DNA of 64,000 nucleotides from an uncultured Alphaproteobacteria bacterium (lineage in GTDB: Bacteria > Pseudomonadota > Alphaproteobacteria > UBA6615). The stretch is taken from the NCBI GenBank assembly GCA_943787445.1, contig CALSML010000001.1, positions 121,408-185,407 on the forward strand, in the 5' to 3' direction. Below are positions 1 to 64,000 of this stretch, one piece after another. How positions within the stretch are numbered: the first letter of the stretch is position 1; every line of letters starts with the position of its first letter. Both the position numbers and the translations under genes were made by a program. The notes beneath the pieces were generated by a model that made no database searches, was not told where the DNA came from, and worked only from the letters and a program-made list of their open reading frames with translations.

Positions 1-184
1 TGAAGACCCGGCTTTCGATGCACAGCACGTCGCAATCGCCGATGCCGTTCTCGTCCTGGGAGCTGAAGAATTTGATCTCCATGCCGGCTGCGGCCAGCGC
101 GTGGCGATACACCACCAGGGGAAACAGGAAGGCCCGGCCGTTCGGGCTTTCGAACCCGCGTGTCAGAATGTGGATGCGCTGCAT
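1..184 (-). CDS. glycosyltransferase, N-terminal fragment (runs off window start)
   Basis: Only the first 61 codons are present. The product begins MQRIHILTRGFESP and continues with a short alpha/beta pattern ending in DCDVLCIESRVF, which resembles the N-terminal half of GT-B glycosyltransferases of the GT4 type. The ATG lies 7 nt past the asnB stop codon, so it is the next gene of the same minus-strand operon. Assignment to glycosyltransferases is an inference from the opening strand/loop pattern and the glycan context. The catalytic half lies outside the window. Confidence 0.6.
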   Translation of the reverse strand, partial: MQRIHILTRGFESPNGRAFLFPLVVYRHALAAAGMEIKFFSSQDENGIGDCDVLCIESRVF

Positions 185-191
185 GCGGGAC

Positions 192-2012
192 TCAGGCCGG
201 CCGGGTGGGCAGGCTGCGCAGCCAGAGTTCCAGATTGACCAGATGGGCCATGGGCGGCATCCGGTCGCGCGCACCGGTCCGGAAACGCTCGACCATGTCG
301 CGTAGTCGCCTGGCATCGGCATATTCTGCGAGCCGGCTGTCGGGCTGGACCAGCAGGTCGAGATAGCGGCCCAGACCTGTCGGGTCGGACAGCCATTCAT
401 CAAGCGGCAGTGCGAGGCCGACCTTGCGGCGGTGGATCAGTTCATGGGGCAGAAATTCTTCGGCGACGGATTTTAGGATCGGTTTGGTCTCGCCGCCCGG
501 TGCCCGCAGGGCCGCCGGGAATCGATTGACCACCCGGGCCAGGGGCACATGGGTGAAGGGCACCCGCGCTTCCACCGAGGCGGCCATGGCCATCTTGTCC
601 TGCCGCATCAGCAGCGAGGGCAGATAGGAGGTCTGGTCGACGGCGAACATGCGTTCGCGGAAATCCGAGAACCGCGCGGCGGCGGCGTCCCGGGCGCCGG
701 GGACCGGGACCAGTTCGGGGAACAGCCCGTTCAGGGCCATGAAGTCGTGATAGACCGCGCCGAAGATCGCCGGGTCGCGACCGCTGTAGCGCTGGATTTC
801 ACGCCAGCGTTGCAGGAAGGGCCACATCCAGCCGGGCACGAGCTTGGCCAGCCGGCCTTTCTGGGCAAGGTCCTTCCAGATGTCGTAGCGCTTGTAGCCA
901 CCGAACAATTCGTCTGCTCCCTCGCCGGTCAGGACGACCTTCGAGCGTTCACGGATCCGGTCGCACAGCAGCATCAGCATGACGCAGCCGTAATGGGGCA
1001 CCGGGCCTTCCATGTGTTTGACCGCGCGCGGCAGGGCATCGGCGAAGGCGTGGCCGTCTAGTGTGATTTCGCTGTGTTCGAGGCCGATCCGGTCGACCGC
1101 CTGTGCCCGATAGGGCGCTTCGTCCTGGGCAAAACCGGGGATATGCACACCATAGGAGGCCAGCGCCCCGCCGGTCTCGCGCTGGGCAATCGCACTGACC
1201 AGACTGGAATCCACCCCGCCGGAAAGCTGCACGGTGTAGCCCACATCGCTGGCCAGATGGTCGTGGACGGAATTGACAATCGCCTCACGTGACTGGGCGA
1301 TGGCGGTGTCCATGTCGATCGTGGGGTCGGCGTCTATACTGTCGAGTGGGTCGCAGAAGCGGCGGGTCTGCCAGGTGCCGGTTGTCAGCGACTGGACCAT
1401 GACCGTGCCGCCGGGCAGGGACTCGATATCGGTGAGGTTGCTCAGCCGCCCGGCGGCAAAGCGGAAGATCAGCAGCTCGGACAGGGCCGCCCGGTCTACC
1501 TTGACCGGGAACAGCCGGGCCAGCGGGCGCATCTCCGAAGCAAAGCCGGTCAGGGCTCCGCGCCGGGCCACATATAGTGGTTTGATGCCAAACGGGTCCC
1601 GCGCGGCGATGAGCTCGTTGCGCGCGCGATCGATGATCACAATCGCGAACATCCCTTCCAGACGGGCAAAGCAATCCTCGCCCCAGGCCGCATAGGCGGC
1701 GAGGATGACCTCCGAGTCGCCATTCGTGCGGAACTGCGTGCCCGCGGCTTCCAGTTCAGCGCGCAGGCGGCGGTAATTGTAGATCTCGCCATTGAAGACG
1801 ATGGTCCGTTGCCCGGTCGGGTCGGTCATCGGCTGGTCGGATTCCGACACCGGGTCGAGAATCGCCAGCCGCCGGAAGGCCAGCGCGAAGCCCGCCTCGA
1901 TGGACAAACCTCCGGAATCCGGCCCGCGATGATGCAGGTCGGCTTCCATGCCCGACATCAGCGATTCGTCGAAGAATCGCCCGGGTTCACTGAGCGCTAC
2001 AAAGCCACACAT
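192..2012 (-). CDS. asnB: glutamine-hydrolysing asparagine synthase family protein
   Basis: A 606-residue protein of full family length. It starts MCGFVAL, so Cys2 is in place as the class II glutamine amidotransferase nucleophile, followed by the HHRGPD and FNGEIYN glutaminase motifs. The synthetase half carries the PP-loop LSGGVDSS near residue 264. The enzyme would move ammonia from glutamine to an adenylated carboxylate in the cytoplasm. Copies inside glycan loci often amidate uronic or nonulosonic acid carboxylates rather than make asparagine, but the substrate here is not visible. It lies in a tight minus-strand run between a methyltransferase and a glycosyltransferase. Confidence 0.9.
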   Translation of the reverse strand: MCGFVALSEPGRFFDESLMSGMEADLHHRGPDSGGLSIEAGFALAFRRLAILDPVSESDQPMTDPTGQRTIVFNGEIYNYRRLRAELEAAGTQFRTNGDSEVILAAYAAWGEDCFARLEGMFAIVIIDRARNELIAARDPFGIKPLYVARRGALTGFASEMRPLARLFPVKVDRAALSELLIFRFAAGRLSNLTDIESLPGGTVMVQSLTTGTWQTRRFCDPLDSIDADPTIDMDTAIAQSREAIVNSVHDHLASDVGYTVQLSGGVDSSLVSAIAQRETGGALASYGVHIPGFAQDEAPYRAQAVDRIGLEHSEITLDGHAFADALPRAVKHMEGPVPHYGCVMLMLLCDRIRERSKVVLTGEGADELFGGYKRYDIWKDLAQKGRLAKLVPGWMWPFLQRWREIQRYSGRDPAIFGAVYHDFMALNGLFPELVPVPGARDAAAARFSDFRERMFAVDQTSYLPSLLMRQDKMAMAASVEARVPFTHVPLARVVNRFPAALRAPGGETKPILKSVAEEFLPHELIHRRKVGLALPLDEWLSDPTGLGRYLDLLVQPDSRLAEYADARRLRDMVERFRTGARDRMPPMAHLVNLELWLRSLPTRPA

Positions 2013-2061
2013 ATTGTCTGATCAGATCGGGCGAACAGCCATCGGCCGCGCCCGTGTCCTG

Positions 2062-2835
2062 CTAGTCCGCGCTGCGGGTGCAGTAAAAGGTCATGAAGTT
2101 CCCGTAGAAGGGCGGGGAGATGCCGTCTGTCCCGAGCATCTTGAGCAGGTTCTCCCGATCGAACCACTGGGTGTCGAAATAGGGATACTCGACCTGGTCG
2201 ATGCGGAATCCCTCACCCCGCAGGCAGCGATGCATGGAATCATTCGAGAACAGGCTGATATGGGTCGGGTCGTGTAGCATCCGGTACTGGTTGCCGTAGC
2301 GCCGGGCGCAGCCGGAATCGAAATCCGGGGTGCCCAGCACAAGCTGCCCGCTCGGGCGCAACAGGGAACAGGCCCGCCGCAGCGCATCGACCGGGTCAGG
2401 CAGATGCTCGATCACGTGATACATGACGATCAGATCGAAGCTGCTGGCTTCGAAGCTGGAGTTTTCAAACGGCCCGACGAAGACATCGCCATATTGGGCA
2501 GCGTGTTCGGCTGCGGCGGCCGAAAGTTCCACGCCGTGCTTGTCCCAGCCGGCATCGATGGCCGAAAGCAGCCAGCCGGGGCCGCAGCCGATATCGAGCA
2601 CCCGTCCGGGTGTCAGCCCGGCGATGAAGTCCAGTTCGGGCCGGATGTTTTCCACATATTGGTCCCGCTCGGCGAATCGGTCCCGCACCTTGCCGTCCGG
2701 GTCCACCGATTTGGTCCAGTAGGTGTCGTCTTCGGGCTCGGCGGGGCCGGCGGGAATGCGCACATAGTAGTCGCCGCTGCGGTAGAGCGATGCCATCGCG
2801 GCGGTCAGTTCAAAATCGGGAATGTCGCGGGTCAT
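2062..2835 (-). CDS. class I SAM-dependent methyltransferase
   Basis: A 257-residue protein. The SAM-binding motif I is VLDIGCGPGWLL near residue 98, followed by the acidic motif II region (HGVELS) and a post-motif segment FDLIVMYHVIEHLPDP typical of the UbiE/BioC-like fold (Methyltransf_11/23). About 75 N-terminal residues precede the Rossmann core and may bind the acceptor. Its stop lies about 50 nt upstream of asnB and its ATG 10 nt after the radical SAM gene. Probably a sugar or lipid-linked glycan methyltransferase; the target is unknown. Confidence 0.85.
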   Translation of the reverse strand: MTRDIPDFELTAAMASLYRSGDYYVRIPAGPAEPEDDTYWTKSVDPDGKVRDRFAERDQYVENIRPELDFIAGLTPGRVLDIGCGPGWLLSAIDAGWDKHGVELSAAAAEHAAQYGDVFVGPFENSSFEASSFDLIVMYHVIEHLPDPVDALRRACSLLRPSGQLVLGTPDFDSGCARRYGNQYRMLHDPTHISLFSNDSMHRCLRGEGFRIDQVEYPYFDTQWFDRENLLKMLGTDGISPPFYGNFMTFYCTRSAD

Positions 2836-2845
2836 CGGGTCGGGC

Positions 2846-3925
2846 TTACCGGGTCAGGAATTTCAGGGTTGCCGGAAACCGCCGGCGGGCGAAGTCGACA
2901 ATCACCCGTTTGCGGTTCTCGTCGATGAACTGGTCGACGGCCTGATACCGGGTGCAGCTCTTGCAGACTTCGGGAAGATTCCCCTCGACCCAGTTGGATC
3001 GATAGGCGCGCAGGCGTTTGCCGCGCCAGATTTCATCGAGAGTTTCCTCTTTCACATTGCCGACCTTGATTTCGCTTTCCAGATCGACGCAGACACAGGC
3101 GCCCACATTGCCATCGGCCAGCACATGCAGGCGGCGATACATCTCGAAACAGGGTGACTTGATCTTCTCGGCTAGCGGGATGGGTTCGTCGAGTTCGGTC
3201 CCTTCGGGAACATCCTCCTTCTTGATGCGTCCACCCCAGGCATCATAGACGTCGAGATAGTCGATGTTGTTGACTCCGACCAGTTCGGCGATGGTCTGAT
3301 AGGTCTCGGTCTCTTCCCAGGAGGCCCGGTCGCCCTCGACCCGTAGATGCAGCGTGATGCGCACCGGGCTGCCGATCTCGCGGTTTTTGCGGGCGATCTC
3401 GATGATGTTCTCGACCACCTTCCCGTATTTGTCGTTGCCGTAATACCGCTCATAGCCCTCGCGGTTGCCGATGAAGGTGGAAATCGCCAGACGCGACAGC
3501 CCGGACCGCAGGAAGGCCTCATACCCGAAGCGTTCGAGCAGGATGGCATTAGTGTAGAGGAAGATTTCCTGGATTTCCGTATGGGACCGAGCCAGCTCGA
3601 TGCGCTTGACCAGCTGCTTATCGACCAGAGGATCACCCACCGTGGGCGTGAAGTTTAGATTGCCCCCGCCATTGGCCGCAAATTCACGGACGGCCTTCTC
3701 ATAGACCTCCATGGGCATGTCGACCTTGGGGCGCTGCATGAAGCGATAGCCGCAGAACGAGCAATTCGCGTTGCACAGATTAGTCGTTTCGACGCCGAAA
3801 TTGATGAAGGTGCTCTCCATCAGTTTTCGAACCATCGCATGTGGCAGGGCGCGTGCGACCGCGTTGGCCATGCGCGAACGCAGTCGTGGCTTCCGGTTCT
3901 CATTGACGAGGCGGACGTTACGCAT
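2846..3925 (-). CDS. radical SAM protein with SPASM-like C-terminus
   Basis: A 359-residue protein. The N-terminal cluster motif is NLCNANCSFCGY (C-x3-C-x2-C) near residue 50, which binds the catalytic 4Fe-4S cluster and SAM. A C-terminal region contains CFEMYRRLHVLADG, then CVCVDLE, then CKSC near residue 320, resembling a SPASM/Twitch auxiliary cluster domain. Such proteins occur in glycan loci, where they may epimerise, dehydrate or oxidise sugars or alcohols; the reaction cannot be read from sequence. ATG 3925 is followed by a basic, possibly amphipathic stretch. It is cotranscribed, with a 39 nt gap to the preceding gene. Confidence 0.85.
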   Translation of the reverse strand: MRNVRLVNENRKPRLRSRMANAVARALPHAMVRKLMESTFINFGVETTNLCNANCSFCGYRFMQRPKVDMPMEVYEKAVREFAANGGGNLNFTPTVGDPLVDKQLVKRIELARSHTEIQEIFLYTNAILLERFGYEAFLRSGLSRLAISTFIGNREGYERYYGNDKYGKVVENIIEIARKNREIGSPVRITLHLRVEGDRASWEETETYQTIAELVGVNNIDYLDVYDAWGGRIKKEDVPEGTELDEPIPLAEKIKSPCFEMYRRLHVLADGNVGACVCVDLESEIKVGNVKEETLDEIWRGKRLRAYRSNWVEGNLPEVCKSCTRYQAVDQFIDENRKRVIVDFARRRFPATLKFLTR

Positions 3926-3964
3926 GGTGCGTTCCTGTTCTGCCGGGGTTCAGTGGGGGATGGC

Positions 3965-5593
3965 TCATGGGCCGAAATAACGGTCGTGAAAGCCGGGGGG
4001 ACAAGTGTTCATCTCGATGGTATCCGTCAGAACGGTGCCCAGCCGTTCGCGGTCGATCCGGAACCGGCCCCGGTCGTCGCGGCCCGCGGGCGCAACCGGG
4101 CACCGGGTCACGAAATCGTCGTAGACCGCACTGTCATAGGGACGCACACCCATATCTGCGAACACCATGGGGATATCCGTGGCGAGTGCGTCAAAGAACG
4201 CGGTGCCGGCAAAGTCGAAGACGAAGGCATCGGCCGACACCTGGGCCGGATCGAACACGCCGTCGAGCTCCCCATCGGTATAGGGTGCGAGGAAACGGGA
4301 TTCATGCGCAATGCCGGCCGGATGTGGTTTCACCACCACCCGATAGCCCAGCGCCTTGATGGCGAGCACCAGATCGATCTGCCAGTCCAGATAAAGCGGG
4401 TCCGGGGGTTTGCGGTTGGGAAAATCCCCGAGTTGTTCGCCGAGATAGCCTCCCGCCACATAGACGATGGTGCCGGTGTTGCCCGGGCGGCGTTGCGTGC
4501 GGGATCGTTCCAGCAGCGCCTGATGGTGCGGGCTGCCCAGTGTTTTGAACACGATGGATTGTCCGGGCTGGACCAGCGCGGTTGTCTTTGTGGCGATGCG
4601 TTGTGCGAGGGCGTCCCGTTCGCCCGCGCTGTGTGCGTAGTAGGTGTCGCAATCGGGAAACTCCGCCAGACCCCATTCATAGTCGGAAAAGAACACCCGC
4701 TCCCCGCCATGAGCGCAGCGGATCACCGGGCGGCCTTCCCGGCGGTAGAGCCAGCCCGCGAGACGGCCCAGATGTTTGGGGGTGCCGCTCACCAGCATGG
4801 TGCCCATCGGGCGAAACCGCATATGCGCTTCGAAGGTTTTGAAGTCGGTCCAGGATTTGGCCAGATGATAGGAAATCAGGCGACGACCCAGCGCTTCCAG
4901 GGTCTCGCGCAAATCTGTGTCATCGATGAACTGTGCGATCACCTGCCCGTAAGTGCGGCCCATCTCCGAAACGCTCTCCTGCAGAATGGTGGGCACATCG
5001 CCGCCGTGATGCCAGGTGATGTTGGTGACCGGCCAGTCGATCGCGGTGCGGGCCTCGGTGGCCAGAAGCGTGTTCACCAGATTGTTGCGGTTGTGGACGT
5101 CAATCCGTTCACCGCTGGCCAGCCGCGCCTGCAATTGGGAACGGCCACGCCGGGCCGCCTTACGGGCTCGGGTCTTGAAGCGGGGGTCGACCGGGTGATG
5201 CCAGATGCGCGGAACCGGTGAGCGAGCCGGATCGCCCCCGGCCTCGAGGAAGGCGAGCATCGGACAGGCCGCCGCGTCATAGCGCAGCGTCCGGTTGGCC
5301 TTGCGGGCATTGGCAATATCGAAGGCCAGCCGCGCGGCGAAGGCCAGATCGGTGACAATGTCATAGGTCTTGGCACGGATCACGGCGGCCGGGTCAGCCC
5401 CCGGGTCCAGCGCGTGAATCGTCGCCATCAGGGAATCGATGAATGTGCGCGAGAGCGTGTGATAGACGTCATACGGACTGGGCCAGACCAGATCATCAAG
5501 CGCGCGCTGCGGATCCGTAGCACCGAGAACCGACAAATCCATGGCGATGGGCGCCGTTGCATCCGTCATCGCTGTGGTCATGACCCCGTTCAT
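3965..5593 (-). CDS. putative GT-B-type surface polysaccharide transferase
   Basis: A 542-residue protein not assigned to a specific family. Features include WHHGGDVPTILQES near residue 190, RCAHGGERVFFSDYEWG, and in the C-terminal half VVVKPHPAG followed by DAFVFDFAGTAFFDALATDIPMV. The HPxG and late GTxFFDAL segments resemble the nucleotide-sugar-binding half of capsule synthesis and glycerophosphotransferase-like GT-B proteins. The start overlaps the preceding stop by four bases (ATGA), so the two genes are translationally coupled. A role in transferring a nonulosonic acid or another residue is an inference from context. Confidence 0.6.
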   Translation of the reverse strand: MNGVMTTAMTDATAPIAMDLSVLGATDPQRALDDLVWPSPYDVYHTLSRTFIDSLMATIHALDPGADPAAVIRAKTYDIVTDLAFAARLAFDIANARKANRTLRYDAAACPMLAFLEAGGDPARSPVPRIWHHPVDPRFKTRARKAARRGRSQLQARLASGERIDVHNRNNLVNTLLATEARTAIDWPVTNITWHHGGDVPTILQESVSEMGRTYGQVIAQFIDDTDLRETLEALGRRLISYHLAKSWTDFKTFEAHMRFRPMGTMLVSGTPKHLGRLAGWLYRREGRPVIRCAHGGERVFFSDYEWGLAEFPDCDTYYAHSAGERDALAQRIATKTTALVQPGQSIVFKTLGSPHHQALLERSRTQRRPGNTGTIVYVAGGYLGEQLGDFPNRKPPDPLYLDWQIDLVLAIKALGYRVVVKPHPAGIAHESRFLAPYTDGELDGVFDPAQVSADAFVFDFAGTAFFDALATDIPMVFADMGVRPYDSAVYDDFVTRCPVAPAGRDDRGRFRIDRERLGTVLTDTIEMNTCPPGFHDRYFGP

Positions 5594-6603
5594 GCCGGAG
5601 CCCGCAAAGACAGGCGAAGACCGGCCAGCGCATCCACAGCTCGCTGTCGCAGCGCGTTCCGGCGGCGCTTCAGAATTGTCCCCGGATACAACAGAAAATC
5701 CCCCAGGCCCCGTGCGAAGACAGGTGCATGTGGCGCCAGCGCAATCAGGATTGCCAGATCACGCCGGCTGAATGTCCCGCCGACCGCCTTTGCGATGTCG
5801 TCCCGTTCCTGATCGCTGAGCAGCTTGTGCAGGGCCCCGTCGGGTCCCTTGAAGCCCGCGTCGCCGTGATATCCGAAAGGGGGTGTGAAATCGAAAGCGC
5901 TGCGCACGGCCTCGACATCCATGTCGAATGTCTCTGCCATCCGGGACAGCGCGGATGCATCGCCCCGGGTGAGATCGTTGAAGGAAAATACGACGACATC
6001 GTCCGGGTAATGCTGGCGATGATGTTCCGTCACGACGCGCGACAGGCACCACTGGAAAAGAACATTCTGGAAGCGCCGGCGCCGGTCTTCCGGGGCCTCG
6101 GGATAACTCCGCCAAAACAGGGCTTCGGCCACCGCCTCTTCGGGCGCGCGCTGCATGACGACAAGCTTCACGCCGGCGATCAGCTTGCGATAAGTCGCGT
6201 AGCGCATCTCCGGCAACAGGTCGAACACGGCCCAGCCCTGCCGGCCCTGGTCGGCAGCATATTTGTCCAGCAGCCAGGCAAACAGACCGATGGGGTTGTC
6301 GATACCTTCGGGTAGTGCGGTGGTCAGCTCTTCGATATCCACTTCGAAATGATCGCGCGGGCGTTCCACCTTGGTGCGCAGCGCATCCATGTATCGCGGT
6401 CGGTCCATATATTCGGTCAGCAGGCGCTGTCGCTGGTGGCGAAAGAAGGGGAACCTGCGCTGCAGGTAAACGTGAAAGACCCCTTCCAGAGGGAAGCCGG
6501 CGATGGTCCGCGAATGGGTCTGCAGCGAATCGGCAAGCGTGGTTTTGCCCGACCGACCGGCGCCGCCAATCAGCCATGCTTGTGTGTTGACCGTGTCGTC
6601 CAT
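5590..6603 (-). CDS. P-loop NTPase / sulfotransferase-like protein
   Basis: A 337-residue protein opening with WLIGGAGRSGKTTLADSL, a Walker-A-like loop that also resembles the RSG-containing 5'-phosphosulfate loop of sulfotransferases. The rest is helical and charged, with a VVMQRAPEEAV segment near residue 150 and no recognised C-terminal domain. It could be a small-molecule kinase or a sulfotransferase. The PAPS-making cysDNC genes in the same window make sulfation plausible, but the lysine in GKTT favours a nucleotide-binding kinase-like loop. It sits 2 nt after the cytidylyltransferase stop codon. Confidence 0.55.
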   Translation of the reverse strand: MDDTVNTQAWLIGGAGRSGKTTLADSLQTHSRTIAGFPLEGVFHVYLQRRFPFFRHQRQRLLTEYMDRPRYMDALRTKVERPRDHFEVDIEELTTALPEGIDNPIGLFAWLLDKYAADQGRQGWAVFDLLPEMRYATYRKLIAGVKLVVMQRAPEEAVAEALFWRSYPEAPEDRRRRFQNVLFQWCLSRVVTEHHRQHYPDDVVVFSFNDLTRGDASALSRMAETFDMDVEAVRSAFDFTPPFGYHGDAGFKGPDGALHKLLSDQERDDIAKAVGGTFSRRDLAILIALAPHAPVFARGLGDFLLYPGTILKRRRNALRQRAVDALAGLRLSLRAPA

Positions 6604-6605
6604 GG

Positions 6606-7307
6606 TCAGGGGGTGGAGGTACCCTCTGGCAGATAGGCCCGCATCAGGACTTCACAGAAGCGCAGATCTTCGGGTTCGTCGATCTGGAAACTTTTCCAGA
6701 ACTCCTGACGCCAGATACCGATCTTGCCATCCATCCGGTTTCCGGAACTGCGCAGGACCTCGGGTATGAAAATCCAGAAGGACCCGTTTTCGAGAAACTG
6801 CTCGCCCTTTTCCTGGCGTCGCTCGCGGCGGCGATAGTCATAGGTGTAGCTGTCCAGAGTACCATCGGCCTGGGGCCGCCAGATGTTGAAATCCGGAATG
6901 GTTGTGGCCGAGAACAGGGAATCCAGTTTCTCGGCCTCGAAGAGCTCCAGCGCGCCGTCAAAATCACCCGCGGTCCGGACCGGTGATGTGCATTGAGGTG
7001 CCACCATGCGCGTCACCGCAACACCCTTTTCGGCCAACGCATCGAGCGCATGGAGCCAGCCGGATTCCGAGGAGGCCGCGCTGTCAGCGATATCCACCGG
7101 ACGTTCGATGGCGGACGCGCCATAGGATTCGCCGACCGACAGGATCTCGGGATCATCCGAGCTGACCCAGACGGAATCGATATGCGCCGCATCGCGTGCA
7201 TGTTCGATGGTCCAGGCAACCAGCGGCTTGCCGCAGAAATCCTTGAGGTTTTTCCCCGGGATTCCCTGCGACCCGCCGCGCGCCAGAATGACGGCAACAG
7301 TGCTCAT
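6606..7307 (-). CDS. acylneuraminate-type cytidylyltransferase (CMP-nonulosonate synthetase)
   Basis: 233 residues from the ATG at 7307; upstream in-frame codons are ignored because the family motif starts immediately at this Met (STVAVILARGGSQGIPGKNL). This is the ARGGSxxIPxKN loop of NeuA/PseF/LegF enzymes, which couple CTP to a nonulosonic acid. A later MVAPQCTSPVR segment matches the LQPTSPLR region. It directly follows a synthase of the NeuB family and so probably activates that enzyme's product. It differs from the two SpsF-type cytidylyltransferase relatives at 31-33.6 kb, so the locus has three candidates for the CMP-transfer step. Confidence 0.85.
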   Translation of the reverse strand: MSTVAVILARGGSQGIPGKNLKDFCGKPLVAWTIEHARDAAHIDSVWVSSDDPEILSVGESYGASAIERPVDIADSAASSESGWLHALDALAEKGVAVTRMVAPQCTSPVRTAGDFDGALELFEAEKLDSLFSATTIPDFNIWRPQADGTLDSYTYDYRRRERRQEKGEQFLENGSFWIFIPEVLRSSGNRMDGKIGIWRQEFWKSFQIDEPEDLRFCEVLMRAYLPEGTSTP

Positions 7308-7326
7308 GCGCGGATTACGTTCCCGA

Positions 7327-8178
7327 TCAGGACTGGACGTCCTGACGCAGCTTGTCCCGGGCTTCCAGTTCGGACTCGCCCAGAACCTTTTCACCGCTGC
7401 CCAGGGCTGCGGGGATCGCACGAACCGCGGCCACCAGACTGCGCAGTGCCTTGGTTTCGATGGACGCGGCCTGATCGGATCCGTACACGGTGCGGTCGAT
7501 GGTCACGTGGCGCTCGATGGAGGTGGCGCCCAGTGCGACGGCGGCCACGCAGACGGTCACCAGACTGCTTTCATGTCCCGAATAGCCCACATTGACGCCA
7601 TAGCGTTCGCGCAGCATCGGGATGCAGAGCAGATTCGCGTCTTCGGTTTTCATCGGATAGGTCGAGTTGCAGTGCATTAACTCGATCGGGCAATTGGCCT
7701 TGGTGAAGATTTCGACCACTTCATCGATTTCTTCCAGCTTGGACATGCCGGTGGAGATGAAGGTCTTCTTCCCGTCCTTGGCGGTTTCGCGCAGCAGGGG
7801 GATATGTCCGAGCATGGGTGACGCGATCTTGTGGAATGACGGATCGAATCCGCGCAGGAAGTCGAGGCTACCCATGTCCCAGCAGGAGGCCGTCCATTGC
7901 AGGCCCTTCTCGCGACAATAGGCATCGATCTCCTTGTATTCAGCTTCACCGAATTCGAGACCTTCCTTCTGGGCGCGCTGGGTGGTGCCCCAGGGGCTTT
8001 CACGGTGACCCTCCAGATACTCCGCCGTATAGACCGCATCGACGGTGCGTTTCTGGAATTTCACGGCATCGAAACCGGCATCCGCGGCAGAATCCATGAT
8101 CTTTTTGGCGATGGCCATGTCGCCATTGTGATTGATGCCGATCTCGGCGATCAAAAACGGTTGTTTGTTCGGTGCCAT
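7327..8178 (-). CDS. nonulosonic acid synthase, NeuB family, without SAF domain
   Basis: 283 residues. The N-terminus FLIAEIGINHNGDMAIAKKI and the later segments FISTGMSKLEEID, HCNSTYP, YSGHE and SIERHVTIDR match the NeuB/SpsE TIM barrel that condenses phosphoenolpyruvate with a hexosamine. The usual C-terminal SAF (antifreeze-like) domain of about 60 residues is absent: the protein ends after the ARDKLRQDV helix. The PseI paralogue at 31743-32804 keeps that domain. SAF normally caps the active site of the partner subunit in the dimer, so this enzyme belongs to a short subclass. It is paired with the cytidylyltransferase downstream. Confidence 0.85.
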   Translation of the reverse strand: MAPNKQPFLIAEIGINHNGDMAIAKKIMDSAADAGFDAVKFQKRTVDAVYTAEYLEGHRESPWGTTQRAQKEGLEFGEAEYKEIDAYCREKGLQWTASCWDMGSLDFLRGFDPSFHKIASPMLGHIPLLRETAKDGKKTFISTGMSKLEEIDEVVEIFTKANCPIELMHCNSTYPMKTEDANLLCIPMLRERYGVNVGYSGHESSLVTVCVAAVALGATSIERHVTIDRTVYGSDQAASIETKALRSLVAAVRAIPAALGSGEKVLGESELEARDKLRQDVQS

Positions 8179-8202
8179 GAAGGCTCCTTTCAGGAAATGA
8201 GC

Positions 8203-9063
8203 TTAGGGTTGAATAGTCCCGGACGCGTCGTCGAGCAACAGTCCGTTCTCCGAAAGACGTGCACGCAGGGCCGCGGGAAGGTCCGGGCTGTAGGTGGGTC
8301 GATCGAGGAAAAACGCTCGGTGGTTTCGTGAATGCTGATTGTCGATCCCGAATGACAGGTAGATCGCGTATTTCGGTTCGGGGCCGCGGATGACCCCGCC
8401 GGCATGCATCAGGCGTTGGTCGAAGATGACACAATCCCCCGGCTGGGTGCGCAGCACACGCCGCGGGGCTGTCAGGAAGATGTGGGAAAGCAGGTTGTTG
8501 CGCCCCCGACGACGTAGAAAGCCGCGCAGCTTGTTCCAGATCACATACTCCGTGCGGGCCTGTCGGGTTTCTCGGCGATGGCTGCCGGACAGCACCACCA
8601 GGGATGAATTGCTTGCGTGGTGATCCGACAGATAGATCGCCACACGAACGACCCGATAGGGCTGTTCGGTTTCATCCCAGTCCGGACCGACCCCGAAAGC
8701 ACGATGGGCGTTGTCGCGGTGCCAGCGCCCGCCCGGCAGATTGATGTGCAGGTCCGAATGCTGGGTGTAGCGGATGTCGTCACCGATCAGTGCGCTGACC
8801 GTGGCGAGCAGTCGTTCATTGAAAATGACGGGCCAGAAATTCTCCGTTGTCGTCACACCATCCGCGAGCGTGTGGGTGGCACCGGCAATGCGGGCGGCCG
8901 CGTCCGGCTCGGGCGGAAAATCAAACACCGCATTGATCTGATCCCGCCAGTGCGCAGCTTCCGCTTTGGAAAACAGCGGGCGGATCAGATGGTACCCTTC
9001 ACGTTCGAAGGCCGCCTTGTCGTCGGCGGTGATGGCGGCGTTGGTAAAGGTGTTGTCGGTCAT
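8203..9063 (-). CDS. phytanoyl-CoA dioxygenase (PhyH) family oxygenase
   Basis: 286 residues. A WHRDNAHR segment near residue 118 gives the HxD iron-binding pair, and QPGDCVIFDQRLMHAGG near residue 230 supplies the distal histidine of the Fe(II)/2-oxoglutarate facial triad. The protein would hydroxylate a small molecule or a sugar precursor using O2 and 2-oxoglutarate. Its ATG overlaps the stop of the preceding GT-C gene by four bases. A second PhyH-like protein is encoded at 34688-35611. The substrate is unknown. Confidence 0.8.
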   Translation of the reverse strand: MTDNTFTNAAITADDKAAFEREGYHLIRPLFSKAEAAHWRDQINAVFDFPPEPDAAARIAGATHTLADGVTTTENFWPVIFNERLLATVSALIGDDIRYTQHSDLHINLPGGRWHRDNAHRAFGVGPDWDETEQPYRVVRVAIYLSDHHASNSSLVVLSGSHRRETRQARTEYVIWNKLRGFLRRRGRNNLLSHIFLTAPRRVLRTQPGDCVIFDQRLMHAGGVIRGPEPKYAIYLSFGIDNQHSRNHRAFFLDRPTYSPDLPAALRARLSENGLLLDDASGTIQP

Positions 9064-10463
9064 TGGGTCACCGAAGATCGCTTCAGGGCGCGGCGTGCCA
9101 GAAGGCCCGCAAGTCCCGCTGCGGTCAGCACCACCAGCACCGGGGTCAGGGGGATCGCGTAGCGCGGGTTTCCGAAGGGGCCGTTGAGTGCGAGGAAATA
9201 GGCGGCAATCCCCAGAAGGAACAGGATATAGGGCCGCGCATCCCGCTGACGTACCCCCCGCCAGGCGCCGCTGATCTGCAAAACCACCCCGGTGACCACA
9301 AACATCTGTGCCACCGCCCAGAGCAACAGGAACCCGTCAGAGGGCAGAGACTTTGCAAAATTCCACAGTCTCTGGGCGTAGGAATCACCGGGGACCGCAG
9401 ACAGGAATTGCGGGTCCAGTCGGAACTGGTGCCCGGTCACATAGACGCCCGATTGAAAGGTGGATCGGATGGAGCCCAGGATCGTTCCCTTGAACAGGGT
9501 GCCGAGTGGAATCTGCTTGAGGTACTCGACGGCAACGCCACGGCGAATCTCGTCGAGGATCGTCGGGTTCTGCTGGTCTTCCCGGCCTTGGGCCTTCAGG
9601 CGGGATTTGACCTCCGCATGCATCTTGGATTCCATGTCTTCGTGCACGCAGCGCTCGCACAGCCGGATGAACTGATCCACCACGTCGAGCGCGTGATTGC
9701 CCGACTGGGTCGTGACCACCAGCGTGCCGTACTGGTTGTAGTTTTCCGCCGCGCGCGGCGCGACAGCAGCAAGCATCATCACGGCCGGCACCAGCGCTAG
9801 CAGGATGGCGCGCCGCCAGCTCTGGCCGCCGCGGGCCCAGAGCAGCACCGTCAGGGCGGGGACCAGAAAATAGGGAAAGAACATCAGGGTCGGTCGTGTC
9901 AGCAAGGCCAGGGCAAAGGCCAGCCCGGCTGCGGCGACCAGCAGCAATTTACGCTCGACTCGGGTGGCCCAGACACAGGCGCACAGGCCCCAGCAGAAGA
10001 AGGCCATGAACACGGTGTCGGCGAGCACGAAGGAGGTCAGGATCACCAGACTGGTCCAGACACAGGCCAGGATCGCTGCGGGCAGTGCCCAGCGGCGGTC
10101 GATCGCTCCGGCCAGCAATCCGATCGCGAAGACCGTCGCCGCGTCGATGAAAGCCTGCACGAAGGCCACGGCCCAGAGGCGCTGCGCCCCGGCAATGTCG
10201 AGAATGGCCGCGGTCAGATAGGGGTAAAGCGGCATCCGCCCGGTGTCACGCCCGAAGACCCCCAGATCCCAGTTCACCAGGGATCCGAACTTGTTGATAT
10301 TGGAGGCAAGCTGCAGGAATTTTCCGGAATCGCTGCCGTTGTTGATGTTCCCGTCCAGCGCCACAACGATTCCGAGATAGGCCAGACGCAGGGCGACGGC
10401 GGCTAGGAACAGGACGATCACCTGATGGCGGGTGAACAGCGGGCTTTGCTGGGTGGAGGTCAT
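9060..10463 (-). CDS. GT-C membrane glycosyltransferase (ArnT/PMT-like, GT39 type)
   Basis: About 467 residues from ATG 10463; a GTG at 10484 would add seven residues but overlaps the preceding gene. There are many hydrophobic segments. The first periplasmic loop after TM1 contains DGNINNGSDSGKFLQLASNI and, further on, GRMPLYPYLTAAIL, matching the acidic loop and the PxYP-like segment of lipid-linked sugar transferases of the ArnT/PMT fold. A soluble C-terminal stretch with two cysteines (RLCERCVHED) lies between membrane segments. It probably uses a polyprenyl-phosphate sugar at the periplasmic face. Confidence 0.75.
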   Translation of the reverse strand: MTSTQQSPLFTRHQVIVLFLAAVALRLAYLGIVVALDGNINNGSDSGKFLQLASNINKFGSLVNWDLGVFGRDTGRMPLYPYLTAAILDIAGAQRLWAVAFVQAFIDAATVFAIGLLAGAIDRRWALPAAILACVWTSLVILTSFVLADTVFMAFFCWGLCACVWATRVERKLLLVAAAGLAFALALLTRPTLMFFPYFLVPALTVLLWARGGQSWRRAILLALVPAVMMLAAVAPRAAENYNQYGTLVVTTQSGNHALDVVDQFIRLCERCVHEDMESKMHAEVKSRLKAQGREDQQNPTILDEIRRGVAVEYLKQIPLGTLFKGTILGSIRSTFQSGVYVTGHQFRLDPQFLSAVPGDSYAQRLWNFAKSLPSDGFLLLWAVAQMFVVTGVVLQISGAWRGVRQRDARPYILFLLGIAAYFLALNGPFGNPRYAIPLTPVLVVLTAAGLAGLLARRALKRSSVTQ

Positions 10464-10471
10464 CTGCGTGG

Positions 10472-11521
10472 TCACGCGGCGCACGCCGCTTCAAGGGCTT
10501 CAAACATGCGTACACAGCCGCGTCCGTCCACGGCCTGTCGCCCGGCTGCGGACATGGCCTGACGACGATCCCGGTCGGGACGTATGCGACGCAGGGCGCT
10601 GGCGAGAATGTCCGGGGTCAGATGCGCGACCTGGCCCAGGTCTTCGCAGCTCCCCAGTTTGCGGAACGACGTGTTCATGGCGTCGAGATCGCTGTCGATG
10701 GAGAACAGCAGCGCAGGCGTTCCCGTGCAGGCCAGTTCGTGTTTCGTGACGCCGCTGGCTGAGAGGGCAAGATCACACCATAGCATTTCCGCCAGCAGGC
10801 CGGAGGGTGCGTCGAGTAATGTGATGTCGTGTCGGCTGTCGGCCGCCAGCGTCTGAATTTCACTGCGCGCGTTCTGGTCAAAGGCCGGACCCACCACAAC
10901 GCGGATGGTGAGGTCGGCATCGGTGATGTTGTGCAGGGCCTTCAGACAGAGCGCTGTGGCCCCGGTGGGGTCGCTGCCGCCGGCTGTGACCAGAATACGA
11001 TCGGCCATGTCGGAGATGTCCCGCCCGGCGGTTGCCGCATCCCTGTAGTCAGTGTCGACAATGGCAAAGGGCAGACCGGCTGCAGTGGCCCGCGGGCCGG
11101 GCTGGACCTGCTGCAATTCACCGTCCAGATAGGGGATCACCAGCAGGTCGACGCCCAGTGGCTGCTTCGCGGCCAGACACATGGCCAGCGGCGCATCGAT
11201 CAGCACAACGCGGCATCCTTCGTCCTGCAGGTCCGAGACATAGCCCGGCAGGCTTTCCACGCTTTCGACAGCTGCCGGGTGGCTCATGTCGCAAATCACC
11301 AGAGAGGCCGCGGGCAGGCTTGCCGCATCGAATAGCGTGGCGTCATTGAGTTCGACACACGTCCATCCCGCCGCTTTGACGGCCGCCCGCGCGCTGTCAT
11401 CATATATGCCGAGCGCGAAGACAGGTGTGCCACCGGACCGGGCGACGAAGTCGGCGATGGCAAGACAGCGCCGCAGATGCCCGAAACCGATCGCGTTGGA
11501 GGCATCAGTGCGCAACACCAT
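10472..11521 (-). CDS. pseG: PseG-like UDP-sugar hydrolase
   Basis: 349 residues from ATG 11521 (MVLRTDASNAIGFGHLRRCL); the RxDAS-x2-IGxGHxxRC pattern is the PseG N-terminal signature with its catalytic His. An upstream TTG at 11569 is also possible, though it would overlap the ligase gene by 22 nt. PseG removes UDP from UDP-2,4-diacetamido-2,4,6-trideoxy-L-altrose to release the free sugar for PseI. The C-terminal half carries VTAGGSDPTGA and LALSASGVTKHELACTGTPAL, the usual GT-B-like UDP pocket. It lies next to the acyl-AMP ligase and PseC, which supports a pseudaminic-type route. Confidence 0.85.
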   Translation of the reverse strand: MVLRTDASNAIGFGHLRRCLAIADFVARSGGTPVFALGIYDDSARAAVKAAGWTCVELNDATLFDAASLPAASLVICDMSHPAAVESVESLPGYVSDLQDEGCRVVLIDAPLAMCLAAKQPLGVDLLVIPYLDGELQQVQPGPRATAAGLPFAIVDTDYRDAATAGRDISDMADRILVTAGGSDPTGATALCLKALHNITDADLTIRVVVGPAFDQNARSEIQTLAADSRHDITLLDAPSGLLAEMLWCDLALSASGVTKHELACTGTPALLFSIDSDLDAMNTSFRKLGSCEDLGQVAHLTPDILASALRRIRPDRDRRQAMSAAGRQAVDGRGCVRMFEALEAACAA

Positions 11522-11547
11522 AGGCGCGCCGGATGGCAAAGGGTGGT

Positions 11548-12993
11548 TCAAGAATCCATGTCCAGACAATAGGCGGCCACATTGTCGCGATTGACCTTGC
11601 CCCGGTCGGTCTTGGGGATTTCATCCACCACGAACCAGCGGGACGGTATTTTTTCGCGCGCCAGTCGTTCGCCGCACCAGCGGCGCAGGGCGCGGGCGTC
11701 GAGTTCGGAGCCGTCACCGGAGGTCACGGCCACGGCAACGATTTCGCCTTCGATCTCGTCGGGCAGAGCAAACGCACAGGCTTCGCCGACGGCGGTGTGG
11801 CGCTCGAGTAGCAGATCAATATCTTCCGGGTGCACCTTGATGCCGCCCCGATTGATTTCATATTTCTGGCGGCCGGTCAGGCGGATCGTGCCCGAGGCAT
11901 CGATATGCCCAATATCGCCGGTGTGGAACCAGCCATTGCGCAACACCGCGTTGGTCTGTTCGGGCAGCTGAAAATAGCCCCGCATCAGACTGGGCGACTG
12001 AACGAGAAGTTCCCCCTCGCCCTGCGCGTGAATTTCGCCAGCCCCATCCAGAACCGCGGCGGTACCACCCCACATGTCGCCCACCAGACCATCGGCGGCT
12101 TCATGATCGGCCAGCGAGGCGCCGGCAATCCAATTGGCGGTTTCGGTGATGCCGTACATGTTGACCACATCCCTTGTGCCGGCCCATTCGGCGATGCCGT
12201 TCCACAATTCGGCAGAGAGTGGGGCGGACCCGACATGCACCCGGGTCAGCCTGCCGTTTTCGGGTGGTGGCACCGTTCCCAGAACGCGCTTCCACAATGT
12301 GGGGACCGAACTCATGAATGTGATGTCGTGTTCGTCGATGATGGCGCCGAGATGTCCGGAGACATCCAGATTGGTCGCCGGGGCCAGTAGCAGTGGCTGA
12401 CGGTCCAGCAGCACGGTCAGGCAATTGCCGATCAGGCCATGGCCGAAATGGGTCGGTAGCACGGACAGGGTGCGCGCCCGTGCGGCTCTGGGAATATGGA
12501 ACTGGTTCAGCGAGATCCGCGCGAGCAGGGATCGGAAGCTGTGCAGCACGCCCTTGGGGGTGCCGGTGGTGCCGGACGTGAACAGGATCAGCGCGTCGTC
12601 ATCCAGTTGGGATTCGCCCACAACATCATCACTGGCACCGGTAAAGGCCCCGCTGCTGAGAATGGGGGCAGAGAGGAGCGTGTCGAGGCGCGCGATGCCA
12701 TCATCGAGCACAGCGGCGGCGTTGACGAAATCGACGATCCGTCCGACCTCTTCCTCGGTGGTGGATGGGTTGAGGCACACCGCACAGGCGCCGATTTTCC
12801 AGACCCCCATCAGGTCTCCGAAGAATCGCCCGCTGCCACCATGCCAGATGACAATGCGGTCGCCCCGACCGGCCCCGATCTCGATCAGCTGTCGCGCAGT
12901 CCGGTTCGTCTGGGCAGCCAGATCGGCAGCGCTCCAGGTGATGCCGTCACGCCAGTCGGTGACGGTTCCGAGGCTCTCTATGGGAATTCGCAT
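11548..12993 (-). CDS. acyl-AMP ligase (AMP-binding / acyl-CoA synthetase superfamily)
   Basis: 481 residues from ATG 12993 (MRIPIESLGTV); codons upstream are not family-like. Core motifs are present in order: ALILFTSGTTGTPKGV (A3 loop), NMYGITETANW (A5), GWFHTGDIGHID (A7/A8), and PKTDRGKVNRD with the catalytic C-terminal lysine. The enzyme adenylates a carboxylic acid and then loads a thiol. It is rather short at the N-terminus. An acyl carrier protein is encoded in the same operon at 23222-23482. I infer that it charges that ACP with an unusual acyl group for transfer to an amino sugar; loading CoA is the alternative. Confidence 0.85.
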   Translation of the reverse strand: MRIPIESLGTVTDWRDGITWSAADLAAQTNRTARQLIEIGAGRGDRIVIWHGGSGRFFGDLMGVWKIGACAVCLNPSTTEEEVGRIVDFVNAAAVLDDGIARLDTLLSAPILSSGAFTGASDDVVGESQLDDDALILFTSGTTGTPKGVLHSFRSLLARISLNQFHIPRAARARTLSVLPTHFGHGLIGNCLTVLLDRQPLLLAPATNLDVSGHLGAIIDEHDITFMSSVPTLWKRVLGTVPPPENGRLTRVHVGSAPLSAELWNGIAEWAGTRDVVNMYGITETANWIAGASLADHEAADGLVGDMWGGTAAVLDGAGEIHAQGEGELLVQSPSLMRGYFQLPEQTNAVLRNGWFHTGDIGHIDASGTIRLTGRQKYEINRGGIKVHPEDIDLLLERHTAVGEACAFALPDEIEGEIVAVAVTSGDGSELDARALRRWCGERLAREKIPSRWFVVDEIPKTDRGKVNRDNVAAYCLDMDS

Positions 12994-13016
12994 GACGGTT
13001 CGTTCGGTCTCTGGGT

Positions 13017-14252
13017 TTAGTGCCGGTGGCCGGAAAGAACCGCTTCGAGGGTGTCCACAACCCGGTCGACCTCGGCCAGGGTGAGTGATTCGAACAGGGG
13101 CAGGCTGAGGCAGGTGTCGTAATAGGCGCTGGCGCCCGGGAATTCGGTATCGCCATAGCGGTGCCGATAATAGGGCTGCCACGGCACCGGTATGTAGTGC
13201 ACCTGACTCCCGACTCCCTGTTCACGCAGGGCGGTCATAACCTCGGCCCGGCTTGTGCCTGCTGCTGCGAAATCGATCCGGACGACCTGCAGATGCCAGG
13301 AAGGGCTGCATCCCTTCACCATATCCAGGGACTGAACCAGCGGTGCGAGGGGTGCTATTTTTTCGGCATAGCGCGCCACAAGCGCGCGCCGCTGCGCGAC
13401 AATATCGGGCAGGCGTTTCAGCTGACTGGTGCCCAGAGCGCATTGCAGATCACTGACCCGGTAATTGAGGCCGGGTTCGGCCATCTCGTAATACCAGGGG
13501 TTCACCGCGCCATCGGCCGCGTGGGCAAGGGCTTCATTTGTGAGCTGCGCCGGGTCGCGGGTCATGCCGTGATTGCGATAGCGGCGCAGCTTCTCGGCCA
13601 GATCGGCGTCACGGGTGGTGATGGCGCCGCCTTCTGCGGTGGTGATGGTTTTGACCGGGTGGAAGGAGAAGGTGGTCATGTCCGCATGGTCATTGCCGCC
13701 CACGTGGTGGTGACCCGCCGCGGAGTCGTAGGTGGTGCCGAGCGCGTGGCAGCCATCTTCGATCACACGAAGGTCATGGGTGCAGGCGAAGTCTGCGAGA
13801 TCGGCCGGGGCGGCACACTGGCCGGCGAAATAGACCGGCATCACCCCTGCGACGCGGTTGTCGTCCGCCCGCGCATGGGCGGCTTCGGCATGTTCGGCCA
13901 GCATCTGGCCGCTCTTGGGGTCGATATCCGCAAATACCACTTCGGCGCCCACCAGCCGGGCGGCATTGGCCGCGGCGAGGAAGGTGTTGGCGGGAACGAT
14001 CACCCTATCCCTCGGCCCAATACCTGCGGCCAGCAATGCTAGATGAAGGGCTGCCGTGCCGTTGCTGCAGGCAATGGCATGTTCGGCCCCTGTGACGTCG
14101 CGTAGCGCGGCTTCAAAGGCATCAACAGCGGGACCCGTGGTCAGCCAGTCGCCGCGCAGCACGGCAACCACGGCATCGATATCCGCCTGATCGACGGACT
14201 GCCGTCCATAGGGCAGGAAGCGCCGGTCTGATTGCGGGTCGGGTGTTGTCAT
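13017..14252 (-). CDS. pseC: PseC-like PLP-dependent sugar 4-aminotransferase
   Basis: 411 residues, DegT/DnrJ/EryC1/StrS family. The opening LPYGRQSVDQADIDAVVAVL with DWLTTGP closely follows PseC. The PLP lysine lies in TFSFHPVKTITTAEGG near residue 190, and the C-terminus has VHYIPVPWQPYYR and the LSLPLF segment of PseC. It would aminate C4 of the UDP-4-keto-6-deoxy-L-altrosamine made by PseB, using glutamate. PseB is encoded about 26 kb away (40213-41226) rather than adjacent. A 33 nt gap separates it from the preceding dehydrogenase gene. Confidence 0.85.
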   Translation of the reverse strand: MTTPDPQSDRRFLPYGRQSVDQADIDAVVAVLRGDWLTTGPAVDAFEAALRDVTGAEHAIACSNGTAALHLALLAAGIGPRDRVIVPANTFLAAANAARLVGAEVVFADIDPKSGQMLAEHAEAAHARADDNRVAGVMPVYFAGQCAAPADLADFACTHDLRVIEDGCHALGTTYDSAAGHHHVGGNDHADMTTFSFHPVKTITTAEGGAITTRDADLAEKLRRYRNHGMTRDPAQLTNEALAHAADGAVNPWYYEMAEPGLNYRVSDLQCALGTSQLKRLPDIVAQRRALVARYAEKIAPLAPLVQSLDMVKGCSPSWHLQVVRIDFAAAGTSRAEVMTALREQGVGSQVHYIPVPWQPYYRHRYGDTEFPGASAYYDTCLSLPLFESLTLAEVDRVVDTLEAVLSGHRH

Positions 14253-14285
14253 CTTGTTGTCTTCGGGTCCGACGTCGGTTCTCTG

Positions 14286-16079
14286 TTACCCGGCGCGCCG
14301 ACGCCGGAACAGGCCCAGAAGGACCAGCAGGACGGCACCTCCCAGCAAGCCGCCAATCCCGAAGGACAGGATCATGTGGCGGTAGCGCAGTTCAGGAATT
14401 TGCGCCGCCATGAAGAAGCGGATCTTGTCCAGCGTGCCGAATTCCGGTTCCTGGGTCACAGCGGCACGTCCCATCAGATGCTCACCGATGATCGCGGCAT
14501 GGGCGGCGGTCACGTCCAGGCGCGGCATCTTGTTCTTGGGGTTGTCGAAGGTCGGTTCCTGCAAATAGGTCGTGAGCCAGCGCCGTGCGCGTTCATCGCC
14601 GTTGGCCGCAAGGATGTCCTGGCGGGCCTCGCGGTAATTTACATAGGGATCGGCAGTGAGCTTGTCGGCTTTGGCGACCCGGGCGGCATAAGCCGGTTCG
14701 TTGAGGGCCGCGATTAGCCGGTCCCGCAAACCATCATCGAGGGCCGGTCCGAAACTGCCCCCGGCACCGGCTATCTTGTGACACTGGCGGCAGCCATAGC
14801 GGTTGATCAGGGCCAGCGGGGTTTCATCCGATCCGACCCGGTGGGGATAGTCGGCATTGGCGTCCACACTCACCTTGAAGACCGCGACGGTGCCCTGCGC
14901 GTTGGGCAGAATCGGCAGGAAGTAGAGACCATCCGGCCCCACGCCCACCGAGACCGGGATCTGCATGCTGCTGCCACGATAGTTGAGGATCGAGCGGGGA
15001 ACGCTCGCCATCTGCTTGGTCTCGAAATCGTAGTTGAGCAAGAGCAGGCTGCGCTTGCCGTCGACACTGCGGCCGACCTCCCCGGGGGTGCCGGAGGAGA
15101 CGGTCACGAAATTGCCGCGGAAGTCCTCCGGGAAGACCTCGTTGTCGTCGTCGATATAGTCGAGATGGACCAGTCCCACGGCCGGGGCGAAGATCTGGTT
15201 GGCCCGTGCGCCGATGCCCCAGTCGGTGCCGTTCCAGAGATAGTTCTCGCCTTCCTCGATTTCGTTGAACCGGTCCACATCGCCGCCATTCTCGGTGGCG
15301 AAGAGGCGGTCACCGACCATCTTCAGGCCGAAGGGATTTCGGAAGCCATAGGCCCAGATGTAGTCGATCGCGGTGGCCTTGCCGTCATCCTCGAAGAAGG
15401 GATTGTCGTCGGGTGCCTTGAAATCGAGATCGGTGCGGATGATCGAGCCCAGGGTGGTGTGTAGGTTCTGGGCCTGGGCCTTTTCATCGCCATATCCCAC
15501 GGCGGTGTAGACGAATCCGTCGCGGACCTGACACGGGCCGATCTGATGCGCCGTGGCGGAACGTTCAGTGCGGAAGACATCGAGGAATTCTAGCCGGTCG
15601 GTGCCTGCCAGCCCGAAGGTGCCCGGCGTGGTCGAATAGCGGGCCATGCCGTTGCGGTAGATCTGGGTTTCGTCGAGATAGGCAAAGCTGACGAAGACAT
15701 AGCCCTTCTCGGGTTCCAGGCAGATGCCGGTCAGCCCGACCTGATCGAAGGAGTTCGGCCCCTGGGGGATCGGCAGCACATCGCTGGCGAAGGTGTGCAC
15801 CGAGCGGTCATTGGTCACGACCTTGATCTTGCCCTTGAGCTCCAGCACGAAATAGAGCGGGTCCTTGGGGCCGGGGCCGGGCGTATCGACGAAGAGCATA
15901 TGGGAGGGGAAATTGAACCCCTGGCTGTCGATCTCCATGTTCAGTCCATCGGCCAGCTCCCAGTCGTCGCGCCAGTCGAAGGGTTCGGCGGGCGGGGTCT
16001 GGGCGCTCGCAGGGCTCGTCGTGAGCAGCGCGGCGATGGTGGTGGCGCCAATGGAAAATGCGAGATGTGAAAGTTTCAT
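14286..16079 (-). CDS. exported quinoprotein-like sugar dehydrogenase fused to cytochrome c
   Basis: 597 residues from ATG 16079. A signal peptide MKLSHLAFSIGATTIAALL ends at ASA-QT, placing the protein in the periplasm. A six-bladed GSDH/sorbosone-dehydrogenase-like beta propeller follows (QVGLTGICLEP, WAYGFRNPFGLK, ATENGGDVDRFNEI). A class I cytochrome domain has the haem motif CRQCH near residue 420, with a distal Met candidate in KNKMPRLD. The protein ends in a membrane anchor (FGIGGLLGGAVLLVLLGLF) and an RRRR stop-transfer. It would oxidise a sugar or alcohol and pass electrons to the respiratory chain. It is embedded between the ABC exporter and pseC, an unusual position for a redox enzyme. 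Confidence 0.8.
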   Translation of the reverse strand: MKLSHLAFSIGATTIAALLTTSPASAQTPPAEPFDWRDDWELADGLNMEIDSQGFNFPSHMLFVDTPGPGPKDPLYFVLELKGKIKVVTNDRSVHTFASDVLPIPQGPNSFDQVGLTGICLEPEKGYVFVSFAYLDETQIYRNGMARYSTTPGTFGLAGTDRLEFLDVFRTERSATAHQIGPCQVRDGFVYTAVGYGDEKAQAQNLHTTLGSIIRTDLDFKAPDDNPFFEDDGKATAIDYIWAYGFRNPFGLKMVGDRLFATENGGDVDRFNEIEEGENYLWNGTDWGIGARANQIFAPAVGLVHLDYIDDDNEVFPEDFRGNFVTVSSGTPGEVGRSVDGKRSLLLLNYDFETKQMASVPRSILNYRGSSMQIPVSVGVGPDGLYFLPILPNAQGTVAVFKVSVDANADYPHRVGSDETPLALINRYGCRQCHKIAGAGGSFGPALDDGLRDRLIAALNEPAYAARVAKADKLTADPYVNYREARQDILAANGDERARRWLTTYLQEPTFDNPKNKMPRLDVTAAHAAIIGEHLMGRAAVTQEPEFGTLDKIRFFMAAQIPELRYRHMILSFGIGGLLGGAVLLVLLGLFRRRRAG

Positions 16080-16143
16080 CGCGATCAGGTCCTTGCGGGG
16101 GTCGGGCTGGGGTCGGAACAATACCGGCAGGTGTCTATACAGG

Positions 16144-17896
16144 TCACGCCGTGATTCCCTGTTCGGTGCACATGCTGCGGAAGCGGGATCCCGGAGTGTG
16201 GAACAGGGTCTCGAAGGACCCTTCCTCGACGATCCGGCCATCGGAAAAGACATAGATGCGATCGCAGTCGCGCACGCTGGCAAGCCGGTGGGTGATGATC
16301 AGCACGGTCCGCTCGCCATGCATGCTTTCGATGCTGTCCTGGAGATACTGCTCGGAATGGGCATCGAGCGCGCTGGAGGCCTCATCGAAGATCAGCAGAC
16401 GCGGGTTCTTGTAGAGCTCACGGGCGATGGCGATGCGCTGACGCTCGCCCCCCGACAGACGCACCCCGCGATCCCCGACCTCCGTGGCATAGCCGTTCCC
16501 GAGCTCCGAGATGAACCCGTCGCAGCGAGCCAGCCGGGCGGCTGCGCGGACCTGTTCCATGCCGGCCTCATCATCGGGCGTGCATTGCCACAGCGAGATA
16601 TTGTCCGCCGCAGTCCCGTCGAAGATCACCGGGTCCTGGGTGACATAACCGATCTGGTTGCGCAGTTCGGCCATGTCGAGATCGCGATAGGGCGTGTCGC
16701 CGATCCGGATCTCGCCGTCATTGGGCCGCAGCATCCCGGTCAGCAAATGGAAGAAGGTGGTTTTCCCCGATCCCGATTCCCCCACCACGCCGACGGTTTC
16801 GTTGGGGCGGATGACGGCGTCGAGATGGTGCAGGATCGCGGTCTCCCCATGGCTGAAGGACACGTTCTCCGCGCTCAGTGGCTGGTCGAGATCGGCCCGC
16901 GCGCCATGGGTGCCCGGCTCGAGATGGGGCTCGATATCCGCGATCACCTCGCGCACCGCGAAGACGCCGCCGATGGTCTGGTTGAAGACCTGCAGCTGCG
17001 GTCCCAGCGAAACCAGCTGGGTGAGCATCCGGTAGAGCACCAGCGCGACCACGATCACCTCGGCGAGCGAGCCTCCGAGAATCTCCACCTCGTAATAGAT
17101 GAAGCCCGCCAGCACGATCACCGCAATCGGGTCCTTCACCGAAACGATGATCGCCGCCAGCTTGCGGATCCGCAATTCGGTGCGTGACAGGCTCTGGATC
17201 GAATTGATCACATGCTGGTTGGCCGAACGCGTCGAGCCGGTGGCCTTGAGGTAGATGAAGGACTGGATCAGCTGAATGAAGGTCGAGTTGAGCCGCCCCT
17301 GCAAGCGGGTCTGTTCGCGCGAATAGACCGCTGTTCGCCCGATGATTCCGCGCATGGAGATCAGCGTCAGCCCGCCGACCACGAAGATCGTCAGGGTGAC
17401 TTCCGGCTTCATGGACAGCGCGATGGGCAGCAGCACCAGCGCGTTGATCACGCTCACCGAGAGCAGGCTGAAGCTGCGCATGGAGGCGACGAAGCGGGCG
17501 ACCTCGGCGATCAGGATGTTGTTGAACCAGCCCGCGGTCTGATTGACGTAGTAGGAGAGTTCCATCTCGCCGAAGCGCCGTGTCAGGTCCGACTGCACCC
17601 GGCGGCGGATATCGACCACGATGATCGACATGAAATAGGTCGAGATGAAGACCAGAAACCCGCGCAGGGCGAAGGCGACCACGATCACCAGCAGCAGGTT
17701 GAGGATCGTCGGCGCCACCCCTGCACTCTGCAGGACCGTGACCACGCTGGCGGCAAACGGATTGTCGGCAGTGTCCCCCACCGCTGCGCTGAGCAGTGGC
17801 AGCAGGGGTCAGGATCCCCACTGCCTCCACCAGACCGCCAATCAAGATCAGGGCAAACAGCGCCGGCAGCCGCCATCCTGCATGTTCGCGGAACAT
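16144..17896 (-). pseudogene. ABC exporter (fused TM domain and ATPase), one frameshift near the N-terminus
   Basis: The reading frame from 17781 gives 545 residues of an MsbA-like half transporter: TM segments, then Walker A VVGESGSGKTTFF, signature RLSGGERQRIAIARE, and Walker B LLIFDEASSALD. The missing first TM helix is in another frame starting at ATG 17896 (MFREHAGWRLPALFALILIGGLVEAVGIL). Dropping one C from the four-C run near 17808 joins the frames into the family's GLVEAVGILTLLPLLSAAVG. So the gene is either intact with a sequencing error or has a one-base insertion. It probably exports a lipid-linked glycan or a precursor. Confidence 0.85.
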
Positions 17897-17931
17897 GCCG
17901 ATGAAGGTGCCAAATTGTCGGAGGGAGCCGA

Positions 17932-18696
17932 TCAGTCTGCTCGGGCCTGGGTTTTGGTCACGCGGAAGATCACCAGAATCGGGCCGCGCTGCTTGCCGGT
18001 TTCCACTGAGGGGTCGTTGCTGAAATGCACATAGCCCACATGGTCCCCGAACAGATCGAGGATATCGGCCAGGCTCGAATAGACCTGGTTGCTGCCCGGC
18101 TTGTAATCGAGATCCTGGTTGGTGGCACTGTCGGGCTGCAAATCCCCGGTGTTGATCGCGATATAGCCGTCATGCCGGGTCACCCGCAGCATTTCGGCAC
18201 AGGCGATCTCGGGCGCATCGCTGTAGCCCAGCACCCGGCTGGCGATCACCACATCGAAACTGTCATCGGCATATTGCAGCGCGTGCATGTCGCCGATATC
18301 GATCCGCGGGGAATAGCTCAGCAGGTCCACGCCGGTGACATTGCGCAGCCGGAACCCGTGGGAAGCCAGACACAGAAGCTCGGCTTCCGAACGCGGGCCG
18401 ATGGACAGCACCTTGGCGTCGGGCACCCGCCGCTGCAGGCGCGGAATGACCGACAGTGGCCGGATGAGCACGGCGGATCGTCCGACCCGGCGGATGCTAC
18501 GGCGCACCCCCTTCATGTTGTGCATCACCGTATTGGCGGCAACCGAGTCATGGCTCTGTTCGGCAATTCGGGTGCCGCGGCGCAGCACATGGAAATACAG
18601 ATACCGCGCGACAGCCACGGCGTGGAGAATCTCCACGATCAGCATCAGGCGCGAGAGGCGCGGGAAGATCGAACGGCGTTGTGGTGTGTCGGTCAT
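17932..18696 (-). CDS. class I SAM-dependent methyltransferase
   Basis: 254 residues. The central VLSIGPRSEAELLCLAS segment near residue 95 replaces the usual glycine-rich motif I, and the core continues with GVDLLSYSPRIDIGDMHAL and DSFDVVIASRVLGYSDAPE, the pattern of Methyltransf_11-like enzymes. The N-terminus contains a hydrophobic or amphipathic helix (LSRLMLIVEILHAVAVARYLYFHVL) that may bind the membrane. It overlaps the preceding gene by ATGA. Probably acts on a glycan or a lipid-linked intermediate. Confidence 0.7.
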   Translation of the reverse strand: MTDTPQRRSIFPRLSRLMLIVEILHAVAVARYLYFHVLRRGTRIAEQSHDSVAANTVMHNMKGVRRSIRRVGRSAVLIRPLSVIPRLQRRVPDAKVLSIGPRSEAELLCLASHGFRLRNVTGVDLLSYSPRIDIGDMHALQYADDSFDVVIASRVLGYSDAPEIACAEMLRVTRHDGYIAINTGDLQPDSATNQDLDYKPGSNQVYSSLADILDLFGDHVGYVHFSNDPSVETGKQRGPILVIFRVTKTQARAD

Positions 18697-20180
18697 CGGG
18701 AACTCATGGGCTTGGCCGCGGGCGCGACCGTGTATCGCATCAGCTGCAGCAAATCGGTTCCGATGGCGCTGATGATGGTGCGGGCCAGCTCGTCGGCGAT
18801 GGTCTCGGCGTCACGTCCGGCAACCTGAATCACAGTGTGGGGAATGCGCAGCCGGTTGAGCAAGGCTTCCATGGCGGTTTGGTAGTCGCGGATTTCCTCC
18901 AGCGACAATTCCTGCTTGCGCGCGATCACGGCTTCGGGCCGGTCCACGATCAGAATGGCCCGCAGGGGTGCGCGCATCATCCGGCAGGTGAGATAGCCGA
19001 TCAGGGTGCCCAGCCGTCCGGCTGCCTTGCGGATGCCGAGCTTGAGAAACATGTCATAGACATAGCGGTCGAGGATCATGATCCGGTGGTCGAGATAACC
19101 CTGAAAGATCTTCCCGTTCAGGCTGCGGCCATAGTGGTGATAGCCGGTCACGGCCCGCCATCCCTCGCGGACAAATTCCGGTGCGGCGCGGTATCCGAAT
19201 TTCAGCACCGCACGCATGGGCGAAGTTTTTGCCGGTGTTGTTGCGGCGGGTTTGGCCGTTGCCGCTTTCACGGGGTTATCGGTCTTGTGCTTCCACGAGG
19301 TCACATGGTGAAACGCGTCCAGCCCGATCGGGTAGCCGGCGAACATGCCGCCCACCAGATCGCAGGCGGTGGATTTTCCGACGCCATCTGGGCCATGCAC
19401 GCTGATCAGGTACATTTCCTGTGACGACATCACATACAGGCGACGCAGCGCGGCAAGCCGCAGGCGATTGCGCCAGGACCGCGGAGGTGCAGCAGGTTTG
19501 GGCGGTTTGACGGTGACGCCCAACCGGTCCTGCCATGCTGTCAGGTCCTGCCCGGAACCCAGAATGGAATCGATCTCGGTGTCGTCCAGGCCCAGCTTGT
19601 CCCCCGTCAGGCGGCGGCTGTCGGGCGTCTCCCGCAAACAGTCTTCCAGCACCGGGCGGTAGCGGTCCAGATCGCTGCGGCGCAGGGCCTGCAGCAGGTT
19701 GATGGCGAACCGCCACGGGTTGGACGGGGCCGGCAATCCGGCGCTGCGTTCGATGACCATCTCGCGGGGCCGCAGGACGAAATCGCGCGCCAGCTTCTTG
19801 TGGGTGGCAATCTCGAAATAGGACCAGGTGCGATAGGCCGGAGCCTGATTCAGTTCCAGCACCAGAATGTTGATCCCGGCCGATCCCGTCTGCACCAGGC
19901 AGATCAGCCCGAGCCCGGTTGCGGTTTCCTCGAACACGCTGCGGCAGGATGGAAGGTCATCTTCCTCGGCCATCGCATCGATGTCGAAAGGCGCGTGCTC
20001 GGGCAGGCCCTCATAGTCGCGCACGACGACAAAGCTCGGTGCACGTCCCGGCCAGTCTGCGGCTGCCAGACGTTCATGGAACATCCGCATGCCGTCCGAA
20101 AACGGACGCTCGGTGCCCCAGGGCGTCTGTGTGTTAGGCGCGGGTTGCGTCAGTATCACGGTTGCGGAATTCGCGTTCAT
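18693..20180 (-). CDS. two-domain protein with C-terminal thymidylate-kinase-like P-loop
   Basis: 495 residues. The N-terminal 250 residues have no recognised motif. From about residue 250 the chain reads YLISVHGPDGVGKSTACDLV, a Walker A of the thymidylate-kinase type. An internal linker rich in Ala, Thr and Lys follows. Then IMILDRYVYDMFLKLG and RAILIVDRPEAVIARKQE match the DRY and the LID/arginine region of such kinases. Similar proteins occur in O-antigen loci, where they are thought to phosphorylate a sugar or other small molecule. The gene sits between a methyltransferase and a sugar O-methyltransferase, with an 18 nt gap upstream. Confidence 0.65.
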   Translation of the reverse strand: MNANSATVILTQPAPNTQTPWGTERPFSDGMRMFHERLAAADWPGRAPSFVVVRDYEGLPEHAPFDIDAMAEEDDLPSCRSVFEETATGLGLICLVQTGSAGINILVLELNQAPAYRTWSYFEIATHKKLARDFVLRPREMVIERSAGLPAPSNPWRFAINLLQALRRSDLDRYRPVLEDCLRETPDSRRLTGDKLGLDDTEIDSILGSGQDLTAWQDRLGVTVKPPKPAAPPRSWRNRLRLAALRRLYVMSSQEMYLISVHGPDGVGKSTACDLVGGMFAGYPIGLDAFHHVTSWKHKTDNPVKAATAKPAATTPAKTSPMRAVLKFGYRAAPEFVREGWRAVTGYHHYGRSLNGKIFQGYLDHRIMILDRYVYDMFLKLGIRKAAGRLGTLIGYLTCRMMRAPLRAILIVDRPEAVIARKQELSLEEIRDYQTAMEALLNRLRIPHTVIQVAGRDAETIADELARTIISAIGTDLLQLMRYTVAPAAKPMSSR

Positions 20181-20198
20181 GGGTGTGGCGGCTTCGCG

Positions 20199-21296
20199 TC
20201 AGCTCTTGCGCCGGAAACAGACATCGCTGGCCGGGCGCACATGGATCACCTCGCCGGTGGATGTCCGGGGCAGCAGGGACCGGGCGCTGCGGGTCTGCAG
20301 ACGTCCGGCAAGTTCGTGGTCGGGCAGCAGCCCGGCATAGTCATCGGTCTTGATGCTGACCTCTGTTTTGCGTTCGTCGAGGGCGCAGATGTAGATGTAG
20401 CGCGCCTTCCATCTGGTGAAATAGGACAGATAGGTTTCCACCGTGTCCTTGCGCATTTCGCCGAAGCCGGAATTGTGGGCCAGACCCACCCCGTCGAGTT
20501 CAAGGTGATCAATCTGCCAGGGGGCGATCAGGAAGATGCGGCCCTCTTTGGCTTTCAGCAGGGACGGATCGGCCTTGATCTCGGCATAGGTCGTGACCCG
20601 GTCACCGAAGATCGCCTGCAGCACCTGCTGCAGCACATAGAGCTGGGGCGGAATGTCGATCAGATAGACATTCAGATCGGTTTTGAGCTTGGCCAGAACT
20701 TCGACAAAAAGCCCGGCTCCGGGGCCCACCTCCACGTAGCTGTCGATCGTGTCGAAATCGATATGCTCGCGCATGTCCAGATAGCGCAGGAATGACAGCA
20801 GGAAATTCGTCGTATAGGGGCGTCCATCCATCTCCAGCGCATCCGAGGGTGCGCCCCGGACATTGGCTTCGATGCCGCTGAGTTCGTTGTCCGTGTCGCG
20901 GGCGCGGCACAGGGCTTCCAGCTGGATCAGAAACATGTTGCGCAGGCGCAGCTCGTCGGCCGCGCGCTTGGCCTGCCGCCCATAGTAGTTGATGCCCGGC
21001 CCGAAGCGCAGCTTCTGGGAGACCTTGTGCAGGAAGGCATGGGATAGGACAGACTGGCTGGCCTGCACCTCGTCGATATGGGGCCACCAGCTGCCGCCAC
21101 CGAAATTTGCCAGCGCTTTGCCCACCGGCTCGAAGGTGCGGAAGGTGTTCAGGTCGTTGGTGCGCAGCCAGTCCAGCGTCGCCTTCTGGTTGGCGGCCCA
21201 ATAGGGGCCGGAACCCAGATCACCGTCATAGGCGGCGAGATCGTCCATCATCTCGTCCAGCGCTGCCGGATTGTTCACTATCTTGTTTTCGCTCAC
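20199..21296 (-). CDS. putative sugar O-methyltransferase
   Basis: 365 residues from GTG 21296, chosen because a GAGGT Shine-Dalgarno lies just upstream and longer starts run into the preceding gene. Features: YVEVGPGAGLFVEVLAKLK near residue 190 as SAM motif I, VYLIDIPPQLYVLQQVLQAIFG after it, and HNSGFGEMRKDTVETYLSYF. This matches a family annotated as putative sugar O-methyltransferases in O-antigen and capsule loci. It would methylate a sugar hydroxyl during or after polymer assembly. Substrate unknown. Confidence 0.75.
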   Translation of the reverse strand: MSENKIVNNPAALDEMMDDLAAYDGDLGSGPYWAANQKATLDWLRTNDLNTFRTFEPVGKALANFGGGSWWPHIDEVQASQSVLSHAFLHKVSQKLRFGPGINYYGRQAKRAADELRLRNMFLIQLEALCRARDTDNELSGIEANVRGAPSDALEMDGRPYTTNFLLSFLRYLDMREHIDFDTIDSYVEVGPGAGLFVEVLAKLKTDLNVYLIDIPPQLYVLQQVLQAIFGDRVTTYAEIKADPSLLKAKEGRIFLIAPWQIDHLELDGVGLAHNSGFGEMRKDTVETYLSYFTRWKARYIYICALDERKTEVSIKTDDYAGLLPDHELAGRLQTRSARSLLPRTSTGEVIHVRPASDVCFRRKS

Positions 21297-21337
21297 ACCA
21301 ACCTCGTGACTATCTGCGTGTTTGGATTTCGCATGTG

Positions 21338-22582
21338 CTAGGCGCCGCCTTCGCTCGCCAGAATGTTCTCGACGACCGTCTGATAATGGGGAGGTGCCAC
21401 GTGGTACCCGGATTTGAAACTGAAGTTCGGGTGCAGCGGCTCGCGCTTCACCAGCCGCTTGAAGCGGATATCGTCCTTCCACTTCACGGCCGCAGTGGGC
21501 CAGTGGGAGCGCCGCGGGAAATTATGGGCGTGGATCGTGTCCATGATCGCATTTGCGCTGCGCAGCACGGCCGAGCCTTCATGGAACCAGTCGTGAACCG
21601 TATCGAGATGTTCGTCGATGGAATTCATCTGTGGCACATCCGGTGGTTCGCCGTTCAGCATCTCCAGCAGTTCCTCGAAGGAGCCCGGCAGCATGGCCAG
21701 TGTCTCGGACATGGCGGCCAGAGGTTCATCGGTGCGTCCCGACCCTTCGGTGATGCGCGCAATGTTCAGCAGTGGCACCTTCAGAAGATAGGCTTCCAGA
21801 AAGCTCGTCGAGGACGGCATCATGATGACGCGCTGGCGCGATGCCCAGTCGACGAAGTCGAGGGAGGCGTCGATCTCGATCTTCGGTGAAATATGTTCGC
21901 GTACGCAGTCATAGCCTTCCGGCGCTTCGAGCGGATGGGGCCGGATGCTGATCGGGATTTCGGTGTTCTCGGTCAGGAAGCGAACGACCTTGGCCACGAG
22001 TGCGAAGCTTTCGGCCTGCTTGATCACCGGCAGCAGGTTTTCTTCCTTTATCAGGGCAAAGATCGTCGGTCGGCCGTCAAAATAGTTCAGCTGGTGGAAC
22101 CGGCCTGTCACCCCGACGCCGGTGCGGGTCGAGGCGTCCTGCAGGTCCGGATTGTATTTGATCAGGTCGAGGCGCGGATTGCCGCACAGGAAGACCTTCC
22201 CCTCGTGATTCTGCTTGGGCATCAGTTCTTCGAACCAGGGCAGCATGCGCCGGCCCCAGACCAGAACCCGGTCGAGCTGTTCGTAGCGCTCCGGATTGCG
22301 GCTCAGATCCAGCACATAGCTGGTCTCCTTGCTCTGTGCGCCTTCCCCATGCAGGCAGATCAGTGCGGCTTCGGGCGCGCAGCGCTTGACCACATCAATC
22401 TGGGAATTGGTGTTGATCACCACGGCATGGGGGCGCCAGTGGGTCAGGATGTCCTGAAAGTTGCGCGAGCTCGCGACCAGAACCTCGCAGCCCTTCGCTT
22501 CGAGGACACGTGCCAGAACGATAGCGATGCCCACATCGCGCCGGAGAGTGAAGGCGCGGATTACAACCCTGTATTTGCTCAT
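21338..22582 (-). CDS. surface carbohydrate biosynthesis protein (GT-B-like)
   Basis: 414 residues. Motifs: an N-terminal Rossmann-like half with VVIRAFTLRRDVGIAIVLA and ICLHGEGAQ, then FLCGNPRLDLIKYNP near residue 150, and a C-terminal half with ISIRPHPLEAPEGYD and MMPSSTSFLEAYLLKVPLLNI. The pattern resembles the 'surface carbohydrate biosynthesis protein' group and CDP-glycerol transferase-like proteins, often next to nonulosonic acid genes. A nonulosonate transferase role is an inference. It lies 19 nt downstream of the GNAT gene. Confidence 0.65.
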   Translation of the reverse strand: MSKYRVVIRAFTLRRDVGIAIVLARVLEAKGCEVLVASSRNFQDILTHWRPHAVVINTNSQIDVVKRCAPEAALICLHGEGAQSKETSYVLDLSRNPERYEQLDRVLVWGRRMLPWFEELMPKQNHEGKVFLCGNPRLDLIKYNPDLQDASTRTGVGVTGRFHQLNYFDGRPTIFALIKEENLLPVIKQAESFALVAKVVRFLTENTEIPISIRPHPLEAPEGYDCVREHISPKIEIDASLDFVDWASRQRVIMMPSSTSFLEAYLLKVPLLNIARITEGSGRTDEPLAAMSETLAMLPGSFEELLEMLNGEPPDVPQMNSIDEHLDTVHDWFHEGSAVLRSANAIMDTIHAHNFPRRSHWPTAAVKWKDDIRFKRLVKREPLHPNFSFKSGYHVAPPHYQTVVENILASEGGA

Positions 22583-22601
22583 GACTGCCTATTGAAAATG
22601 G

Positions 22602-23225
22602 TTATCCGGTCGCCGGCTGGTCGGCGAGCTCGGCGAAGGTTTCGTAGAATTCTTCGGCGAAGAGACCGAATTCCAGAACATCGACATATTTACCATCGAT
22701 CAGCGCGGCATCCCGGAACTGCCCCTCGGGTTTGGCCCCCAGTTGCCGGGACTTGAAGGTCGAAGCCCGGTTGATGGCGTAGTTGCCGAGCGTGATCTTG
22801 CGCAGTTTCAGATTCTGGAACGCGAAGTGGATCAGCGCCTTTCCGGCATCCACGATCACACCCCGGCCCCAATAGTCTTTCTCGCCGATCAGGGTAGCGA
22901 CTTCCGCGACCCGTGCCCCCACATTGGTAACGCGCAGGGAAATATTGCCGACATGGTTGTCATCCTCGCGCATGAACACACCCTGCTGGAGGAGAACCGG
23001 TGAAGCATTCGCGTCATCCAGATAGGCGCGGATGTCGGCATGGGAGTAGGACCGGCCCCGGCGTTCGCTGTACCGGTTGATCTCGTCGTCATTCAGCCAG
23101 GCGTGATACCGGTCATGGGCGTCCGCGTGGTTCAGGGGACGCAGATAGACCTTCTCGCCCCGGATGCGCAGTTCCGCTCCGCCGGCCATCTCCAGCAGCG
23201 GTGTGGTGCCCAGTTCGCCGTTCAT
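22602..23225 (-). CDS. GNAT N-acyltransferase (RimJ/RimL-like)
   Basis: 207 residues. The LRPLNHADAHDRYHAWLND opening, VAEVATLIGEKDYWGRGVIVDAGKALI as the acyl-CoA pyrophosphate loop (with W-G-R-G in place of Q-x2-G-x-G/A) and the LRKITLGNYAINRAS strand identify an acetyltransferase of the RimJ/RimL type. It overlaps the acyl carrier protein gene by four bases (ATGA), so the pair is translationally coupled. I infer that it transfers an acyl group, perhaps from ACP, onto an aminosugar nitrogen. Confidence 0.8.
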   Translation of the reverse strand: MNGELGTTPLLEMAGGAELRIRGEKVYLRPLNHADAHDRYHAWLNDDEINRYSERRGRSYSHADIRAYLDDANASPVLLQQGVFMREDDNHVGNISLRVTNVGARVAEVATLIGEKDYWGRGVIVDAGKALIHFAFQNLKLRKITLGNYAINRASTFKSRQLGAKPEGQFRDAALIDGKYVDVLEFGLFAEEFYETFAELADQPATG

Positions 23226-23482
23226 GTCGCCCCGGTCCGCGCGGTCTGAATATAGGCCTCGATGCTGCGCACATTGCGGAAGATTTCCGGGTCGATGTCC
23301 TCATCGGCCACCGTGATTCCGTAGCGTTCTTCCATGAACTCGATGATCCCGACGATGCCGAAGGAATCGATCACGCCCGACCCGATCAGGTCCGTGTCCG
23401 GTTCGATCCTGGATACAGCGACCCCGGGCGGGATCGCATCTTCGAGATAGGTGATCAGGTCGTTCTGGATGTTGTCGGTCAA
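23222..23482 (-). CDS. acyl carrier protein
   Basis: 86 residues, typical ACP length, strongly acidic. The phosphopantetheine site is the serine in GSGVIDSFGIVGIIEF near residue 43, followed by the usual helix III and IV regions (VADEDIDPEIFRNVRSIEAYI). It is coupled by ATGA overlaps to GNAT genes on both sides. A dedicated ACP among aminosugar acyltransferases and with an acyl-AMP ligase in the same operon suggests carrier-bound delivery of a non-acetyl acyl group. Confidence 0.9.
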   Translation of the reverse strand: MTDNIQNDLITYLEDAIPPGVAVSRIEPDTDLIGSGVIDSFGIVGIIEFMEERYGITVADEDIDPEIFRNVRSIEAYIQTARTGAT

Positions 23483-23976
23483 GGCAGGTTCCTGGAGGTG
23501 CTCTCCGCCCCGGGGCTCTCACCGGTGTTGTGATACAGGCACACACCATCTTCGGCTGCCTGCAGCTGATAGCCGGTGCGTTCAAAGATGCGGCGCGACG
23601 CGTGGTTGTCTTCCCGGACGGTTGCAACAAGGCGATGAACGCCCAGAGCTGTGAAGGCGAGTGTGTTCGCCGCGGCCAGAATGGCCTGTCCGATTCCCTG
23701 ACCCCGATGGTCCGGGCTGACTGTGATGCTGACCTCGTATTCGCCCTCGGCGAAGGTGTCGAGGCGGACCGTGCCAACCGGCATATTCCCGTTTTCGGCA
23801 ATCAGAGGCGTGCGGGCGTCATCGGCCAGCGCATGGGCAAACCAGTTGATATGGTCGTCCCGTGTCACCGGCTCCGGGGTCAGGGACATGGCGATGGTCA
23901 CCGGGTCGTTGCGCCAGGCCAGCAAGAGATCGCTGTCGCCGGTTGTGGCATGGCGCAGTGTCACCGGCGCGCTCAA
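23479..23976 (-). CDS. PseH-like GNAT aminosugar N-acetyltransferase
   Basis: 165 residues from TTG 23976. The start is inferred from the TTGA overlap with the formyltransferase stop and an AGGG Shine-Dalgarno six bases upstream; a GTG at 23964 is the alternative. The opening LRHATTGDSDLLLAWRNDP with VTRDDHINWFAHAL is the pattern seen in PseH-type acetyltransferases. The CoA loop is VSPDHRGQGIGQAIL. It would acetylate the 4-amino group made by PseC, the step before PseG, or add another acyl group to a related sugar. It sits directly upstream of the ACP gene. Confidence 0.75.
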   Translation of the reverse strand: MSAPVTLRHATTGDSDLLLAWRNDPVTIAMSLTPEPVTRDDHINWFAHALADDARTPLIAENGNMPVGTVRLDTFAEGEYEVSITVSPDHRGQGIGQAILAAANTLAFTALGVHRLVATVREDNHASRRIFERTGYQLQAAEDGVCLYHNTGESPGAESTSRNLP

Positions 23977-24665
23977 GCGGCACCCTGGTTCAGGCGCTGG
24001 CGGGCGATTTCTAATTTGTCCTCCGGGATCGGTTGCCAGTAGTGACCGGCATCCGGGTCCTGCACGGTTAGGATGTTTGCCGGATCGTCGCCGGCGTCTT
24101 CCAGCAGGGTCAGGGCCGTGATCAGCACCCGGGCGCAATGGGCATAGAGATTGGCGCGCAGGTCGAAATAGTCCCAGTTGTCGGCGATGTCGTATCGGCC
24201 CTCAAAGATGATCGGTCCGGTATCAATCCCCGCATCGATGATATGGGCGGTCGCGTAGATATCGTCCTCATTGTAGAGCGCCCATTCCAGACAGGTGTTG
24301 CCCTTGTAGGCTGGCAGTCGTCCGGGATGTACATTGACGAAACCGATGCGCGGGGTTTCCAGCATGGCGGGTTTCAGAATGCCGATCCCGCCCTGAATGG
24401 CGATGTCGATCTCTGCAGCCCGCAGGCTGTCCCACAAGTCGTCCTCCGTCAGGGAGTCGTAGTGGGGAATGTTCAGCGCGGCGTCCGGCGCGGGTGGATT
24501 CCAGCGACCATCGGTTCGGTCCCGTTCGCGCGCGATCGAGGAATCCGACATCCGTCCTACTGAGGCAATCAGGTCCGGCGTCATGCCGGCGGATTGCAGC
24601 GCGTGCAGATATTCGCGACCGACAAAATTGTTGGCCTGAAACAGGAGGGCCGTGCGCAGGGGCAT
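23973..24665 (-). CDS. formyltransferase-family protein (aminosugar N-formyltransferase candidate)
   Basis: 230 residues. The C-terminal part carries FVNVHPGRLPAYKGNTCLEWALYN near residue 125 and AHIIDAGIDTGPII, the N10-formyltetrahydrofolate hydrolase/transferase core with the HPGxLPxYxG motif and the later Asp. The catalytic N-x-H-x-D arrangement is recognisable (N-V-H plus D-x-G-x-D-T-G). It would formylate the amino group of a nucleotide-linked aminosugar. It lacks the larger C-terminal OB domain of Fmt, as aminosugar formyltransferases often do. Five nt separate it from the amidotransferase gene. Confidence 0.8.
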   Translation of the reverse strand: MPLRTALLFQANNFVGREYLHALQSAGMTPDLIASVGRMSDSSIARERDRTDGRWNPPAPDAALNIPHYDSLTEDDLWDSLRAAEIDIAIQGGIGILKPAMLETPRIGFVNVHPGRLPAYKGNTCLEWALYNEDDIYATAHIIDAGIDTGPIIFEGRYDIADNWDYFDLRANLYAHCARVLITALTLLEDAGDDPANILTVQDPDAGHYWQPIPEDKLEIARQRLNQGAA

Positions 24666-24670
24666 TGGGT

Positions 24671-25834
24671 CTAGTTGTGGTCCCAGATATTGTCTTTGAT
24701 CCAGTCGCCATATTCATTCTGGACCCAGACCCGCAGATCGCGGAACCCGTCGGCGATGGTCTCCATCTCGTTGCGGTCCATTCCCACATAGTCGAGCCAG
24801 CGGGTGATGTCGCCGGGCACCACATGGTCGTACTGGCGCACGAGTTCGATACCCTCGGCACGGGTCAGAATGCCGTTCCGGATATCCCGGCAGGCATGGT
24901 CGGTGACGCGGCCATATCCGAACTTCACATACTTCATGTAGTCGTGAATGCCGTTGTCGTGGATGTTGTTCAGATTGGAATCCCGGGCATAGGTCCGGTC
25001 GAAGGGGATCGGGTTGGTCTCGAACCCGTACATGTCGATCATCGTCTGGGTGTGTTCGGCCTGGTTCCAGCCGAAGAAGTTGGAAATGAACACCCCGCGC
25101 ACATCGACCCGCTCGATCTCGTCATCGGTCGGGTATTTGGCCCAGAGCAAATCCTTTTCTTCCAGACCCTCCACGCCGACGAAGTCGTACCAGTCATAGC
25201 CGCGTAGCAGGTGTTCCACGCGATACTTGGCGGTGTATTCGACCATGTCCTTGTAGGAATGCATGCCGCCCATATTCATGAAGCCATGCTCGCCCCAGAT
25301 CACCAGCGAGATGTTGAACTTCACCGCGATTTGAACCGGGACGGCATTGATGCCCATATGGGCATGCATGTCCGGGTCACCCATTTTCTTCAGCCCGGCG
25401 CGATTGAGTTTCTTCAGGGTCTCGACGCTGGCGGTGAAGTGATAATGGTCGCAGCCGAAGACATCGCGCATGCGCTGGATGTTCCGCATGCCGACATCGG
25501 TGTGGTTGTTTTCCCCATAGGTCACCAGCAGCGGGTTCATCCCGTAAACCTTGGTGAGCAGGTGAATCTGGTAGAAGCTGTCCTTGCCGCCGCTGACCGG
25601 GATCAGACAGTCGTAATTGCTGCCATCGGGTGAGCGGTAGTCATCACACAGATCGCGGAACAGTTCCTCCCGTGCGGCCCAGTTGACGGTCGCCTGCTCT
25701 TCATGGGTGCGACATCCGCTGCACATACCTTCCTCATCGAAGACAATGGCGGCAGCCGAGGCGGCGGGATAGACGCAACGTGTGCAGTACTGCATGCGCG
25801 GCGGCGTGACGCGTGGTTCGAACGTACCGGTCAT
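24671..25834 (-). CDS. N-acetyl sugar amidotransferase (PseA/WbpG-like)
   Basis: 387 residues. A zinc-type N-terminus has CTRCVYP and CSGCRTHEEQ (two CxxC pairs). The ATP-PPi loop is LIPVSGGKDSFYQIHLL near residue 80, followed by GENNHTDVGMRNI and VIWGEHGFMN. This is the family that converts an acetamido sugar into an acetamidino sugar with ammonia supplied by HisH/HisF-like partners. Both partners are encoded immediately upstream. The amidino acceptor could be a nonulosonic acid or a diamino-uronic acid; the sequence does not decide. Confidence 0.88.
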   Translation of the reverse strand: MTGTFEPRVTPPRMQYCTRCVYPAASAAAIVFDEEGMCSGCRTHEEQATVNWAAREELFRDLCDDYRSPDGSNYDCLIPVSGGKDSFYQIHLLTKVYGMNPLLVTYGENNHTDVGMRNIQRMRDVFGCDHYHFTASVETLKKLNRAGLKKMGDPDMHAHMGINAVPVQIAVKFNISLVIWGEHGFMNMGGMHSYKDMVEYTAKYRVEHLLRGYDWYDFVGVEGLEEKDLLWAKYPTDDEIERVDVRGVFISNFFGWNQAEHTQTMIDMYGFETNPIPFDRTYARDSNLNNIHDNGIHDYMKYVKFGYGRVTDHACRDIRNGILTRAEGIELVRQYDHVVPGDITRWLDYVGMDRNEMETIADGFRDLRVWVQNEYGDWIKDNIWDHN

Positions 25835-25852
25835 CGGATTTCTTCTCTCAGC

Positions 25853-26653
25853 TCAGATGTCATTGGGGTAACGCACGTTATAGCCGCGCCGGTGCAGTTG
25901 CTTCTTGGCGCGCTTGTAGGCGTTCTCGGTGAAATGAAAAATATTGCCCGCGGCCACGGCGCTGGCGTGACCCTTGTCGATCCCGGGCCGGAAATGCTCG
26001 AAGGTTCCCACACCGCCACAGGCGATCACGGGGATTCTGACGGCCGCCGCCATCGCGCTGATGATGTCCGTGTCATAGCCTTCGGCGCTGCCGTCCCGGT
26101 CGATGGAATTCAGCATGATCTCACCGGCCCCGCGCTCCTCGGCCTGTCGTGCATAGGCCAGCGGGTCGTCATCCACACGGGTGCGCCCCTGATCCACATA
26201 CATGGCGTGTCCGTCGCCCTCGCGATGCACGTCGATGCCCACGACCATGGCCTGGCTGCCGTATTTCTCCGCCACTTCGGTCACCAGTCCGGGCTGGTGA
26301 TAGGCCTGTGAATTGATCAGTACCTTGTCGGCGCCGTTGTGAATGAAACTGTCCACATCCTCGATGGATTTGATGCGCCCGCCAAAGGTGAGCGGCATGA
26401 AGGCACTTTTGGAAATCTGTCGCAGGATGCCGATCACGTCATCGGCGCCCTTGAGTTTCATGTCGTCGCGCCGCAGGTCGTAGTCGCCGTCCCGGGTGAT
26501 GTCGATATAGACCAGTTCGTCCGCCAGCCAGTCATTGAGCCGTTCCAGCTGATTGATCGGGTTGCCGATCACCTTGAACTCACGAAACCCTTCGCTACGC
26601 ACGATCAGGCCGTTCATCAGATACAGCACCGGGATGATCCGTGTTTTCAGCAT
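25853..26653 (-). CDS. HisF-like ammonia-channel subunit of the amidotransferase system
   Basis: 266 residues from ATG 26653 (MLKTRIIPVLYLMNG), which replaces the more usual HisF start of KRIIPCLDV. The (beta/alpha)8 barrel retains LTFGGRIKSIEDVDSFI, GADKVLINSQAY, and IDRDGSAEGYD, so the phosphate-binding loops are recognisable. The first catalytic aspartate position (CLD in histidine biosynthesis) reads VLY here, suggesting that it no longer makes imidazole glycerol phosphate. With HisH next door it would form a dedicated ammonia-producing pair for the PseA/WbpG-like enzyme. Confidence 0.85.
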   Translation of the reverse strand: MLKTRIIPVLYLMNGLIVRSEGFREFKVIGNPINQLERLNDWLADELVYIDITRDGDYDLRRDDMKLKGADDVIGILRQISKSAFMPLTFGGRIKSIEDVDSFIHNGADKVLINSQAYHQPGLVTEVAEKYGSQAMVVGIDVHREGDGHAMYVDQGRTRVDDDPLAYARQAEERGAGEIMLNSIDRDGSAEGYDTDIISAMAAAVRIPVIACGGVGTFEHFRPGIDKGHASAVAAGNIFHFTENAYKRAKKQLHRRGYNVRYPNDI

Positions 26654-26663
26654 CGGCCTCGGG

Positions 26664-27275
26664 TCAGACCTTCGCGAAATTGTCGAGGACCGCAAGGCCC
26701 ACGCGTGCGCTTTTTTCCGGATGGAACTGCGCGCCGAAAATATGGTCGCGCTGCACCGCGGCTGTAACGGGGCCGCCATAGTCGACCGTGGCCACGATGT
26801 CTGAGGGATCGGTCGGCAACAGCTGATAGGAGTGCACGAAGTAACAGCTGGTATCGCCTTCGATATTGGCAAACAGCTGTGCGTTGTCCTTCAGCACCAG
26901 TTCGTTCCAGCCGATCTGGGGCAGGCGCAGATCCGATGATCCCCGTGGAATGATTTCGACCCGACCGGAAATCCAGCCGAGCCCGGCGCAGTCACCGAAC
27001 TCCGTTCCGGTCTCGGCCAGCAACTGCATGCCCAGACAAATCCCGAGCACCGGTTTGCCCTTCTCGCGCACCTGGTCGTTCAGGGCATCGAGAAACCCGC
27101 TCGTCGAGAGCCGCGTCATGGCGGCCGGGAAGGCTCCCACGCCGGGCAGAATGATCCGATCCGCCTTGTCCAGATCTTCGGGCGCGCTGGCGATCAGCGG
27201 CGTGTGCCCGAGATGTTCGAGCGCGTTGCACACCGAGCCGATATTGCCCATGCCGAAGCTGACGACGCCGATCAC
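26664..27275 (-). CDS. HisH-like glutaminase subunit of the amidotransferase system
   Basis: 203 residues. The glutaminase nucleophile lies in PVLGICLGMQLL near residue 80, and the His/Glu pair in FGAQFHPEKS near residue 183, so a complete class I triad is present. The N-terminus MIGVVSFGMGNIGSVCNALEHLG and the PGVGAFPAAM oxyanion region match HisH. It would hydrolyse glutamine and channel ammonia through the HisF-like partner. Its start overlaps the stop of the tandem amidohydrolase gene by ATGA. Confidence 0.88.
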   Translation of the reverse strand: MIGVVSFGMGNIGSVCNALEHLGHTPLIASAPEDLDKADRIILPGVGAFPAAMTRLSTSGFLDALNDQVREKGKPVLGICLGMQLLAETGTEFGDCAGLGWISGRVEIIPRGSSDLRLPQIGWNELVLKDNAQLFANIEGDTSCYFVHSYQLLPTDPSDIVATVDYGGPVTAAVQRDHIFGAQFHPEKSARVGLAVLDNFAKV

Positions 27276-28780
27276 GCCGATACGGCCTCGGCATCACGCA
27301 GACGCGGGAAGGCATCCAGGGCATTCTCCTGGAAGATTTTCTGCAGCGCGGTCTCCGGCAGATCTGCGCTGGCGAGTTTGCCCAGCGTCCAGGCCGGGTT
27401 CATCAGCTGGCCGTCGCAGGAGAAGATGATGCGGTCCTCGCCGACCCGCGCGAGCATGCCCTTGATATCGGCGTCCTGTCGGTCGGCGGTGCTGGTGGCA
27501 ATGTCGAACCAGACATTCTTCAGATCGGCAAAATCCCAGTAGCGCCAGGTGGCATGGGCCGCGATGAAATTGATGTGGGGCTTAAGTTGCGCCAGACGGT
27601 CCATGCCCGGCAGATGGGCCATGATCGGCCAGCCGGACATGTTGTCGAGATGAGCGAAGATTTCGAGATAGCTCGGATCGTCCAGATCCTTGCCGTAGAA
27701 GTCCTGAATCGTCTTGATGCCGACAAAGCGCGGGTTGTCCCGGTATTTCTCGATTTCGCCGATCGAGGTCTCGATCTCCAGCGGATTGACGACGATCAGT
27801 CCGCGCGCACGGGGCTCGGCTTCGACAAAGGCCTTGGTTTCGGCATTGCCGGTGACGATGTCGTGGTTTAGAGCGCGAATCGAAGAGGAATTCGCGATCT
27901 GGTAGTTGAAAACATCGAAATCCTGCGCGATGGCTTCGAAGCTGATGCGTGGTTCGATGATGTTCCAGCCGCTGGTGTGCCAGTGAGTGTCGATTTTCGG
28001 CACGTCACGATATGTCTGCCAAAGGCGCATCTCCGCGGCGGGTTCCGGGTCAGCATTAAGGCCGAGTGCCTTTGACAGGGTGCCGCTTTGAATCATTTGG
28101 CGATCCGCATCCGAAATGCGCGCGCCTTCCAGCATGAAATAGGACGCGCCTTCTGCGACCAGTGGCGAGCCCGACGCTAGAAACAGGCGATCAGCGCCCA
28201 GCCGTTCGACCAGGCGTTCGATGCCGCCGCTCTGGGTGATCGTCGAAATGTCGAAGCAGAGATTCGGATGATCCTGAGCGACCGCGATAATGTCGGGGAT
28301 GTTGTTGTAGCCGCTGCCGCGCATCCAGCGGATCAGCACCTTGCCGCCCGCCGGTGCAACATGACGTGCCACGGCGGCGAGGTCCTGCCGGTTCCAGATC
28401 CCGGCCAGAATGGGGAAGTCGAGTTTGGCGCAATCCTTTGCGAAAACCTCCACCACATAATCCGACCAGGTCCAGTTCTGGAAAGTCGGGAACAGGGCGG
28501 CGGCCAGAAAGGGCCCTTTGGAAATCTGCGTTAGGCTATCCACCCCGGCGTCATAGCCGAGCATGTTGATGGTGGCGGTTGGCAGCAACCGGCCGTCCGA
28601 GGCTGCGCAGAATTCAGCCGTCAGTTCGTTGCCTTCCCGCTCGTCGAAATAGATCGCCTTGAAGGATGTCGCGAGCGCACGTGTGACACCGAACCGGTCC
28701 AGCCGTGCAAGAACTTCTGCCGGATCGCTGCCGAGCCCGCTGCTCGGGTCCTTGTCGAGAAAGATACCGCCGTCGATCAT
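27272..28780 (-). CDS. tandem amidohydrolase-2 protein with degenerate N-terminal half
   Basis: 502 residues, apparently two PF04909-like TIM barrels in tandem. The C-terminal copy begins at PKIDTHWHTSGWN (His266, His268) and keeps His389 (IMAHLPG), His409 (AAHAT) and Asp456 (FSCDGQ), a full metal set. The N-terminal copy begins MIDGGIFLDKDP, where the HxH is replaced by G-x-F. Its later positions read ILAGIWN and FLASGSP instead of H and D, so it looks non-catalytic. It shares one base with the preceding aminotransferase stop and overlaps the HisH start by four. A lyase or hydrolase step in sugar modification is an inference. Confidence 0.7.
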   Translation of the reverse strand: MIDGGIFLDKDPSSGLGSDPAEVLARLDRFGVTRALATSFKAIYFDEREGNELTAEFCAASDGRLLPTATINMLGYDAGVDSLTQISKGPFLAAALFPTFQNWTWSDYVVEVFAKDCAKLDFPILAGIWNRQDLAAVARHVAPAGGKVLIRWMRGSGYNNIPDIIAVAQDHPNLCFDISTITQSGGIERLVERLGADRLFLASGSPLVAEGASYFMLEGARISDADRQMIQSGTLSKALGLNADPEPAAEMRLWQTYRDVPKIDTHWHTSGWNIIEPRISFEAIAQDFDVFNYQIANSSSIRALNHDIVTGNAETKAFVEAEPRARGLIVVNPLEIETSIGEIEKYRDNPRFVGIKTIQDFYGKDLDDPSYLEIFAHLDNMSGWPIMAHLPGMDRLAQLKPHINFIAAHATWRYWDFADLKNVWFDIATSTADRQDADIKGMLARVGEDRIIFSCDGQLMNPAWTLGKLASADLPETALQKIFQENALDAFPRLRDAEAVSA

Positions 28781-30054
28781 CAGGCTGTTTCCTGTTGGGC
28801 CATGGCACGCAGGGGGTCGAGATTGTCGAAAACCTTGGTGAAGGCCGCGATGACGTCATCCAGATCCGCAGCGCTCATCGGGGGGCGCATGAATTCGTGG
28901 ATCAGGAGCCGCTGATTGGCGCGTTCGGTCATGGGGCACAGACCCGCCGGATAGGCGCCGGGCGTGGTCTGGAAAATCGGCAGGCTGTAGGCCGGCTGCA
29001 CATAGCCGGCCCGGACCAGCGCCCCCTCGCCTTCGCGCAGCTCGGTGAGCGGAAGCTCGGCCTTCAGGGCATCGGCCATGATCCCGACCGGCACGCCGGT
29101 GCCGTCCGGGTCGTAGCCCAGCGCATGTACATAGTAGACATGATCGCCGGCGGGTTTGGTTGTCGGCATGGTCAGCCCTGCGATGCCCGACAGGCCGGCT
29201 TCGAGATGCGCGACATTCGACTTGCGGGTTGCAATCAGCTCGGGCCCCTTGGCCAGCTGGCAGCGACCGATCGCGGCTTCGATCTCGCCCATGCGGTAGT
29301 TGAAGCCGATCATGTTGGTCTGGTCGGTGACGCCCTTTCCGGCGACAACGGATTCCGCATGATTGCGGATCAGCTGGCAGCGCTCGGCGAAGTGATCATC
29401 ATGCGTCGTGATCATCCCGCCTTCGCCGGTGTGGATGTGCTTGTGATAGTTGAAGCTGAAAATCCCCATATGGCCCAGCGTGCCGACCGGGCGCCCCTTG
29501 TAGGTGGCGAACGGGCACTGGGCGCAATCCTCGATCACGATTAGATCATGGGCCTTGGCGATTTCCATGATCGGATCCATATCGGCGGCCATGCCGAAGA
29601 TATGAACGATGATGATGGCCTTGGTCTTCGCGGTGATCTTCGAACGGATGCTTTCGGGATCGAGGCAGTAGGTCGCCGGATCGATATCGGCAAAGACCGG
29701 CGTGGCTTTGTAGACCATCGGTGCCACACAGGAGGCCGACATCGTATAGGGCGAGACAATCACTTCGTCCCCCGCACCGATGCCTGCGGCGCCGCAGGCT
29801 GCATAGAGCCCGCTGGTGGCCGAATTGACCGAGATCGCATGGGTCGCGCCACAGGAGTCTGCCCATTCACGCTCGAAGGCCTGTACTTCCGGGCCGCCAT
29901 AGAAATCCTTGTGCCAGCCGCCGATGAACCGGGAGAGCACGCCGCTATCCATGACCTTGGCGACGGCGTCTTTTTCGGGTTCACCGATCACCTTGTAGGC
30001 CGGAAAGGGATCCGTGCGGACGGGCGTGCCGCCGGTGATCGCGAGTTTGCTCAT
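28780..30054 (-). CDS. DegT/DnrJ/EryC1/StrS PLP-dependent sugar aminotransferase
   Basis: 424 residues. The GGTPVRTDPFP opening and VNSATSGLYAACGAAGIGAGDEVIVSPYT match the AHBA-synthase/StrS-like branch. The PLP lysine lies in SFNYHKHIHTGEGGMI near residue 220, and VIEDCAQCP carries the cofactor aspartate. It is clearly different from the PseC-like protein at 13017. It overlaps the Gfo/Idh oxidoreductase by ATGA; such pairs convert an oxidised sugar position into an amine. Which carbon is aminated cannot be told. Confidence 0.88.
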   Translation of the reverse strand: MSKLAITGGTPVRTDPFPAYKVIGEPEKDAVAKVMDSGVLSRFIGGWHKDFYGGPEVQAFEREWADSCGATHAISVNSATSGLYAACGAAGIGAGDEVIVSPYTMSASCVAPMVYKATPVFADIDPATYCLDPESIRSKITAKTKAIIIVHIFGMAADMDPIMEIAKAHDLIVIEDCAQCPFATYKGRPVGTLGHMGIFSFNYHKHIHTGEGGMITTHDDHFAERCQLIRNHAESVVAGKGVTDQTNMIGFNYRMGEIEAAIGRCQLAKGPELIATRKSNVAHLEAGLSGIAGLTMPTTKPAGDHVYYVHALGYDPDGTGVPVGIMADALKAELPLTELREGEGALVRAGYVQPAYSLPIFQTTPGAYPAGLCPMTERANQRLLIHEFMRPPMSAADLDDVIAAFTKVFDNLDPLRAMAQQETA

Positions 30055-31031
30055 GATGTCGCTCCCATAAGGCGCAGTTGTGAAATCTGCTGACAGAGAC
30101 GCTCGACGGAAATGGCGGTCTCGGCGGTGCTCGCCAGTGCTGCGCCTTGTGTCACTGCGCTGTGGATGTTGTCGACGGCACCGGACAGTGCCCGGTCGAG
30201 GGTGGTTTCGGTGACCGTGCCTTCGTCCAGATGGGTGCGGCCGGGAAACAGGCGATGATCCGTGGTGCGTCGTCGCCGAACACGAAAGCCGGAATCCTCG
30301 ATCCGGACGACACCGCCCGCGCAGGTGATCTCGGCTTCGAACCGGGCGTAGTCCCGGCTGTCGCTGCCGATCAGATAGACCGGGATATCCTTCGGACCGG
30401 TCAGCATCGCATCGATGGTCGGGTCCGCGGGCGAGAAGTCTTCGTTGCGGCGCAGTGCCTGCTGCGGTGTCAGTGGTCCGATCAGAAACTGGATCAGGTC
30501 GAGCATGTGGCTACCCGTGTGGAACAGTCCCTTGGCATAGAACGCCGTGACCGAACGCAGCGCGCCCCAGTCTCCGGCAGCCAGCTCGTCGCGCAGGGTG
30601 GTCATCTCGCTGTCCCAGCGCCGCAGATAGTTGACGCAGATGGCCTTGCCCGCGGCTTCGTAAGCCTTGTGCAATGCTGCCGAGTGCGCCGGGTCGCCGG
30701 TCATCGGCTTCTCGCAGAAGACGATCCGGGCCGGGCTGTCGAGCAGTTGGGTGAGAACCACCTCATGAGTGTCGGTGGGTGTGCAGATGCTCGCCACATC
30801 GAACCCGTCTTGGTCCTTGAGACATGCATCAAGATTTCCGAACCCCGACCTGACGTCCCACCTGTCCCTGAACGCCTGCCGCCGCGCGGCATCCGGCTCG
30901 ACACAGGCGACCACGTCAAACCGGCCATCGGCCCGATAGGCCCCGGCATGGCTGAGCACCGTTGCGCCATCACTCGCCTCGTCATAACCGCCCGCGATGT
31001 CCCCGCAGCCGATGATCACCGTGGTGAGCAT
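30051..31031 (-). CDS. Gfo/Idh/MocA-family oxidoreductase
   Basis: 326 residues from ATG 31031 (MLTTVIIGCGDIAGGYD), five bases after the preceding stop. The NAD(P)-binding GCGDIAGG loop opens the Rossmann domain; ASICTPTDTHEVVL and VFCEKPMTGD (EKP motif, near residue 100) are the family hallmarks. The C-terminal beta sheet domain is complete. It would oxidise a hydroxyl to a ketone on a nucleotide sugar or nonulosonate precursor before amination by the following DegT protein. It is not an obvious WbpB orthologue. Confidence 0.85.
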   Translation of the reverse strand: MLTTVIIGCGDIAGGYDEASDGATVLSHAGAYRADGRFDVVACVEPDAARRQAFRDRWDVRSGFGNLDACLKDQDGFDVASICTPTDTHEVVLTQLLDSPARIVFCEKPMTGDPAHSAALHKAYEAAGKAICVNYLRRWDSEMTTLRDELAAGDWGALRSVTAFYAKGLFHTGSHMLDLIQFLIGPLTPQQALRRNEDFSPADPTIDAMLTGPKDIPVYLIGSDSRDYARFEAEITCAGGVVRIEDSGFRVRRRRTTDHRLFPGRTHLDEGTVTETTLDRALSGAVDNIHSAVTQGAALASTAETAISVERLCQQISQLRLMGATS

Positions 31032-31035
31032 TGCG

Positions 31036-31746
31036 TCAGGTCGCGTCATCGTCATCCAGAAATGCGAGCATATCGGACAGATCAAATTCCGGGTTTCCGG
31101 GATAGAGCGCTTCGAAGACCCGGCGGATGACCGCCAGGTCATCCGGCGTGTCGAGGGTCAGCCGTGTTTCGGGCGCATGATGATGGGGTGGCGCCGTCAC
31201 CGCCGCGATCCTGAAGAGATCGGGATTTTTGTAGATGAACAGCGAGACATGCTCCCGGTCATCGGGCGCGTCGGTACGCCCGGCCACATCGGCCAGAATG
31301 TCGGTGGCGAAAATCTGAGTATCCATGCCAACCGGATAGGTGCGCGGCACCAGCGCGTTCGACACATAATCGGCTTCGCCGGCCAGATAGAAATCAATGA
31401 CCTTTGACACGATCGCCGGGTCGATCAGCGGGCAGTCGCCGGTGGTTTCGACAATCAGGTCGACATCGTTGGCCTGCGCGGCGGAAAGAACCCGGTCCAG
31501 CACGTCGTGCTCCGAACCGCGATAGCAGCCAACCCCGAGTTCTTCGGTGAGTGCGACCACCGGATCATCCGTCGCGTTGACCGTGGTTGCGACGATAATG
31601 TCATCCAGTTGGGGCACCCGCTGCAGCCGCGCGATCATATGCGCGAGCATGGGCTGGCCGGCAGCCTCCATCAGCACCTTGCCGGGCAGTCGTGTCGAGG
31701 TCATGCGCGCCTCGATGGTGGCGTAGATGCGTGGTGCGGCGCTCAT
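31036..31746 (-). CDS. SpsF-like cytidylyltransferase-fold protein (copy 1)
   Basis: 236 residues. IYATIEARMTSTRLPGKVL at the N-terminus is the ARMxSxRLPGK nucleotide-binding loop of SpsF-like proteins, related to CMP-KDO and CMP-NeuAc synthetases. Further motifs are GSEHDVLDRVL and ETTGDCPLIDP (the DCP metal-binding region). It is coupled by ATGA to PseI. A paralogue on the other side of PseI has the same motifs. Either could activate the PseI product; SpsF proteins lack a well-established reaction. Confidence 0.8.
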   Translation of the reverse strand: MSAAPRIYATIEARMTSTRLPGKVLMEAAGQPMLAHMIARLQRVPQLDDIIVATTVNATDDPVVALTEELGVGCYRGSEHDVLDRVLSAAQANDVDLIVETTGDCPLIDPAIVSKVIDFYLAGEADYVSNALVPRTYPVGMDTQIFATDILADVAGRTDAPDDREHVSLFIYKNPDLFRIAAVTAPPHHHAPETRLTLDTPDDLAVIRRVFEALYPGNPEFDLSDMLAFLDDDDAT

Positions 31747-32804
31747 TCAACCAGATCCCAGGAGACGGCGGTGCCACGCACGATATCTGTCTTGGCACGC
31801 CGGCCGAGAATTTGGGGCAGGTGTTTGGGTGCAAGACCAAAGCCCGGTCGGATCGAGCGCACATGAGCATCGGTGATGATTTCACCGGCCGCGATATCTT
31901 CAACCACATACAGCGAGCGACGGAAGATGGCATTGCCCGCTTCGCTTTCCTTGCGTTCGTAGTCGACGGTGCCCAGTGCCTCCCAGGCATCCCGGCAACT
32001 GGAGACCAGAAGTGCCAGTTCGTCGGATTCGAGTGAGAAAGAGGAATCCGGCCCGCCATCCGCGCGGGAAAGCGTCACGTGCTTTTCGATCAATGTGGCA
32101 CCCAGACTGACGGCGGCCACCGAGACGGCTGTGCCAAGCGTGTGGTCGGATAATCCGACGATCGCATCAAAACGTTCAGCGATATCGGCGATGGTGCGCA
32201 GATTCGAATCTCCGGGCGGGGCGGGATATCCGCTCACGCAGTGCAGCAGAACAATGTCTTTGCATCCGGCATCGCGCGCTGCAGTGACCGCTTCACCGAT
32301 TTCGTCCCGGTTGGCCATGCCGGTTGAAATGATCATCGGTTTGCCGGTGGCCGCGACCCGCGCGATCAGGGGAAGGTCCACGGCTTCGAAGGAGGCAATC
32401 TTGTAGGCCGGTACGTTCAGGGTTTCGAGGAAGTCGACTGCAGTCCCGTCGAAGGGAGCACTGAACATGGTGATGCCCACATCGCGGGCCTTGTCGAACA
32501 GGGCCTGGTGCCAGGCCCAGGGCGTGTGGGCCTCGTCATAAAGTTCATGCAGGCTGCGCCCATCCCAGAGGCCGCCTGTAATCCGGAATTCCGGAGAATC
32601 GTGATCGATGGTGATGGTGTCAGCCGTGTAGGTCTGCAGCTTGACCGCGTCCGCGCCGGCATCCCTGGCCATCTCGATCAGAGTGAGCGCGCGATCCAGA
32701 TCACCATTGTGATTGCCCGACAGCTCCGCAACGATATATGGCGGATGATCCGGTCCGATGGGGCGGCCGGCGATCTCGAAGGCTTTTCTCTCAGGCGTGG
32801 TCAT
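31743..32804 (-). CDS. pseI: pseudaminic acid synthase (PseI), full length with SAF domain
   Basis: 353 residues, the usual length. The TIM barrel has YIVAELSGNHNGDLDRAL, LQTYTADTITID, ISTGMANRDEI, LHCVSGYPAPP and IEKHVTLSRADGGPDSSFSLE. The last is the PseI-type loop, where NeuB has a different segment. The C-terminal SAF domain (RRSLYVVEDIAAGEIITDAHVRSIRP) is intact. It condenses phosphoenolpyruvate with the 6-deoxy-di-N-acyl-altrose released by PseG. It overlaps SpsF-like genes on both sides by ATGA, forming a compact three-gene unit. Confidence 0.92.
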   Translation of the reverse strand: MTTPERKAFEIAGRPIGPDHPPYIVAELSGNHNGDLDRALTLIEMARDAGADAVKLQTYTADTITIDHDSPEFRITGGLWDGRSLHELYDEAHTPWAWHQALFDKARDVGITMFSAPFDGTAVDFLETLNVPAYKIASFEAVDLPLIARVAATGKPMIISTGMANRDEIGEAVTAARDAGCKDIVLLHCVSGYPAPPGDSNLRTIADIAERFDAIVGLSDHTLGTAVSVAAVSLGATLIEKHVTLSRADGGPDSSFSLESDELALLVSSCRDAWEALGTVDYERKESEAGNAIFRRSLYVVEDIAAGEIITDAHVRSIRPGFGLAPKHLPQILGRRAKTDIVRGTAVSWDLVE

Positions 32805-33556
32805 GCTTCTGGCTTTGGGGGTGCGGCATGGGCGCTGTTGAGTGCGCGGATGGCCGGGTTGGCCGCAAGATAGGTCACCACATCCTCGGTCGTGAAGGCG
32901 GCGTTGGCCGGATAGAGAGCGTCGTAGACGCGGGTGATCACGTCGAGGTCTTCCGGGTAATCAACCGTCAGACGCAAATCGGCCTGGTTCGAATTGCCGG
33001 TATAGGAGCTTAGCGTGAAGCGATCGGGATGATTGTAGAGAAAGGGTGTCACGTGCTCGCGATCATAGGGGTCGTCGGTTTCCTGCCCGGCAGTCTCGAG
33101 CGCTTCGGACGTTATCGCTTCGACGTCCAGTCCATGGGGCCAGCTGCGTTCGAGCGTGTTGCTGGCATAGTCATAGTCACCGGTCAGCAGATGGTTGGTC
33201 AGTCCGTCGACCACACGCGGATCGGTCAGAGGACAATCCGCGGTCAGGCGCAGCACGATATCTGCCTTGCTGGCGGTCGCGGCTTCGACGAACCGTCCCA
33301 GAACATCATGGAGCGAACCGCGAAAACAGGTGACGCCGGATTGTGCACACAATTCCGCAATGGCGTCGTCATCGGCCTCTGTGCTTGTGGCGACAACAAT
33401 CTCGTCGACACGCTCTGCGCGCCGCAGCCGTTCGAGTTGTCGCAGAATCATCGGCTGCCCCATAACCGGCGCCAGGACTTTCCCCGGGAGCCGGGACGAC
33501 GACATGCGGGCCTGAACAATGGCCACGACTTTGAGTTGCGTACAGGATGCGCACAT
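32801..33556 (-). CDS. SpsF-like cytidylyltransferase-fold protein (copy 2)
   Basis: 251 residues. VVAIVQARMSSSRLPGKVL and RLTADCPLTDP mirror the first SpsF-like copy, with similar length and order of motifs (FRGSLHDVLGRF, YDREHVTPFLYNHPD). The MCASCTQ lead may be part of the coding sequence or a few codons too long. Two paralogues flanking one synthase suggest either a heteromeric activating enzyme or activation of two different nonulosonic acids. Six nt separate it from the preceding GT-B-like gene. Confidence 0.8.
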   Translation of the reverse strand: MCASCTQLKVVAIVQARMSSSRLPGKVLAPVMGQPMILRQLERLRRAERVDEIVVATSTEADDDAIAELCAQSGVTCFRGSLHDVLGRFVEAATASKADIVLRLTADCPLTDPRVVDGLTNHLLTGDYDYASNTLERSWPHGLDVEAITSEALETAGQETDDPYDREHVTPFLYNHPDRFTLSSYTGNSNQADLRLTVDYPEDLDVITRVYDALYPANAAFTTEDVVTYLAANPAIRALNSAHAAPPKPEA

Positions 33557-33562
33557 GGCAGA

Positions 33563-34678
33563 TCAGGCGCGCCCGGCAATCCGGTCGAGCGCTGCGACAA
33601 TCTGAGTGCTGGCCGGTGTGTCATCGGAGGTGTCGAAAGCAGATGGGTCATCCGCAGATCTGTTCAGCACATCGGGCAGCAGCACCCGCAATGTGCCACG
33701 ATCTGTGGCGCAGGGGGTCAGCCCCAGCAATACGGTGGGAATGAGGCTCTTCTGATTTTCAGTCGGCAGGATCGACAGGGTGTTCAAACCCGCCAGTGCG
33801 GCTTCGACAAGCAGGCTGGTTGACAGCCCCACAACCAGATCGGCGGCGAAGAGAAGTGGTAGCGGTTTCCCGCCCTCCGAGATCGCGTCGAACCGGTCCA
33901 TATAGGGCGCGTAGTTGGAGGCCGGGTCTTTCGGGTGCGCACGAAAGACCAGATACGGAGTGCGATCCAATGTGTCGATCGCATCGAGGAATTCTTCGAG
34001 GACGATCTCGGTTCGGCGTTCGCTCACGCCCCGTCCAGTCAGCCTGTAGTCGGACGACCGCCGCTTGATATCCATACCCAAGCCGTCGGAACCCTCGCCA
34101 AGAAATATGATGACGGGTCGGTCCACAGGGACATCCCCCAGTGTATCTGCACGATGTGAAGCGATGGGTTGTTTGCGAAGCTGTGCGGCTTCTGTCCGGA
34201 CGATGTCGTAGTAGGGGTGTCCGGTCACGGCAGTATGGGTAGATGGCTGGCCCAGTGCGCGGAACAGGTCCGCTGTGTGGTTGTCGGGCAATATCAGCCA
34301 GTCGGTTACATGGGTCAGCGGTTCGGATGTGTGTCCGCGGAATCGATGCTGGGCATTTGCCGGGCTATCGACAAACCCGATGGAGGGAATGTCCTGATCC
34401 CGTGCGGCCCGGGTCAGTGCGAAGGCATAGGAGTCGGGGTTTTCTGCTGTACCGACCATCAGAATATCCGGTGTCCGATCTTTCAGCTGGTTTGCGGCGT
34501 CCGTACCGGACGGAATGTCGTTTGCGGCAATGTTGCGGTCGGACAGAAATTTTGCCGCAAGGCCAGTCGCACAGAGTTCGATCTCCCATCCGCTTGCCGC
34601 CAGATCGTTCAGCGCTGGTGCAATGAAATTCGCGGCACCCGGATCTTCGACAAATATCAGGATACGTCCCTGCGCCAT
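33563..34678 (-). CDS. GT-B-fold-like protein of unknown specificity
   Basis: 371 residues. It starts RILIFVEDPGAANFIAPALNDL, continues with a VTGHPYYDIV segment near residue 160, and ends with VFRAHPKDPASNYAPYM and LVVGLSTSLLVEAALAGLNTLSI. The two-half architecture with HPKD and a Ser/Thr-rich phosphate loop late in the chain resembles GT-B transferases and UDP-sugar hydrolases used in nonulosonate and capsule assembly. No defined family was recognised. It lies between SpsF-like copy 2 and a PhyH oxygenase. Confidence 0.55.
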   Translation of the reverse strand: MAQGRILIFVEDPGAANFIAPALNDLAASGWEIELCATGLAAKFLSDRNIAANDIPSGTDAANQLKDRTPDILMVGTAENPDSYAFALTRAARDQDIPSIGFVDSPANAQHRFRGHTSEPLTHVTDWLILPDNHTADLFRALGQPSTHTAVTGHPYYDIVRTEAAQLRKQPIASHRADTLGDVPVDRPVIIFLGEGSDGLGMDIKRRSSDYRLTGRGVSERRTEIVLEEFLDAIDTLDRTPYLVFRAHPKDPASNYAPYMDRFDAISEGGKPLPLLFAADLVVGLSTSLLVEAALAGLNTLSILPTENQKSLIPTVLLGLTPCATDRGTLRVLLPDVLNRSADDPSAFDTSDDTPASTQIVAALDRIAGRA

Positions 34679-34687
34679 GACAGGCCT

Positions 34688-35611
34688 TCAGTAGTCCTGG
34701 TCAATGCGATTGGTGTATTTGAGAATCTTGGCCGGGCGTAGCCGTGTCGTGTCCGTGGCGTCACGACAGGGGAACAGCCGGAACTGCAGCCACTCGCGGT
34801 ATTTACCTTCAGACGGAATGCCGGCACGATGCAGACAGCGCGCCACGTTCACGAACATGATCGTCCCGGCCGGTCCGGTCATTTCGACTCGTGCCGGGTT
34901 GTTTTCGATCTGTGCGGTCATCTGCCCGGTTTCCTTGCGCGAGGCATAGCCTTGTCGCACCACGTCCTTCGTGGCCGGAATGTCGAGGGCCGAGGTCGGG
35001 CCGCCGTCGAGTCCAAGATCACTCAGGAGGACGAAGATCGCGAGCATCGAGGTGGGTCCGCTATCGGTGTGCCAACGATCGGAGTAGACCTCGCCCTGTT
35101 TGAGGACGTCCGGGGGAACATGGCGTGTCAGGCGAAACGAGCCCGAGTTCACGAGAAAGGGCCCGCCAAAATAGTGCTCGAGGAATTGCGTGACTCGTGG
35201 ATTGAAGATGTCGAAGACTTCCGGGGTGTGCTCGGCGAATGCGTGGGATTCCAGCAGCGTCATGTACTCGGATGGATTTCTCCCCCCGGTTTCGGCTGCG
35301 GCCAGAACGCTTGTGCGAATGGTCTCGACCGTTGTGGGGTCGATCCATCCGCTCATTTTGGCGACGCCGTGTTCGCGCAATGCCTTTGCTTGAGACAGCG
35401 TATCCGCGTCGTAGGTGCCGGCGTGATGAGAGCGCCCGGCGAAACGATGCAGGCTGGTGTCAATCGAGCCATACAGGTTTTGCCGAAACCCCGAGAGATT
35501 TCCATAGACCCGGCGGGAGATCACCGGGAAGGGCCAATGGGTGAACGGGTCGCGCACGAACCCCTTCGCAAAGGAGGTTGCGCGTTTGGTGAATGTCAGC
35601 GGGCTGGGCAT
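34688..35611 (-). CDS. PhyH-like Fe(II)/2-oxoglutarate oxygenase
   Basis: 307 residues. YSDRWHTDSGPTSMLAIFVLLSD near residue 185 gives the HxD pair, and TIMFVNVARCLHRAG near residue 265 the distal His, with a 2-oxoglutarate arginine candidate in the last strand. An N-terminal basic extension (TFKRATSFAKGFVRDP-like composition) precedes the core. The protein is distinct from the PhyH member at 8203-9063; both lie in the same operon, so two hydroxylations or an oxidation/desaturation are possible. Confidence 0.7.
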   Translation of the reverse strand: MPSPLTFTKRATSFAKGFVRDPFTHWPFPVISRRVYGNLSGFRQNLYGSIDTSLHRFAGRSHHAGTYDADTLSQAKALREHGVAKMSGWIDPTTVETIRTSVLAAAETGGRNPSEYMTLLESHAFAEHTPEVFDIFNPRVTQFLEHYFGGPFLVNSGSFRLTRHVPPDVLKQGEVYSDRWHTDSGPTSMLAIFVLLSDLGLDGGPTSALDIPATKDVVRQGYASRKETGQMTAQIENNPARVEMTGPAGTIMFVNVARCLHRAGIPSEGKYREWLQFRLFPCRDATDTTRLRPAKILKYTNRIDQDY

Positions 35612-35614
35612 GGT

Positions 35615-36546
35615 TCAGATGGGATCACGGACAGCTTGTCTGATTGCGGGTTCCTGGGATTGTGGCCTGCCGGAACGCACACGACGTTGTCGGATGCGAT
35701 TGATCGGACGTTCGACGAGACGCACCATGACCGCGGCGAGAGCAAGACTGAGAAGCAGGATCGTGATGCCACGTGCGGGACCGGACAACTGGTCGCCGAC
35801 AAAGGCAACCACGGGAAGGTGAATCAGATAGACGGGATAAGACAGATCACCGATCCATCTGTCCCAGCTCTGTCCGGCGGACCATCGAAGCCAGAAGGGC
35901 AAGCCGAACACGAAGATGACGATCAGCAATTTCATGTGATGTCGTTCGGGCAGGAACCACATGAAAGTCTGGGGGAAGGCGATGACAGCGACAACGAGGG
36001 CAGCGCTCATGCCGCCGATCAGAGATGAGGCGCGCGATGCGAATATTTTTTCCGAGATAAGGGTCCCGAGATGATAGGCGACGGCGCCGGTCATGAAAAA
36101 GATCAGTACACCGGGAAATGAACGATACCGCCAGAAGTTCGAGAGGTCGTAGTGGATGATGGCGCCTGCACCGATCACGGCGAGGACGGTGATCACGATG
36201 ACGCGTGAGCGGCGGACGACGACAAAAGGCGCGATGGCGTAGAAGAGAATTTCGAGCGCCAGTGCCCAGTTCTGGCCCAGCAGCACATAGGACCCTATAT
36301 TCACAGTTGTCTCGGCGGAATTGAAATAGACCGCCCCGAAGGAATCCAGCCCCACGACCTGGGTCAATTCCGCACCGATGATGAATAGGTTCATGAGGCC
36401 TGCTAGCCAGATGCTGGCGCCGCTTAGATCGGTGAAAATCGTGTCCACGATGTCCGGGCGAACCGCCGCCATGGCCGCCAGCCGAAAATCGGATCGCTGT
36501 GTGCGATCACCACACATGTAGCGAGAAGAGTGCGTAACGTTCCCAT
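35615..36546 (-). pseudogene. acyltransferase-3 (OafA-like) membrane protein, broken and internally shortened
   Basis: The frame from 36517 gives 300 residues with about eight hydrophobic segments, QNWALALEILFYAIAPF near residue 80 and a typical C-terminus (GDLSYPVYLIHLPVVAF, LVERPINRIR). The expected N-terminus is in another frame from ATG 36546: MGTLRTLLATCVVIAHSDPIFG, containing the conserved catalytic His. Joining the frames needs a shift near 36480. Even then the first two or three TM segments with the RxxRxxP region are missing, so an internal deletion is likely. It is the first gene after the leader of the long operon. The intact enzyme would O-acetylate the glycan. Confidence 0.7.
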
Positions 36547-36592
36547 GGAGTTCGAAGATGTCGGACTAAGTATGTGCGCTGCGGGCGGTTTT

Positions 36593-36605
36593 CCACGCTA
36601 CCGCA
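36593..36605 (-). promoter_or_regulatory. ops-like antitermination element in the operon leader
   Basis: Read on the minus strand the sequence is TGCGGTAGCGTGG, matching the enterobacterial ops/JUMPstart core GGCGGTAGCGTG at 11 of 12 bases. It lies in the presumed leader, about 47 nt before the first start codon (36546) and about 185 nt after the promoter. GCGGT and ACCGC arms (36585-36604) could form a small stem around it. An RfaH/NusG-like protein that could use it is encoded at 55204-55716. The match is seen directly; function is inferred. Confidence 0.6.
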
Positions 36606-36608
36606 GTC

Positions 36609-36630
36609 CGGGTGAAAACAGGTTCACCCG
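36609..36630 (-). promoter_or_regulatory. leader hairpin next to the ops-like element
   Basis: A perfect 8-bp inverted repeat, CGGGTGAA and TTCACCCG, with a 6-nt loop. On the transcribed strand it comes immediately before the ops-like element (3 nt away). A further 5-bp stem (CGAGC/GCTCG) lies just upstream at 36630-36643. No U-run follows, so it is not an intrinsic terminator; a pause- or recruitment-assisting structure is more likely. Confidence 0.5.
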
Positions 36631-36781
36631 AGCTCAGGCTCGACATTGGCAGGAAAGCTGAACGGCACAGACCAGAACCTGGCGCTCACTTTCCGACCAA
36701 GAACTTTTCGGTTACGCGGACGCGTCGGCGCAACCTGTATCTTTGCGCATCATAACGCTCGTTGAGCGGATGATAATCCTT
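36631..36781. other. rest of the leader between the promoter and the hairpin
   Basis: About 150 bp without family-like coding. A 13-codon open frame (36753-36712, minus) is the only leader-peptide candidate and I do not support it. The remainder up to the promoter shows no further repeat beyond a CGCTC/GAGCG pair near 36756. Confidence 0.4.
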
Positions 36782-36819
36782 GTTCACGCCGTGAACTCGT
36801 ACGTGTTCACGGCGTGAAT
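36782..36819. promoter_or_regulatory. paired operator palindromes upstream of the 36-kb operon
   Basis: Two near-identical 15-bp sites: GTTCACGCCGTGAAC at 36782-36796 (perfect 6-bp arms) and GTTCACGGCGTGAAT at 36805-36819. Their centres are 23 bp apart, about two helical turns, and together they form a larger inverted repeat. The same motif with 22-bp centre spacing overlaps the promoter of the winged-helix regulator at 56369-56405. The upstream site here (36805-36819) fills the -35/-10 spacer of a minus-strand promoter and the other overlaps its -10, a layout expected for repression. Confidence 0.75.
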
Positions 36820-36824
36820 GTCAA
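36796..36824 (-). promoter_or_regulatory. candidate promoter for the long minus-strand operon
   Basis: On the minus strand, TTGACA (plus-strand positions 36819-36824) is a perfect -35 hexamer. A 17-bp spacer leads to TACGAG (36796-36801), a weak -10. Transcription would start near 36789 and give a leader of about 240 nt before ATG 36546. The two operators overlap the spacer and the -10/start region. The weak -10 suggests low basal activity or activator dependence. Confidence 0.55.
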
Positions 36825-36993
36825 TTCCGCAAGCCTATGACAAATCATGGTTCTTTGGGCTTTTGCGCCTAAATAGCATCCATCTTCAGCGCCGTTTCGG
36901 ATGCCGATCCGTTGAGTGGACAAGCCGCGGGATTGAACTTATAGGTGGGGCGATCCGTTGACTGGGTCGCGCGCGCAGATGTCCAGGTGCCGA
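36825..36993 (+). other. intergenic DNA before the sulfatase-fold gene
   Basis: Divergent intergenic segment. TTGAGT near 36913 and TTATAGG near 36938 could be poorly spaced promoter hexamers for the plus-strand operon, but I do not consider them convincing. The paired operators lie about 175 bp from the plus-strand start, so they might also affect this operon. Confidence 0.35.
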
Positions 36994-38508
36994 ATGACAA
37001 CGAAAACCCCATTTTTGACCCTGATTCTTCTGGCTCTCTGGCCGTTTATCAGCTTTCTGAATAACAATCAGGACGACGCGCTGGTCTATGGCCCGAATGT
37101 TTCGGCTTACGCGCTGGTCTTTGGCCTGAGTGCTCTGCTGATTGCGTGGGTGGGTGTATTGCTGTTCGGGCGCAAGCGTGCGACCGCCGTGCCGCATGTC
37201 TGTGGTATCGCAATCGTGTTGCTGTTTAGCTATCTGCCACTTTCAAGTTTCCTCTCCGGATTTGGGATATCACTGGGGACAGTCCGGATCGTGATCTGGG
37301 CGGTGTTGTCTCTAATGATTCTTTACGCTGTGTGGCGCCTGGCGCGCAGCGAAGCGTCTGCGCGCGTGTTGCTGGTCGCGGCTGGGGTCATGGTGGTCGT
37401 GCCGGTTGCCGGTCTTGTGATTTTCGCGGTTTCGGGGACCGAGACCAAACCCGAAAAGGTTGAAATCGTTCAGCGTAGCGGCGAAGCGCGCCGTGAGAAT
37501 GTTTATTGGTTTATTTTTGATGCCTATGCCCGTGCCGACGCGCTGGTGGACTACTTTGGCTATGACAACAGCGCGTTTGTGCACGCACTCGAGGCGCGGC
37601 GGTTTGATGTGGCTGATCGGGCATTGGCCAATTACGCCAGCACAAAGCTCTCCATCAGCACGACGGCAGAGATGGACTATTTCCTGCCGGAAGGCCCCCC
37701 TCTTCATCCGTCCATGTGGACGGCCCGATTGCAGGGCTTCAACCGTGCTGTCGAATCCTTCAAGGCTATAGGGTATCGCTACATCCATGCCGAACCGGGT
37801 GGGAACAATCTGAAGACTCGTTGCGGGGGCAATGAAGATGTTTGTGTGACCGCCCCAACGGGAGGGACATTCGGTGTCAGCGAGGCCGAAATAGGGATTT
37901 TGCAGTTGACGCCCCTGTTTTCGATCATCCGGCGTCTGCTGCCCGATCTTCTCAGTTTTGATTTCACGAATATCGCGGATGTGATGGCACGGGTTACGCC
38001 GACATCCGGCAAACCGATATTTTTGTTCGCCCATATTCTTTCACCTCACCCGCCCCAGAGGTTCGATCGGAATTGCGCGCTTCTCGAGACTGTCGAATTC
38101 GATCTTGCGGGAGAGGATTATTCTGAACTTGTGGACGTCTATCTGAACGACCTGACCTGCCTCAACGCGGAAATCACCGCGATGGTCGATCAGATCGTAG
38201 CGGATGATCCCGGAGATCCCTTTATCATACTGCAGTCCGATCACGGTTTCAGAAGCGGTCTCGTGCTTGAACCGAAGACGGCAACGCCGGGTGTGCCTCC
38301 TGCACTGGTGGCCTATGCCAATCTGCATGCTATGCGGGCCCCCGAATCGTGTGATACGAGAACCAGAGAAGACTTCAGCCCTGTCAACACGTTCCGCATC
38401 GTGTTGTCTTGTATTGACGGTGAGCCGCGCGAATTACTGCCGGGCCGGCAATTCAGAAACGAAAATGGTGTCCTTCATGCGTTTGAACCTGACGCACGTT
38501 CTCATTAA
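36994..38508 (+). CDS. membrane-anchored sulfatase/alkaline-phosphatase-fold protein
   Basis: 504 residues from ATG 36994, preceded by CAGG as a Shine-Dalgarno; upstream ATGs at 36958 and 36979 are less likely. About four TM helices occupy the first 150 residues. A periplasmic sulfatase-like domain follows: VYWFIFDAYARADALVDYFGYDNSAF, ANYASTKLSIST (candidate Ser/Thr nucleophile), HILSPHPPQ and LQSDHGFRSG, the last two being metal-binding His/Asp segments. This resembles LtaS/EptA-like phosphotransferases that modify glycans or lipids. It starts a plus-strand operon divergent from the 36-kb block. Confidence 0.75.
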   Translation: MTTKTPFLTLILLALWPFISFLNNNQDDALVYGPNVSAYALVFGLSALLIAWVGVLLFGRKRATAVPHVCGIAIVLLFSYLPLSSFLSGFGISLGTVRIVIWAVLSLMILYAVWRLARSEASARVLLVAAGVMVVVPVAGLVIFAVSGTETKPEKVEIVQRSGEARRENVYWFIFDAYARADALVDYFGYDNSAFVHALEARRFDVADRALANYASTKLSISTTAEMDYFLPEGPPLHPSMWTARLQGFNRAVESFKAIGYRYIHAEPGGNNLKTRCGGNEDVCVTAPTGGTFGVSEAEIGILQLTPLFSIIRRLLPDLLSFDFTNIADVMARVTPTSGKPIFLFAHILSPHPPQRFDRNCALLETVEFDLAGEDYSELVDVYLNDLTCLNAEITAMVDQIVADDPGDPFIILQSDHGFRSGLVLEPKTATPGVPPALVAYANLHAMRAPESCDTRTREDFSPVNTFRIVLSCIDGEPRELLPGRQFRNENGVLHAFEPDARSH

Positions 38509-38785
38509 CAAGCACAGCAAATCCCCGGGGTTTGCCGTCGGCCGATTCCCGTTGCGCGTCCTGATTGCAGCCTGTGGACTTGTGACCCTCAGCAGTCCGG
38601 CGCATGCCTATATTGATCCCGGTACGGGCGGCATGTTGCTGCAACTCCTGCTGGGTGGCGTGGCGGGTGTGCTTGTGATTGGCAAGCTTTACTGGCTGCG
38701 GATTAAGGAAGCCTTCCAGAATATTTTCGGCGGTGGCGCGGATTCCGAGGAATCGAAAGACAGTAACAGCGAGACCGGAAACTGA
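38477..38785 (+). CDS. small secreted or membrane protein with YIDPGTGG motif
   Basis: 102 residues from ATG 38477, overlapping the end of the sulfatase-like gene by 32 bases; a GTG a few codons upstream is also possible. A signal segment (VLIAACGLVTLSSPAHA) is followed by YIDPGTGGMLLQLLLGG and one TM helix, then a charged tail (ADSEESKDSNSETGN). Small proteins with this motif are known next to membrane sulfatase-fold proteins and glycan genes, but no function is established. It may be a partner of the upstream protein. Confidence 0.65.
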   Translation: MRLNLTHVLINKHSKSPGFAVGRFPLRVLIAACGLVTLSSPAHAYIDPGTGGMLLQLLLGGVAGVLVIGKLYWLRIKEAFQNIFGGGADSEESKDSNSETGN

Positions 38786-38808
38786 TTTCGCAGCAGAACG
38801 GGCGCACG

Positions 38809-40203
38809 GTGGACCTTCAATTTGATCCGGGATCCTTCAAGGATCCAGACGGACGCATCTTCGAGTATCAGGGAAATATCTATCGGACGCTGTCGGCGAG
38901 TGCGGCCGAGCGCATGCGCGCGCGTGTGGCCGATGGCACGCTTGCGGCGCTGATCGATCAGGGGCTGCTGATCGACAGTGAACTTGTCGGCGCGTCCGAT
39001 GTCGGGTTGGCGGATGCCGATCTGGGTGAGACGGTGATGCGGCATGCCCGCATCCCGGTTTTGACTTACCCGTCGGAATGGTCGTTCGACATGCTGCGCG
39101 ATGCGGCGCTGGTAACCCTTGATCTGCTGCAGCAAGGTCTTGAACGCGACCTGATGCTCAAGGATGCGACGGCCTTCAACGTCGCCTTTCATGACGGCCG
39201 GATGAAGTTTTTCGATACGCTTTCGATTGATGATTATACCGAGGGCGCGCCCTGGGATGGTTACGCACAGTTCTGCCGGGAGTTCCTGTTCCCGTTGATG
39301 CTGACCAGTTATCGCGGAATTGAATTTCAGCCCTGGCTGCGGGGCAGTCTTTCGGGCATTCCGGTGCGGACGTTTGCGCGTCTGCTCAGTCTGCGGGAGA
39401 AACTCCGCGGGCCGGTCGTGAAGCATGTCGTGCTGCAGGCAAAACTCGATCGCAGCTTTGCCGATACCGACACCGAGATGCGCTCGTCGTTCAAGACGAT
39501 GAAGTTTTCTAAACCCATGATCGTTGCGAATGTGGCGGGGCTTTCGAAAACCCTGCGCAAGCTCAGCTATGAAGCCGGAGATTCGGTCTGGGGCGATTAC
39601 GCAAGCAGCCATTCCTACAGCGCGGAAGACGCGACCACCAAACGCCAGTTCGTGGATCAGGCGGTGGACCATCTGTCGCCCTCTACGGTCGTCGATCTGG
39701 GAGGCAATATCGGTGACTACAGTTTTCTGGTGGCGCCGAAGGTCGACCGGGTCCTGTGTGTGGATATCGACCCGGCCTGTATCAACACGCTGTATCGTCG
39801 CATTCGTGATGGCGGCCCGACCAACGTGGTTCCGATTGTCGGCGATCTGCTGAACCCGACCCCGGCGCTGGGCTGGAACCTGACCGAACGGCGTGATCTG
39901 TTCGAACGGATCCGGTCAGAAAGTTTCTTTGCTCTGGCGCTCGTGCACCATCTGGCGATTGGCGGGAATGTACCTTTGCCGCGTGTGGTCGAAACACTGC
40001 ATCGCATCGCGCCCTCCGGCGTCGTCGAGTGGGTCGACAAGCAGGATGCGATGGTCCAGCGGATGTTGCGCAATCGCACGGATGTCTTTGCGGATTACAC
40101 CTGGGACGTCTTTCGCACGGAACTCGAGCGTCGCTTCAACATTGTGAAGACTGTTGAGACGCATGATGGCGCGCGCCGGCTTTGCCTGCTGGAGCCGCGC
40201 TGA
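38809..40203 (+). CDS. two-domain protein: kinase-like N-terminus, class I methyltransferase C-terminus
   Basis: 464 residues from GTG 38809. The first 200 residues contain LMLKDATAFNVAFHDGRMKFFDTLSIDD, which resembles the catalytic and metal loops of aminoglycoside-type kinases (KDxxxxN, then FxDxxS). The C-terminal half has TVVDLGGNIGDYSFLVA near residue 290 as SAM motif I, CVDIDPAC as motif II and ALALVHHLAIGGNVPL. The arrangement recalls nodulation proteins of the NoeA type. It is last in the plus-strand operon; its stop is 9 bp from the convergent pseB stop. Substrate unknown. Confidence 0.7.
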   Translation: MDLQFDPGSFKDPDGRIFEYQGNIYRTLSASAAERMRARVADGTLAALIDQGLLIDSELVGASDVGLADADLGETVMRHARIPVLTYPSEWSFDMLRDAALVTLDLLQQGLERDLMLKDATAFNVAFHDGRMKFFDTLSIDDYTEGAPWDGYAQFCREFLFPLMLTSYRGIEFQPWLRGSLSGIPVRTFARLLSLREKLRGPVVKHVVLQAKLDRSFADTDTEMRSSFKTMKFSKPMIVANVAGLSKTLRKLSYEAGDSVWGDYASSHSYSAEDATTKRQFVDQAVDHLSPSTVVDLGGNIGDYSFLVAPKVDRVLCVDIDPACINTLYRRIRDGGPTNVVPIVGDLLNPTPALGWNLTERRDLFERIRSESFFALALVHHLAIGGNVPLPRVVETLHRIAPSGVVEWVDKQDAMVQRMLRNRTDVFADYTWDVFRTELERRFNIVKTVETHDGARRLCLLEPR

Positions 40204-40212
40204 TCGATCGGA

Positions 40213-41226
40213 TCAGATCTGGGCGAGAAGTTTGACCAGTCCGTCGCCGTCGAGCCATTCCTCGTTCGTGTTGCTCGCATAGTGGAAATCGGACGGTGCT
40301 ACTTGTGCGCCTTCTGCTTCGTGCGCGGCCTGAACGCTCGGGTCCTGGGCCGGGCAGATGACATAGCGCCCATCGCGTTCCACGACCGCGGCCGTGTCAT
40401 CTTCGGAGATCAGCAATTCGTGCAATTTCTCGCCGGGGCGGATGCCAACGATCTCACGCGGGATACCCGGTGCGAGGGCTTCCATCATGTCGGCGACTGT
40501 CATACTGGGAACCTTCGGGACGAAGATTTCTCCGCCCTTCATGATCTTTGCGCTCGACAGAACGAAATCAATTCCCTGAACCAGGGTGATCCAGAAACGG
40601 GTCATGCGTTCATCGGTCAGGGGAATGCTCTCGCACCCCCCTTCAACCAGACGGCGGATCAGGGGCACGATGCTGCCGCGTGACCCGAGCACATTGCCGT
40701 AGCGCACAACGCTGAACCGGGTCGGTGAGTCACCGGCCAGGGTGTTGGCTGCAACGAAGAGTTTGTCCGAAGCCAGCTTGCTGGCTCCGTAGATGTTGAT
40801 CGGGTTGACCGCCTTGTCCGTCGACAGGGCAATCACCTTCTCAACGCCCACATCGATAGCGGCGCTGATGACGTTTTCCGCGCCGTAGACATTGGTGCGG
40901 ATGCACTCGAACGGATTGTATTCGGCGGCGGGCACATGTTTGAGGGCGGCGGCATGAACTACGCAGTCAACGCCGCGCATGGCCATGCGAAGCCGATCTA
41001 CGTCGCGCACATCACCCAGGAAGTAACGCAGCTCTTCGCGATCCGCGAACACTGCTGATTGCTGCATGTCGTATTGCTTGTGCTCGTCGCGCGACAGGAT
41101 GATCAGCTTGCGCAGCTTGTAGCGCTTGAGTAGCGTCTCGGAGAACTGGCGGCCAAAGGAACCGGTACCGCCTGTGATCAGGACGGTTTTTCCATTGAGA
41201 TCGATCGTGCTGTTGTTATCGAACAT
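40213..41226 (-). CDS. pseB: UDP-GlcNAc 4,6-dehydratase, inverting (PseB)
   Basis: 337 residues. VLITGGTGSFGRQFSETLL is the NAD(P) loop, followed by LSRDEHKQYDMQQ, the PseB-specific stretch. HAAALKHVPAAEYNPFE and STDKAVNPINIYGASK supply the modified SDR catalytic residues. PseB converts UDP-GlcNAc to the 4-keto-6-deoxy L-arabino sugar that PseC aminates. A clear AGGAAG Shine-Dalgarno precedes ATG 41226. A weak promoter (GTGACA, 17 bp, TATTCG on the minus strand) can be seen in the 145-bp gap upstream. It is physically separated from pseC, pseG and pseI. Confidence 0.92.
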   Translation of the reverse strand: MFDNNSTIDLNGKTVLITGGTGSFGRQFSETLLKRYKLRKLIILSRDEHKQYDMQQSAVFADREELRYFLGDVRDVDRLRMAMRGVDCVVHAAALKHVPAAEYNPFECIRTNVYGAENVISAAIDVGVEKVIALSTDKAVNPINIYGASKLASDKLFVAANTLAGDSPTRFSVVRYGNVLGSRGSIVPLIRRLVEGGCESIPLTDERMTRFWITLVQGIDFVLSSAKIMKGGEIFVPKVPSMTVADMMEALAPGIPREIVGIRPGEKLHELLISEDDTAAVVERDGRYVICPAQDPSVQAAHEAEGAQVAPSDFHYASNTNEEWLDGDGLVKLLAQI

Positions 41227-41371
41227 GACTTCCTTCGGACTCAGGATTTGGCCAACCGGCAGGGCTGGACCCTTTGGGGCGCTTGACTCGACCCCGAATA
41301 CGCAAAGCCATGCAGCCTGTCACCGTTTTTTTTGGTTCGTCGGGCGCGATGCGTGATGTGCATGGCCTGCT

Positions 41372-42109
41372 TCAGGACCTGCGTTCGATAACGCTGAGGA
41401 TGCGAAATGCCATCAGGGGACCGAGGATCGGAAGCAGCAGGCGTTCCAGCCCAAGAACCAAGGGCACCATCACGCCGGGGATCATCGTCCAGGGACGGAA
41501 ACCGCCGGTCATCGGATAGGCGACCAGGCTGGTTAACTGGTTTTCGTGAATACGCAGGCCCGGGAAGCGGGCCTCAAACCGGTCGCGCTGGCGGCGCATC
41601 ATCAGGGTCGGAATGGCCTGGTTGGCATCGAACGGATCGCGTTCGGGATCGGGTTTCCCCACGGCAAAGATATCGGCCTTCATGTCGACGGGTTCGGGAT
41701 GCATATGTGTATAGAACAGGTTACTTATCGGCGTGATGGCGGGTTCTGAAAATATGATCCGCCCGCCGGGGCGCAGCACTCGGTTTGCCTCATCGAGGAA
41801 CTGAACCGGAAATTCGATATGGTGCAGCACGTCGAACAGCACGATGTTGGAAATCGCACCATCGGCAAAAGGTAAACGTGAGGCGTCAGCCACGGCATCC
41901 AGCCAGGGGGCGGCCACGATATCGGTTGAGATCGTGTCGGGTGCGTAGTCCTTGAAGTTCCCCGAACCCCCGCCAACCTCAAGAATCACACCGGGAACGC
42001 AGCGTGCTGCGATCCTCTGATAGAGGTCGGTATAGACGGCCCGCAGGGATGGTTTGCGGGTCCATGCGTCACGCGCATCGTGCGACCGTGTGCCGTCCAC
42101 GATGGTCAT
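41372..42109 (-). CDS. class I SAM-dependent methyltransferase
   Basis: 245 residues. VILEVGGGSGNFKDYAPD near residue 42 is SAM motif I. DASRLPFADGAISNIVLFDVLHHIEFP and RVLRPGGRIIFSEPA are the usual Methyltransf_11 segments. The C-terminal part contains two hydrophobic stretches that may contact the membrane. It is 4 nt downstream of the methyltransferase-GT2 fusion gene, so the two probably work on the same lipid-linked glycan. Confidence 0.85.
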   Translation of the reverse strand: MTIVDGTRSHDARDAWTRKPSLRAVYTDLYQRIAARCVPGVILEVGGGSGNFKDYAPDTISTDIVAAPWLDAVADASRLPFADGAISNIVLFDVLHHIEFPVQFLDEANRVLRPGGRIIFSEPAITPISNLFYTHMHPEPVDMKADIFAVGKPDPERDPFDANQAIPTLMMRRQRDRFEARFPGLRIHENQLTSLVAYPMTGGFRPWTMIPGVMVPLVLGLERLLLPILGPLMAFRILSVIERRS

Positions 42110-42113
42110 GGAG

Positions 42114-43559
42114 TCAGATGGCCTTCAGCTTCAGGAAAGCGAAAATGGTCATGCGGATGAGCATGAGCCCGTGGCGGAAACGTGAGATCTGGGTCGATCC
42201 ATATTCCCGGGCGCGGTAACGGACGGGGATTTCCTGAACCTTCAGGTTGAGCCGCGCTGCGCCGAGGATCAAATCAAAATCACCAAAGGGATCGAATTCA
42301 CCGAAATAGGCTCGGTTCTCTGCGATCTTGCGATAATGCGCAGCGGTCAGAACCTTGGTGCCGCACAAGGTGTCCGTGAACCGCTGGTTCAGGAGCCAGG
42401 TGAAGGTCAGGGAGAACAGGTTGTTGGCCACCAGGTTCAGGAAGCGCATAGCCTCGCTTTCCATCGGGTAGATCAGTCGGGTGCCGTTGATGAAGTCCCC
42501 GCGCCGGTCGACGAGTGCGTTGTAGAATTTTGGCAGGTCTTCGGGTGGGGCGGTGAGATCGGCATCCTGAATCATCAGGATGTCACCGCGTGCGGCATCA
42601 AAGCCCGCGCGGACGGCGTCGCCTTTGCCTTTGCCGGGCTGTTTGAGCGCCTTGATGTCGAGGTCCGGCCGGGCCTCAATGACGCGCTGGATTTCTTCCC
42701 AGGTGCCATCAGAGCTGCCGCCTTCCACAAACAGAATTTCGATGTCATCACAGAATGCCGGAACCCGATCCACGGCAGGCTGCATATTTCCCTTTTCGTT
42801 TCGGCAGGGAATGACCACTGTCGCCGACGGGTTGTCCATGGGCGTGATCCGGCTTGACCGTGCCACGAGATAGGAGCGGACGCAGAGCCTGCGGATGAGA
42901 GGCATAGTGGCAATGAAGCGGTTGATCAGCCGCCCGATTCCAAACAGGCGCTGGGGCACGAGTTGCCGCCATTCGCGCATAATGATTTCGAATTTTGCGA
43001 GATCAAGGAGCTCGGCAATATCGTTGGAGGACAACCAGTTCTGGGGTGGCGACGGGCGCTTCAGGCCCATGGATTCGGCCAGTTTCAGAAAGGGCCCCCA
43101 ATACTGTGAATGATAGGCAATGACGATTCGGGATTCGTCATGGCAGAGCGTGTGAAGATGCGAGAGGGTCGACTGGACATCCTCGAGCTCACCCACCGTG
43201 TCCGAGAGTACGATCAGGTCGAAATGCCCCTCGATCTCGGACAGGACGGCCGGGTCCTCGACATCGCCGACGCGAAACTCCAGATCGGGATGGCGCGCAC
43301 GCGCTGCCTCGATGGTTTTCTCGCTGAAATCAATTCCGATACCGCGTTTGGGCGCGAGGGCAGCCAGCAAATCACCGTTGCCACAGCCCAGATCGAGAAT
43401 GGAATCGCTGTTTCCGGTCGCCAGAAAGCTTGTGTAACGCTCGTCTTCCTGATGAAAGTAATCGTTGCAGTCGCGCCACTTTTCGAAGTCTGGTGCGACA
43501 CGATCCGACAATTCGCGGATCGCGTTTTTCCGCTCACTAAATTTCAATGCACTACTCAT
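42114..43559 (-). CDS. fusion of a SAM methyltransferase with a GT2 glycosyltransferase
   Basis: 481 residues. Residues 1-235: SILDLGCGNGDLLAALAP (SAM motif I), IDFSEKTIEAARARHPD, and FDLIVLSDTVGELED. Residues 245-481: a GT-A domain with TVVIPCRNEKGNM, FVEGGSSDGTWEEI, GKGDAVRAGFDAARGDILMIQDADLTAPPED (DxD-type metal site QDAD), then a C-terminal hydrophobic tail as in polyprenyl-phosphate sugar synthases. Both active sites look intact. The single chain would couple glycosyl transfer from a nucleotide sugar with methylation. Confidence 0.88.
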   Translation of the reverse strand: MSSALKFSERKNAIRELSDRVAPDFEKWRDCNDYFHQEDERYTSFLATGNSDSILDLGCGNGDLLAALAPKRGIGIDFSEKTIEAARARHPDLEFRVGDVEDPAVLSEIEGHFDLIVLSDTVGELEDVQSTLSHLHTLCHDESRIVIAYHSQYWGPFLKLAESMGLKRPSPPQNWLSSNDIAELLDLAKFEIIMREWRQLVPQRLFGIGRLINRFIATMPLIRRLCVRSYLVARSSRITPMDNPSATVVIPCRNEKGNMQPAVDRVPAFCDDIEILFVEGGSSDGTWEEIQRVIEARPDLDIKALKQPGKGKGDAVRAGFDAARGDILMIQDADLTAPPEDLPKFYNALVDRRGDFINGTRLIYPMESEAMRFLNLVANNLFSLTFTWLLNQRFTDTLCGTKVLTAAHYRKIAENRAYFGEFDPFGDFDLILGAARLNLKVQEIPVRYRAREYGSTQISRFRHGLMLIRMTIFAFLKLKAI

Positions 43560-43592
43560 CAGGTTTCCCGGGTTCGGTATTGTCGGATGCAG

Positions 43593-44723
43593 TTAGCAGG
43601 TGTCATTTCGTTCGTCGACCATGATCGATTTCGTCAGGTTGACGGTTCCGCTTTTGAGAACCGGGCAATACAGGTCGACAATGGCGGGACTGGCCTTCCC
43701 GCGGCGCACCACCCAGTGATTCCCCAGGCCGTTGAACGCAAACGGAACACCCTTTTTCATGTTGGGATGGAAGGCATAGGCCAGCGTTTCGAACAATCGG
43801 GCGAAGACCATTCGACCGGGCAGATTGGGCACCCGGTCTGAAAGATCGCTGGTGTTGACCAGCGGCTGTGCGATCGCGGCAAACTCTGTCGCATCCAGCA
43901 ACCCGTGACGGCGCCCGAAATCTGCAAGTTCGAGGGCGTAGTTCACATACCGCCAGCCAATGGCGAGACTGATCAGCTTGAGCAGCTTGCCCCGCATCAT
44001 GGCTTGGTCCGCGGTTTCAGACCAGAGAGAGTCGAAATTTCGCAGATACAGGGCATCACCACTGCGCACCTTGTCCTTGCGCCCACCGATGATACGGACA
44101 TCGGAACGGTTGGTCTGCAGGTCGAACAGAACAAAGCCCTGTTCGGTCAGCAGGTGATCAATTTCTGAAAAAGAGACGCCGCCGGATTGTTCTGTCCAGA
44201 AGGCGATTTCGATCTGGACCCCCAGAATGTCCCGGGCGAGCATTTCGGCCCCCCCCTTCAGGACCATGTCCTCGGTCCCTTCGGTGTCGAGCTTGATGAA
44301 GTCGGCGGGCGCGACGCCAATTTCCCGGGGTACTGAATCCAGGGTCATGGCCTCCACCGTGACCGCCGCGCTTTCGCCACCGATATAGTCGATCGGGCGT
44401 AGCGAGGATCGCGTGCGGTCAGCACCCTCACCGGAAAAAAAGGTGATCGGACCATTCTGATCGGCCAGCGCCAGATTGTGCAGGGACACATGTGCCGGCA
44501 GACCGCCCTCCACAATCAGACGGTAACTTTCCGGATGAGGTTCGAAGCCGATCACCGGCGCCCAGGATTTCGGACCATCGGGATAGGGTGTAAACACGCC
44601 ACCTGCCGCGCCGACGTCATAGATGGTCACGGGCGATGTCGCGAAGGTGTCGTGAAACTGTGGCGCAAGGCGTGAATCGAGATCGGCGATGATCTGTCGC
44701 CGAAGTGCAGAGAAAATATCCAT
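43593..44723 (-). CDS. FkbM-family methyltransferase
   Basis: 376 residues. VTIYDVGAAGGVFTPYPD near residue 35 is motif I and VIGFEPHPESYRLIV motif II. DFIKLDTEGTEDMVLKGGAEML is the FkbM signature segment (D-x-K-x-D-x-E-G). The extra 150 C-terminal residues lack recognised motifs. FkbM enzymes methylate hydroxyls on sugars or polyketides. It shares one base with the stop of the GT4 gene upstream, so they are translationally coupled. Confidence 0.88.
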   Translation of the reverse strand: MDIFSALRRQIIADLDSRLAPQFHDTFATSPVTIYDVGAAGGVFTPYPDGPKSWAPVIGFEPHPESYRLIVEGGLPAHVSLHNLALADQNGPITFFSGEGADRTRSSLRPIDYIGGESAAVTVEAMTLDSVPREIGVAPADFIKLDTEGTEDMVLKGGAEMLARDILGVQIEIAFWTEQSGGVSFSEIDHLLTEQGFVLFDLQTNRSDVRIIGGRKDKVRSGDALYLRNFDSLWSETADQAMMRGKLLKLISLAIGWRYVNYALELADFGRRHGLLDATEFAAIAQPLVNTSDLSDRVPNLPGRMVFARLFETLAYAFHPNMKKGVPFAFNGLGNHWVVRRGKASPAIVDLYCPVLKSGTVNLTKSIMVDERNDTC

Positions 44724-45966
44724 CAGGTGTTCACCGCCGCCAGTTGTTCCAACAATTCGATCTCCGCGTTGATGCGCTCATCCCAGCTCGGAATAAATGT
44801 GGATGCACGCGCGAAGATCGCTTCAGCCCGCTGTCGCCGTTCATCGGGATGTGCATCCAGATGAATCAAGGCATCACGAAGACCATCCACGTCTTCGGAA
44901 CCCCGGATCCGCCAGACCGTGTCCGGTGGCATGAGTTCATCCGTATCCACGTCAATGCCTCGGATGCCGGGTGCGGCTGGAATGATCATGCACACGCCGG
45001 TCCTCATTGCTTCCAGGTTGGCATTTGTCAAGTTGCACATCTGGTTGAGCGAAACATAGACATCGCAGTTCTGCTGCAGGTCGAGCACTTGTTCGTGGGG
45101 GACCTGCCCCAGGAAATGAACGCGATCGGAATGGTCCGTGCCTTTAGTCTTCCGCGCATCGGAGCCTTCGAAGGGCCCGCTTCCGGCGACGAAGGCGCGG
45201 AAACGTCCGGGTGCGGCGTCCATGGCGGCACGAACGGCATCGATGAAGGCGAGGCAGCCCTTGTCTTCGACAAGACGCGCCACGAAGAGGATGCTGGTTT
45301 CATCCTTGGTCGATCAGCGTCCGTGATCTCGGCGGGAAGATCCGCCGCCGCTTTCCGGTGCCACACCATTGATCATCATTCTGCGGGGTGTGTCTGGTGC
45401 GAGTGCGCGGTCCATCCATTGTTCCCCGCCACTGCCGTCCCGCGAGCAGATCACCATGCTGAATGGCGCGCGATAGGCCTTGCGGGTGATGCGCGGGACG
45501 GGGCCGTTGAGCTCGAGCATGCTGTGCATGGCCGGCGGGACGCCCATCACGCGCCAGACAACCGGGGTCTCGGTCCGGCGTGCGGTGAGGGCAGCCTGAT
45601 AGACATTGACCCGGTCGAAATAGGCCAGATCGGGTTGCAAAGTATCGAATTGTTTGCGGATTTCGCGGTACTGAAGGAGTTCACGCAGATAGCCGCGCGC
45701 GCGCCCGAAGCCCGGTGGCAGCGGTACGCGCTGGGGGATGACCGTGATGTCACGACCGAACCCGTCAATGGAGAAGGTTTCGGTTTTCTGTCCGGGCCAT
45801 CCCACGCATCATCCTTGACCGTGAAGACAATCCGCAGATCGTGTTCGCTCTGGTCGAGTTTTTCGAGCAGTCGGTACACGGTGGGGACACCGCGTGGGTC
45901 CCAGCGGCGTTCTCGGATCCCTTCGGCAAGGCCGCTGAACAGGCGAGAGACATAGAGGATACGCAT
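44723..45966 (-). pseudogene. GT4-type glycosyltransferase with at least three frame breaks
   Basis: ATG 45966 begins MRILYVSRLFSGLAEGI. The protein then continues in other frames through TFSIDGFGRDITVIPQR and VVWRVMGVPPAMHSMLELNG to LFVARLVEDKGCLAFIDAV, GRFRAFVAGSGPFEGSD and NANLEAMRTGVCMIIPA. The last segments are the donor-binding half of GT4. The breaks lie near 45795 (looks like a one-base loss), 45345 and 45308. The combined length of about 410 residues is normal for the family, so a single intact ancestor is clear. Frequent single-base breaks nearby point to sequencing error. Confidence 0.8.
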
Positions 45967-47557
45967 CAGTCGGCCGTGGCGGACAGGCCGCGTTCGGCCA
46001 GCCATGTCCGCGAGAGCAGCGAAACCGGATTGCGCAAATCATTTGCGGATTTCAGAAACTGGCTGTAGCCGAAGGGCGCATACTGATCCTGATACATGCC
46101 GAAATAGAGCATATGGCGCAGGAACTTGTCCCGTCGCGCCGGACCCAGAGTCAGCCGGATCAGGCGTGAGGGGATGAGCACGGCTTTTGTCAGCCCGGAC
46201 CACTGGTCGACCTTGGGTTCGAACTCGCGGAACAGACCGCGATAATCCCAGCGCGCCAGCGCGGTGCGGAACAGTTTCTGACGGTATTTCTGCTCGATCG
46301 GCACATTGCGCCAGAACTCGACAAGCGCGCTGTCCCAGAGCGGAAGCGACCAGTCGCGGCCCAGAAACTCGTAGTTGCGCTGGCCGTTGATCACATATTT
46401 GGCCTGTCGCTCGTCAAACTCGAATTGCTCGTAATGGGCAATGGCCGTGTCGCGATCGAGGGTTTCGTGCGGCGTGATGCCGAGTTGGGCGAAAACGCGG
46501 TCGCGCAATGCATCAAGACGGTCGGGGGTCTTGAGCGAATTCCAGAGCGAGAAGTGTTTGCCGACAATCGCATCAAACAGAGAATCCGGACCTGGCGCGG
46601 ATTGCATCAGACTTGGCCGGGATATGCCCACCGGAAATGAAGTCGCCGGTCTGGCCGTTTACGATGATGGCATCTTCGGGCAGGGCGTCCTTCGGATTCG
46701 AACTGCTGCAATGTGAGCAGATCCTGAAAATTGGGACAGCGGACAGGCCGTCGCAATAGGCTCCAATAGGCATTGCGGTGCGGGACTGGCGAAAAACGTC
46801 GCATGGCGGCAGTTCGGCTGGGGACAAACCTCCAGGGTACTTGCAAACGATCTGCGATGATTTTGCCGCCCGCATTTCATCATTTCCCCTGGGGCCATAG
46901 GTGAAGGCGAACAGATTGTCGTAGCCCTGCTCCACGAACTTGGCGAGCAGGATGCGGGAATCCCGCCCGCCGCTCAGGGCACCCAGAGCGGCCGACCCGC
47001 AGCCTGTGCGATGGTGCGCGCGATCGCGCCATCCAGAACATCGAGGAATTCCTCGACAGAACGTCCTCTGAACGGTGATCAATCGGGCCCGGCATGTAGG
47101 CGCGATAGCGTGTGACCGCGGGTACGGTTGCGTCCGAGTCCAGATGAGCGAGGCTACCGGCCTCCAGCTGGTGCAGCCCCTGAAACAAGCGTCTGGCCAC
47201 CGGTGACAAATCCGGCCATGGCGGCATCGGTGACCCCGTCCGCGTTCTGGGGTGTTCAGTGCCTTGCTGGTGCGCAGCAGATGCGCGTCGTTCGACACGG
47301 CATCGTTCGGAGTAGAAGATCGGCGATGAACGGCAATGATCGACAATCGCGCAGCAAAGTCGGGGCCCTTGATGATGCCGCAAAATGCCCTCGGCACGTC
47401 CCGGCCGCCTGCGCCAGGCTCGGCTGTTGGTGCGGCAGATTCGAGGGGTGTGACAAGGGCTCGACGGCTTGCGGGTCGCCTGTGGCGAGTGTCTGCAGAT
47501 CCCGCACGTGCGCGACTGCCAGCCGAAACGCTCTGCGGCGAGTAATTCTGCTGGCAT
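45966..47557 (-). pseudogene. asparagine-synthase-like protein, several frame breaks
   Basis: Recognisable pieces in three frames are LSGGRDSRILLAKFVEQGYDN (PP-loop, near 46960), NLFAFTYGPRGNDEMRAAK, EDAIIVNGQTGDFISGGHI (near 46660) and an uninterrupted C-terminal 220 residues ending at 45966. The N-terminal third (from ATG 47557) is hard to follow and shows no clear class II glutaminase Cys2 start, so ammonia may come from elsewhere. At least four indels are needed to restore a single frame. It shares a base with the GT4 gene start. An amide-forming step on a sugar acid is an inference. Confidence 0.65.
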
Positions 47558-47570
47558 CGGCCGTGCCGGA

Positions 47571-48522
47571 TCAGTCGACCGGCGCCAGGACCACGGTACG
47601 TAAGCCGCCGGTCTGGCAGATGCATTTGAGAGCGTCTTCGTTGTGAAATGTTCTCGAAGATGACCCGCTCGACACCGTCGGTCGGGATGGGTGCGAGACC
47701 CTTGTAGCCGAGGGATTCGACCAGCTTGGTCCCTTCCTGCCAGGAGGACGCGGCACGGGGCACCCCATAACCGCAGGCAAAAAGCTCGGTCAGAACACCC
47801 GGTCATGTCGTGCTCTCGGGAATACCGCGACAGATGGGTCTCGAAGATGATTGTCGGACGCATTTCTGCCAGCCTTGATGGCGTCAATCATACCCCGAAT
47901 GACCTCGACCTCATGGCCCTTCCACATCCATGCGGATCAGGTCGGGTGCGCCGTGTTCAGCGGCCAGTTCGGGAACCGTATAGGTGCGCACGGAGATCTG
48001 CTCACCGCTGAGCATATGGGCGGCGCTGCCATTGGCATGAAAGGTGCCGAGATTGGAATGCGCCGACAGGTGAAAGGATGCGGTGCCCGGTGTGTCGGAC
48101 ACAGCGCCTTCGAGAACCGTGATCCGTTCTCCTTCGCCGTTGAGTTCAGATTGCGTTTGAGCAGTGCGATGTTCGATGGCGACGGCTCGATCGCAAGCAT
48201 CTTGCCCTCTGGTCCGATCAGGCCCAGTTCCATCAGCGCGTAGTAGCCGATATTCGCCCCGATATCGAAGACCGTCATGCCCGGGCGGGCGATCTGCTCG
48301 AGCAGGATCTTGTGGTCCACTTCGCGGGTGCCAAACAGCAGCAGCGACCGGCTGATGCCGCGATCCTGCAAGGTCGATCAGCATGCGATAGTCGTGGATG
48401 CGCTTTTCCAAGAACCGGCGGCGCAGAACCTTGCTCTGCAGGCCTGCCAACCTGATTGCCGATGCGCCATCAGGGTCAGTGGCCCCGCGATCACGCCAGG
48501 TGGTGTAGATGCTCGACAACAT
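47571..48522 (-). pseudogene. FkbM-family methyltransferase, several frame breaks
   Basis: From ATG 48522 (MLSSIYTTWRDRG) the chain can be followed across frames: LEKRIHDYRMLIDL, then MTVFDIGANIGYYALMELGLIG (SAM motif I), MLAIEPSPSNIALLKRNL, DLIRMDVEGHEVEVIRGMI (FkbM signature), PTIIFETHLSRYSREHDMT, and a C-terminus ending LRTVVLAPVD at 47571. The breaks are near 48368, 48140, 47925, 47855 and 47800. Total length of about 310 residues is normal. The order of conserved pieces argues for a recently intact gene. Confidence 0.7.
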
Positions 48523-48527
48523 GCGGG

Positions 48528-49351
48528 TCACATTACCATTCGCTGTAAGGACATATTCGTCCAGTTGAAACGTTTCGACGGCTCGTCCGTCAGTGTCCGA
48601 TACCGTGTAGCCGGAGGCCTCCGCAAGTGCATGAAGCTCATCGCGTCCCGCCCCAGTGCTTTTAGTGCTGCGGGTGGATGCTGACAACCAGCAATGGGCG
48701 TGCTTCGGCCAGAATTTCACGCGCACCCTCCAGGACCGCAAACTCTGCGCCCTCGACATCGATCTTGATGACATCGGGCCGGATGCCCTGGGTGCGGCAG
48801 AAAGCATCGAGGGTTGTTTGGGTGTGATGGGTTTCCACATATTCGTCTCGGATTTGATGGGCGCGCGCGTGTTCATGCCGCTGACCCCGGCATGCTCGTA
48901 GAACACCATATCCGCGACTTCGCGTCACCCACCAGAGAATCGACCACGTCACATTCTCGATGGCGTTGCAGGTATATGGCGTTGCAGCGTCTGCGGTTCG
49001 CCTGGGACGGCTCGAAGGCAAACACCTGTCCGCCGGTGCCAGGACCTGACTGACGGGCATTGTGACAAGCCCGATATGCGCGCCGATGTCGAGCATGCAG
49101 GCCTTGTCCCGGCTGGCTTCCACACAGAATTCAAACCCGCTGTTGTGGCGCTCGCCCCAGTTCTCGAAATCGCTGAACGCGAATTCCCCGGACATCTCGA
49201 ACGGGCCGTACCGCCCGATCCGATGGCTCGACAGCGTGAGGAACCCGTGCGGAATGTGACGCCGGTAGAGATTGCCCAAGCGGGTCCAGACCGGCGACAG
49301 AAACCGCAGCGGCCCGTGCCGCAACCGGCGCAAAATTGCGACGACACTCAT
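48528..49351 (-). pseudogene. FkbM-family methyltransferase, several frame breaks
   Basis: ATG 49351 starts MSVVAILRRLRHGPLRF. CMLDIGAHIGLVTMPVSQVL is motif I (near 49080). After a scrambled stretch around 48910-49040, IRPDVIKIDVEGAEFAVLEG (FkbM signature) and PLLVVSIHPQH follow, and a C-terminal piece LHALAEASGYTVSDTDG lies in another frame. The presumed stop TGA near 48528 needs a last shift. It is the first gene of this minus-strand operon, facing the TonB-dependent receptor gene across 58 bp that must hold promoters for both; none is obvious. Confidence 0.65.
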
Positions 49352-49409
49352 TGAACTGGGGGTGGCTGGCGAATAGTGTGAGCGCCCATCATGGGTTGAA
49401 CTGAATCTG

Positions 49410-51423
49410 GTGTCTGAACTGTCAAACGGCAGCATGAAAGATCATATCAGTGCGACTCAATCAGACCAATGGATTGCTTTCGTGAGCCCTAAAAAAATCA
49501 ATGTGAAATCTGTACGCCATGGCTTGGCTCTGGGGGCTGTTGCGAGTTTCATGGCTGTCGGGCAAGCCGCGGCGCAAAGTAACACTGTCCCGCGCGCAGA
49601 TACGGTGGTGGTCACCGCATCCCGCCTGTCCTCGACCCTGTCCAACACAGCAGTCAGCACCACGGTTCTGACCCGGCGTGACATCGATGCTGTGCAACCG
49701 TCAGATACAGTCGATCTGTTGCGTCATGTGCCCGGGGTCCATATTGATCAGCCTGGGGGCCTGGGCGGTGTGAGCTCTATTTACCTTCGCGGCGGTGACC
49801 CCAATTACACACAGATCCTGATTGACGGCGTTCAAATGAACGATCCGACCAACAGTCGTGGCGGATCCTTTGATGTGTCGTCCATCGACATGGGCTCTCT
49901 CGAGCGGGTGGAAATCATCCGAGGCTCGCAATCCGCGGTTCACGGTGCGAATGCGATTTCGGGCACGATCAACTTCATCACCCATGGCGGTGGATCGGAC
50001 AAGCCGCAATACAGCGCGACAATTGCTGGCGGGTTTTCCGGCTATCGGCGCAGCAGTGTTGAGGCGCGTGGCCCGCTCTCGCCGGATGCCGGTCTGGCTC
50101 TGAGAGCCGCCCTGATTGACGACGGTGATGCGATTGAAGGAAGCCGGTTCCAAATCGGGTGCTCAGTGCGAAATCCGATATTTTTCCATCGGATGATTCT
50201 TCGTTGCGGCTTGTGGCGCGGCTGTCGGACAACAACAGTTCGAATTTCCCCGATGACAGTGGTGGTCCGGTCTTTGCGGTGCGACGCACCAGCGACACAC
50301 GATATGTCACGGAGATTTCAGCCGGTCTGGTGTTTGAACAGCAGGTGAGTGATCCGGTCCGGGTCACGGTGGAAAGCATCCTCTATCGTCACCGGGAAGT
50401 GTTCTCTTCCCGGGGCGTGGCACCGGGGGTGCGCAGTGCCTTCGGGATCCCGGTTAACAGCAGTGAAAGCCTGTATGAGCGGGGAGAGGTTCAGGCGAGC
50501 GCCAATCTGACCGTGACCAGGAACTTGGAACTGGTTGCCGGTGGTGCGGTGTTGCGGGAAAACGGGGCGAGCGATAGTCGTTTGATCACCGGGGGTGCCC
50601 CTACCGACAGCCGTTTTTCCCTGCGGCGGACGACCCGGAGCGGTTTTGCCGAAGCGCGCTGGCAGGTGGTTCCGGACTGGTCGCTTCAGGCCGGTATGCG
50701 TGCCGACAGCCCGGATGGTTTCTCGACCCAAACAAATATGTCGGTGGGTTCGATTTACACGCTAAGGCCCTGGGGTACGGAATGGCGTAAGGAATTGGGC
50801 TGAGGGTTTCAAGCTGCCGAGCTTCTTTGCTTTGGGGAATGCAATTGTCGGTGATCCGACACTCCGGCTTGGAAACAAGCTCGAGTGTTGAAACTTCCCT
50901 GCGCCAACCGGTGTTCAACGGTCGTGGCGATATCGGTCTCTCTGTGTTTCGGACCTATTTCTATGACAGTGTCGATTTTGATTCTTCGATCAACCGGCTG
51001 GTCAATCGAAATGAAGCCGTTGCCTGGGGCAGTGAGCTGACGGGGAGCTGGTCGCTCGATGATGCGTTCACATTCGGGGGCCATGTCACCTTTGTGGATA
51101 CCGATATTCGCGATGATCAGGATGAACTTCGCAATCGTCCGAAATGGCGCGGTGGGATAGATCTTCGTTGGACTGAGATCAGGGGTGTGACGCTTTCCGG
51201 GCAGGCACTCTATGTGGGACGCGTTCTGGATTCCTCGATTCCCACTGGTGACCGCGCGCTGTCGGATTATACCCGTTTTGATGTGGCGGCGAGTTGGCGC
51301 TTCGCGGATGGCTGGGATCTGGGTCTTGCGGTCGATAATATTTTCGACAACCGGTACGAAGAAGCCGTTGGTTTTCAGGCGCCGGGAATTCTTCCCCGGA
51401 TGTCACTCAAGGTTGTGTTCTGA
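49410..51423 (+). pseudogene. TonB-dependent outer-membrane receptor (BtuB-like), three frame breaks
   Basis: A signal peptide (HGLALGAVASFMAVGQAAA) is followed by a TonB box-like TVVVTASR, a plug domain (IDAVQPSDTVDLLRHVPGVHID, SIYLRGGDPNYTQILIDGV, RVEIIRGSQSAVHGANAISGTINF) and a beta barrel ending in LGLAVDNIFDNRYEEAVGFQAPG and a C-terminal aromatic (VVF). The frame changes are near 50150, 50795 and 50875. The total of about 665 residues is normal for a BtuB-like transporter. No cobalamin riboswitch is visible upstream. It would import a large ligand such as a vitamin, siderophore or oligosaccharide, powered by the neighbouring TonB. Confidence 0.85.
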
Positions 51424-51435
51424 GTCGCTCCGGTT

Positions 51436-52179
51436 TCACTGCAGACGAAACTCGATAGGAACTTCGATCTGTCCGGCTATGGCTCGCCCGTCGCGCAGAG
51501 CCGGGCGGAACGTCCAGCCGGTGACGGCTTTACGGGCAGCCGTATCGAGAATTTGATGCCCGCTGCTCTGCGCGATTTCAGTTCCGAGCACGTTTCCACT
51601 GGGCCCAATTCGGGCACGGATGATGGCCTGGCCTTCGTATCCGCGCTTTCTGGCTGCCAGCGGATAGCGGGGTTGGGTGTTGCGGCCGACCGCGATCCGG
51701 GCACCAATCGTTATCCCTGAAGCTGATGATACCGGCGTATCCGTCACCGGAATATCTGAATTGTCACTCAGGCTTGCCATGTCAGTTGCGCGCGGCCCGG
51801 GTTTGATCCGCGGAGTTGCATTGACCGTGGGCAGGATCACGTCCGTGATCTCTCTCGCGCGTGTTGCTGGTGGTGATGTAATCGCGATGGAGAGCGGTGC
51901 GTGTGCCGCAGTGATCGTGGCGGTTGCAAGGTGCGCGGTTGCAGTCGCGAGGGGTTCGTGAATGGGGGTCTCCGCTGCTGCGACATCAGTGTGAGGCATC
52001 GGCGCCTCCGAAGTCTGTGGGGCCACGGTCTGGTTTGCCTCGATCCTGATATCCACCAGATGAACGGCGACATCGTTCGGCTCCGGGTTGTCAGCGAACA
52101 GCACACCAAAGACGGCAAGATGGGCCCCCAGAGAGAGCGTGGCGCCGCCAAGCGCAAGTGGATGCAGGCCGAGTTTCAT
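51436..52179 (-). CDS. TonB-family energy transducer
   Basis: 247 residues. One N-terminal TM helix (LALGGATLSLGAHLAVFGVLFA) is followed by a long Ala/Thr/Pro-rich periplasmic linker without the usual Pro-Lys/Pro-Glu repeats. The C-terminal TonB domain (PRYPLAARKRGYEGQAIIRARIGPSGNV, DTAARKAVTGWTFRPAL) is complete. It couples the proton motive force to outer-membrane receptors. It is convergent with the receptor gene, with stop codons 12 bp apart, so the pair is functionally linked but transcribed separately. Confidence 0.88.
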   Translation of the reverse strand: MKLGLHPLALGGATLSLGAHLAVFGVLFADNPEPNDVAVHLVDIRIEANQTVAPQTSEAPMPHTDVAAAETPIHEPLATATAHLATATITAAHAPLSIAITSPPATRAREITDVILPTVNATPRIKPGPRATDMASLSDNSDIPVTDTPVSSASGITIGARIAVGRNTQPRYPLAARKRGYEGQAIIRARIGPSGNVLGTEIAQSSGHQILDTAARKAVTGWTFRPALRDGRAIAGQIEVPIEFRLQ

Positions 52180-52212
52180 GTATCGATCGGTCTTATGAGC
52201 GTGACCCGTAGT

Positions 52213-54027
52213 TTATAGGCTGATCGGGAAAATGCTGGTAATTCTTCGTGCGCCTTCGAGTGGTCCGGTTGGCCAGTCTTCCGAGCAGACCGCATAGGTG
52301 CGACCGTCTCTGGGAACAGTCATGTTTTCGGCGATCCCGACATAATTCACCCAGACGGGGTCCGGGACGAGATCATAGATCAGCAGATAGGTTGTGCCAG
52401 GCGTTGCCTTGCGCAGTCCGTCTGCTTTCGCCACATGCTTGTGCATTCGGCTGATGAAATCGCTGACAGCCGGACTGGCCGGCCAGATTTTCTCTTGCCC
52501 GTCTGCGACAATAGAAAGGACCGGACTGCCGGGACCAAGGCGGGCAACGGCGATATCTGACCCTGATGCACAGCTTGCAGCTGGCAGTGATGTGTGACGG
52601 CTTTGGATACCGGTGGTCCCGATCATAACGGGGATCAATGTAACGATGAGAACCAGAAACAATGCGAAGACCACATTGGTTGCTCCGGTTGTTCTTGCGG
52701 TCACGAAAGTTGGTGTATCTGCGATCTCATCGCGGTGGCCTATAACGCGTTGAGCCATCGTATTGGACAGAACGAAAAACCCGATAGCCACAATGGCCGC
52801 GTCCGCTGCGATGGTGGCCGCATAAACACGTGTTCCGGCATCGAAGGAAATGATGGGGGCGGAAGTCGCGATTCCGAGCGCAATCAGGCCGAGCATCAGT
52901 TTCGTCGGCTCGCGGCGATGGCGCAGGAGATGCACAATGCCCGTGAGCCAGCACAGCACAATGAAAATGCGTGCCGGCAGCCAGGGGATATATTTCAGGA
53001 TACGCTCAAGATAGATCAGAAAGCCCTTTGTCAGACCTTGAGCAGCTAGCTCCGGACTTTCGAGAAAGACTTTCCAGGCGGCAGCATAGACATCGCGTGC
53101 GATCTGACTTTCGGGGATGCCGCGACGGAAGAATTCTGGATGTACGTCGAAGATGTAGAGCCAGCCTTTCCCTCCCGAGACAACGCCGAAAATCGTGTAG
53201 GAGAAGTTCGCGTGCGTATCACCGGGGTCGCCGCCAAGCAGCGCGGAGACGATCGGGCCAACCGCGAGCCCTGCAATAATTGCGGTCAGCAAAAACGCGG
53301 ACCTGACAATGCGAGTTCGCCAGGTAAAATTGGGCAACAGCAGTGGCCAGAGCAAGAGCAATGGCAGTACAAACAGCGCGCCGGCGCGGGCGCTCAGTGC
53401 CACGGTCAGCAGAAACATGCCGGTGGCCAGTGTACCGATATGCCGGGTTTGGGTTCCGTTCAGCAGGAAAACCATTGCGACCACGCCGAGAACCAGACCG
53501 AGATTTTCAGTCAGGGTCGTCACCGAATGACTGCTTGCAAATGCGGCGATTGGGGCCATCGCCACTATCGCAACCGCAAAACCCCAGCGCGTTGATATCG
53601 TTTTGGCGAACAGGAATAAGCCCGCAGCAAGCACCAGAGCCTGGATCACGAGCATCAGCTGCAGGTCGCGCCCGGCCGCGCTGAGCAGACTGGTCAGATA
53701 GGCCGTGTAGTGGGGGCGTCGCTGACAGAAGGAATCCAGCGCGATGCCATCGGCAAGGGCGCGGGCGCAATTGAAATAGCCGGCGGCATCATTCCACGGC
53801 AACAATCCCCCCACCGCGTTCGGCAGGCTTCGCCCACCCATCCAGTGGCCAAACATGGGGAGCAGGACAGCGATCAGAACGAGAAGTCCCAGCATCAGCA
53901 AGCCGCGGGTCGTGGGGAGCTGATGTGTTGGTTGCCGCCGTACAATTGCGAGACCAACGATCAAAATGGCACAGCCGGCCAAGGTTGCGCCCACCCATTT
54001 GTCTGCAAATACGATCAAGTCACTCAC
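52213..54027 (-). CDS. large polytopic membrane protein, GT-C-like
   Basis: 604 residues from GTG 54027, with roughly twelve hydrophobic segments. An early periplasmic loop contains LLPWNDAAGYFNCARALADG, with an acidic residue after TM2 as in GT-C glycosyltransferases. A soluble C-terminal domain of about 130 residues (LPAASCASGSDIAVARLGPGSP) probably faces the periplasm. No family assignment can be made. It is the last gene after regulator, antiterminator and flippase-like genes in one minus-strand run. Confidence 0.6.
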   Translation of the reverse strand: MSDLIVFADKWVGATLAGCAILIVGLAIVRRQPTHQLPTTRGLLMLGLLVLIAVLLPMFGHWMGGRSLPNAVGGLLPWNDAAGYFNCARALADGIALDSFCQRRPHYTAYLTSLLSAAGRDLQLMLVIQALVLAAGLFLFAKTISTRWGFAVAIVAMAPIAAFASSHSVTTLTENLGLVLGVVAMVFLLNGTQTRHIGTLATGMFLLTVALSARAGALFVLPLLLLWPLLLPNFTWRTRIVRSAFLLTAIIAGLAVGPIVSALLGGDPGDTHANFSYTIFGVVSGGKGWLYIFDVHPEFFRRGIPESQIARDVYAAAWKVFLESPELAAQGLTKGFLIYLERILKYIPWLPARIFIVLCWLTGIVHLLRHRREPTKLMLGLIALGIATSAPIISFDAGTRVYAATIAADAAIVAIGFFVLSNTMAQRVIGHRDEIADTPTFVTARTTGATNVVFALFLVLIVTLIPVMIGTTGIQSRHTSLPAASCASGSDIAVARLGPGSPVLSIVADGQEKIWPASPAVSDFISRMHKHVAKADGLRKATPGTTYLLIYDLVPDPVWVNYVGIAENMTVPRDGRTYAVCSEDWPTGPLEGARRITSIFPISL

Positions 54028-54069
54028 GATTGAGCCTTTGGTGTCTGAAGCGGGGCCGAGATGTCAGGC

Positions 54070-55017
54070 CTAACTTGCGCGCCGGTCGGATTTCAGCCAG
54101 AAAATGGCACCGGGGATACTGCCGAGAATCAGAACAGTGCCAAACAGGATGGACACACTGAATGCATGGGCTGAAGCAATACCCATGCCGCCAAGAATAA
54201 TGACCAGCGCCTGCTCGCGGACACCCCAGCCGGCAATCGAAACCGGAATGCTGACCACAAGAAGGGTTGGCACCATTGCGATCAGATAGATCATGAAGGA
54301 GGCATCGCCTCCGAGAGCCTTATCGATGGTCCACGCGATTCCGATGGAACAAAGGTGGATGAGAATCGATGTCGACAACACACCTGCCGCGGCGCTTCGA
54401 TGGGTGACAAGTGCGCGCGCATTCTGTGACAGACCGATCAGGAGCCCCAGAAACTTGTGTGTCCGGAAACGGTGCGTGAGAGGGTTGTCCAGAACGAACA
54501 GGGCCAGCACCGCGATCCAACCGGCACCGACAAGTGCGGCGAGTCCGGCAATGGCCAGCGGATCGTCAATCCGGTTTGCAAGGAATGGGAGGCTTGCCGT
54601 GGAGAGGGCAATCAGAACGATCAGGCCCATGATGCGATCCAGAAGCACGCTGCTGATTGCAGGGTTGGTCGCAATGCCAGCCCCGCGCAAATAGTACATG
54701 CGCATGGCATCCCCGCCGATATTCGATGGCAGACATTGATTGAAAAACTGGCCGACCATGATTAGCCGCAAGGCGGCAGGCAAGGGCAGGTTCTGATTGA
54801 GACTGCGCAGCACATAGTGCCAGCGCAGGGCGGCGCAGATCACCTGTGTGAGGTAGATCAGCGCCACCAGCGCGATCCAGCTGATTTCAATCCCGACAAT
54901 CTTGTCCCGGATTGCGATGAGATCGATCTGTGTGAACAAAAAATAAATAAGGGAAACGGACAACAGTATTTTGACGACGAGAGATGCGCGTTTAACCAGG
55001 ACACCCTTGTCAGACAT
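54070..55017 (-). CDS. flippase-like (LPG synthase TM / UPF0104) membrane protein
   Basis: 315 residues, eight or so TM helices. VICAALRWHYVLRSLNQNLPLPAALRLIMVGQFFNQCLPSNIGGDAMRMYYL (split here by a short loop) is the hallmark of the AglD/lysylphosphatidylglycerol-synthase TM family, and a later SIPVSIAGWGVREQALVIILG segment matches its C-terminal motif. Such proteins are thought to move or hold lipid-linked sugars. There is no strong Shine-Dalgarno before ATG 55017; a 186-bp gap separates it from the antiterminator gene. Confidence 0.85.
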   Translation of the reverse strand: MSDKGVLVKRASLVVKILLSVSLIYFLFTQIDLIAIRDKIVGIEISWIALVALIYLTQVICAALRWHYVLRSLNQNLPLPAALRLIMVGQFFNQCLPSNIGGDAMRMYYLRGAGIATNPAISSVLLDRIMGLIVLIALSTASLPFLANRIDDPLAIAGLAALVGAGWIAVLALFVLDNPLTHRFRTHKFLGLLIGLSQNARALVTHRSAAAGVLSTSILIHLCSIGIAWTIDKALGGDASFMIYLIAMVPTLLVVSIPVSIAGWGVREQALVIILGGMGIASAHAFSVSILFGTVLILGSIPGAIFWLKSDRRAS

Positions 55018-55203
55018 TATTGATATTGCCGTTTTCTGCCGGATCGGCGAATTGAAATTCGATCACTGTGTGCCGTGTGTTACGAGCATTTCGAGCCACG
55101 TCGTTTGTATCGAATTCCATAGCACCGATTTTCCGTTCGTCCCACCACCTTGTCGGTGATGAAGGGTCTCAATGACATGACTGGCGACAGGTACGAAACG
55201 AGG
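55018..55203. other. 186-bp gap between antiterminator and flippase-like genes
   Basis: I see no open reading frame with family features and no ops-like element here. There is a short inverted repeat around GAATTGAAATTC near 55051 but no U-run after it. It may hold a promoter for the flippase gene; none is convincing. Confidence 0.4.
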
Positions 55204-55716
55204 TTAGCCGGCCGGGGCCAATGCCGTCAGAGGCATTTTGACCCGAACCTGGCGCCCCAGAAGTTCGAGCAGCAGAAAGACCCGGTGCTGATCAGAGGGG
55301 GCGTCAAAAATGCCTACATGGTCGGTCATCGCACCATCGGTAATACGGACCTTATCGCCTTTCTGCAATCCGGCATGTTCGCCCAGAATCACATACCCGC
55401 TTTCATCTTCATGCCGCTTGATATCCTCGATCACATCGTCGGGGATCGGCGCGGGCAAGCCGCTGTGACAGATCAGTTCGCTGACCCCGATGGTGGAGTT
55501 CAGCGCGCGCCAGCGCGCACGCTCGGGGTCCATACCCACGAACAGATAACCTGGAAACAGCGGTGACTGGACCGTGTCTGTCTTGCGGGCATGGCGCCGT
55601 CGTTTCAGATAGCGCGGCAGATAGCCGTCAAAACCCTGCCGCATGATATGGGCCAGCGCCTTGAACTCTCCATTCGGATGGGTGCGCACCACAAACCAGC
55701 GTTTGCTCGCTGTCAT
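55204..55716 (-). CDS. RfaH/NusG-like transcription antitermination protein
   Basis: 170 residues. The NGN domain opens WFVVRTHPNGEFKALAHIMRQGFDGYLP and contains PLFPGYLFVGMDPE, the core that contacts RNA polymerase. A C-terminal KOW region has GLQKGDKVRITDGAMTDHVGIFD, followed by VFLLLELLGRQVRVKMP. Specialised paralogues of this kind act on long surface-polysaccharide operons by binding an ops element in paused transcription complexes. Its start overlaps the stop of the winged-helix regulator by ATGA. A matching ops-like site lies at 36593-36605. Confidence 0.9.
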   Translation of the reverse strand: MTASKRWFVVRTHPNGEFKALAHIMRQGFDGYLPRYLKRRRHARKTDTVQSPLFPGYLFVGMDPERARWRALNSTIGVSELICHSGLPAPIPDDVIEDIKRHEDESGYVILGEHAGLQKGDKVRITDGAMTDHVGIFDAPSDQHRVFLLLELLGRQVRVKMPLTALAPAG

Positions 55717-56360
55717 CGCTGTGTCGCTCCCTCTTGAACTTCACGGACGCGCAGCAGAGCGGGAACGAAAATTCGGGCGGCGGGGAAGATGCCTGTCAGC
55801 TGGTCATATGTGGCTTGCGGATCGGCCAGGGTGGTCAGCAGCAATGCGTCGATATTGCCGGCGGCTTCGACGGAGTTGACCACCGGGAAGTTTGCAAAAC
55901 TGCTTTGGTCGTGTGCCGGATCGATGATGGTGACGACTTCCACGTCTGCGGCCTCGCATAGGGAGGCCACCTCGGCCAGCTCGCTCGTGCCGTAGAGGGC
56001 GATGCGGGTCCACCCGCGCTGGCTGGCATCCTGCAACGCTTCGGTGCACTGGCCGCGCGCATTGCGGAAAAAGCGAAAAGAATCCGAAAGGTATTCCGCT
56101 GTCAGACGGCCTTTCTCGGCGAAGCCCTGTGGGGTGAGGTAATAGGCATAGCGGTTGGCCGGTGCCTGGCTGACCTTGATCAGGCCTTTCTTGGCGCAAC
56201 GTTTCAGATAGGCATTCGCCAGACCAAGTGCGATGCCGAGCTCCTGTGCGACCGAACGCTGGGTGATGCGCTCGTTCTCATGCACAGCGTTGAGGATGCC
56301 CAGTGTGATCTCGGCATCTTCAGTCTTGCCCGGTGAGGATATGCGTTCAGCGTTGCTCAT
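55713..56360 (-). CDS. winged-helix transcriptional regulator, probable glycan-locus repressor
   Basis: 215 residues from ATG 56360; GGGGTGAC precedes the start closely as a Shine-Dalgarno. An N-terminal MarR-like winged helix (ITLGILNAVHENERITQRSVAQELGIAL, NAYLKRCAKKGLIKV) resembles EPS-associated MarR-type regulators. A C-terminal Rossmann-like half (RIALYGTSELAEVASLCEAADVEVVTIIDP) may sense a nucleotide or sugar ligand. The gene is preceded by paired palindromes that overlap its promoter, implying autoregulation. The same motif at 36782-36819 marks the long operon as a likely target. Confidence 0.8.
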   Translation of the reverse strand: MSNAERISSPGKTEDAEITLGILNAVHENERITQRSVAQELGIALGLANAYLKRCAKKGLIKVSQAPANRYAYYLTPQGFAEKGRLTAEYLSDSFRFFRNARGQCTEALQDASQRGWTRIALYGTSELAEVASLCEAADVEVVTIIDPAHDQSSFANFPVVNSVEAAGNIDALLLTTLADPQATYDQLTGIFPAARIFVPALLRVREVQEGATQR

Positions 56361-56368
56361 GTCACCCC

Positions 56369-56405
56369 GTTCACTCGGTGAACATAGGTCGTTCAACGAA
56401 TGAAC
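56369..56405. promoter_or_regulatory. paired operator palindromes at the regulator promoter
   Basis: GTTCACTCGGTGAAC at 56369-56383 (6-bp arms, 3-bp centre) and GTTCAACGAATGAAC at 56391-56405 (CGTTCA/TGAACG arms when extended by one base). Centres are 22 bp apart. The distal site fills the -35/-10 spacer and the proximal one overlaps the -10 and start region of the minus-strand promoter. The pair matches the site at 36782-36819 in motif and layout. Confidence 0.75.
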
Positions 56406-56410
56406 GTCAA
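56381..56410 (-). promoter_or_regulatory. promoter of the regulator-antiterminator operon
   Basis: On the minus strand TTGACG (plus 56405-56410) is a near-consensus -35, and TATGTT (plus 56381-56386) is a -10 after an 18-bp spacer. Transcription would start near 56374, about 14 nt before ATG 56360, giving a very short leader. Both operators overlap it. Confidence 0.6.
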
Positions 56411-56423
56411 GTACTTCAATGGA

Positions 56424-58343
56424 TTAGCTTGATCCAGCCGGGTTGCTGAAATTGCTTTTAACGTAAGCGACCAACGCGTCGAGACAGGACTCAACATCCT
56501 GTTCGCTGGTGTTGACGACTAGATCGGCGCTGAGCGGCGCTTCGTAGGGAGCCGATATGCCCGTGAACTCCTTGATCTCCCCTACCCGCGCGCGACGGCA
56601 CAGGCCCTTGGGGTCACGGGATTCACAGGTTGCAACATCGGCATTGATGTAAATTTCGCGGAAGGAGCCCCCGGCGGCCTCTCGGGCACGGGCACGGTCG
56701 GACCGATAGGGGGAAATGAAAGCCGTGATCACGATCCGACCGGCATCCGCCAGCAGAGCTGCGACCTCACCCACGCGCCGGATATTCTCGGCACGGTCTT
56801 CGGGTGAGAAGCCGAGATTAGCGTTCAGTCCGGTCCGCACATTGTCGCCATCGAGCACATAGACCTGATAGCCCGCGTCGAACAGGCGCTGCTCCAGTGA
56901 CATGGCTAGGGTGGATTTTCCTGCTCCCGATAGGCCTGTGAACCAGAGGACACCGGGTTGATGACGGTTGCGGGCGGCACGACGCGCATTGTCGACGGCA
57001 TGGTCGACCGCGGTCAGGTTCGATGAACGTATGGTGGTGAGTTCGCGCTGGTCCGGATAGTCACCCATGGACACGACGCCACCACCCAAAGTGCGGTGCC
57101 GGTCGCATAGAAGGACGCGGGCAGTGCGTGGCAGGGAATCGTGATCATCAAGGGCGACAAGCTGATTGGTGCGGATCACCACGTCAGCGATTTCATCACG
57201 CGTCACCTCCTCAGCACTCTGATCGGTCAGTGCGTCGACATCGATGACCCGTTCGATACGTTCAACCGCGCCGGTCAGCTGTTGTGGTCCCAGTTTCAGA
57301 TCATAGCTTGCACCAACAACTAGGGGGGTGTCGGCCAGCCAGAAGAGGCGCAGATGAAAGACGTCGGTTTCAATGGGAGGGTCGGCGAGATGGCTGACGA
57401 TTTCGCCACGTTCGACAAAAATCTGTTCATCGAGCATGATTCCCACGGACTGACCGGCAGATGCAGTATCCGGTGACTCGTTGGTATTCCAGCCTTCGAT
57501 GGAGGCGATCCGTGCGGTGCGGTTGCTGGGTGAAAACAAAAGTTCATCGTCGGTCTTCAGTGAACCGGATTCGATGCGGCCGGCCAGAATACGGCGTTCG
57601 TCAAACTTGTAGATATCCTGCAATGGCAATCGCAAGGGCAGACCGCTGGGAGATTTCGGGTGTTGGAATTCGGCCACCGTGTCGATCACCGTGGGGCCGT
57701 CATACCAGCCCATACGATCGGAAATGGTGGCGACGTTGTCGCCTTCGCGCGCGGAAATCGGTATGACGCGCCGGGCGGTGACCCCGATACTCTCGAGATA
57801 GGAGAGATATTCGATCTCGATCTCCCGAAACCGGGTTTCGTCGTAATCCACCAGATCCATCTTGTTGATCGCAACGGCGACCTCACGGACGCCGAGCAGT
57901 TGCAACAGGTGGCTGTGGGGCCGCGATTGCCGGCGGACACCCTGATCGGCATCGATCATGAGCAGCGCGGCATCGGCATTGGAGGCACCGGTGACCATGT
58001 TCCGAATGAATTCACGATGCCCGGGGGCATCGATGATGACGTATTGGCGTGTGTCGTGGCGGAACCAGATCTGTGAGGTGTCGATGGTCACGCCCTGATC
58101 GCGTTCTGCCTTCAGGCTGTCCATGAGAAAAGCCCATTCGAACGGCATCCCGCGCTGGCGGCACATTTCCCGAATGGCGTCCAGCTTTCCGTTCGGCAGT
58201 TGTCCGGTATCATGAAACATGCGCCCCACGAGGGTGGATTTACCGTGATCGACATGCCCGAGGATCACCACGCGTATTAGTTCATCACTTGCGCTGGCGG
58301 TGTGTAATTCCGAACTCTCCGGGGTGGCCGGATCGGACATCAC
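56424..58343 (-). CDS. cysNC: bifunctional sulfate adenylyltransferase subunit 1 / APS kinase (CysNC)
   Basis: 639 residues. The GTPase half has [18 protein letters not shown] (G1), [12 protein letters not shown] (G3) and [11 protein letters not shown] (G4). From about residue 450 the adenylylsulfate kinase follows with [21 protein letters not shown] and [18 protein letters not shown]. With CysD it makes APS and then PAPS, the donor for sulfation. It overlaps the cysD stop, starting at GTG 58343 (GTGA) or ATG 58340. Presence in a glycan locus suggests a sulfated polymer, though a general assimilation role is also possible. Confidence 0.93.
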
Positions 58344-59062
58344 ACATATCCTGATGTGCGCAGGCGTTCGAAGGAATCTTCAGCTTCCGTGTCCATCAGG
58401 CGCCCGGCCCGTTCGGGCGCATGCGTGGTTGCAAGCTCAGCAATGATCTCTTCGATAGTCGCAGCCTGGCTTTCGATGGGCGCCGTGATGTTCTTCTCGC
58501 CCAGTGAGCGATAGCGTGTCCCGTTCTTCGCAAAATACAGAGCGTTGATCGGTATATTCTCCCGTTGGGAGTAGCGCCAGATATCCACCTCGGTCCAGTG
58601 TAGCAGCGGGTGGATGCGCAGATGTGTACCGTCTGGTGTATCGGTGGCGAACTGGTCCCAGAATTCGGCGGGCTGGTCGCCTCTTCGTTACGGCGGATGC
58701 CCACAACAATTCCCTTGTAGGTGTCGTTTGAAAGAAGTTTGACCAGACCTGCGGTTTTCCGCGCTGCCGCCCGTGTCATGGGAGGGAGGTCCGGATCCAT
58801 TTCGTCTTCGGGCGGGCAGTCGATCACAACCAAATCAAGATCCCATTCCTTGGCGTAGCGGTCACGATAGGCATAGACCTCGTCGAGCTCCATGCCCGTG
58901 TCGAGTTGCACGACAGGGAAGGGCACGCGTCCGAAGAACGCCTTGCGAGCCAGCCACAGAACAACGTTGGAATCCTTCCCGACTGACCAGAGTACGGGCG
59001 GTGGCATAGGCTTCGCGCAGGATAAACACGCTTTGGGCTTCAAGGGTGTCGAGACGGTCCAT
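58340..59062 (-). pseudogene. cysD: sulfate adenylyltransferase subunit 2 (CysD), two frame breaks
   Basis: ATG 59062 starts MDRLDTLEAQSVFILREAYA. In the next frame WSVGKDSNVVLWLARKAFFGRVPFPVVQLDTG gives the PP-loop SxGKDS and the following strand. After a second break near 58680, FWDQFATDTPDGTHLRIHPLLHW and the C-terminus to 58340 follow. The first break is near 59000. The combined length of about 240 residues is slightly short of the usual 300, because a stretch before the second break appears lost. Its partner CysNC is intact, so I suspect sequence errors, but a real deletion cannot be excluded. Confidence 0.85.
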
Positions 59063-59240
59063 ATCACACGATATCAGGATAATGACGCTTGGTGCTTAGG
59101 GGTTCGAAGGAATGATGCAAGTGTAATTGTCTCGTATTTGCGCTATGTCGCGCTGTCCGCAAAGCTTGGCACGATGCGCTGCGCGCGCTATGAGCCGGGC
59201 GTACCGCCCTTGCCTGGGGTTCCTTCGGGAGTTGTTTTTG

Positions 59241-60512
59241 ATGTCTGCGTCACCTCGAATTGTCGTTATCGGTCTCGGATATGTGGGATTGCCGTTGGCG
59301 GTTCATCTCGCGCGTCATTTTGACATCGTCGGTTTTGATGTCGATGCCGGACGGGTTGCCGAATTGCAGGCCGGCCAGGACCGGACCGGCGAAATCGAGG
59401 GGGCTGATCTGGATGCCTCGCGCATGACGATCACCGATGATGAATCCGCGATCGACGGCGCGGATGTATTCATCGTCACGGTTCCAACCCCGGTTGATTC
59501 CAACAATCAGCCCGATCTGGGCGCGGTGCGCGCCGCCAGTGAAACGGTATCCCGGCATATCGCGAAGGGCGCGATCGTGGTCTATGAGTCCACGGTCTAT
59601 CCCGGCGTGACCGAAGATGAATGCGGTCCGATTCTGGCGCGCGGCTCGGGGCTTGTCTGCGGCGAAGATTTTTTCCTCGGCTATTCGCCCGAGCGGATCA
59701 ATCCCGGTGACCGGGAACACACGGTCGACCGGCTCACAAAAATTGTGGCCGGTCAGACACCCGCGGTCACCGATCAGCTTGCGGATATCTACGGTGCCTT
59801 GAACGGCGGCGATATCTATCGCGCGCGCGATATCCGGACGGCGGAAGCCGCCAAGGTGATCGAGAATGCTCAGCGGGATATCAACATCGCCTTCGTCAAC
59901 GAGGTCGCGATGATCCTTAACGGGATGGGCCTTGATGTGCTCGATGTCCTCGAAGCCGCGAACACCAAATGGAATTTCCTGCCATTCATGCCGGGACTGG
60001 TGGGCGGACACTGCATTGGCGTCGACCCCTACTATCTGGCCCATGCCGCTCAGAAGAACGGCATGCACCCGGAGGTGGTGCTTGCCGGGCGCCACATCAA
60101 TGATGCGATGGGCACTTATATTGCCAATGAGATTCATGGTGCGATGGATCAGGGCGGAGGCCGGATTCTCGTGCTGGGTCTCACCTTCAAGGAAAATGTG
60201 CCCGACCTGCGGAATTCCCGGGTGGTTGACATCATCGCCCGTTTGCAGGAGTTGGGCCATGACGTGGATGTTCATGATCCGCAGGCCTCACCGCCAGAGG
60301 CGCAGACACATTTCGGTATCGATCTTATCGAAAGTCTGGATGCGGCAACGGGCTACGATGTCGTGGTCGGGGCGGTGAAGCACCGTGAGTATGACGGACT
60401 CGATGCCGCTGCGCTGCAGCGGCTGGTCCGAGACGGCGGGCTTGTTGCCGATATCAAGGGAATCTGGCGGGACGTCACTCTGGGTGACAGCGTCCGGCGC
60501 TGGCAGCTCTAG
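59241..60512 (+). CDS. UDP-N-acetylhexosamine 6-dehydrogenase (TviB/WbpO-like)
   Basis: 423 residues from ATG 59241, with GGGAG upstream as Shine-Dalgarno. RIVVIGLGYVGLPLAVHLA is the NAD loop. YESTVYPGVTEDECGPIL and GYSPERINPGDREHT are family segments, and LVGGHCIGVDPYYLA carries the catalytic Cys. It oxidises C6 of a UDP-HexNAc twice to give the uronic acid. It is convergent with the nucleotidyltransferase gene: both stop codons lie in the same CTAG at 60509-60512. Confidence 0.92.
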   Translation: MSASPRIVVIGLGYVGLPLAVHLARHFDIVGFDVDAGRVAELQAGQDRTGEIEGADLDASRMTITDDESAIDGADVFIVTVPTPVDSNNQPDLGAVRAASETVSRHIAKGAIVVYESTVYPGVTEDECGPILARGSGLVCGEDFFLGYSPERINPGDREHTVDRLTKIVAGQTPAVTDQLADIYGALNGGDIYRARDIRTAEAAKVIENAQRDINIAFVNEVAMILNGMGLDVLDVLEAANTKWNFLPFMPGLVGGHCIGVDPYYLAHAAQKNGMHPEVVLAGRHINDAMGTYIANEIHGAMDQGGGRILVLGLTFKENVPDLRNSRVVDIIARLQELGHDVDVHDPQASPPEAQTHFGIDLIESLDAATGYDVVVGAVKHREYDGLDAAALQRLVRDGGLVADIKGIWRDVTLGDSVRRWQL

Positions 60513-61639
60513 AAGATCGCCGCGAACTCGGCATTGGCGCGGCGGTAGGCGTCGATCTGCCCGATATCGACCCAGTATTCCTCGACCGGATAGGCGTGTG
60601 TACGCAGTTCGGCGTCGCGACAGGCATCGAAGAGTTGTGGCATATCAAATGCCTGGTCTCGCGGCACCATGTCGAGGGCCTCGAGTCTCAGCACATATAT
60701 TCCGGCATTGATGAAATGACGGCTCACGAGTTTCTCGCGTAGTCCGCGGATTTCGTTATTGCTGATATCCACGACCCCGTAGGGCACCTAAATCTCGTAG
60801 TTGCACACCGCCATTGTTGCGACGGCGTCGTTTTCACGATGGAAATCGATCATCTGCACAGGGTCGAGCTGGGACAGGATGTCCCCATTCATGACCGGCA
60901 GGGGATGGTCATTTTGCGTCGCCAGCCGCGCCAGCGGACCGGCCGTGCTTAGGGGCATATCCTCTTCGATGTAATGTACGTCCACACCCAGAGCGCTGCC
61001 ATTGCCGAAATGGTTTCGGATGACATCCGCCCGATAGTTGACCGAGATGTGAAACTCGGAAAAGCCGGCATCAGCGAAGCGCCGGATAATGGTTTCCAGA
61101 ATCGGGCGACCGCCGACATCGAGCATCGGTTTGGGTGTGTGTTCGGTCAGGGGCCGGAGGCGCCGCCCTTCCCCGCCGGCCATCAGCGCAACGGGCGAGG
61201 GCTGGATTCCCGGGGCGAGCAGCGAATCAATCGTGATGAGATCCACGGCCCGGCCGGCAGAATCGATCACGGGAATGTGCTTGATCTTTTCCCGCCGCAT
61301 ATATGACAGGACATTGCCGCGCGGTTCACCGAACCGGATGGTGCGCGGAGAGCAGTTTATAATGGCGCGGACCGGATCATCGGTCTGAACCCCGCGCAGC
61401 AATCCACGGCGCAGGTCACCATCGGTCACCGTACCGATCAGTTTCTGTTGCGCGTCGACGACAAGTCCGATCTAGACCAGCCGTGTGGTGAAGCGTTCGA
61501 TCAGTGTCCGTATGGATGTATCTGGTCCGATCAGGCTTTGCGCCAGAAGCGAATCCGGAACGGCGGCCGGTGCGATTGCCGGCGCAGTTATGTTCCGGTC
61601 TTCGCGTGGTGCGGTGATGTGGGCGTGGGCGAGTTCCAT
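60509..61639 (-). pseudogene. PtmE-like CBS-domain nucleotidyltransferase with two in-frame amber codons
   Basis: One continuous frame of 376 codons from ATG 61639. A CBS pair (residues 20-135, with IGTVTDGDLRRG and IKHIPVIDSAGR) is followed by a nucleotidyltransferase with VALMAGGEGRRLRPLTEHTPKPMLDVGG from residue 149, NYRADVI and MNGDILSQL. Amber TAG codons interrupt it at codon 56 (61472-61474) and codon 284 (60788-60790), each at a position where CAG (Gln) would fit. C. jejuni PtmE with this layout makes GDP-glucosamine for legionaminic acid. LegB is the next gene upstream. TAG is also used as a normal stop here. Confidence 0.75.
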
Positions 61640-61707
61640 GGAATGTCTAGACTTCGCGAAAAACTTTAATGATCCGTTTACGATGGGATATCGGGCGGTG
61701 TGCGGGG

Positions 61708-62720
61708 TCAGACATTGTAGACATGCGCCTTGTAGCCGACACGATTGGCGGGCTTGGCGAACCAGTCGATGGTTGCGGCCAGGCCGCGGCGGAAACCTTC
61801 CAGACCGGCATGCAAGGGCTGCCAGCTGATAAGGTCTGCCGCTTTCCTGTTGTCACACCACAGGCGTTCGACCTCGGATACATCCGGGCGCAGGTGGGTG
61901 TCTTCGGTTTCAACCTGAATGTCGACATTCATCAGCTCTGCGATGGCGTAGGCAGTATCACCGACCGAGATTTCGAAATTGGTGCCGATGTTCACGACTT
62001 TACCAACGGCACCATTGGTTTCTGCGGCCGCCAGAAAGCCGGCAACCGTATCGCCGACATATGTGAAATCACGGTCGGTGCGGTCGCACCGAGGCGAATG
62101 GTCGCCGGGCCCTTGCGGGGGTCATGTGCGGCGAGCTGGGTGATGATTGTCGGGATTACGGCACGGGCGGACTGGCGCGGTCCATAGGTGTTGAAGGGGC
62201 GCACGACGGACACGGGGGTCCCGAAGGAACGGCCATAGCTCAGTGCGATCTGATCGGCCCCGACTTTGGTGGCAGCGTAGGGCGACTGCGGGTTCAAAGT
62301 GTGGGCTTCATCGATCGGTACGTATTGCGCAGTGCCATAGACTTCGCTGGTGGAGGTGTGGACCACCCGGGAGACACCCAGATCGGTGGCCGCCTGAACA
62401 ATGTTCAGGGTGCCGGTGACATTCGTGTCGACGTAGCTTTCCGGGGCCAGGTAGGAATAGGGAATGCCGATCAGTGCGGCGAGATGGAGGACAGTGTCGC
62501 ATCCCGCCATGGCCTGTCGTACGGCATGAGAATCGCGAATGTCGCCGGCAATGATTTCGATCGCATCGAGCGTTTCCGGTGCGGCGTCGTCCAGACAGCC
62601 CCACGAACCACGTGAATCGTATTCTACGAAGGCGCGCACCTCCACCCCTTCGGCGGCCAACTGCTCCACCAGATGGGAGCCGATAAGCCCGCCTGCACCT
62701 GTCACGAGAACCTTTGTCAC
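61708..62720 (-). pseudogene. legB: LegB-like nucleotide-sugar 4,6-dehydratase, one frame break
   Basis: ATG 62720 begins VLVTGAGGLIGSHLVEQLA (NAD loop), then VRAFVEYDSRGSWGCLDDA, LAALIGIPYSYLAPESYVDTN, HTSTSEVYGTAQYVPIDE, SPYAATKVGAD and RPFNTYGPRQSARAVIPTIITQ, the diagnostic LegB series with the catalytic YxxxK. Near 62090 the frame changes; the C-terminus continues RDFTYVGDTVAGFL to HVYNV at 61708. The joined length is about 337 residues, normal for the family. It would make the 4-keto-6-deoxy GDP-sugar of the legionaminic route. Confidence 0.85.
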
Positions 62721-62831
62721 TCTGCCTCACATCACCAAACGACCGCGACGCGGCCAGATCAGTTCATGGTCGGCGAGTATGGTTAAGGAAACGTAAGGAT
62801 TGTGATGTTGTTGGCGCCGGATTGTGCGGCG

Positions 62832-64000
62832 TCAGGTCTTTTTCGGGACCTTTTTCAGTGCCCATTTGACCCGGGCAGCCGAGGTATCGGCGTCGAGGGT
62901 TCCTGAGACGACGACCTGTTCGGTGCGGCGGACTTCATCTGCAGTGCCCAGATAGACACTTTCGGCGAGCGACAGGGTGCCGCCTTCGGCGATCAGTCGC
63001 CACCCGACCCCGCTGGGCAGTCGCAACAGGACCGCCGACCCGTTCTGGACCAGGGACGCCTGAACCGTCGGGTGCAGATGAAAGCGCAGGGCGAATCCGC
63101 GTGCCGGCCGGGAACTGCCCGTGGCACCGCCGCGCAGGAGAGCGTCTTCACCGCGGATGTCCTCGCCGCCGGCTGCCATATAAACCCGGCGTTCATGGGT
63201 CAGGCCAAAGACCGGCACGTAGCCATCCTGTTGGGCCGAAATCCAGTGGCTGCCATCATCTTCCTTGCGCTCGGCGGTCACCTCCGTGGGGCGACGGCCA
63301 AATGTGGTATCAGCCAGAATTTCGGAGGAATTGGTATCGTCGATGACCATCGTCGAATGGGCAGCGGTTGATCGCTGCACGGCGGCCCAGGGATCCCGGT
63401 TGCCCGGGCGTGCGCCGCAATTAGTGATCAGCCGCTCCTTGCCGATGGACACTTCCATGCTCAGTGTTCCGGCGTGGGCGGTGGTGTCGAGCCCGGCCTG
63501 GGGTGGCACGCCCGTGTCGAGCAGCAACACCGTGCGATTGGCCACCAGCCGTTCGAATCCGGAATGGGGGGCGTGCGCGGGCGGGCGTCCGCGCGCATCC
63601 GCCTGGGTGAGCAGCATATCGATCAGCCAGTCTTCGCCCTCCCCGCTGCCATTGAACAGGGCCAGCCCGCCATCATTGTGGCGCAGCATCCGCAGGAAGG
63701 GAGCGGCCCGGTCGATGGCCGCGAGAAGAAAGGAGGGAATATCGCTGCCTGATGCCAGCAGCGCACTTCGGACATCCACGAGGTCTCGCAGAACCATTTC
63801 CTGAGTTTGCGGATTGCGGGAGATGTGTCCGCCATCCGGGCGTATCTGCCGATCCACGGCGCGTTCGAGAATTTTCAGTCCCTGCCGAATGGCGCTGTCA
63901 TTGTCGGGCAGCGCCACACCGGCGGCGATCAGCCCTTTGGCCGCCCGGATCAGGCCGGCACCTTCCACGCCGCCGGGCAGAACCCGGGCGAGATGTTTCG
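62832..64000 (-). CDS. heparinase II/III-like protein, N-terminus beyond window end
   Basis: 389 codons are visible; the frame is open to the window edge (KHLARVLPGGVEGAGLIRAAKGL), so the GTG at 63968 is not the true start. An alpha-helical toroid part (LKILERAVDRQIRPDGGHISRNPQTQEM) precedes a beta-sandwich C-terminal domain (HAGTLSMEVSIGKERLITNCG, RSTAAHSTMVIDDTNSSE), the family's layout with the characteristic late His. It could be a polysaccharide lyase or a glycan-modifying protein in the envelope. No signal peptide is visible in the part present. It starts upstream of the legB-like gene on the same strand. Confidence 0.75.
   Translation of the reverse strand, partial: KHLARVLPGGVEGAGLIRAAKGLIAAGVALPDNDSAIRQGLKILERAVDRQIRPDGGHISRNPQTQEMVLRDLVDVRSALLASGSDIPSFLLAAIDRAAPFLRMLRHNDGGLALFNGSGEGEDWLIDMLLTQADARGRPPAHAPHSGFERLVANRTVLLLDTGVPPQAGLDTTAHAGTLSMEVSIGKERLITNCGARPGNRDPWAAVQRSTAAHSTMVIDDTNSSEILADTTFGRRPTEVTAERKEDDGSHWISAQQDGYVPVFGLTHERRVYMAAGGEDIRGEDALLRGGATGSSRPARGFALRFHLHPTVQASLVQNGSAVLLRLPSGVGWRLIAEGGTLSLAESVYLGTADEVRRTEQVVVSGTLDADTSAARVKWALKKVPKKT

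Follow-up and report, generated by a model that had tools for sequence, protein, structure and literature searches.

The tandem amidohydrolase gene and its neighbours

The window, i.e., the whole stretch of 64,000 nucleotides that was analysed, carries on its minus strand a closely packed run of genes in which a tandem amidohydrolase, abbreviated AH hereafter for both the gene and the protein, sits between a DegT-family aminotransferase and a HisH-type glutaminase. In the order of their coordinates, the members of this run and the two parts of AH are as follows.

23973-24665, minus strand: formyltransferase-like protein (FMT; PF00551, 47.8 bits)
24671-25834, minus strand: WbuX/PseA-type N-acetyl sugar amidotransferase (TIGR03573, 341.1 bits, cut-off 203.2)
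25853-26653, minus strand: HisF/WbuZ-type partner (best model TIGR03572 WbuZ, 245.8 bits, below its cut-off of 299.7)
26664-27275, minus strand: HisH-type glutaminase (TIGR01855, 225.4 bits, cut-off 105.4)
27272-28780, minus strand: AH, tandem PF04909 amidohydrolase of 502 aa (open reading frame with ATG; PF04909 in two stretches; internal repeat)
27275-28012, minus strand: C-terminal live barrel of AH (L type), residues 257-502, with H266, H268, K356, H389, H409 and D456
28013-28780, minus strand: N-terminal dead barrel of AH (D type), residues 1-256, with D3-G-G and zero metal ligands
28780-30054, minus strand: DegT-family aminotransferase (PF01041, 290.6 bits)
30051-31142, minus strand: Gfo/Idh/MocA oxidoreductase (PF01408, 56.2 bits)
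31036-31746, minus strand: cytidylyltransferase CTPa of the DegT/Gfo set (PF02348, 95.5 bits)
31743-32804, minus strand: PseI-type pseudaminic acid synthase (TIGR03586, 508.2 bits, cut-off 340.25)
32801-33556, minus strand: second cytidylyltransferase, CTPb (PF02348, 122.5 bits)
33563-34678, minus strand: 371-aa protein unmatched in Pfam and NCBIfam, accompanying the DegT/Gfo/CTPa set

AH abuts both of its neighbours: its start shares one base (28780) with the stop of the DegT gene, and its end overlaps HisH by 4 bases (27272-27275), which bears out the coupling to HisH and to an aminotransferase that the original prediction had proposed. Directly downstream of AH lies a complete WbuX/HisH/HisF triad of three adjacent genes. 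The window further holds equivalogs of PseB (40213-41226) and of PseC (13017-14252) as well as a PseH-like acetyltransferase, so that a pseudaminic-type pathway is present. In the HisF of imidazole-glycerol-phosphate synthase, the catalytic Asp lies within CLDV-DG; the corresponding region of the window's HisF partner (25853-26653, minus strand) reads VLYLMNG, and this protein probably only passes ammonia, as WbuZ-type proteins should.

Four operon orthologues of AH are known, that of the window included. One of them (G399, from the window's family) is 86% identical to AH and has the same sequence as the copy at L001, while the other two (G093 at 42–43% and G765 at 41%) belong to one genus of another family, which was searched as another order, giving an identity of about 41–43% across orders. 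The same 4-base overlap between AH and HisH is found in all three, and the operon is conserved: in G093 and G765 the genes run CTPa-Gfo-DegT-(371-aa-type protein)-AH-HisH-HisF, with the 371-aa-type protein placed between DegT and AH, and are followed by WbuX and a formyltransferase. This recurrence of AH-HisH-HisF...WbuX-FMT downstream of cytidylyltransferase-Gfo-DegT, at 41–42% identity, upholds the link to sugar-nitrogen chemistry that had been drawn for AH. In G093 (L007 6744-11926), genes that are TRAP-transporter-like by eye separate HisF from WbuX; the triad is contiguous in the other genomes.

Two homologous barrels with different ligand columns

The sole Pfam assignment of AH is PF04909 (Amidohydro_2), which matches in two stretches with a score of 76.8 bits (cut-off 26.4), and its orthologues reach 88.7 and 90.8 bits with the same model. 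An NCBIfam search of AH yielded zero matches, and no family model names its reaction. When the two halves were compared as profiles, built from the four AH orthologues cut at residue 256, hhalign aligned the N-half with the C-half over 206 columns at E 4e-11, with a probability of 97% and an identity of 22%. The halves are thus homologous repeats, and the alignment, which had been suggested as a check on the two PF04909-like barrels read into the 502-residue protein, supports that reading.

In an alignment of 32 barrels, the ligand columns of the C-half hold H266, H268, K356, H389, H409 and D456; of these, K356 lies where strand 4 ends. The same columns of the N-half hold G, F, A, G, P and G, the placement of the strand-6 column being uncertain because of the nearby motif RWMRGSGY (residues 151-158 of the dead barrel), which is invariant across the four orthologues. 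The original prediction was therefore correct both in assigning His266, His268, His389, His409 and Asp456 to the second barrel, to which K356 has to be added, and in regarding the first as ligand-less (GxF, AG, SG). PF04909 is matched 17 times in the window genome, whose single-barrel PF04909 paralogues retain HxH, H409 and D456 and carry E, Q, I or R in the Lys column. In its fold and architecture, AH is very probably a fused pair of one live and one dead PF04909 barrel.

Both halves match the family that comprises, e.g., ACMSD, gamma-resorcylate decarboxylase and LigJ, and the C-half shares with its members the strand-1 HxH, the strand-5 and strand-6 His and the strand-8 Asp. Unlike these members, AH has two barrels per chain, the first ligand-less and the second with a strand-4 Lys, and it is without a close solved relative: in sequence, decarboxylases come closest, with no more than marginal E-values (4.5e-4 and weaker), and the weak matches by sequence or fold are gamma-resorcylate decarboxylase, ACMSD and LigJ. 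AlphaFold2 models of AH had a pLDDT of 38 (the sole homologues used being 86% identical) and of 45 (with the two halves aligned). For the second, low-confidence model, the top Foldseek matches were PF04909 enzymes, with a best E of 8.5e-3 and a TM-score near 0.25, none falling below E 1e-3.

In amidohydrolases, the alpha metal is ligated by HxH, and the beta metal by the strand-4 residue together with the His of strands 5 and 6. The C-barrel motif THWHT of the window is replaced by TLYNI in G093 and G765, i.e., HxH has given way to LxN, with K356, H389, H409, D456, T411-W412-R413 (TW-R) and TST all retained. Thus, the ligand set claimed for the second barrel stands as complete in the C-halves of the window and G399 and fails as an invariant, being incomplete in two of the four operon orthologues. 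A precedent is offered by the NagA of E. coli and V. cholerae, in which QXN replaces HXH and the site is mononuclear; moreover, a binuclear NagA mutated to QXN retained its activity (PMC6016474). By analogy, the LxN of G093 and G765 would resemble the QxN of this mononuclear deacetylase, being the same kind of change as in that amino-sugar amidohydrolase. Unlike AH, NagA is of the PF01979 type and has an extra beta-sandwich domain; the NagA family model gave no match to AH in NCBIfam, and Pfam gives PF04909 only. In light of the NagA precedent, the loss of HxH is compatible with activity and equally compatible with a non-catalytic protein, and it is the main uncertainty on catalysis by AH. Reading the loss as proof of a pseudoenzyme was dropped in view of the same precedent and the retention of K356, H389, H409 and D456. 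If the reading of AH preferred below is right, the LxN orthologues would constitute a natural test of how much loss of strand-1 metal ligands is tolerated.

The ligand-less barrel as a lineage

A protein search over plasmid records recovered haloarchaeal proteins of 541–571 aa in which one PF04909 half has the complete ligand set and the other lacks the ligands. Halomontanus P0001 has its dead half in front, like AH, and five other haloarchaeal proteins have it second, i.e., in the reverse order, while in Subdoligranulum (L095) and Nonomuraea (L099) the dead and live barrels are adjacent separate genes. As in AH, every live half of these eight further dead/live pairs shows H/H/K/H/H/D in the alignment of 32 barrels. 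The six ligand positions are lost in all 12 dead halves, bar one isolated H in L099_D. The pairs differ from AH in their identity to it, which is 22–28%, and in their gene contexts. They too have sugar-amine genes as neighbours, which speaks for the reading of AH preferred below: DegT lies directly downstream of the Nonomuraea pair, the Subdoligranulum pair is flanked by a gene of the glucosamine-6-phosphate-isomerase family and by one of Amidohydro_1, and several haloarchaeal pairs have DegT or Gfo nearby.

Outside its own orthologues, the dead half of the window shows its greatest similarity to dead halves of haloarchaea (E 3e-13 to 4e-10) and not to live barrels. In a maximum-likelihood tree of the 32 barrels, the 12 dead halves (those of Alphaproteobacteria, haloarchaea, Subdoligranulum and Nonomuraea) make up a single group against the 20 others with a support of 94/93, and in a tree with two further single barrels they do so against 22 with a support of 92/94. 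These values fall just short of the level that the program rates as strong, many of the branches are long, and a first quick tree had already shown the grouping before it was defined. The live halves were not recovered as a single clade, and a single clade was not rejected (p-AU 0.276). The unpaired ligand-poor barrel L102 fell outside the dead group, which speaks against the idea that lost ligands alone draw the dead barrels together; on Pseudosulfitobacter plasmids, this solitary PF04909 barrel (L102 4872-5720) has an AMP-binding protein on one side and an amidase on the other.

A comparison of the window with L001 gives a dN/dS of 0.08–0.11 for the dead half, which is thus maintained by purifying selection, and 0.05–0.07 for the live half, which is under purifying selection as well. 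As far as these sequences speak, the dead barrel is an old lineage and neither a private decay nor a local oddity, with relatives in four phyla, a spread that is based on the plasmid records and on two orders of Alphaproteobacteria. In four phyla or more, this old dead lineage occurs with an intact partner at its side, an arrangement observed for the alphaproteobacterial, haloarchaeal, Subdoligranulum and Nonomuraea pairs named above, which makes it probable that the dead and live barrels are a lasting working pair. A parallel might be struck with the dihydroorotase chain (pDHO) of Pseudomonas, which lacks the zinc ligands and is inactive, and which is nonetheless necessary for the activity of aspartate transcarbamoylase (PMC7053772). 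Like pDHO, the dead barrel of AH would be a ligand-less amidohydrolase barrel kept as an obligatory non-catalytic partner; unlike pDHO, whose partner is an unrelated transferase, it is paired with its own, presumably active, homologue.

Occurrence of the pair and its candidate roles

A scan of genome contigs for AH found one relative, the 86% copy, and the viral contigs searched held none. In a phylum sample of 398 genomes, AH was found in the window genome only, and among alphaproteobacterial genomes it was found in 2 of 385 by sequence search and in 2 of 359 by profile search, the window genome being counted in both. Literature searches, which covered few subscription papers, returned no report of such an amidohydrolase gene beside nonulosonate genes.

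The search for the same gene beside HisH/HisF/WbuX triads gave a divided answer: among the 22 such loci fetched from Alphaproteobacteria, AH orthologues are present in 4 and absent from 18. Further, AH occurs only with a WbuX at least 75% identical to that of the window, the WbuX of the other triad loci being at most 53% identical. Two loci without AH (L092 and L093) combine the triad with a DegT/Gfo/cytidylyltransferase set, and in L092 the triad is accompanied by a formyltransferase and DegT and yet AH is lacking, so that similar gene sets can dispense with the AH step. Of 11 alphaproteobacterial loci with the DegT/Gfo/CTPa set, 3 have AH and 8 do not. The idea of AH as a component of the amidination triad was rejected on the 18 loci without it, and the earlier placement of AH within the amidotransferase set as such finds no support; AH as a component of the DegT/Gfo/cytidylyltransferase set was likewise rejected on the 8. 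The triad (TIGR03573 and its partners) is complete beside AH, but AH is an addition to it. Its absence from most triad loci sets AH apart from ordinary amidination, and its association with only some of the triad and DegT/Gfo/CTPa loci suggests that AH marks one variant of the pathway.

The reading preferred here is that AH acts catalytically, hydrolysing an amino-sugar intermediate, and carries a non-catalytic twin; taken as a whole, this is a tentative proposal that stops somewhat short of being probable. Counting against it are the HxH loss in two of the four operon orthologues, the decarboxylases as nearest solved relatives and the similar gene sets that do without AH. One part of it is firmer: the C-barrel is likely to be catalytic in the window organism. 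It would bind metal via strands 1, 4, 5, 6 and 8 (HxH, K, H, H, D) and cleave an amide-like bond, most likely N-acyl, on an amine-bearing nonulosonate-type intermediate, the substrate being one on which the neighbouring DegT, HisH/HisF/WbuX and formyltransferase act. That AH performs N-deacylation specifically is doubtful; only the analogy with NagA and the amine-rich gene context lead to its being preferred over other chemistry. In the LxN clade, the metal site of strands 4, 5 and 6 together with the strand-8 Asp may suffice, as in the E. coli NagA with its QxN. The N-barrel would perform no chemistry and would occupy the position that a second subunit has in a dimer, forming a pseudo-dimer in which it probably shapes the active site or tethers partner proteins. 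A wider formulation, held a little more loosely than the preferred reading, is that ligand-less PF04909 barrels may be ancient dedicated non-catalytic partners of active PF04909 barrels, maintained as fused or neighbouring genes in archaea and in three or more bacterial phyla, with the AH pair contributing to amino-nonulosonate glycan synthesis an editing step not described before, either a deacylation or the hydrolysis of an amidine.

The C-barrel might alternatively be catalytic in another reaction, such as the opening of a lactone or lactam, the hydrolysis of an amidine to edit or undo what WbuX has made, or decarboxylation in the manner of ACMSD and gamma-resorcylate decarboxylase. PF04909 includes decarboxylases and hydratases, to which the weak matches to gamma-resorcylate decarboxylase, ACMSD and LigJ would conform, and AH is directly linked to HisH and HisF, and in three of the four genomes to WbuX as well; however, none of those matches is better than E 4.5e-4, the predicted fold is of poor quality, and the strand-4 Lys of the C-half is missing from the single-barrel paralogues of the window genome, making such chemistry unlikely. 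Lower still stands the probability that the whole of AH is non-catalytic, a scaffold or ammonia-routing partner linking DegT, HisH/HisF and WbuX. The precedent of the inactive pDHO chain, the translational coupling of AH to HisH in all four genomes and the absence of HxH from both barrels in G093 and G765 are in line with such a role. A pure scaffold, though, would have no need of K356, H389, H409, D456 and their surrounding motifs, which are invariant despite the loss of HxH; live halves elsewhere retain the full ligand set, and most triads do without AH altogether. Finally, AH might be a catabolic amidohydrolase that came to lie in a glycan island by chance and plays no part in the pathway. 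Such an origin would fit the rare and patchy occurrence of AH, whose source could be among the PF04909 proteins of the window genome. It is a very improbable account given the strong purifying selection on both halves and the position beside HisH, with gene overlap, that is common to two orders at 41–42% identity.

If the preferred reading of a hydrolase with a non-catalytic twin is true, a widespread enzyme family hides an obligatory pair of active and inactive barrels under the annotation 'amidohydrolase family protein', and one copy of this pair marks an unassigned step of nonulosonate glycan synthesis.

Some further features of these gene sets might be recorded. The cytidylyltransferase-Gfo-DegT set (28780-31746 in the window, minus strand) is a mobile unit that occurs with or without the amidination triad; at L086, where PseI and the triad went undetected, it adjoins a SIS-domain-like gene. 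In many loci of Alphaproteobacteria, a 371-aa-type protein, at 26–43% identity, again accompanies the DegT/Gfo/cytidylyltransferase set. Just downstream of the cluster in the window, 20202-22582 (minus strand) encodes a NanM-type sugar O-methyltransferase (TIGR04371, above cut-off) and a protein of a surface-polysaccharide family (TIGR04396, below cut-off). At L052 (4608-11204), the genes run WbuX-HisH-HisF-WbuX-HisH-HisF-WbuX, i.e., a tandem run of two HisH/HisF pairs with three WbuX.

Follow-up and report, generated by a model that had tools for sequence, protein, structure and literature searches.

The window, a stretch of 64,000 nt of DNA from an uncultured alphaproteobacterium, carries on its minus strand two genes that overlap by 4 nt (ATGA, 55713-55716). 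The first one (55713-56360) encodes a regulator of 215 aa with an N-terminal winged helix (HTH_24/MarR-like) and a C-terminal Rossmann-like domain, which covers approximately residues 117-205. The second one (55204-55716) encodes an RfaH-like NusG paralog of 170 aa composed of an NGN and a KOW domain. With respect to the start of the regulator, sequence conservation prefers the ATG at 56360 over the TTG at 56396 that was called mechanically.

The regulator matches the Pfam family HTH_24 (2.4e-12). Its winged helix is located in a polysaccharide locus, as in the setting of MarR_EPS (TIGR04176); the score against this model is 60.6 bits, over residues 17-95 only and below the curated cut-off of 88. 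The C-terminal domain is modeled with confidence (pLDDT ~92-97) and the winged helix poorly. In VIA-align comparisons of the C-terminal domain, WbaP (Z 9.6, 86 residues) was tied with an uncharacterised protein and with Rex repressors (Z ~9). Foldseek searches with the whole regulator model were dominated by poor full-length alignments, and nothing convincing emerged when its profile was searched against solved structures. In Rex redox repressors, too, a winged helix precedes a Rossmann-like domain, one that binds NAD(H), and the fold match to the C-terminal half is the one mentioned above (Z ~9). No convincing sequence relationship between the regulator and Rex was found, and the Rex operator differs from the palindrome described below. 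From the modeled fold, it is plausible that the C-terminal domain binds a small-molecule ligand.

The NGN domain of the RfaH-like protein matches Pfam NusG (2.9e-19), and its closest solved structures are E. coli RfaH chains (1e-16). Its score against the RfaH model (TIGR01955), about 124 bits, is under the curated cut-off of 144.5, a value that is exceeded in none of 289 genomes of the class. The same model detects two NusG-family proteins in the genome of the window, the copy on G000:C1 with 123.6 bits and that on G000:C19 with 58.9 bits. The RfaH-like protein is, thus, a specialized NusG paralog (NusG-SP) that exists beside a housekeeping NusG. In the AlphaFold2 prediction the KOW domain is a β-barrel (pLDDT ~84-91), a prediction that is compatible with fold switching; because of this β-barrel, autoinhibition of the RfaH type is unproven. 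Among 56 aligned sequences, and following E. coli RfaH numbering, neither of the DNA-contact residues K10 (H, Q, R or K) and R73 (mainly I or V) is kept. Of the positions related to autoinhibition, E48 is lost (A, V, T or S), position 93 is V or I in all 56 sequences, and F130 is present in 52. Other positions that are kept are T72 (53/56), G74, and R138.

Two copies of a 15-bp palindrome, GTTCAN5TGAAC, precede the regulator gene: operator 1 (GTTCATTCGTTGAAC on the minus strand, 56391-56405) and operator 2 (GTTCACCGAGTGAAC on the minus strand, 56369-56383), with 22 bp from center to center. Both overlap a putative promoter on the minus strand (56381-56410), in which TTGACG (56410-56405) and TATGTT (56386-56381) are separated by 18 nt. 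A second pair (36819-36782) is located before a long run of glycan genes. It is formed by target operator 1 (ATTCACGCCGTGAAC on the minus strand, 36805-36819), which has one mismatch and completes the pair, and target operator 2 (GTTCACGGCGTGAAC on the minus strand, 36782-36796), at 23 bp from the former. A TTGACA hexamer resembling a -35 region (36819-36824, minus strand) abuts target operator 1; the target -10 is weak (TACGAG, region 36801-36796) and was absent from the output of the promoter scan. This overlap of operators with -35 and -10 regions points to a repressor geometry. The exact pattern GTTCAN{3,7}TGAAC occurs three times in the window (36782, 56369, and 56391), while 0.21 occurrences are expected, and none of 100 shuffled sequences contained three or more. 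Aside from one overlapping weak match, the genome of the window contains these two operator pairs; matches with three mismatches that overlapped a stronger pair, or that had no link to the element described below, were excluded as targets.

The regulator gene is preceded by genes for a CysN/C-like protein and a CysD-like protein (the latter assigned by eye), involved in sulfate activation (56424-58588). The glycan could possibly be sulfated, given the neighboring CysN/C-like genes. The cysNC end at 56424 is just 13 nt from the -35 of the regulator promoter, so that read-through from upstream into the regulator is possible and could bypass that promoter, and no terminator-like site was found between the two. 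Transcription coming from the cysDNC-like genes could be what mainly sets the expression of regulator and RfaH-like protein, the operator only trimming it. However, the upstream DNA differs at other loci (e.g., L009 and L147) while operator and promoter persist, and a bound repressor may also act as a roadblock for such read-through. We regard this explanation as unlikely.

The target is a run of glycan genes on the same strand (192-36517, minus), whose orientation and spacing suggest a single operon. A scan covering part of its ORFs gave Pfam matches for 19 of the 30 proteins scanned between 36517 and 192. The gene products include NeuB, three cytidylyltransferases, two DegT aminotransferases, HisF- and HisH-like proteins, formyl- and acyltransferases, and an asparagine synthase-like protein, a content that suits a surface glycan containing a nonulosonate.

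The untranslated leader of this run contains an ops-like element, TTCACCCGGACTGCGGTAGCGTG (36594-36616, minus strand), whose core GCGGTAGC is at 36604-36597; it is the sole copy found in the genome of the window. A shorter ops-like string, TGCGGTAGCGTG, can be read at 36605-36594 of the minus strand. The element begins approximately 165 nt past target operator 2, about 0.2 kb from the operator pair. The element of the window type contains the ops core bases, which PMC6391919 describes for E. coli as C3 to G8; in the alphaproteobacterial cassette these are accompanied by a conserved 5' extension of 12 nt, TTCACCCGGACT. Just 5' of the ops core, the arms CGGGTGAA (36630-36623) and TTCACCCG (36616-36609) could form a hairpin (36609-36630, minus strand).

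Short strings of this kind are not informative by themselves. The ops-like 12-mer with up to two mismatches is not enriched in the window (29 occurrences vs. 23 expected), and the core GCGGTAGC alone is not enriched in the 80 loci described below (84 occurrences, whereas its reversal has 377). GCGGTAGCNTG was found 13 times, and its reversed string seven times, and was not counted as evidence. The significance of the element rests on its extended form and its position, not on the 8-mer alone. A search of 30 chosen genomes for the extended element TTCACCCGGACTGCGGTAGCNTG, with up to three mismatches, gave 20 copies, spread over 18 of them, and no copy of the reversed control; although mismatches were permitted anywhere, the core is kept in 19 of the 20 copies. 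An operator is found 54-244 bp upstream of 13 of these copies. Six others are located behind an RfaH-like gene (five assigned by motif and that of G283 by its coordinates, at 57 bp), and one behind the regulator alone (G036). Each carrying genome has one or two copies, and in the assembly of the window (89% complete) the single copy is that of the target. No copy was found in the four genomes that lack the regulator (G006, G013, G014, and G018), nor, genome-wide and at the same threshold, in eight of the 26 regulator-bearing genomes, several of them fragmented assemblies and one of them the close relative G003.

In some of the sets of elements the presence of GCGGTAGC and CACC was required for selection, so that the conservation of these letters in such sets is by construction. 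Three of 57 candidate elements (two at L124 and one at L172) were removed as likely chance matches without the extended element, and the alignment (A3) contains 52 of the remaining 54, since two near-duplicates were omitted. In most elements the end of the hairpin is close upstream of the core. Hairpin arms pair better with their own 5' arms (19.1) than with permuted ones (16.9), a difference reached in 0 of 2000 permutations uncorrected for kinship. Several single elements have own arms that pair no better than foreign arms, the folds of single elements gave mixed values (z -1.4, -3.0, -1.8, and 0.1), and Rfam searches in nine sources returned nothing up to E = 1.

The pair of genes is widely distributed in Alphaproteobacteria. 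Of 60 relative genomes, 25 carry the regulator, and a scan of contigs yielded at least 537 relatives, mostly in alphaproteobacterial MAGs, of which the best 80 loci were analyzed. Cultured carriers include Hwanghaeella grinnelliae Gri0909 (locus L154) and strain LM-1 (L170). Of the 80 loci, 78 have an RfaH-like frame that shares the strand of the regulator and lies at it or just behind it, the exceptions being L104, where the contig end cuts it, and L149. All of the 79 loci with enough upstream DNA have the palindrome (with up to one mismatch) upstream of the regulator, 75 of them two or more copies, and in 73 of the 79 TTGAC abuts an operator; center spacing is mostly 22-24 bp. Away from the regulator, only three further operator pairs were found in 1.23 Mb. 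Those of L123 and L149 precede ops-like elements, and that of L174 is located some 300 bp from the regulator gene, on its upstream side. At L104, L119, L124, L128, and L129, clusters of three or four operators upstream of the regulator serve both its promoter and a divergent transcript that bears the ops-like element.

In the 289 genomes of the class, the regulator is present in 69, an RfaH-like protein of at least 86 bits in 70, both in 59, and neither in 209 (Fisher p 2e-39, uncorrected for kinship). Ten genomes have the regulator and no RfaH-like protein of at least 86 bits, and 11 show the reverse situation. Matches below 86 bits were excluded from the paralog count, and G244 and G301 (broken or very weak matches), as well as second fragments of single proteins, were omitted from the co-occurrence count. 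The paralog follows immediately after 52 of 71 regulator matches. No regulator was found in viral contigs. A strict operator pair is present in 28 of the 289 genomes, all of them regulator carriers (compared by eye), and in none of the 220 genomes without regulator; the reversed pattern is absent from all 289.

These data also bear on whether the palindromes serve the regulator as a repressor. Binding of the regulator to them is a prediction, and some loci have three or four sites, so it could be imagined that the regulator is an activator or that another protein uses the palindromes. However, the sites cover the spacer and the -10 right after TTGAC in 73 of 79 loci, as would suit a repressor, and all 28 genomes with the strict pair carry the regulator. 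An activator or a different binding protein is, in our opinion, very unlikely, and repression by the regulator is the reading followed here.

A different doubt concerns the element, which might be a mere pause site or RNA structure, the NusG paralog acting through RNA polymerase in general or elsewhere. The loss of E. coli RfaH residues K10, R73, and E48, the NusG-like β fold predicted for the KOW domain, and the existence of loci with regulator and RfaH-like gene but without the element in the locus DNA examined are in line with this idea. Against it stand the facts that element and paralog accompany each other across genera, that the element is present once or twice per carrying genome and 50-99 bp past the rfaH-like gene in fused loci, and that V/I at position 93, F130, and R138 are kept. 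On balance we judge it improbable, and recruitment of the paralog at the element is preferred.

Two ARRANGEMENTS can be distinguished among the 80 loci, a fused unit and a split form, the latter being that of the window. These loci contain 43 elements in 42 loci, and the element is absent from the locus DNA examined in the other 38. In the fused form, to which 29 of the 43 elements belong, the element lies 50-99 bp past the rfaH-like gene and a second operator promoter is absent; here regulator, antiterminator, and glycan genes apparently make up one transcription unit. Of the other elements, 10 are behind their own operator, two are both, and two are neither by the limits used (L149). At L088 7219-8200 (G036:C74), the regulator is followed directly by the ops-like element and a transporter-like gene, and the RfaH-like gene is on another contig. 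A Chelatococcus plasmid (L176 5898-6687) carries a two-domain regulator with the operator pair upstream of it and gmd behind it, and no RfaH-like gene is annotated adjacent to it.

The earlier note had described a winged-helix regulator coupled to an RfaH-like gene, a Rossmann-like half in the regulator, a single operator common to the regulator promoter and the long operon, and an ops-like site carried by that operon. The two minus-strand ORFs and their overlap were found in place, the model of the C-terminal half agrees with the second claim through its WbaP- and Rex-type neighbors, and the palindrome pairs at both promoters, conserved across Alphaproteobacteria, argue for a common operator. 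The ops-like site is a single element whose placement is conserved among genomes.

From the observed anatomy, conservation, co-occurrence, and exclusivity of the sites we infer binding, repression, pausing, and recruitment, and we consider it likely that a dedicated repressor gates the initiation of both antiterminator and target, the former being loaded at the ops of the latter. The winged-helix regulator would bind the paired GTTCAN5TGAAC sites on approximately the same face of the DNA (22-23 bp apart) and would block RNA polymerase at two promoters, its own and that of the glycan operon. Once the regulator is released, the RfaH-like protein would be made from the second gene. RNA polymerase coming from the target promoter would pause at the ops-like element, perhaps aided by the short hairpin, and take up the RfaH-like protein, so that the long operon could be transcribed to its end. 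Release of the repressor would thus raise initiation and elongation together. As a weak suggestion from the modeled fold, the C-terminal domain would be the probable sensor of a small molecule, possibly a nucleotide or nucleotide sugar.

Since the regulator would repress itself, the circuit combines a coherent feed-forward arm with negative autoregulation, which speaks against a simple bistable switch, and is not proven to be bistable. Of the feed-forward switch proposed in the earlier note, the shared operator, the RfaH-like partner, the single target ops, and their conservation hold at the level of sequence, but a specifically on/off expression of the glycan is not supported: the regulator lies within the operon that it would repress, and 29 of 43 elements are in fused units. 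The same autoregulation could instead steady the regulator and the antiterminator, the glycan output being graded and tuned by a metabolite. This possibility agrees with the presence of an operator before the regulator's own gene in all 79 testable loci and with the fused form, in which regulator, antiterminator, and glycan genes seem to be under one promoter. However, cooperative binding to paired operators could still yield steep responses, and dynamics are unreadable from sequence. We find this alternative as easy to accept as to doubt, and graded or homeostatic behavior has the same likelihood as an on/off switch.

The promoter-to-ops leader of the window (230 nt, 36594-36824) resembles that at L195 1290-1530 in G019, which belongs to another genus. 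The first genes behind these similar leaders differ, and an alignment of six long leaders showed no likeness beyond those of the window and G019. This could possibly reflect the exchange of cassettes behind a constant leader. More tentatively, the whole system might be an old, portable cassette of Alphaproteobacteria, its sensor-repressor reading a metabolite of the glycan pathway by means of the Rossmann-like domain and jointly gating initiation and elongation of surface-glycan operons, while glycan clusters are exchanged behind a constant leader of operator, hairpin, and ops; if this were true, the leader common to the window and G019 would be an instance of such exchange. G019 also has, on C68 (L199 ~1435-1600), a second operator and ops-like element before a gene resembling that for the protein at 51436-52179 of the window, which is TonB-like by eye, indicating that some genomes have a second target. 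No operator or ops-like site was seen at the 51436-52179 gene itself.

RfaH, ops, specialized NusG paralogs, and MarR_EPS were already known, and the cassette is an extension of RfaH/ops biology. It shares with E. coli RfaH and ops/JUMPstart a NusG paralog with NGN and KOW domains, a long polysaccharide operon, and an element in the untranslated leader. In contrast to E. coli, the gene of the antiterminator stands together with that of its presumed repressor, whose operator also serves the target, the DNA-contact residues differ, the KOW domain is predicted as β, and the element has the 12-nt 5' extension. In the available part of Wang et al. 2020 (PMC7593976), an association between the RfaH cluster CL4 and an HTH regulator is noted, the RfaH-like protein adjoining both this regulator and envelope genes. 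CL4 probably includes the cassette group of the window. However, what that part of PMC7593976 gives is a neighborhood association, without operator, repression, target element, or circuit, and the words "repressor" and "MarR" have no matches in its main text. As described in the same part of that source, Bacteroides UpxY/UpxZ also combine a specialized NusG paralog and a dedicated partner on capsule operons, but UpxZ interferes with other upx operons and is not described there as a DNA-binding repressor of initiation. Our literature search, with subscription papers mostly outside its scope, found no paper on such a repressor-antiterminator pair, nor any account of its operator, of the extended element, or of the circuit.

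According to the available part of PMC7593976, the recruitment mechanism of RfaH is known in detail only in E. coli. A large alphaproteobacterial group that combines an RfaH-like factor and its presumed repressor with a defined operator and with a long, conserved element of the ops type makes recruitment directly testable in a second lineage. It also provides a predicted regulon for each genome, often of one or two promoters, and suggests how Alphaproteobacteria keep surface-glycan operons silent or expressed.

The MarR_EPS proteins, which share with the regulator the winged helix and the glycan-locus context, are short (~115-120 aa) and lack the Rossmann-like half. In the three Rhodobacterales plasmids examined (L177 5860-6354, L178 5860-6351, and L179 5850-6330), GTTCAN4TGAAC and GCGGTAGC are located directly before short MarR_EPS genes. 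These loci lie in exopolysaccharide clusters, two of the three with a NusG-family gene nearby, and suggest a wider family in which the two-domain regulator of the window would be one branch.
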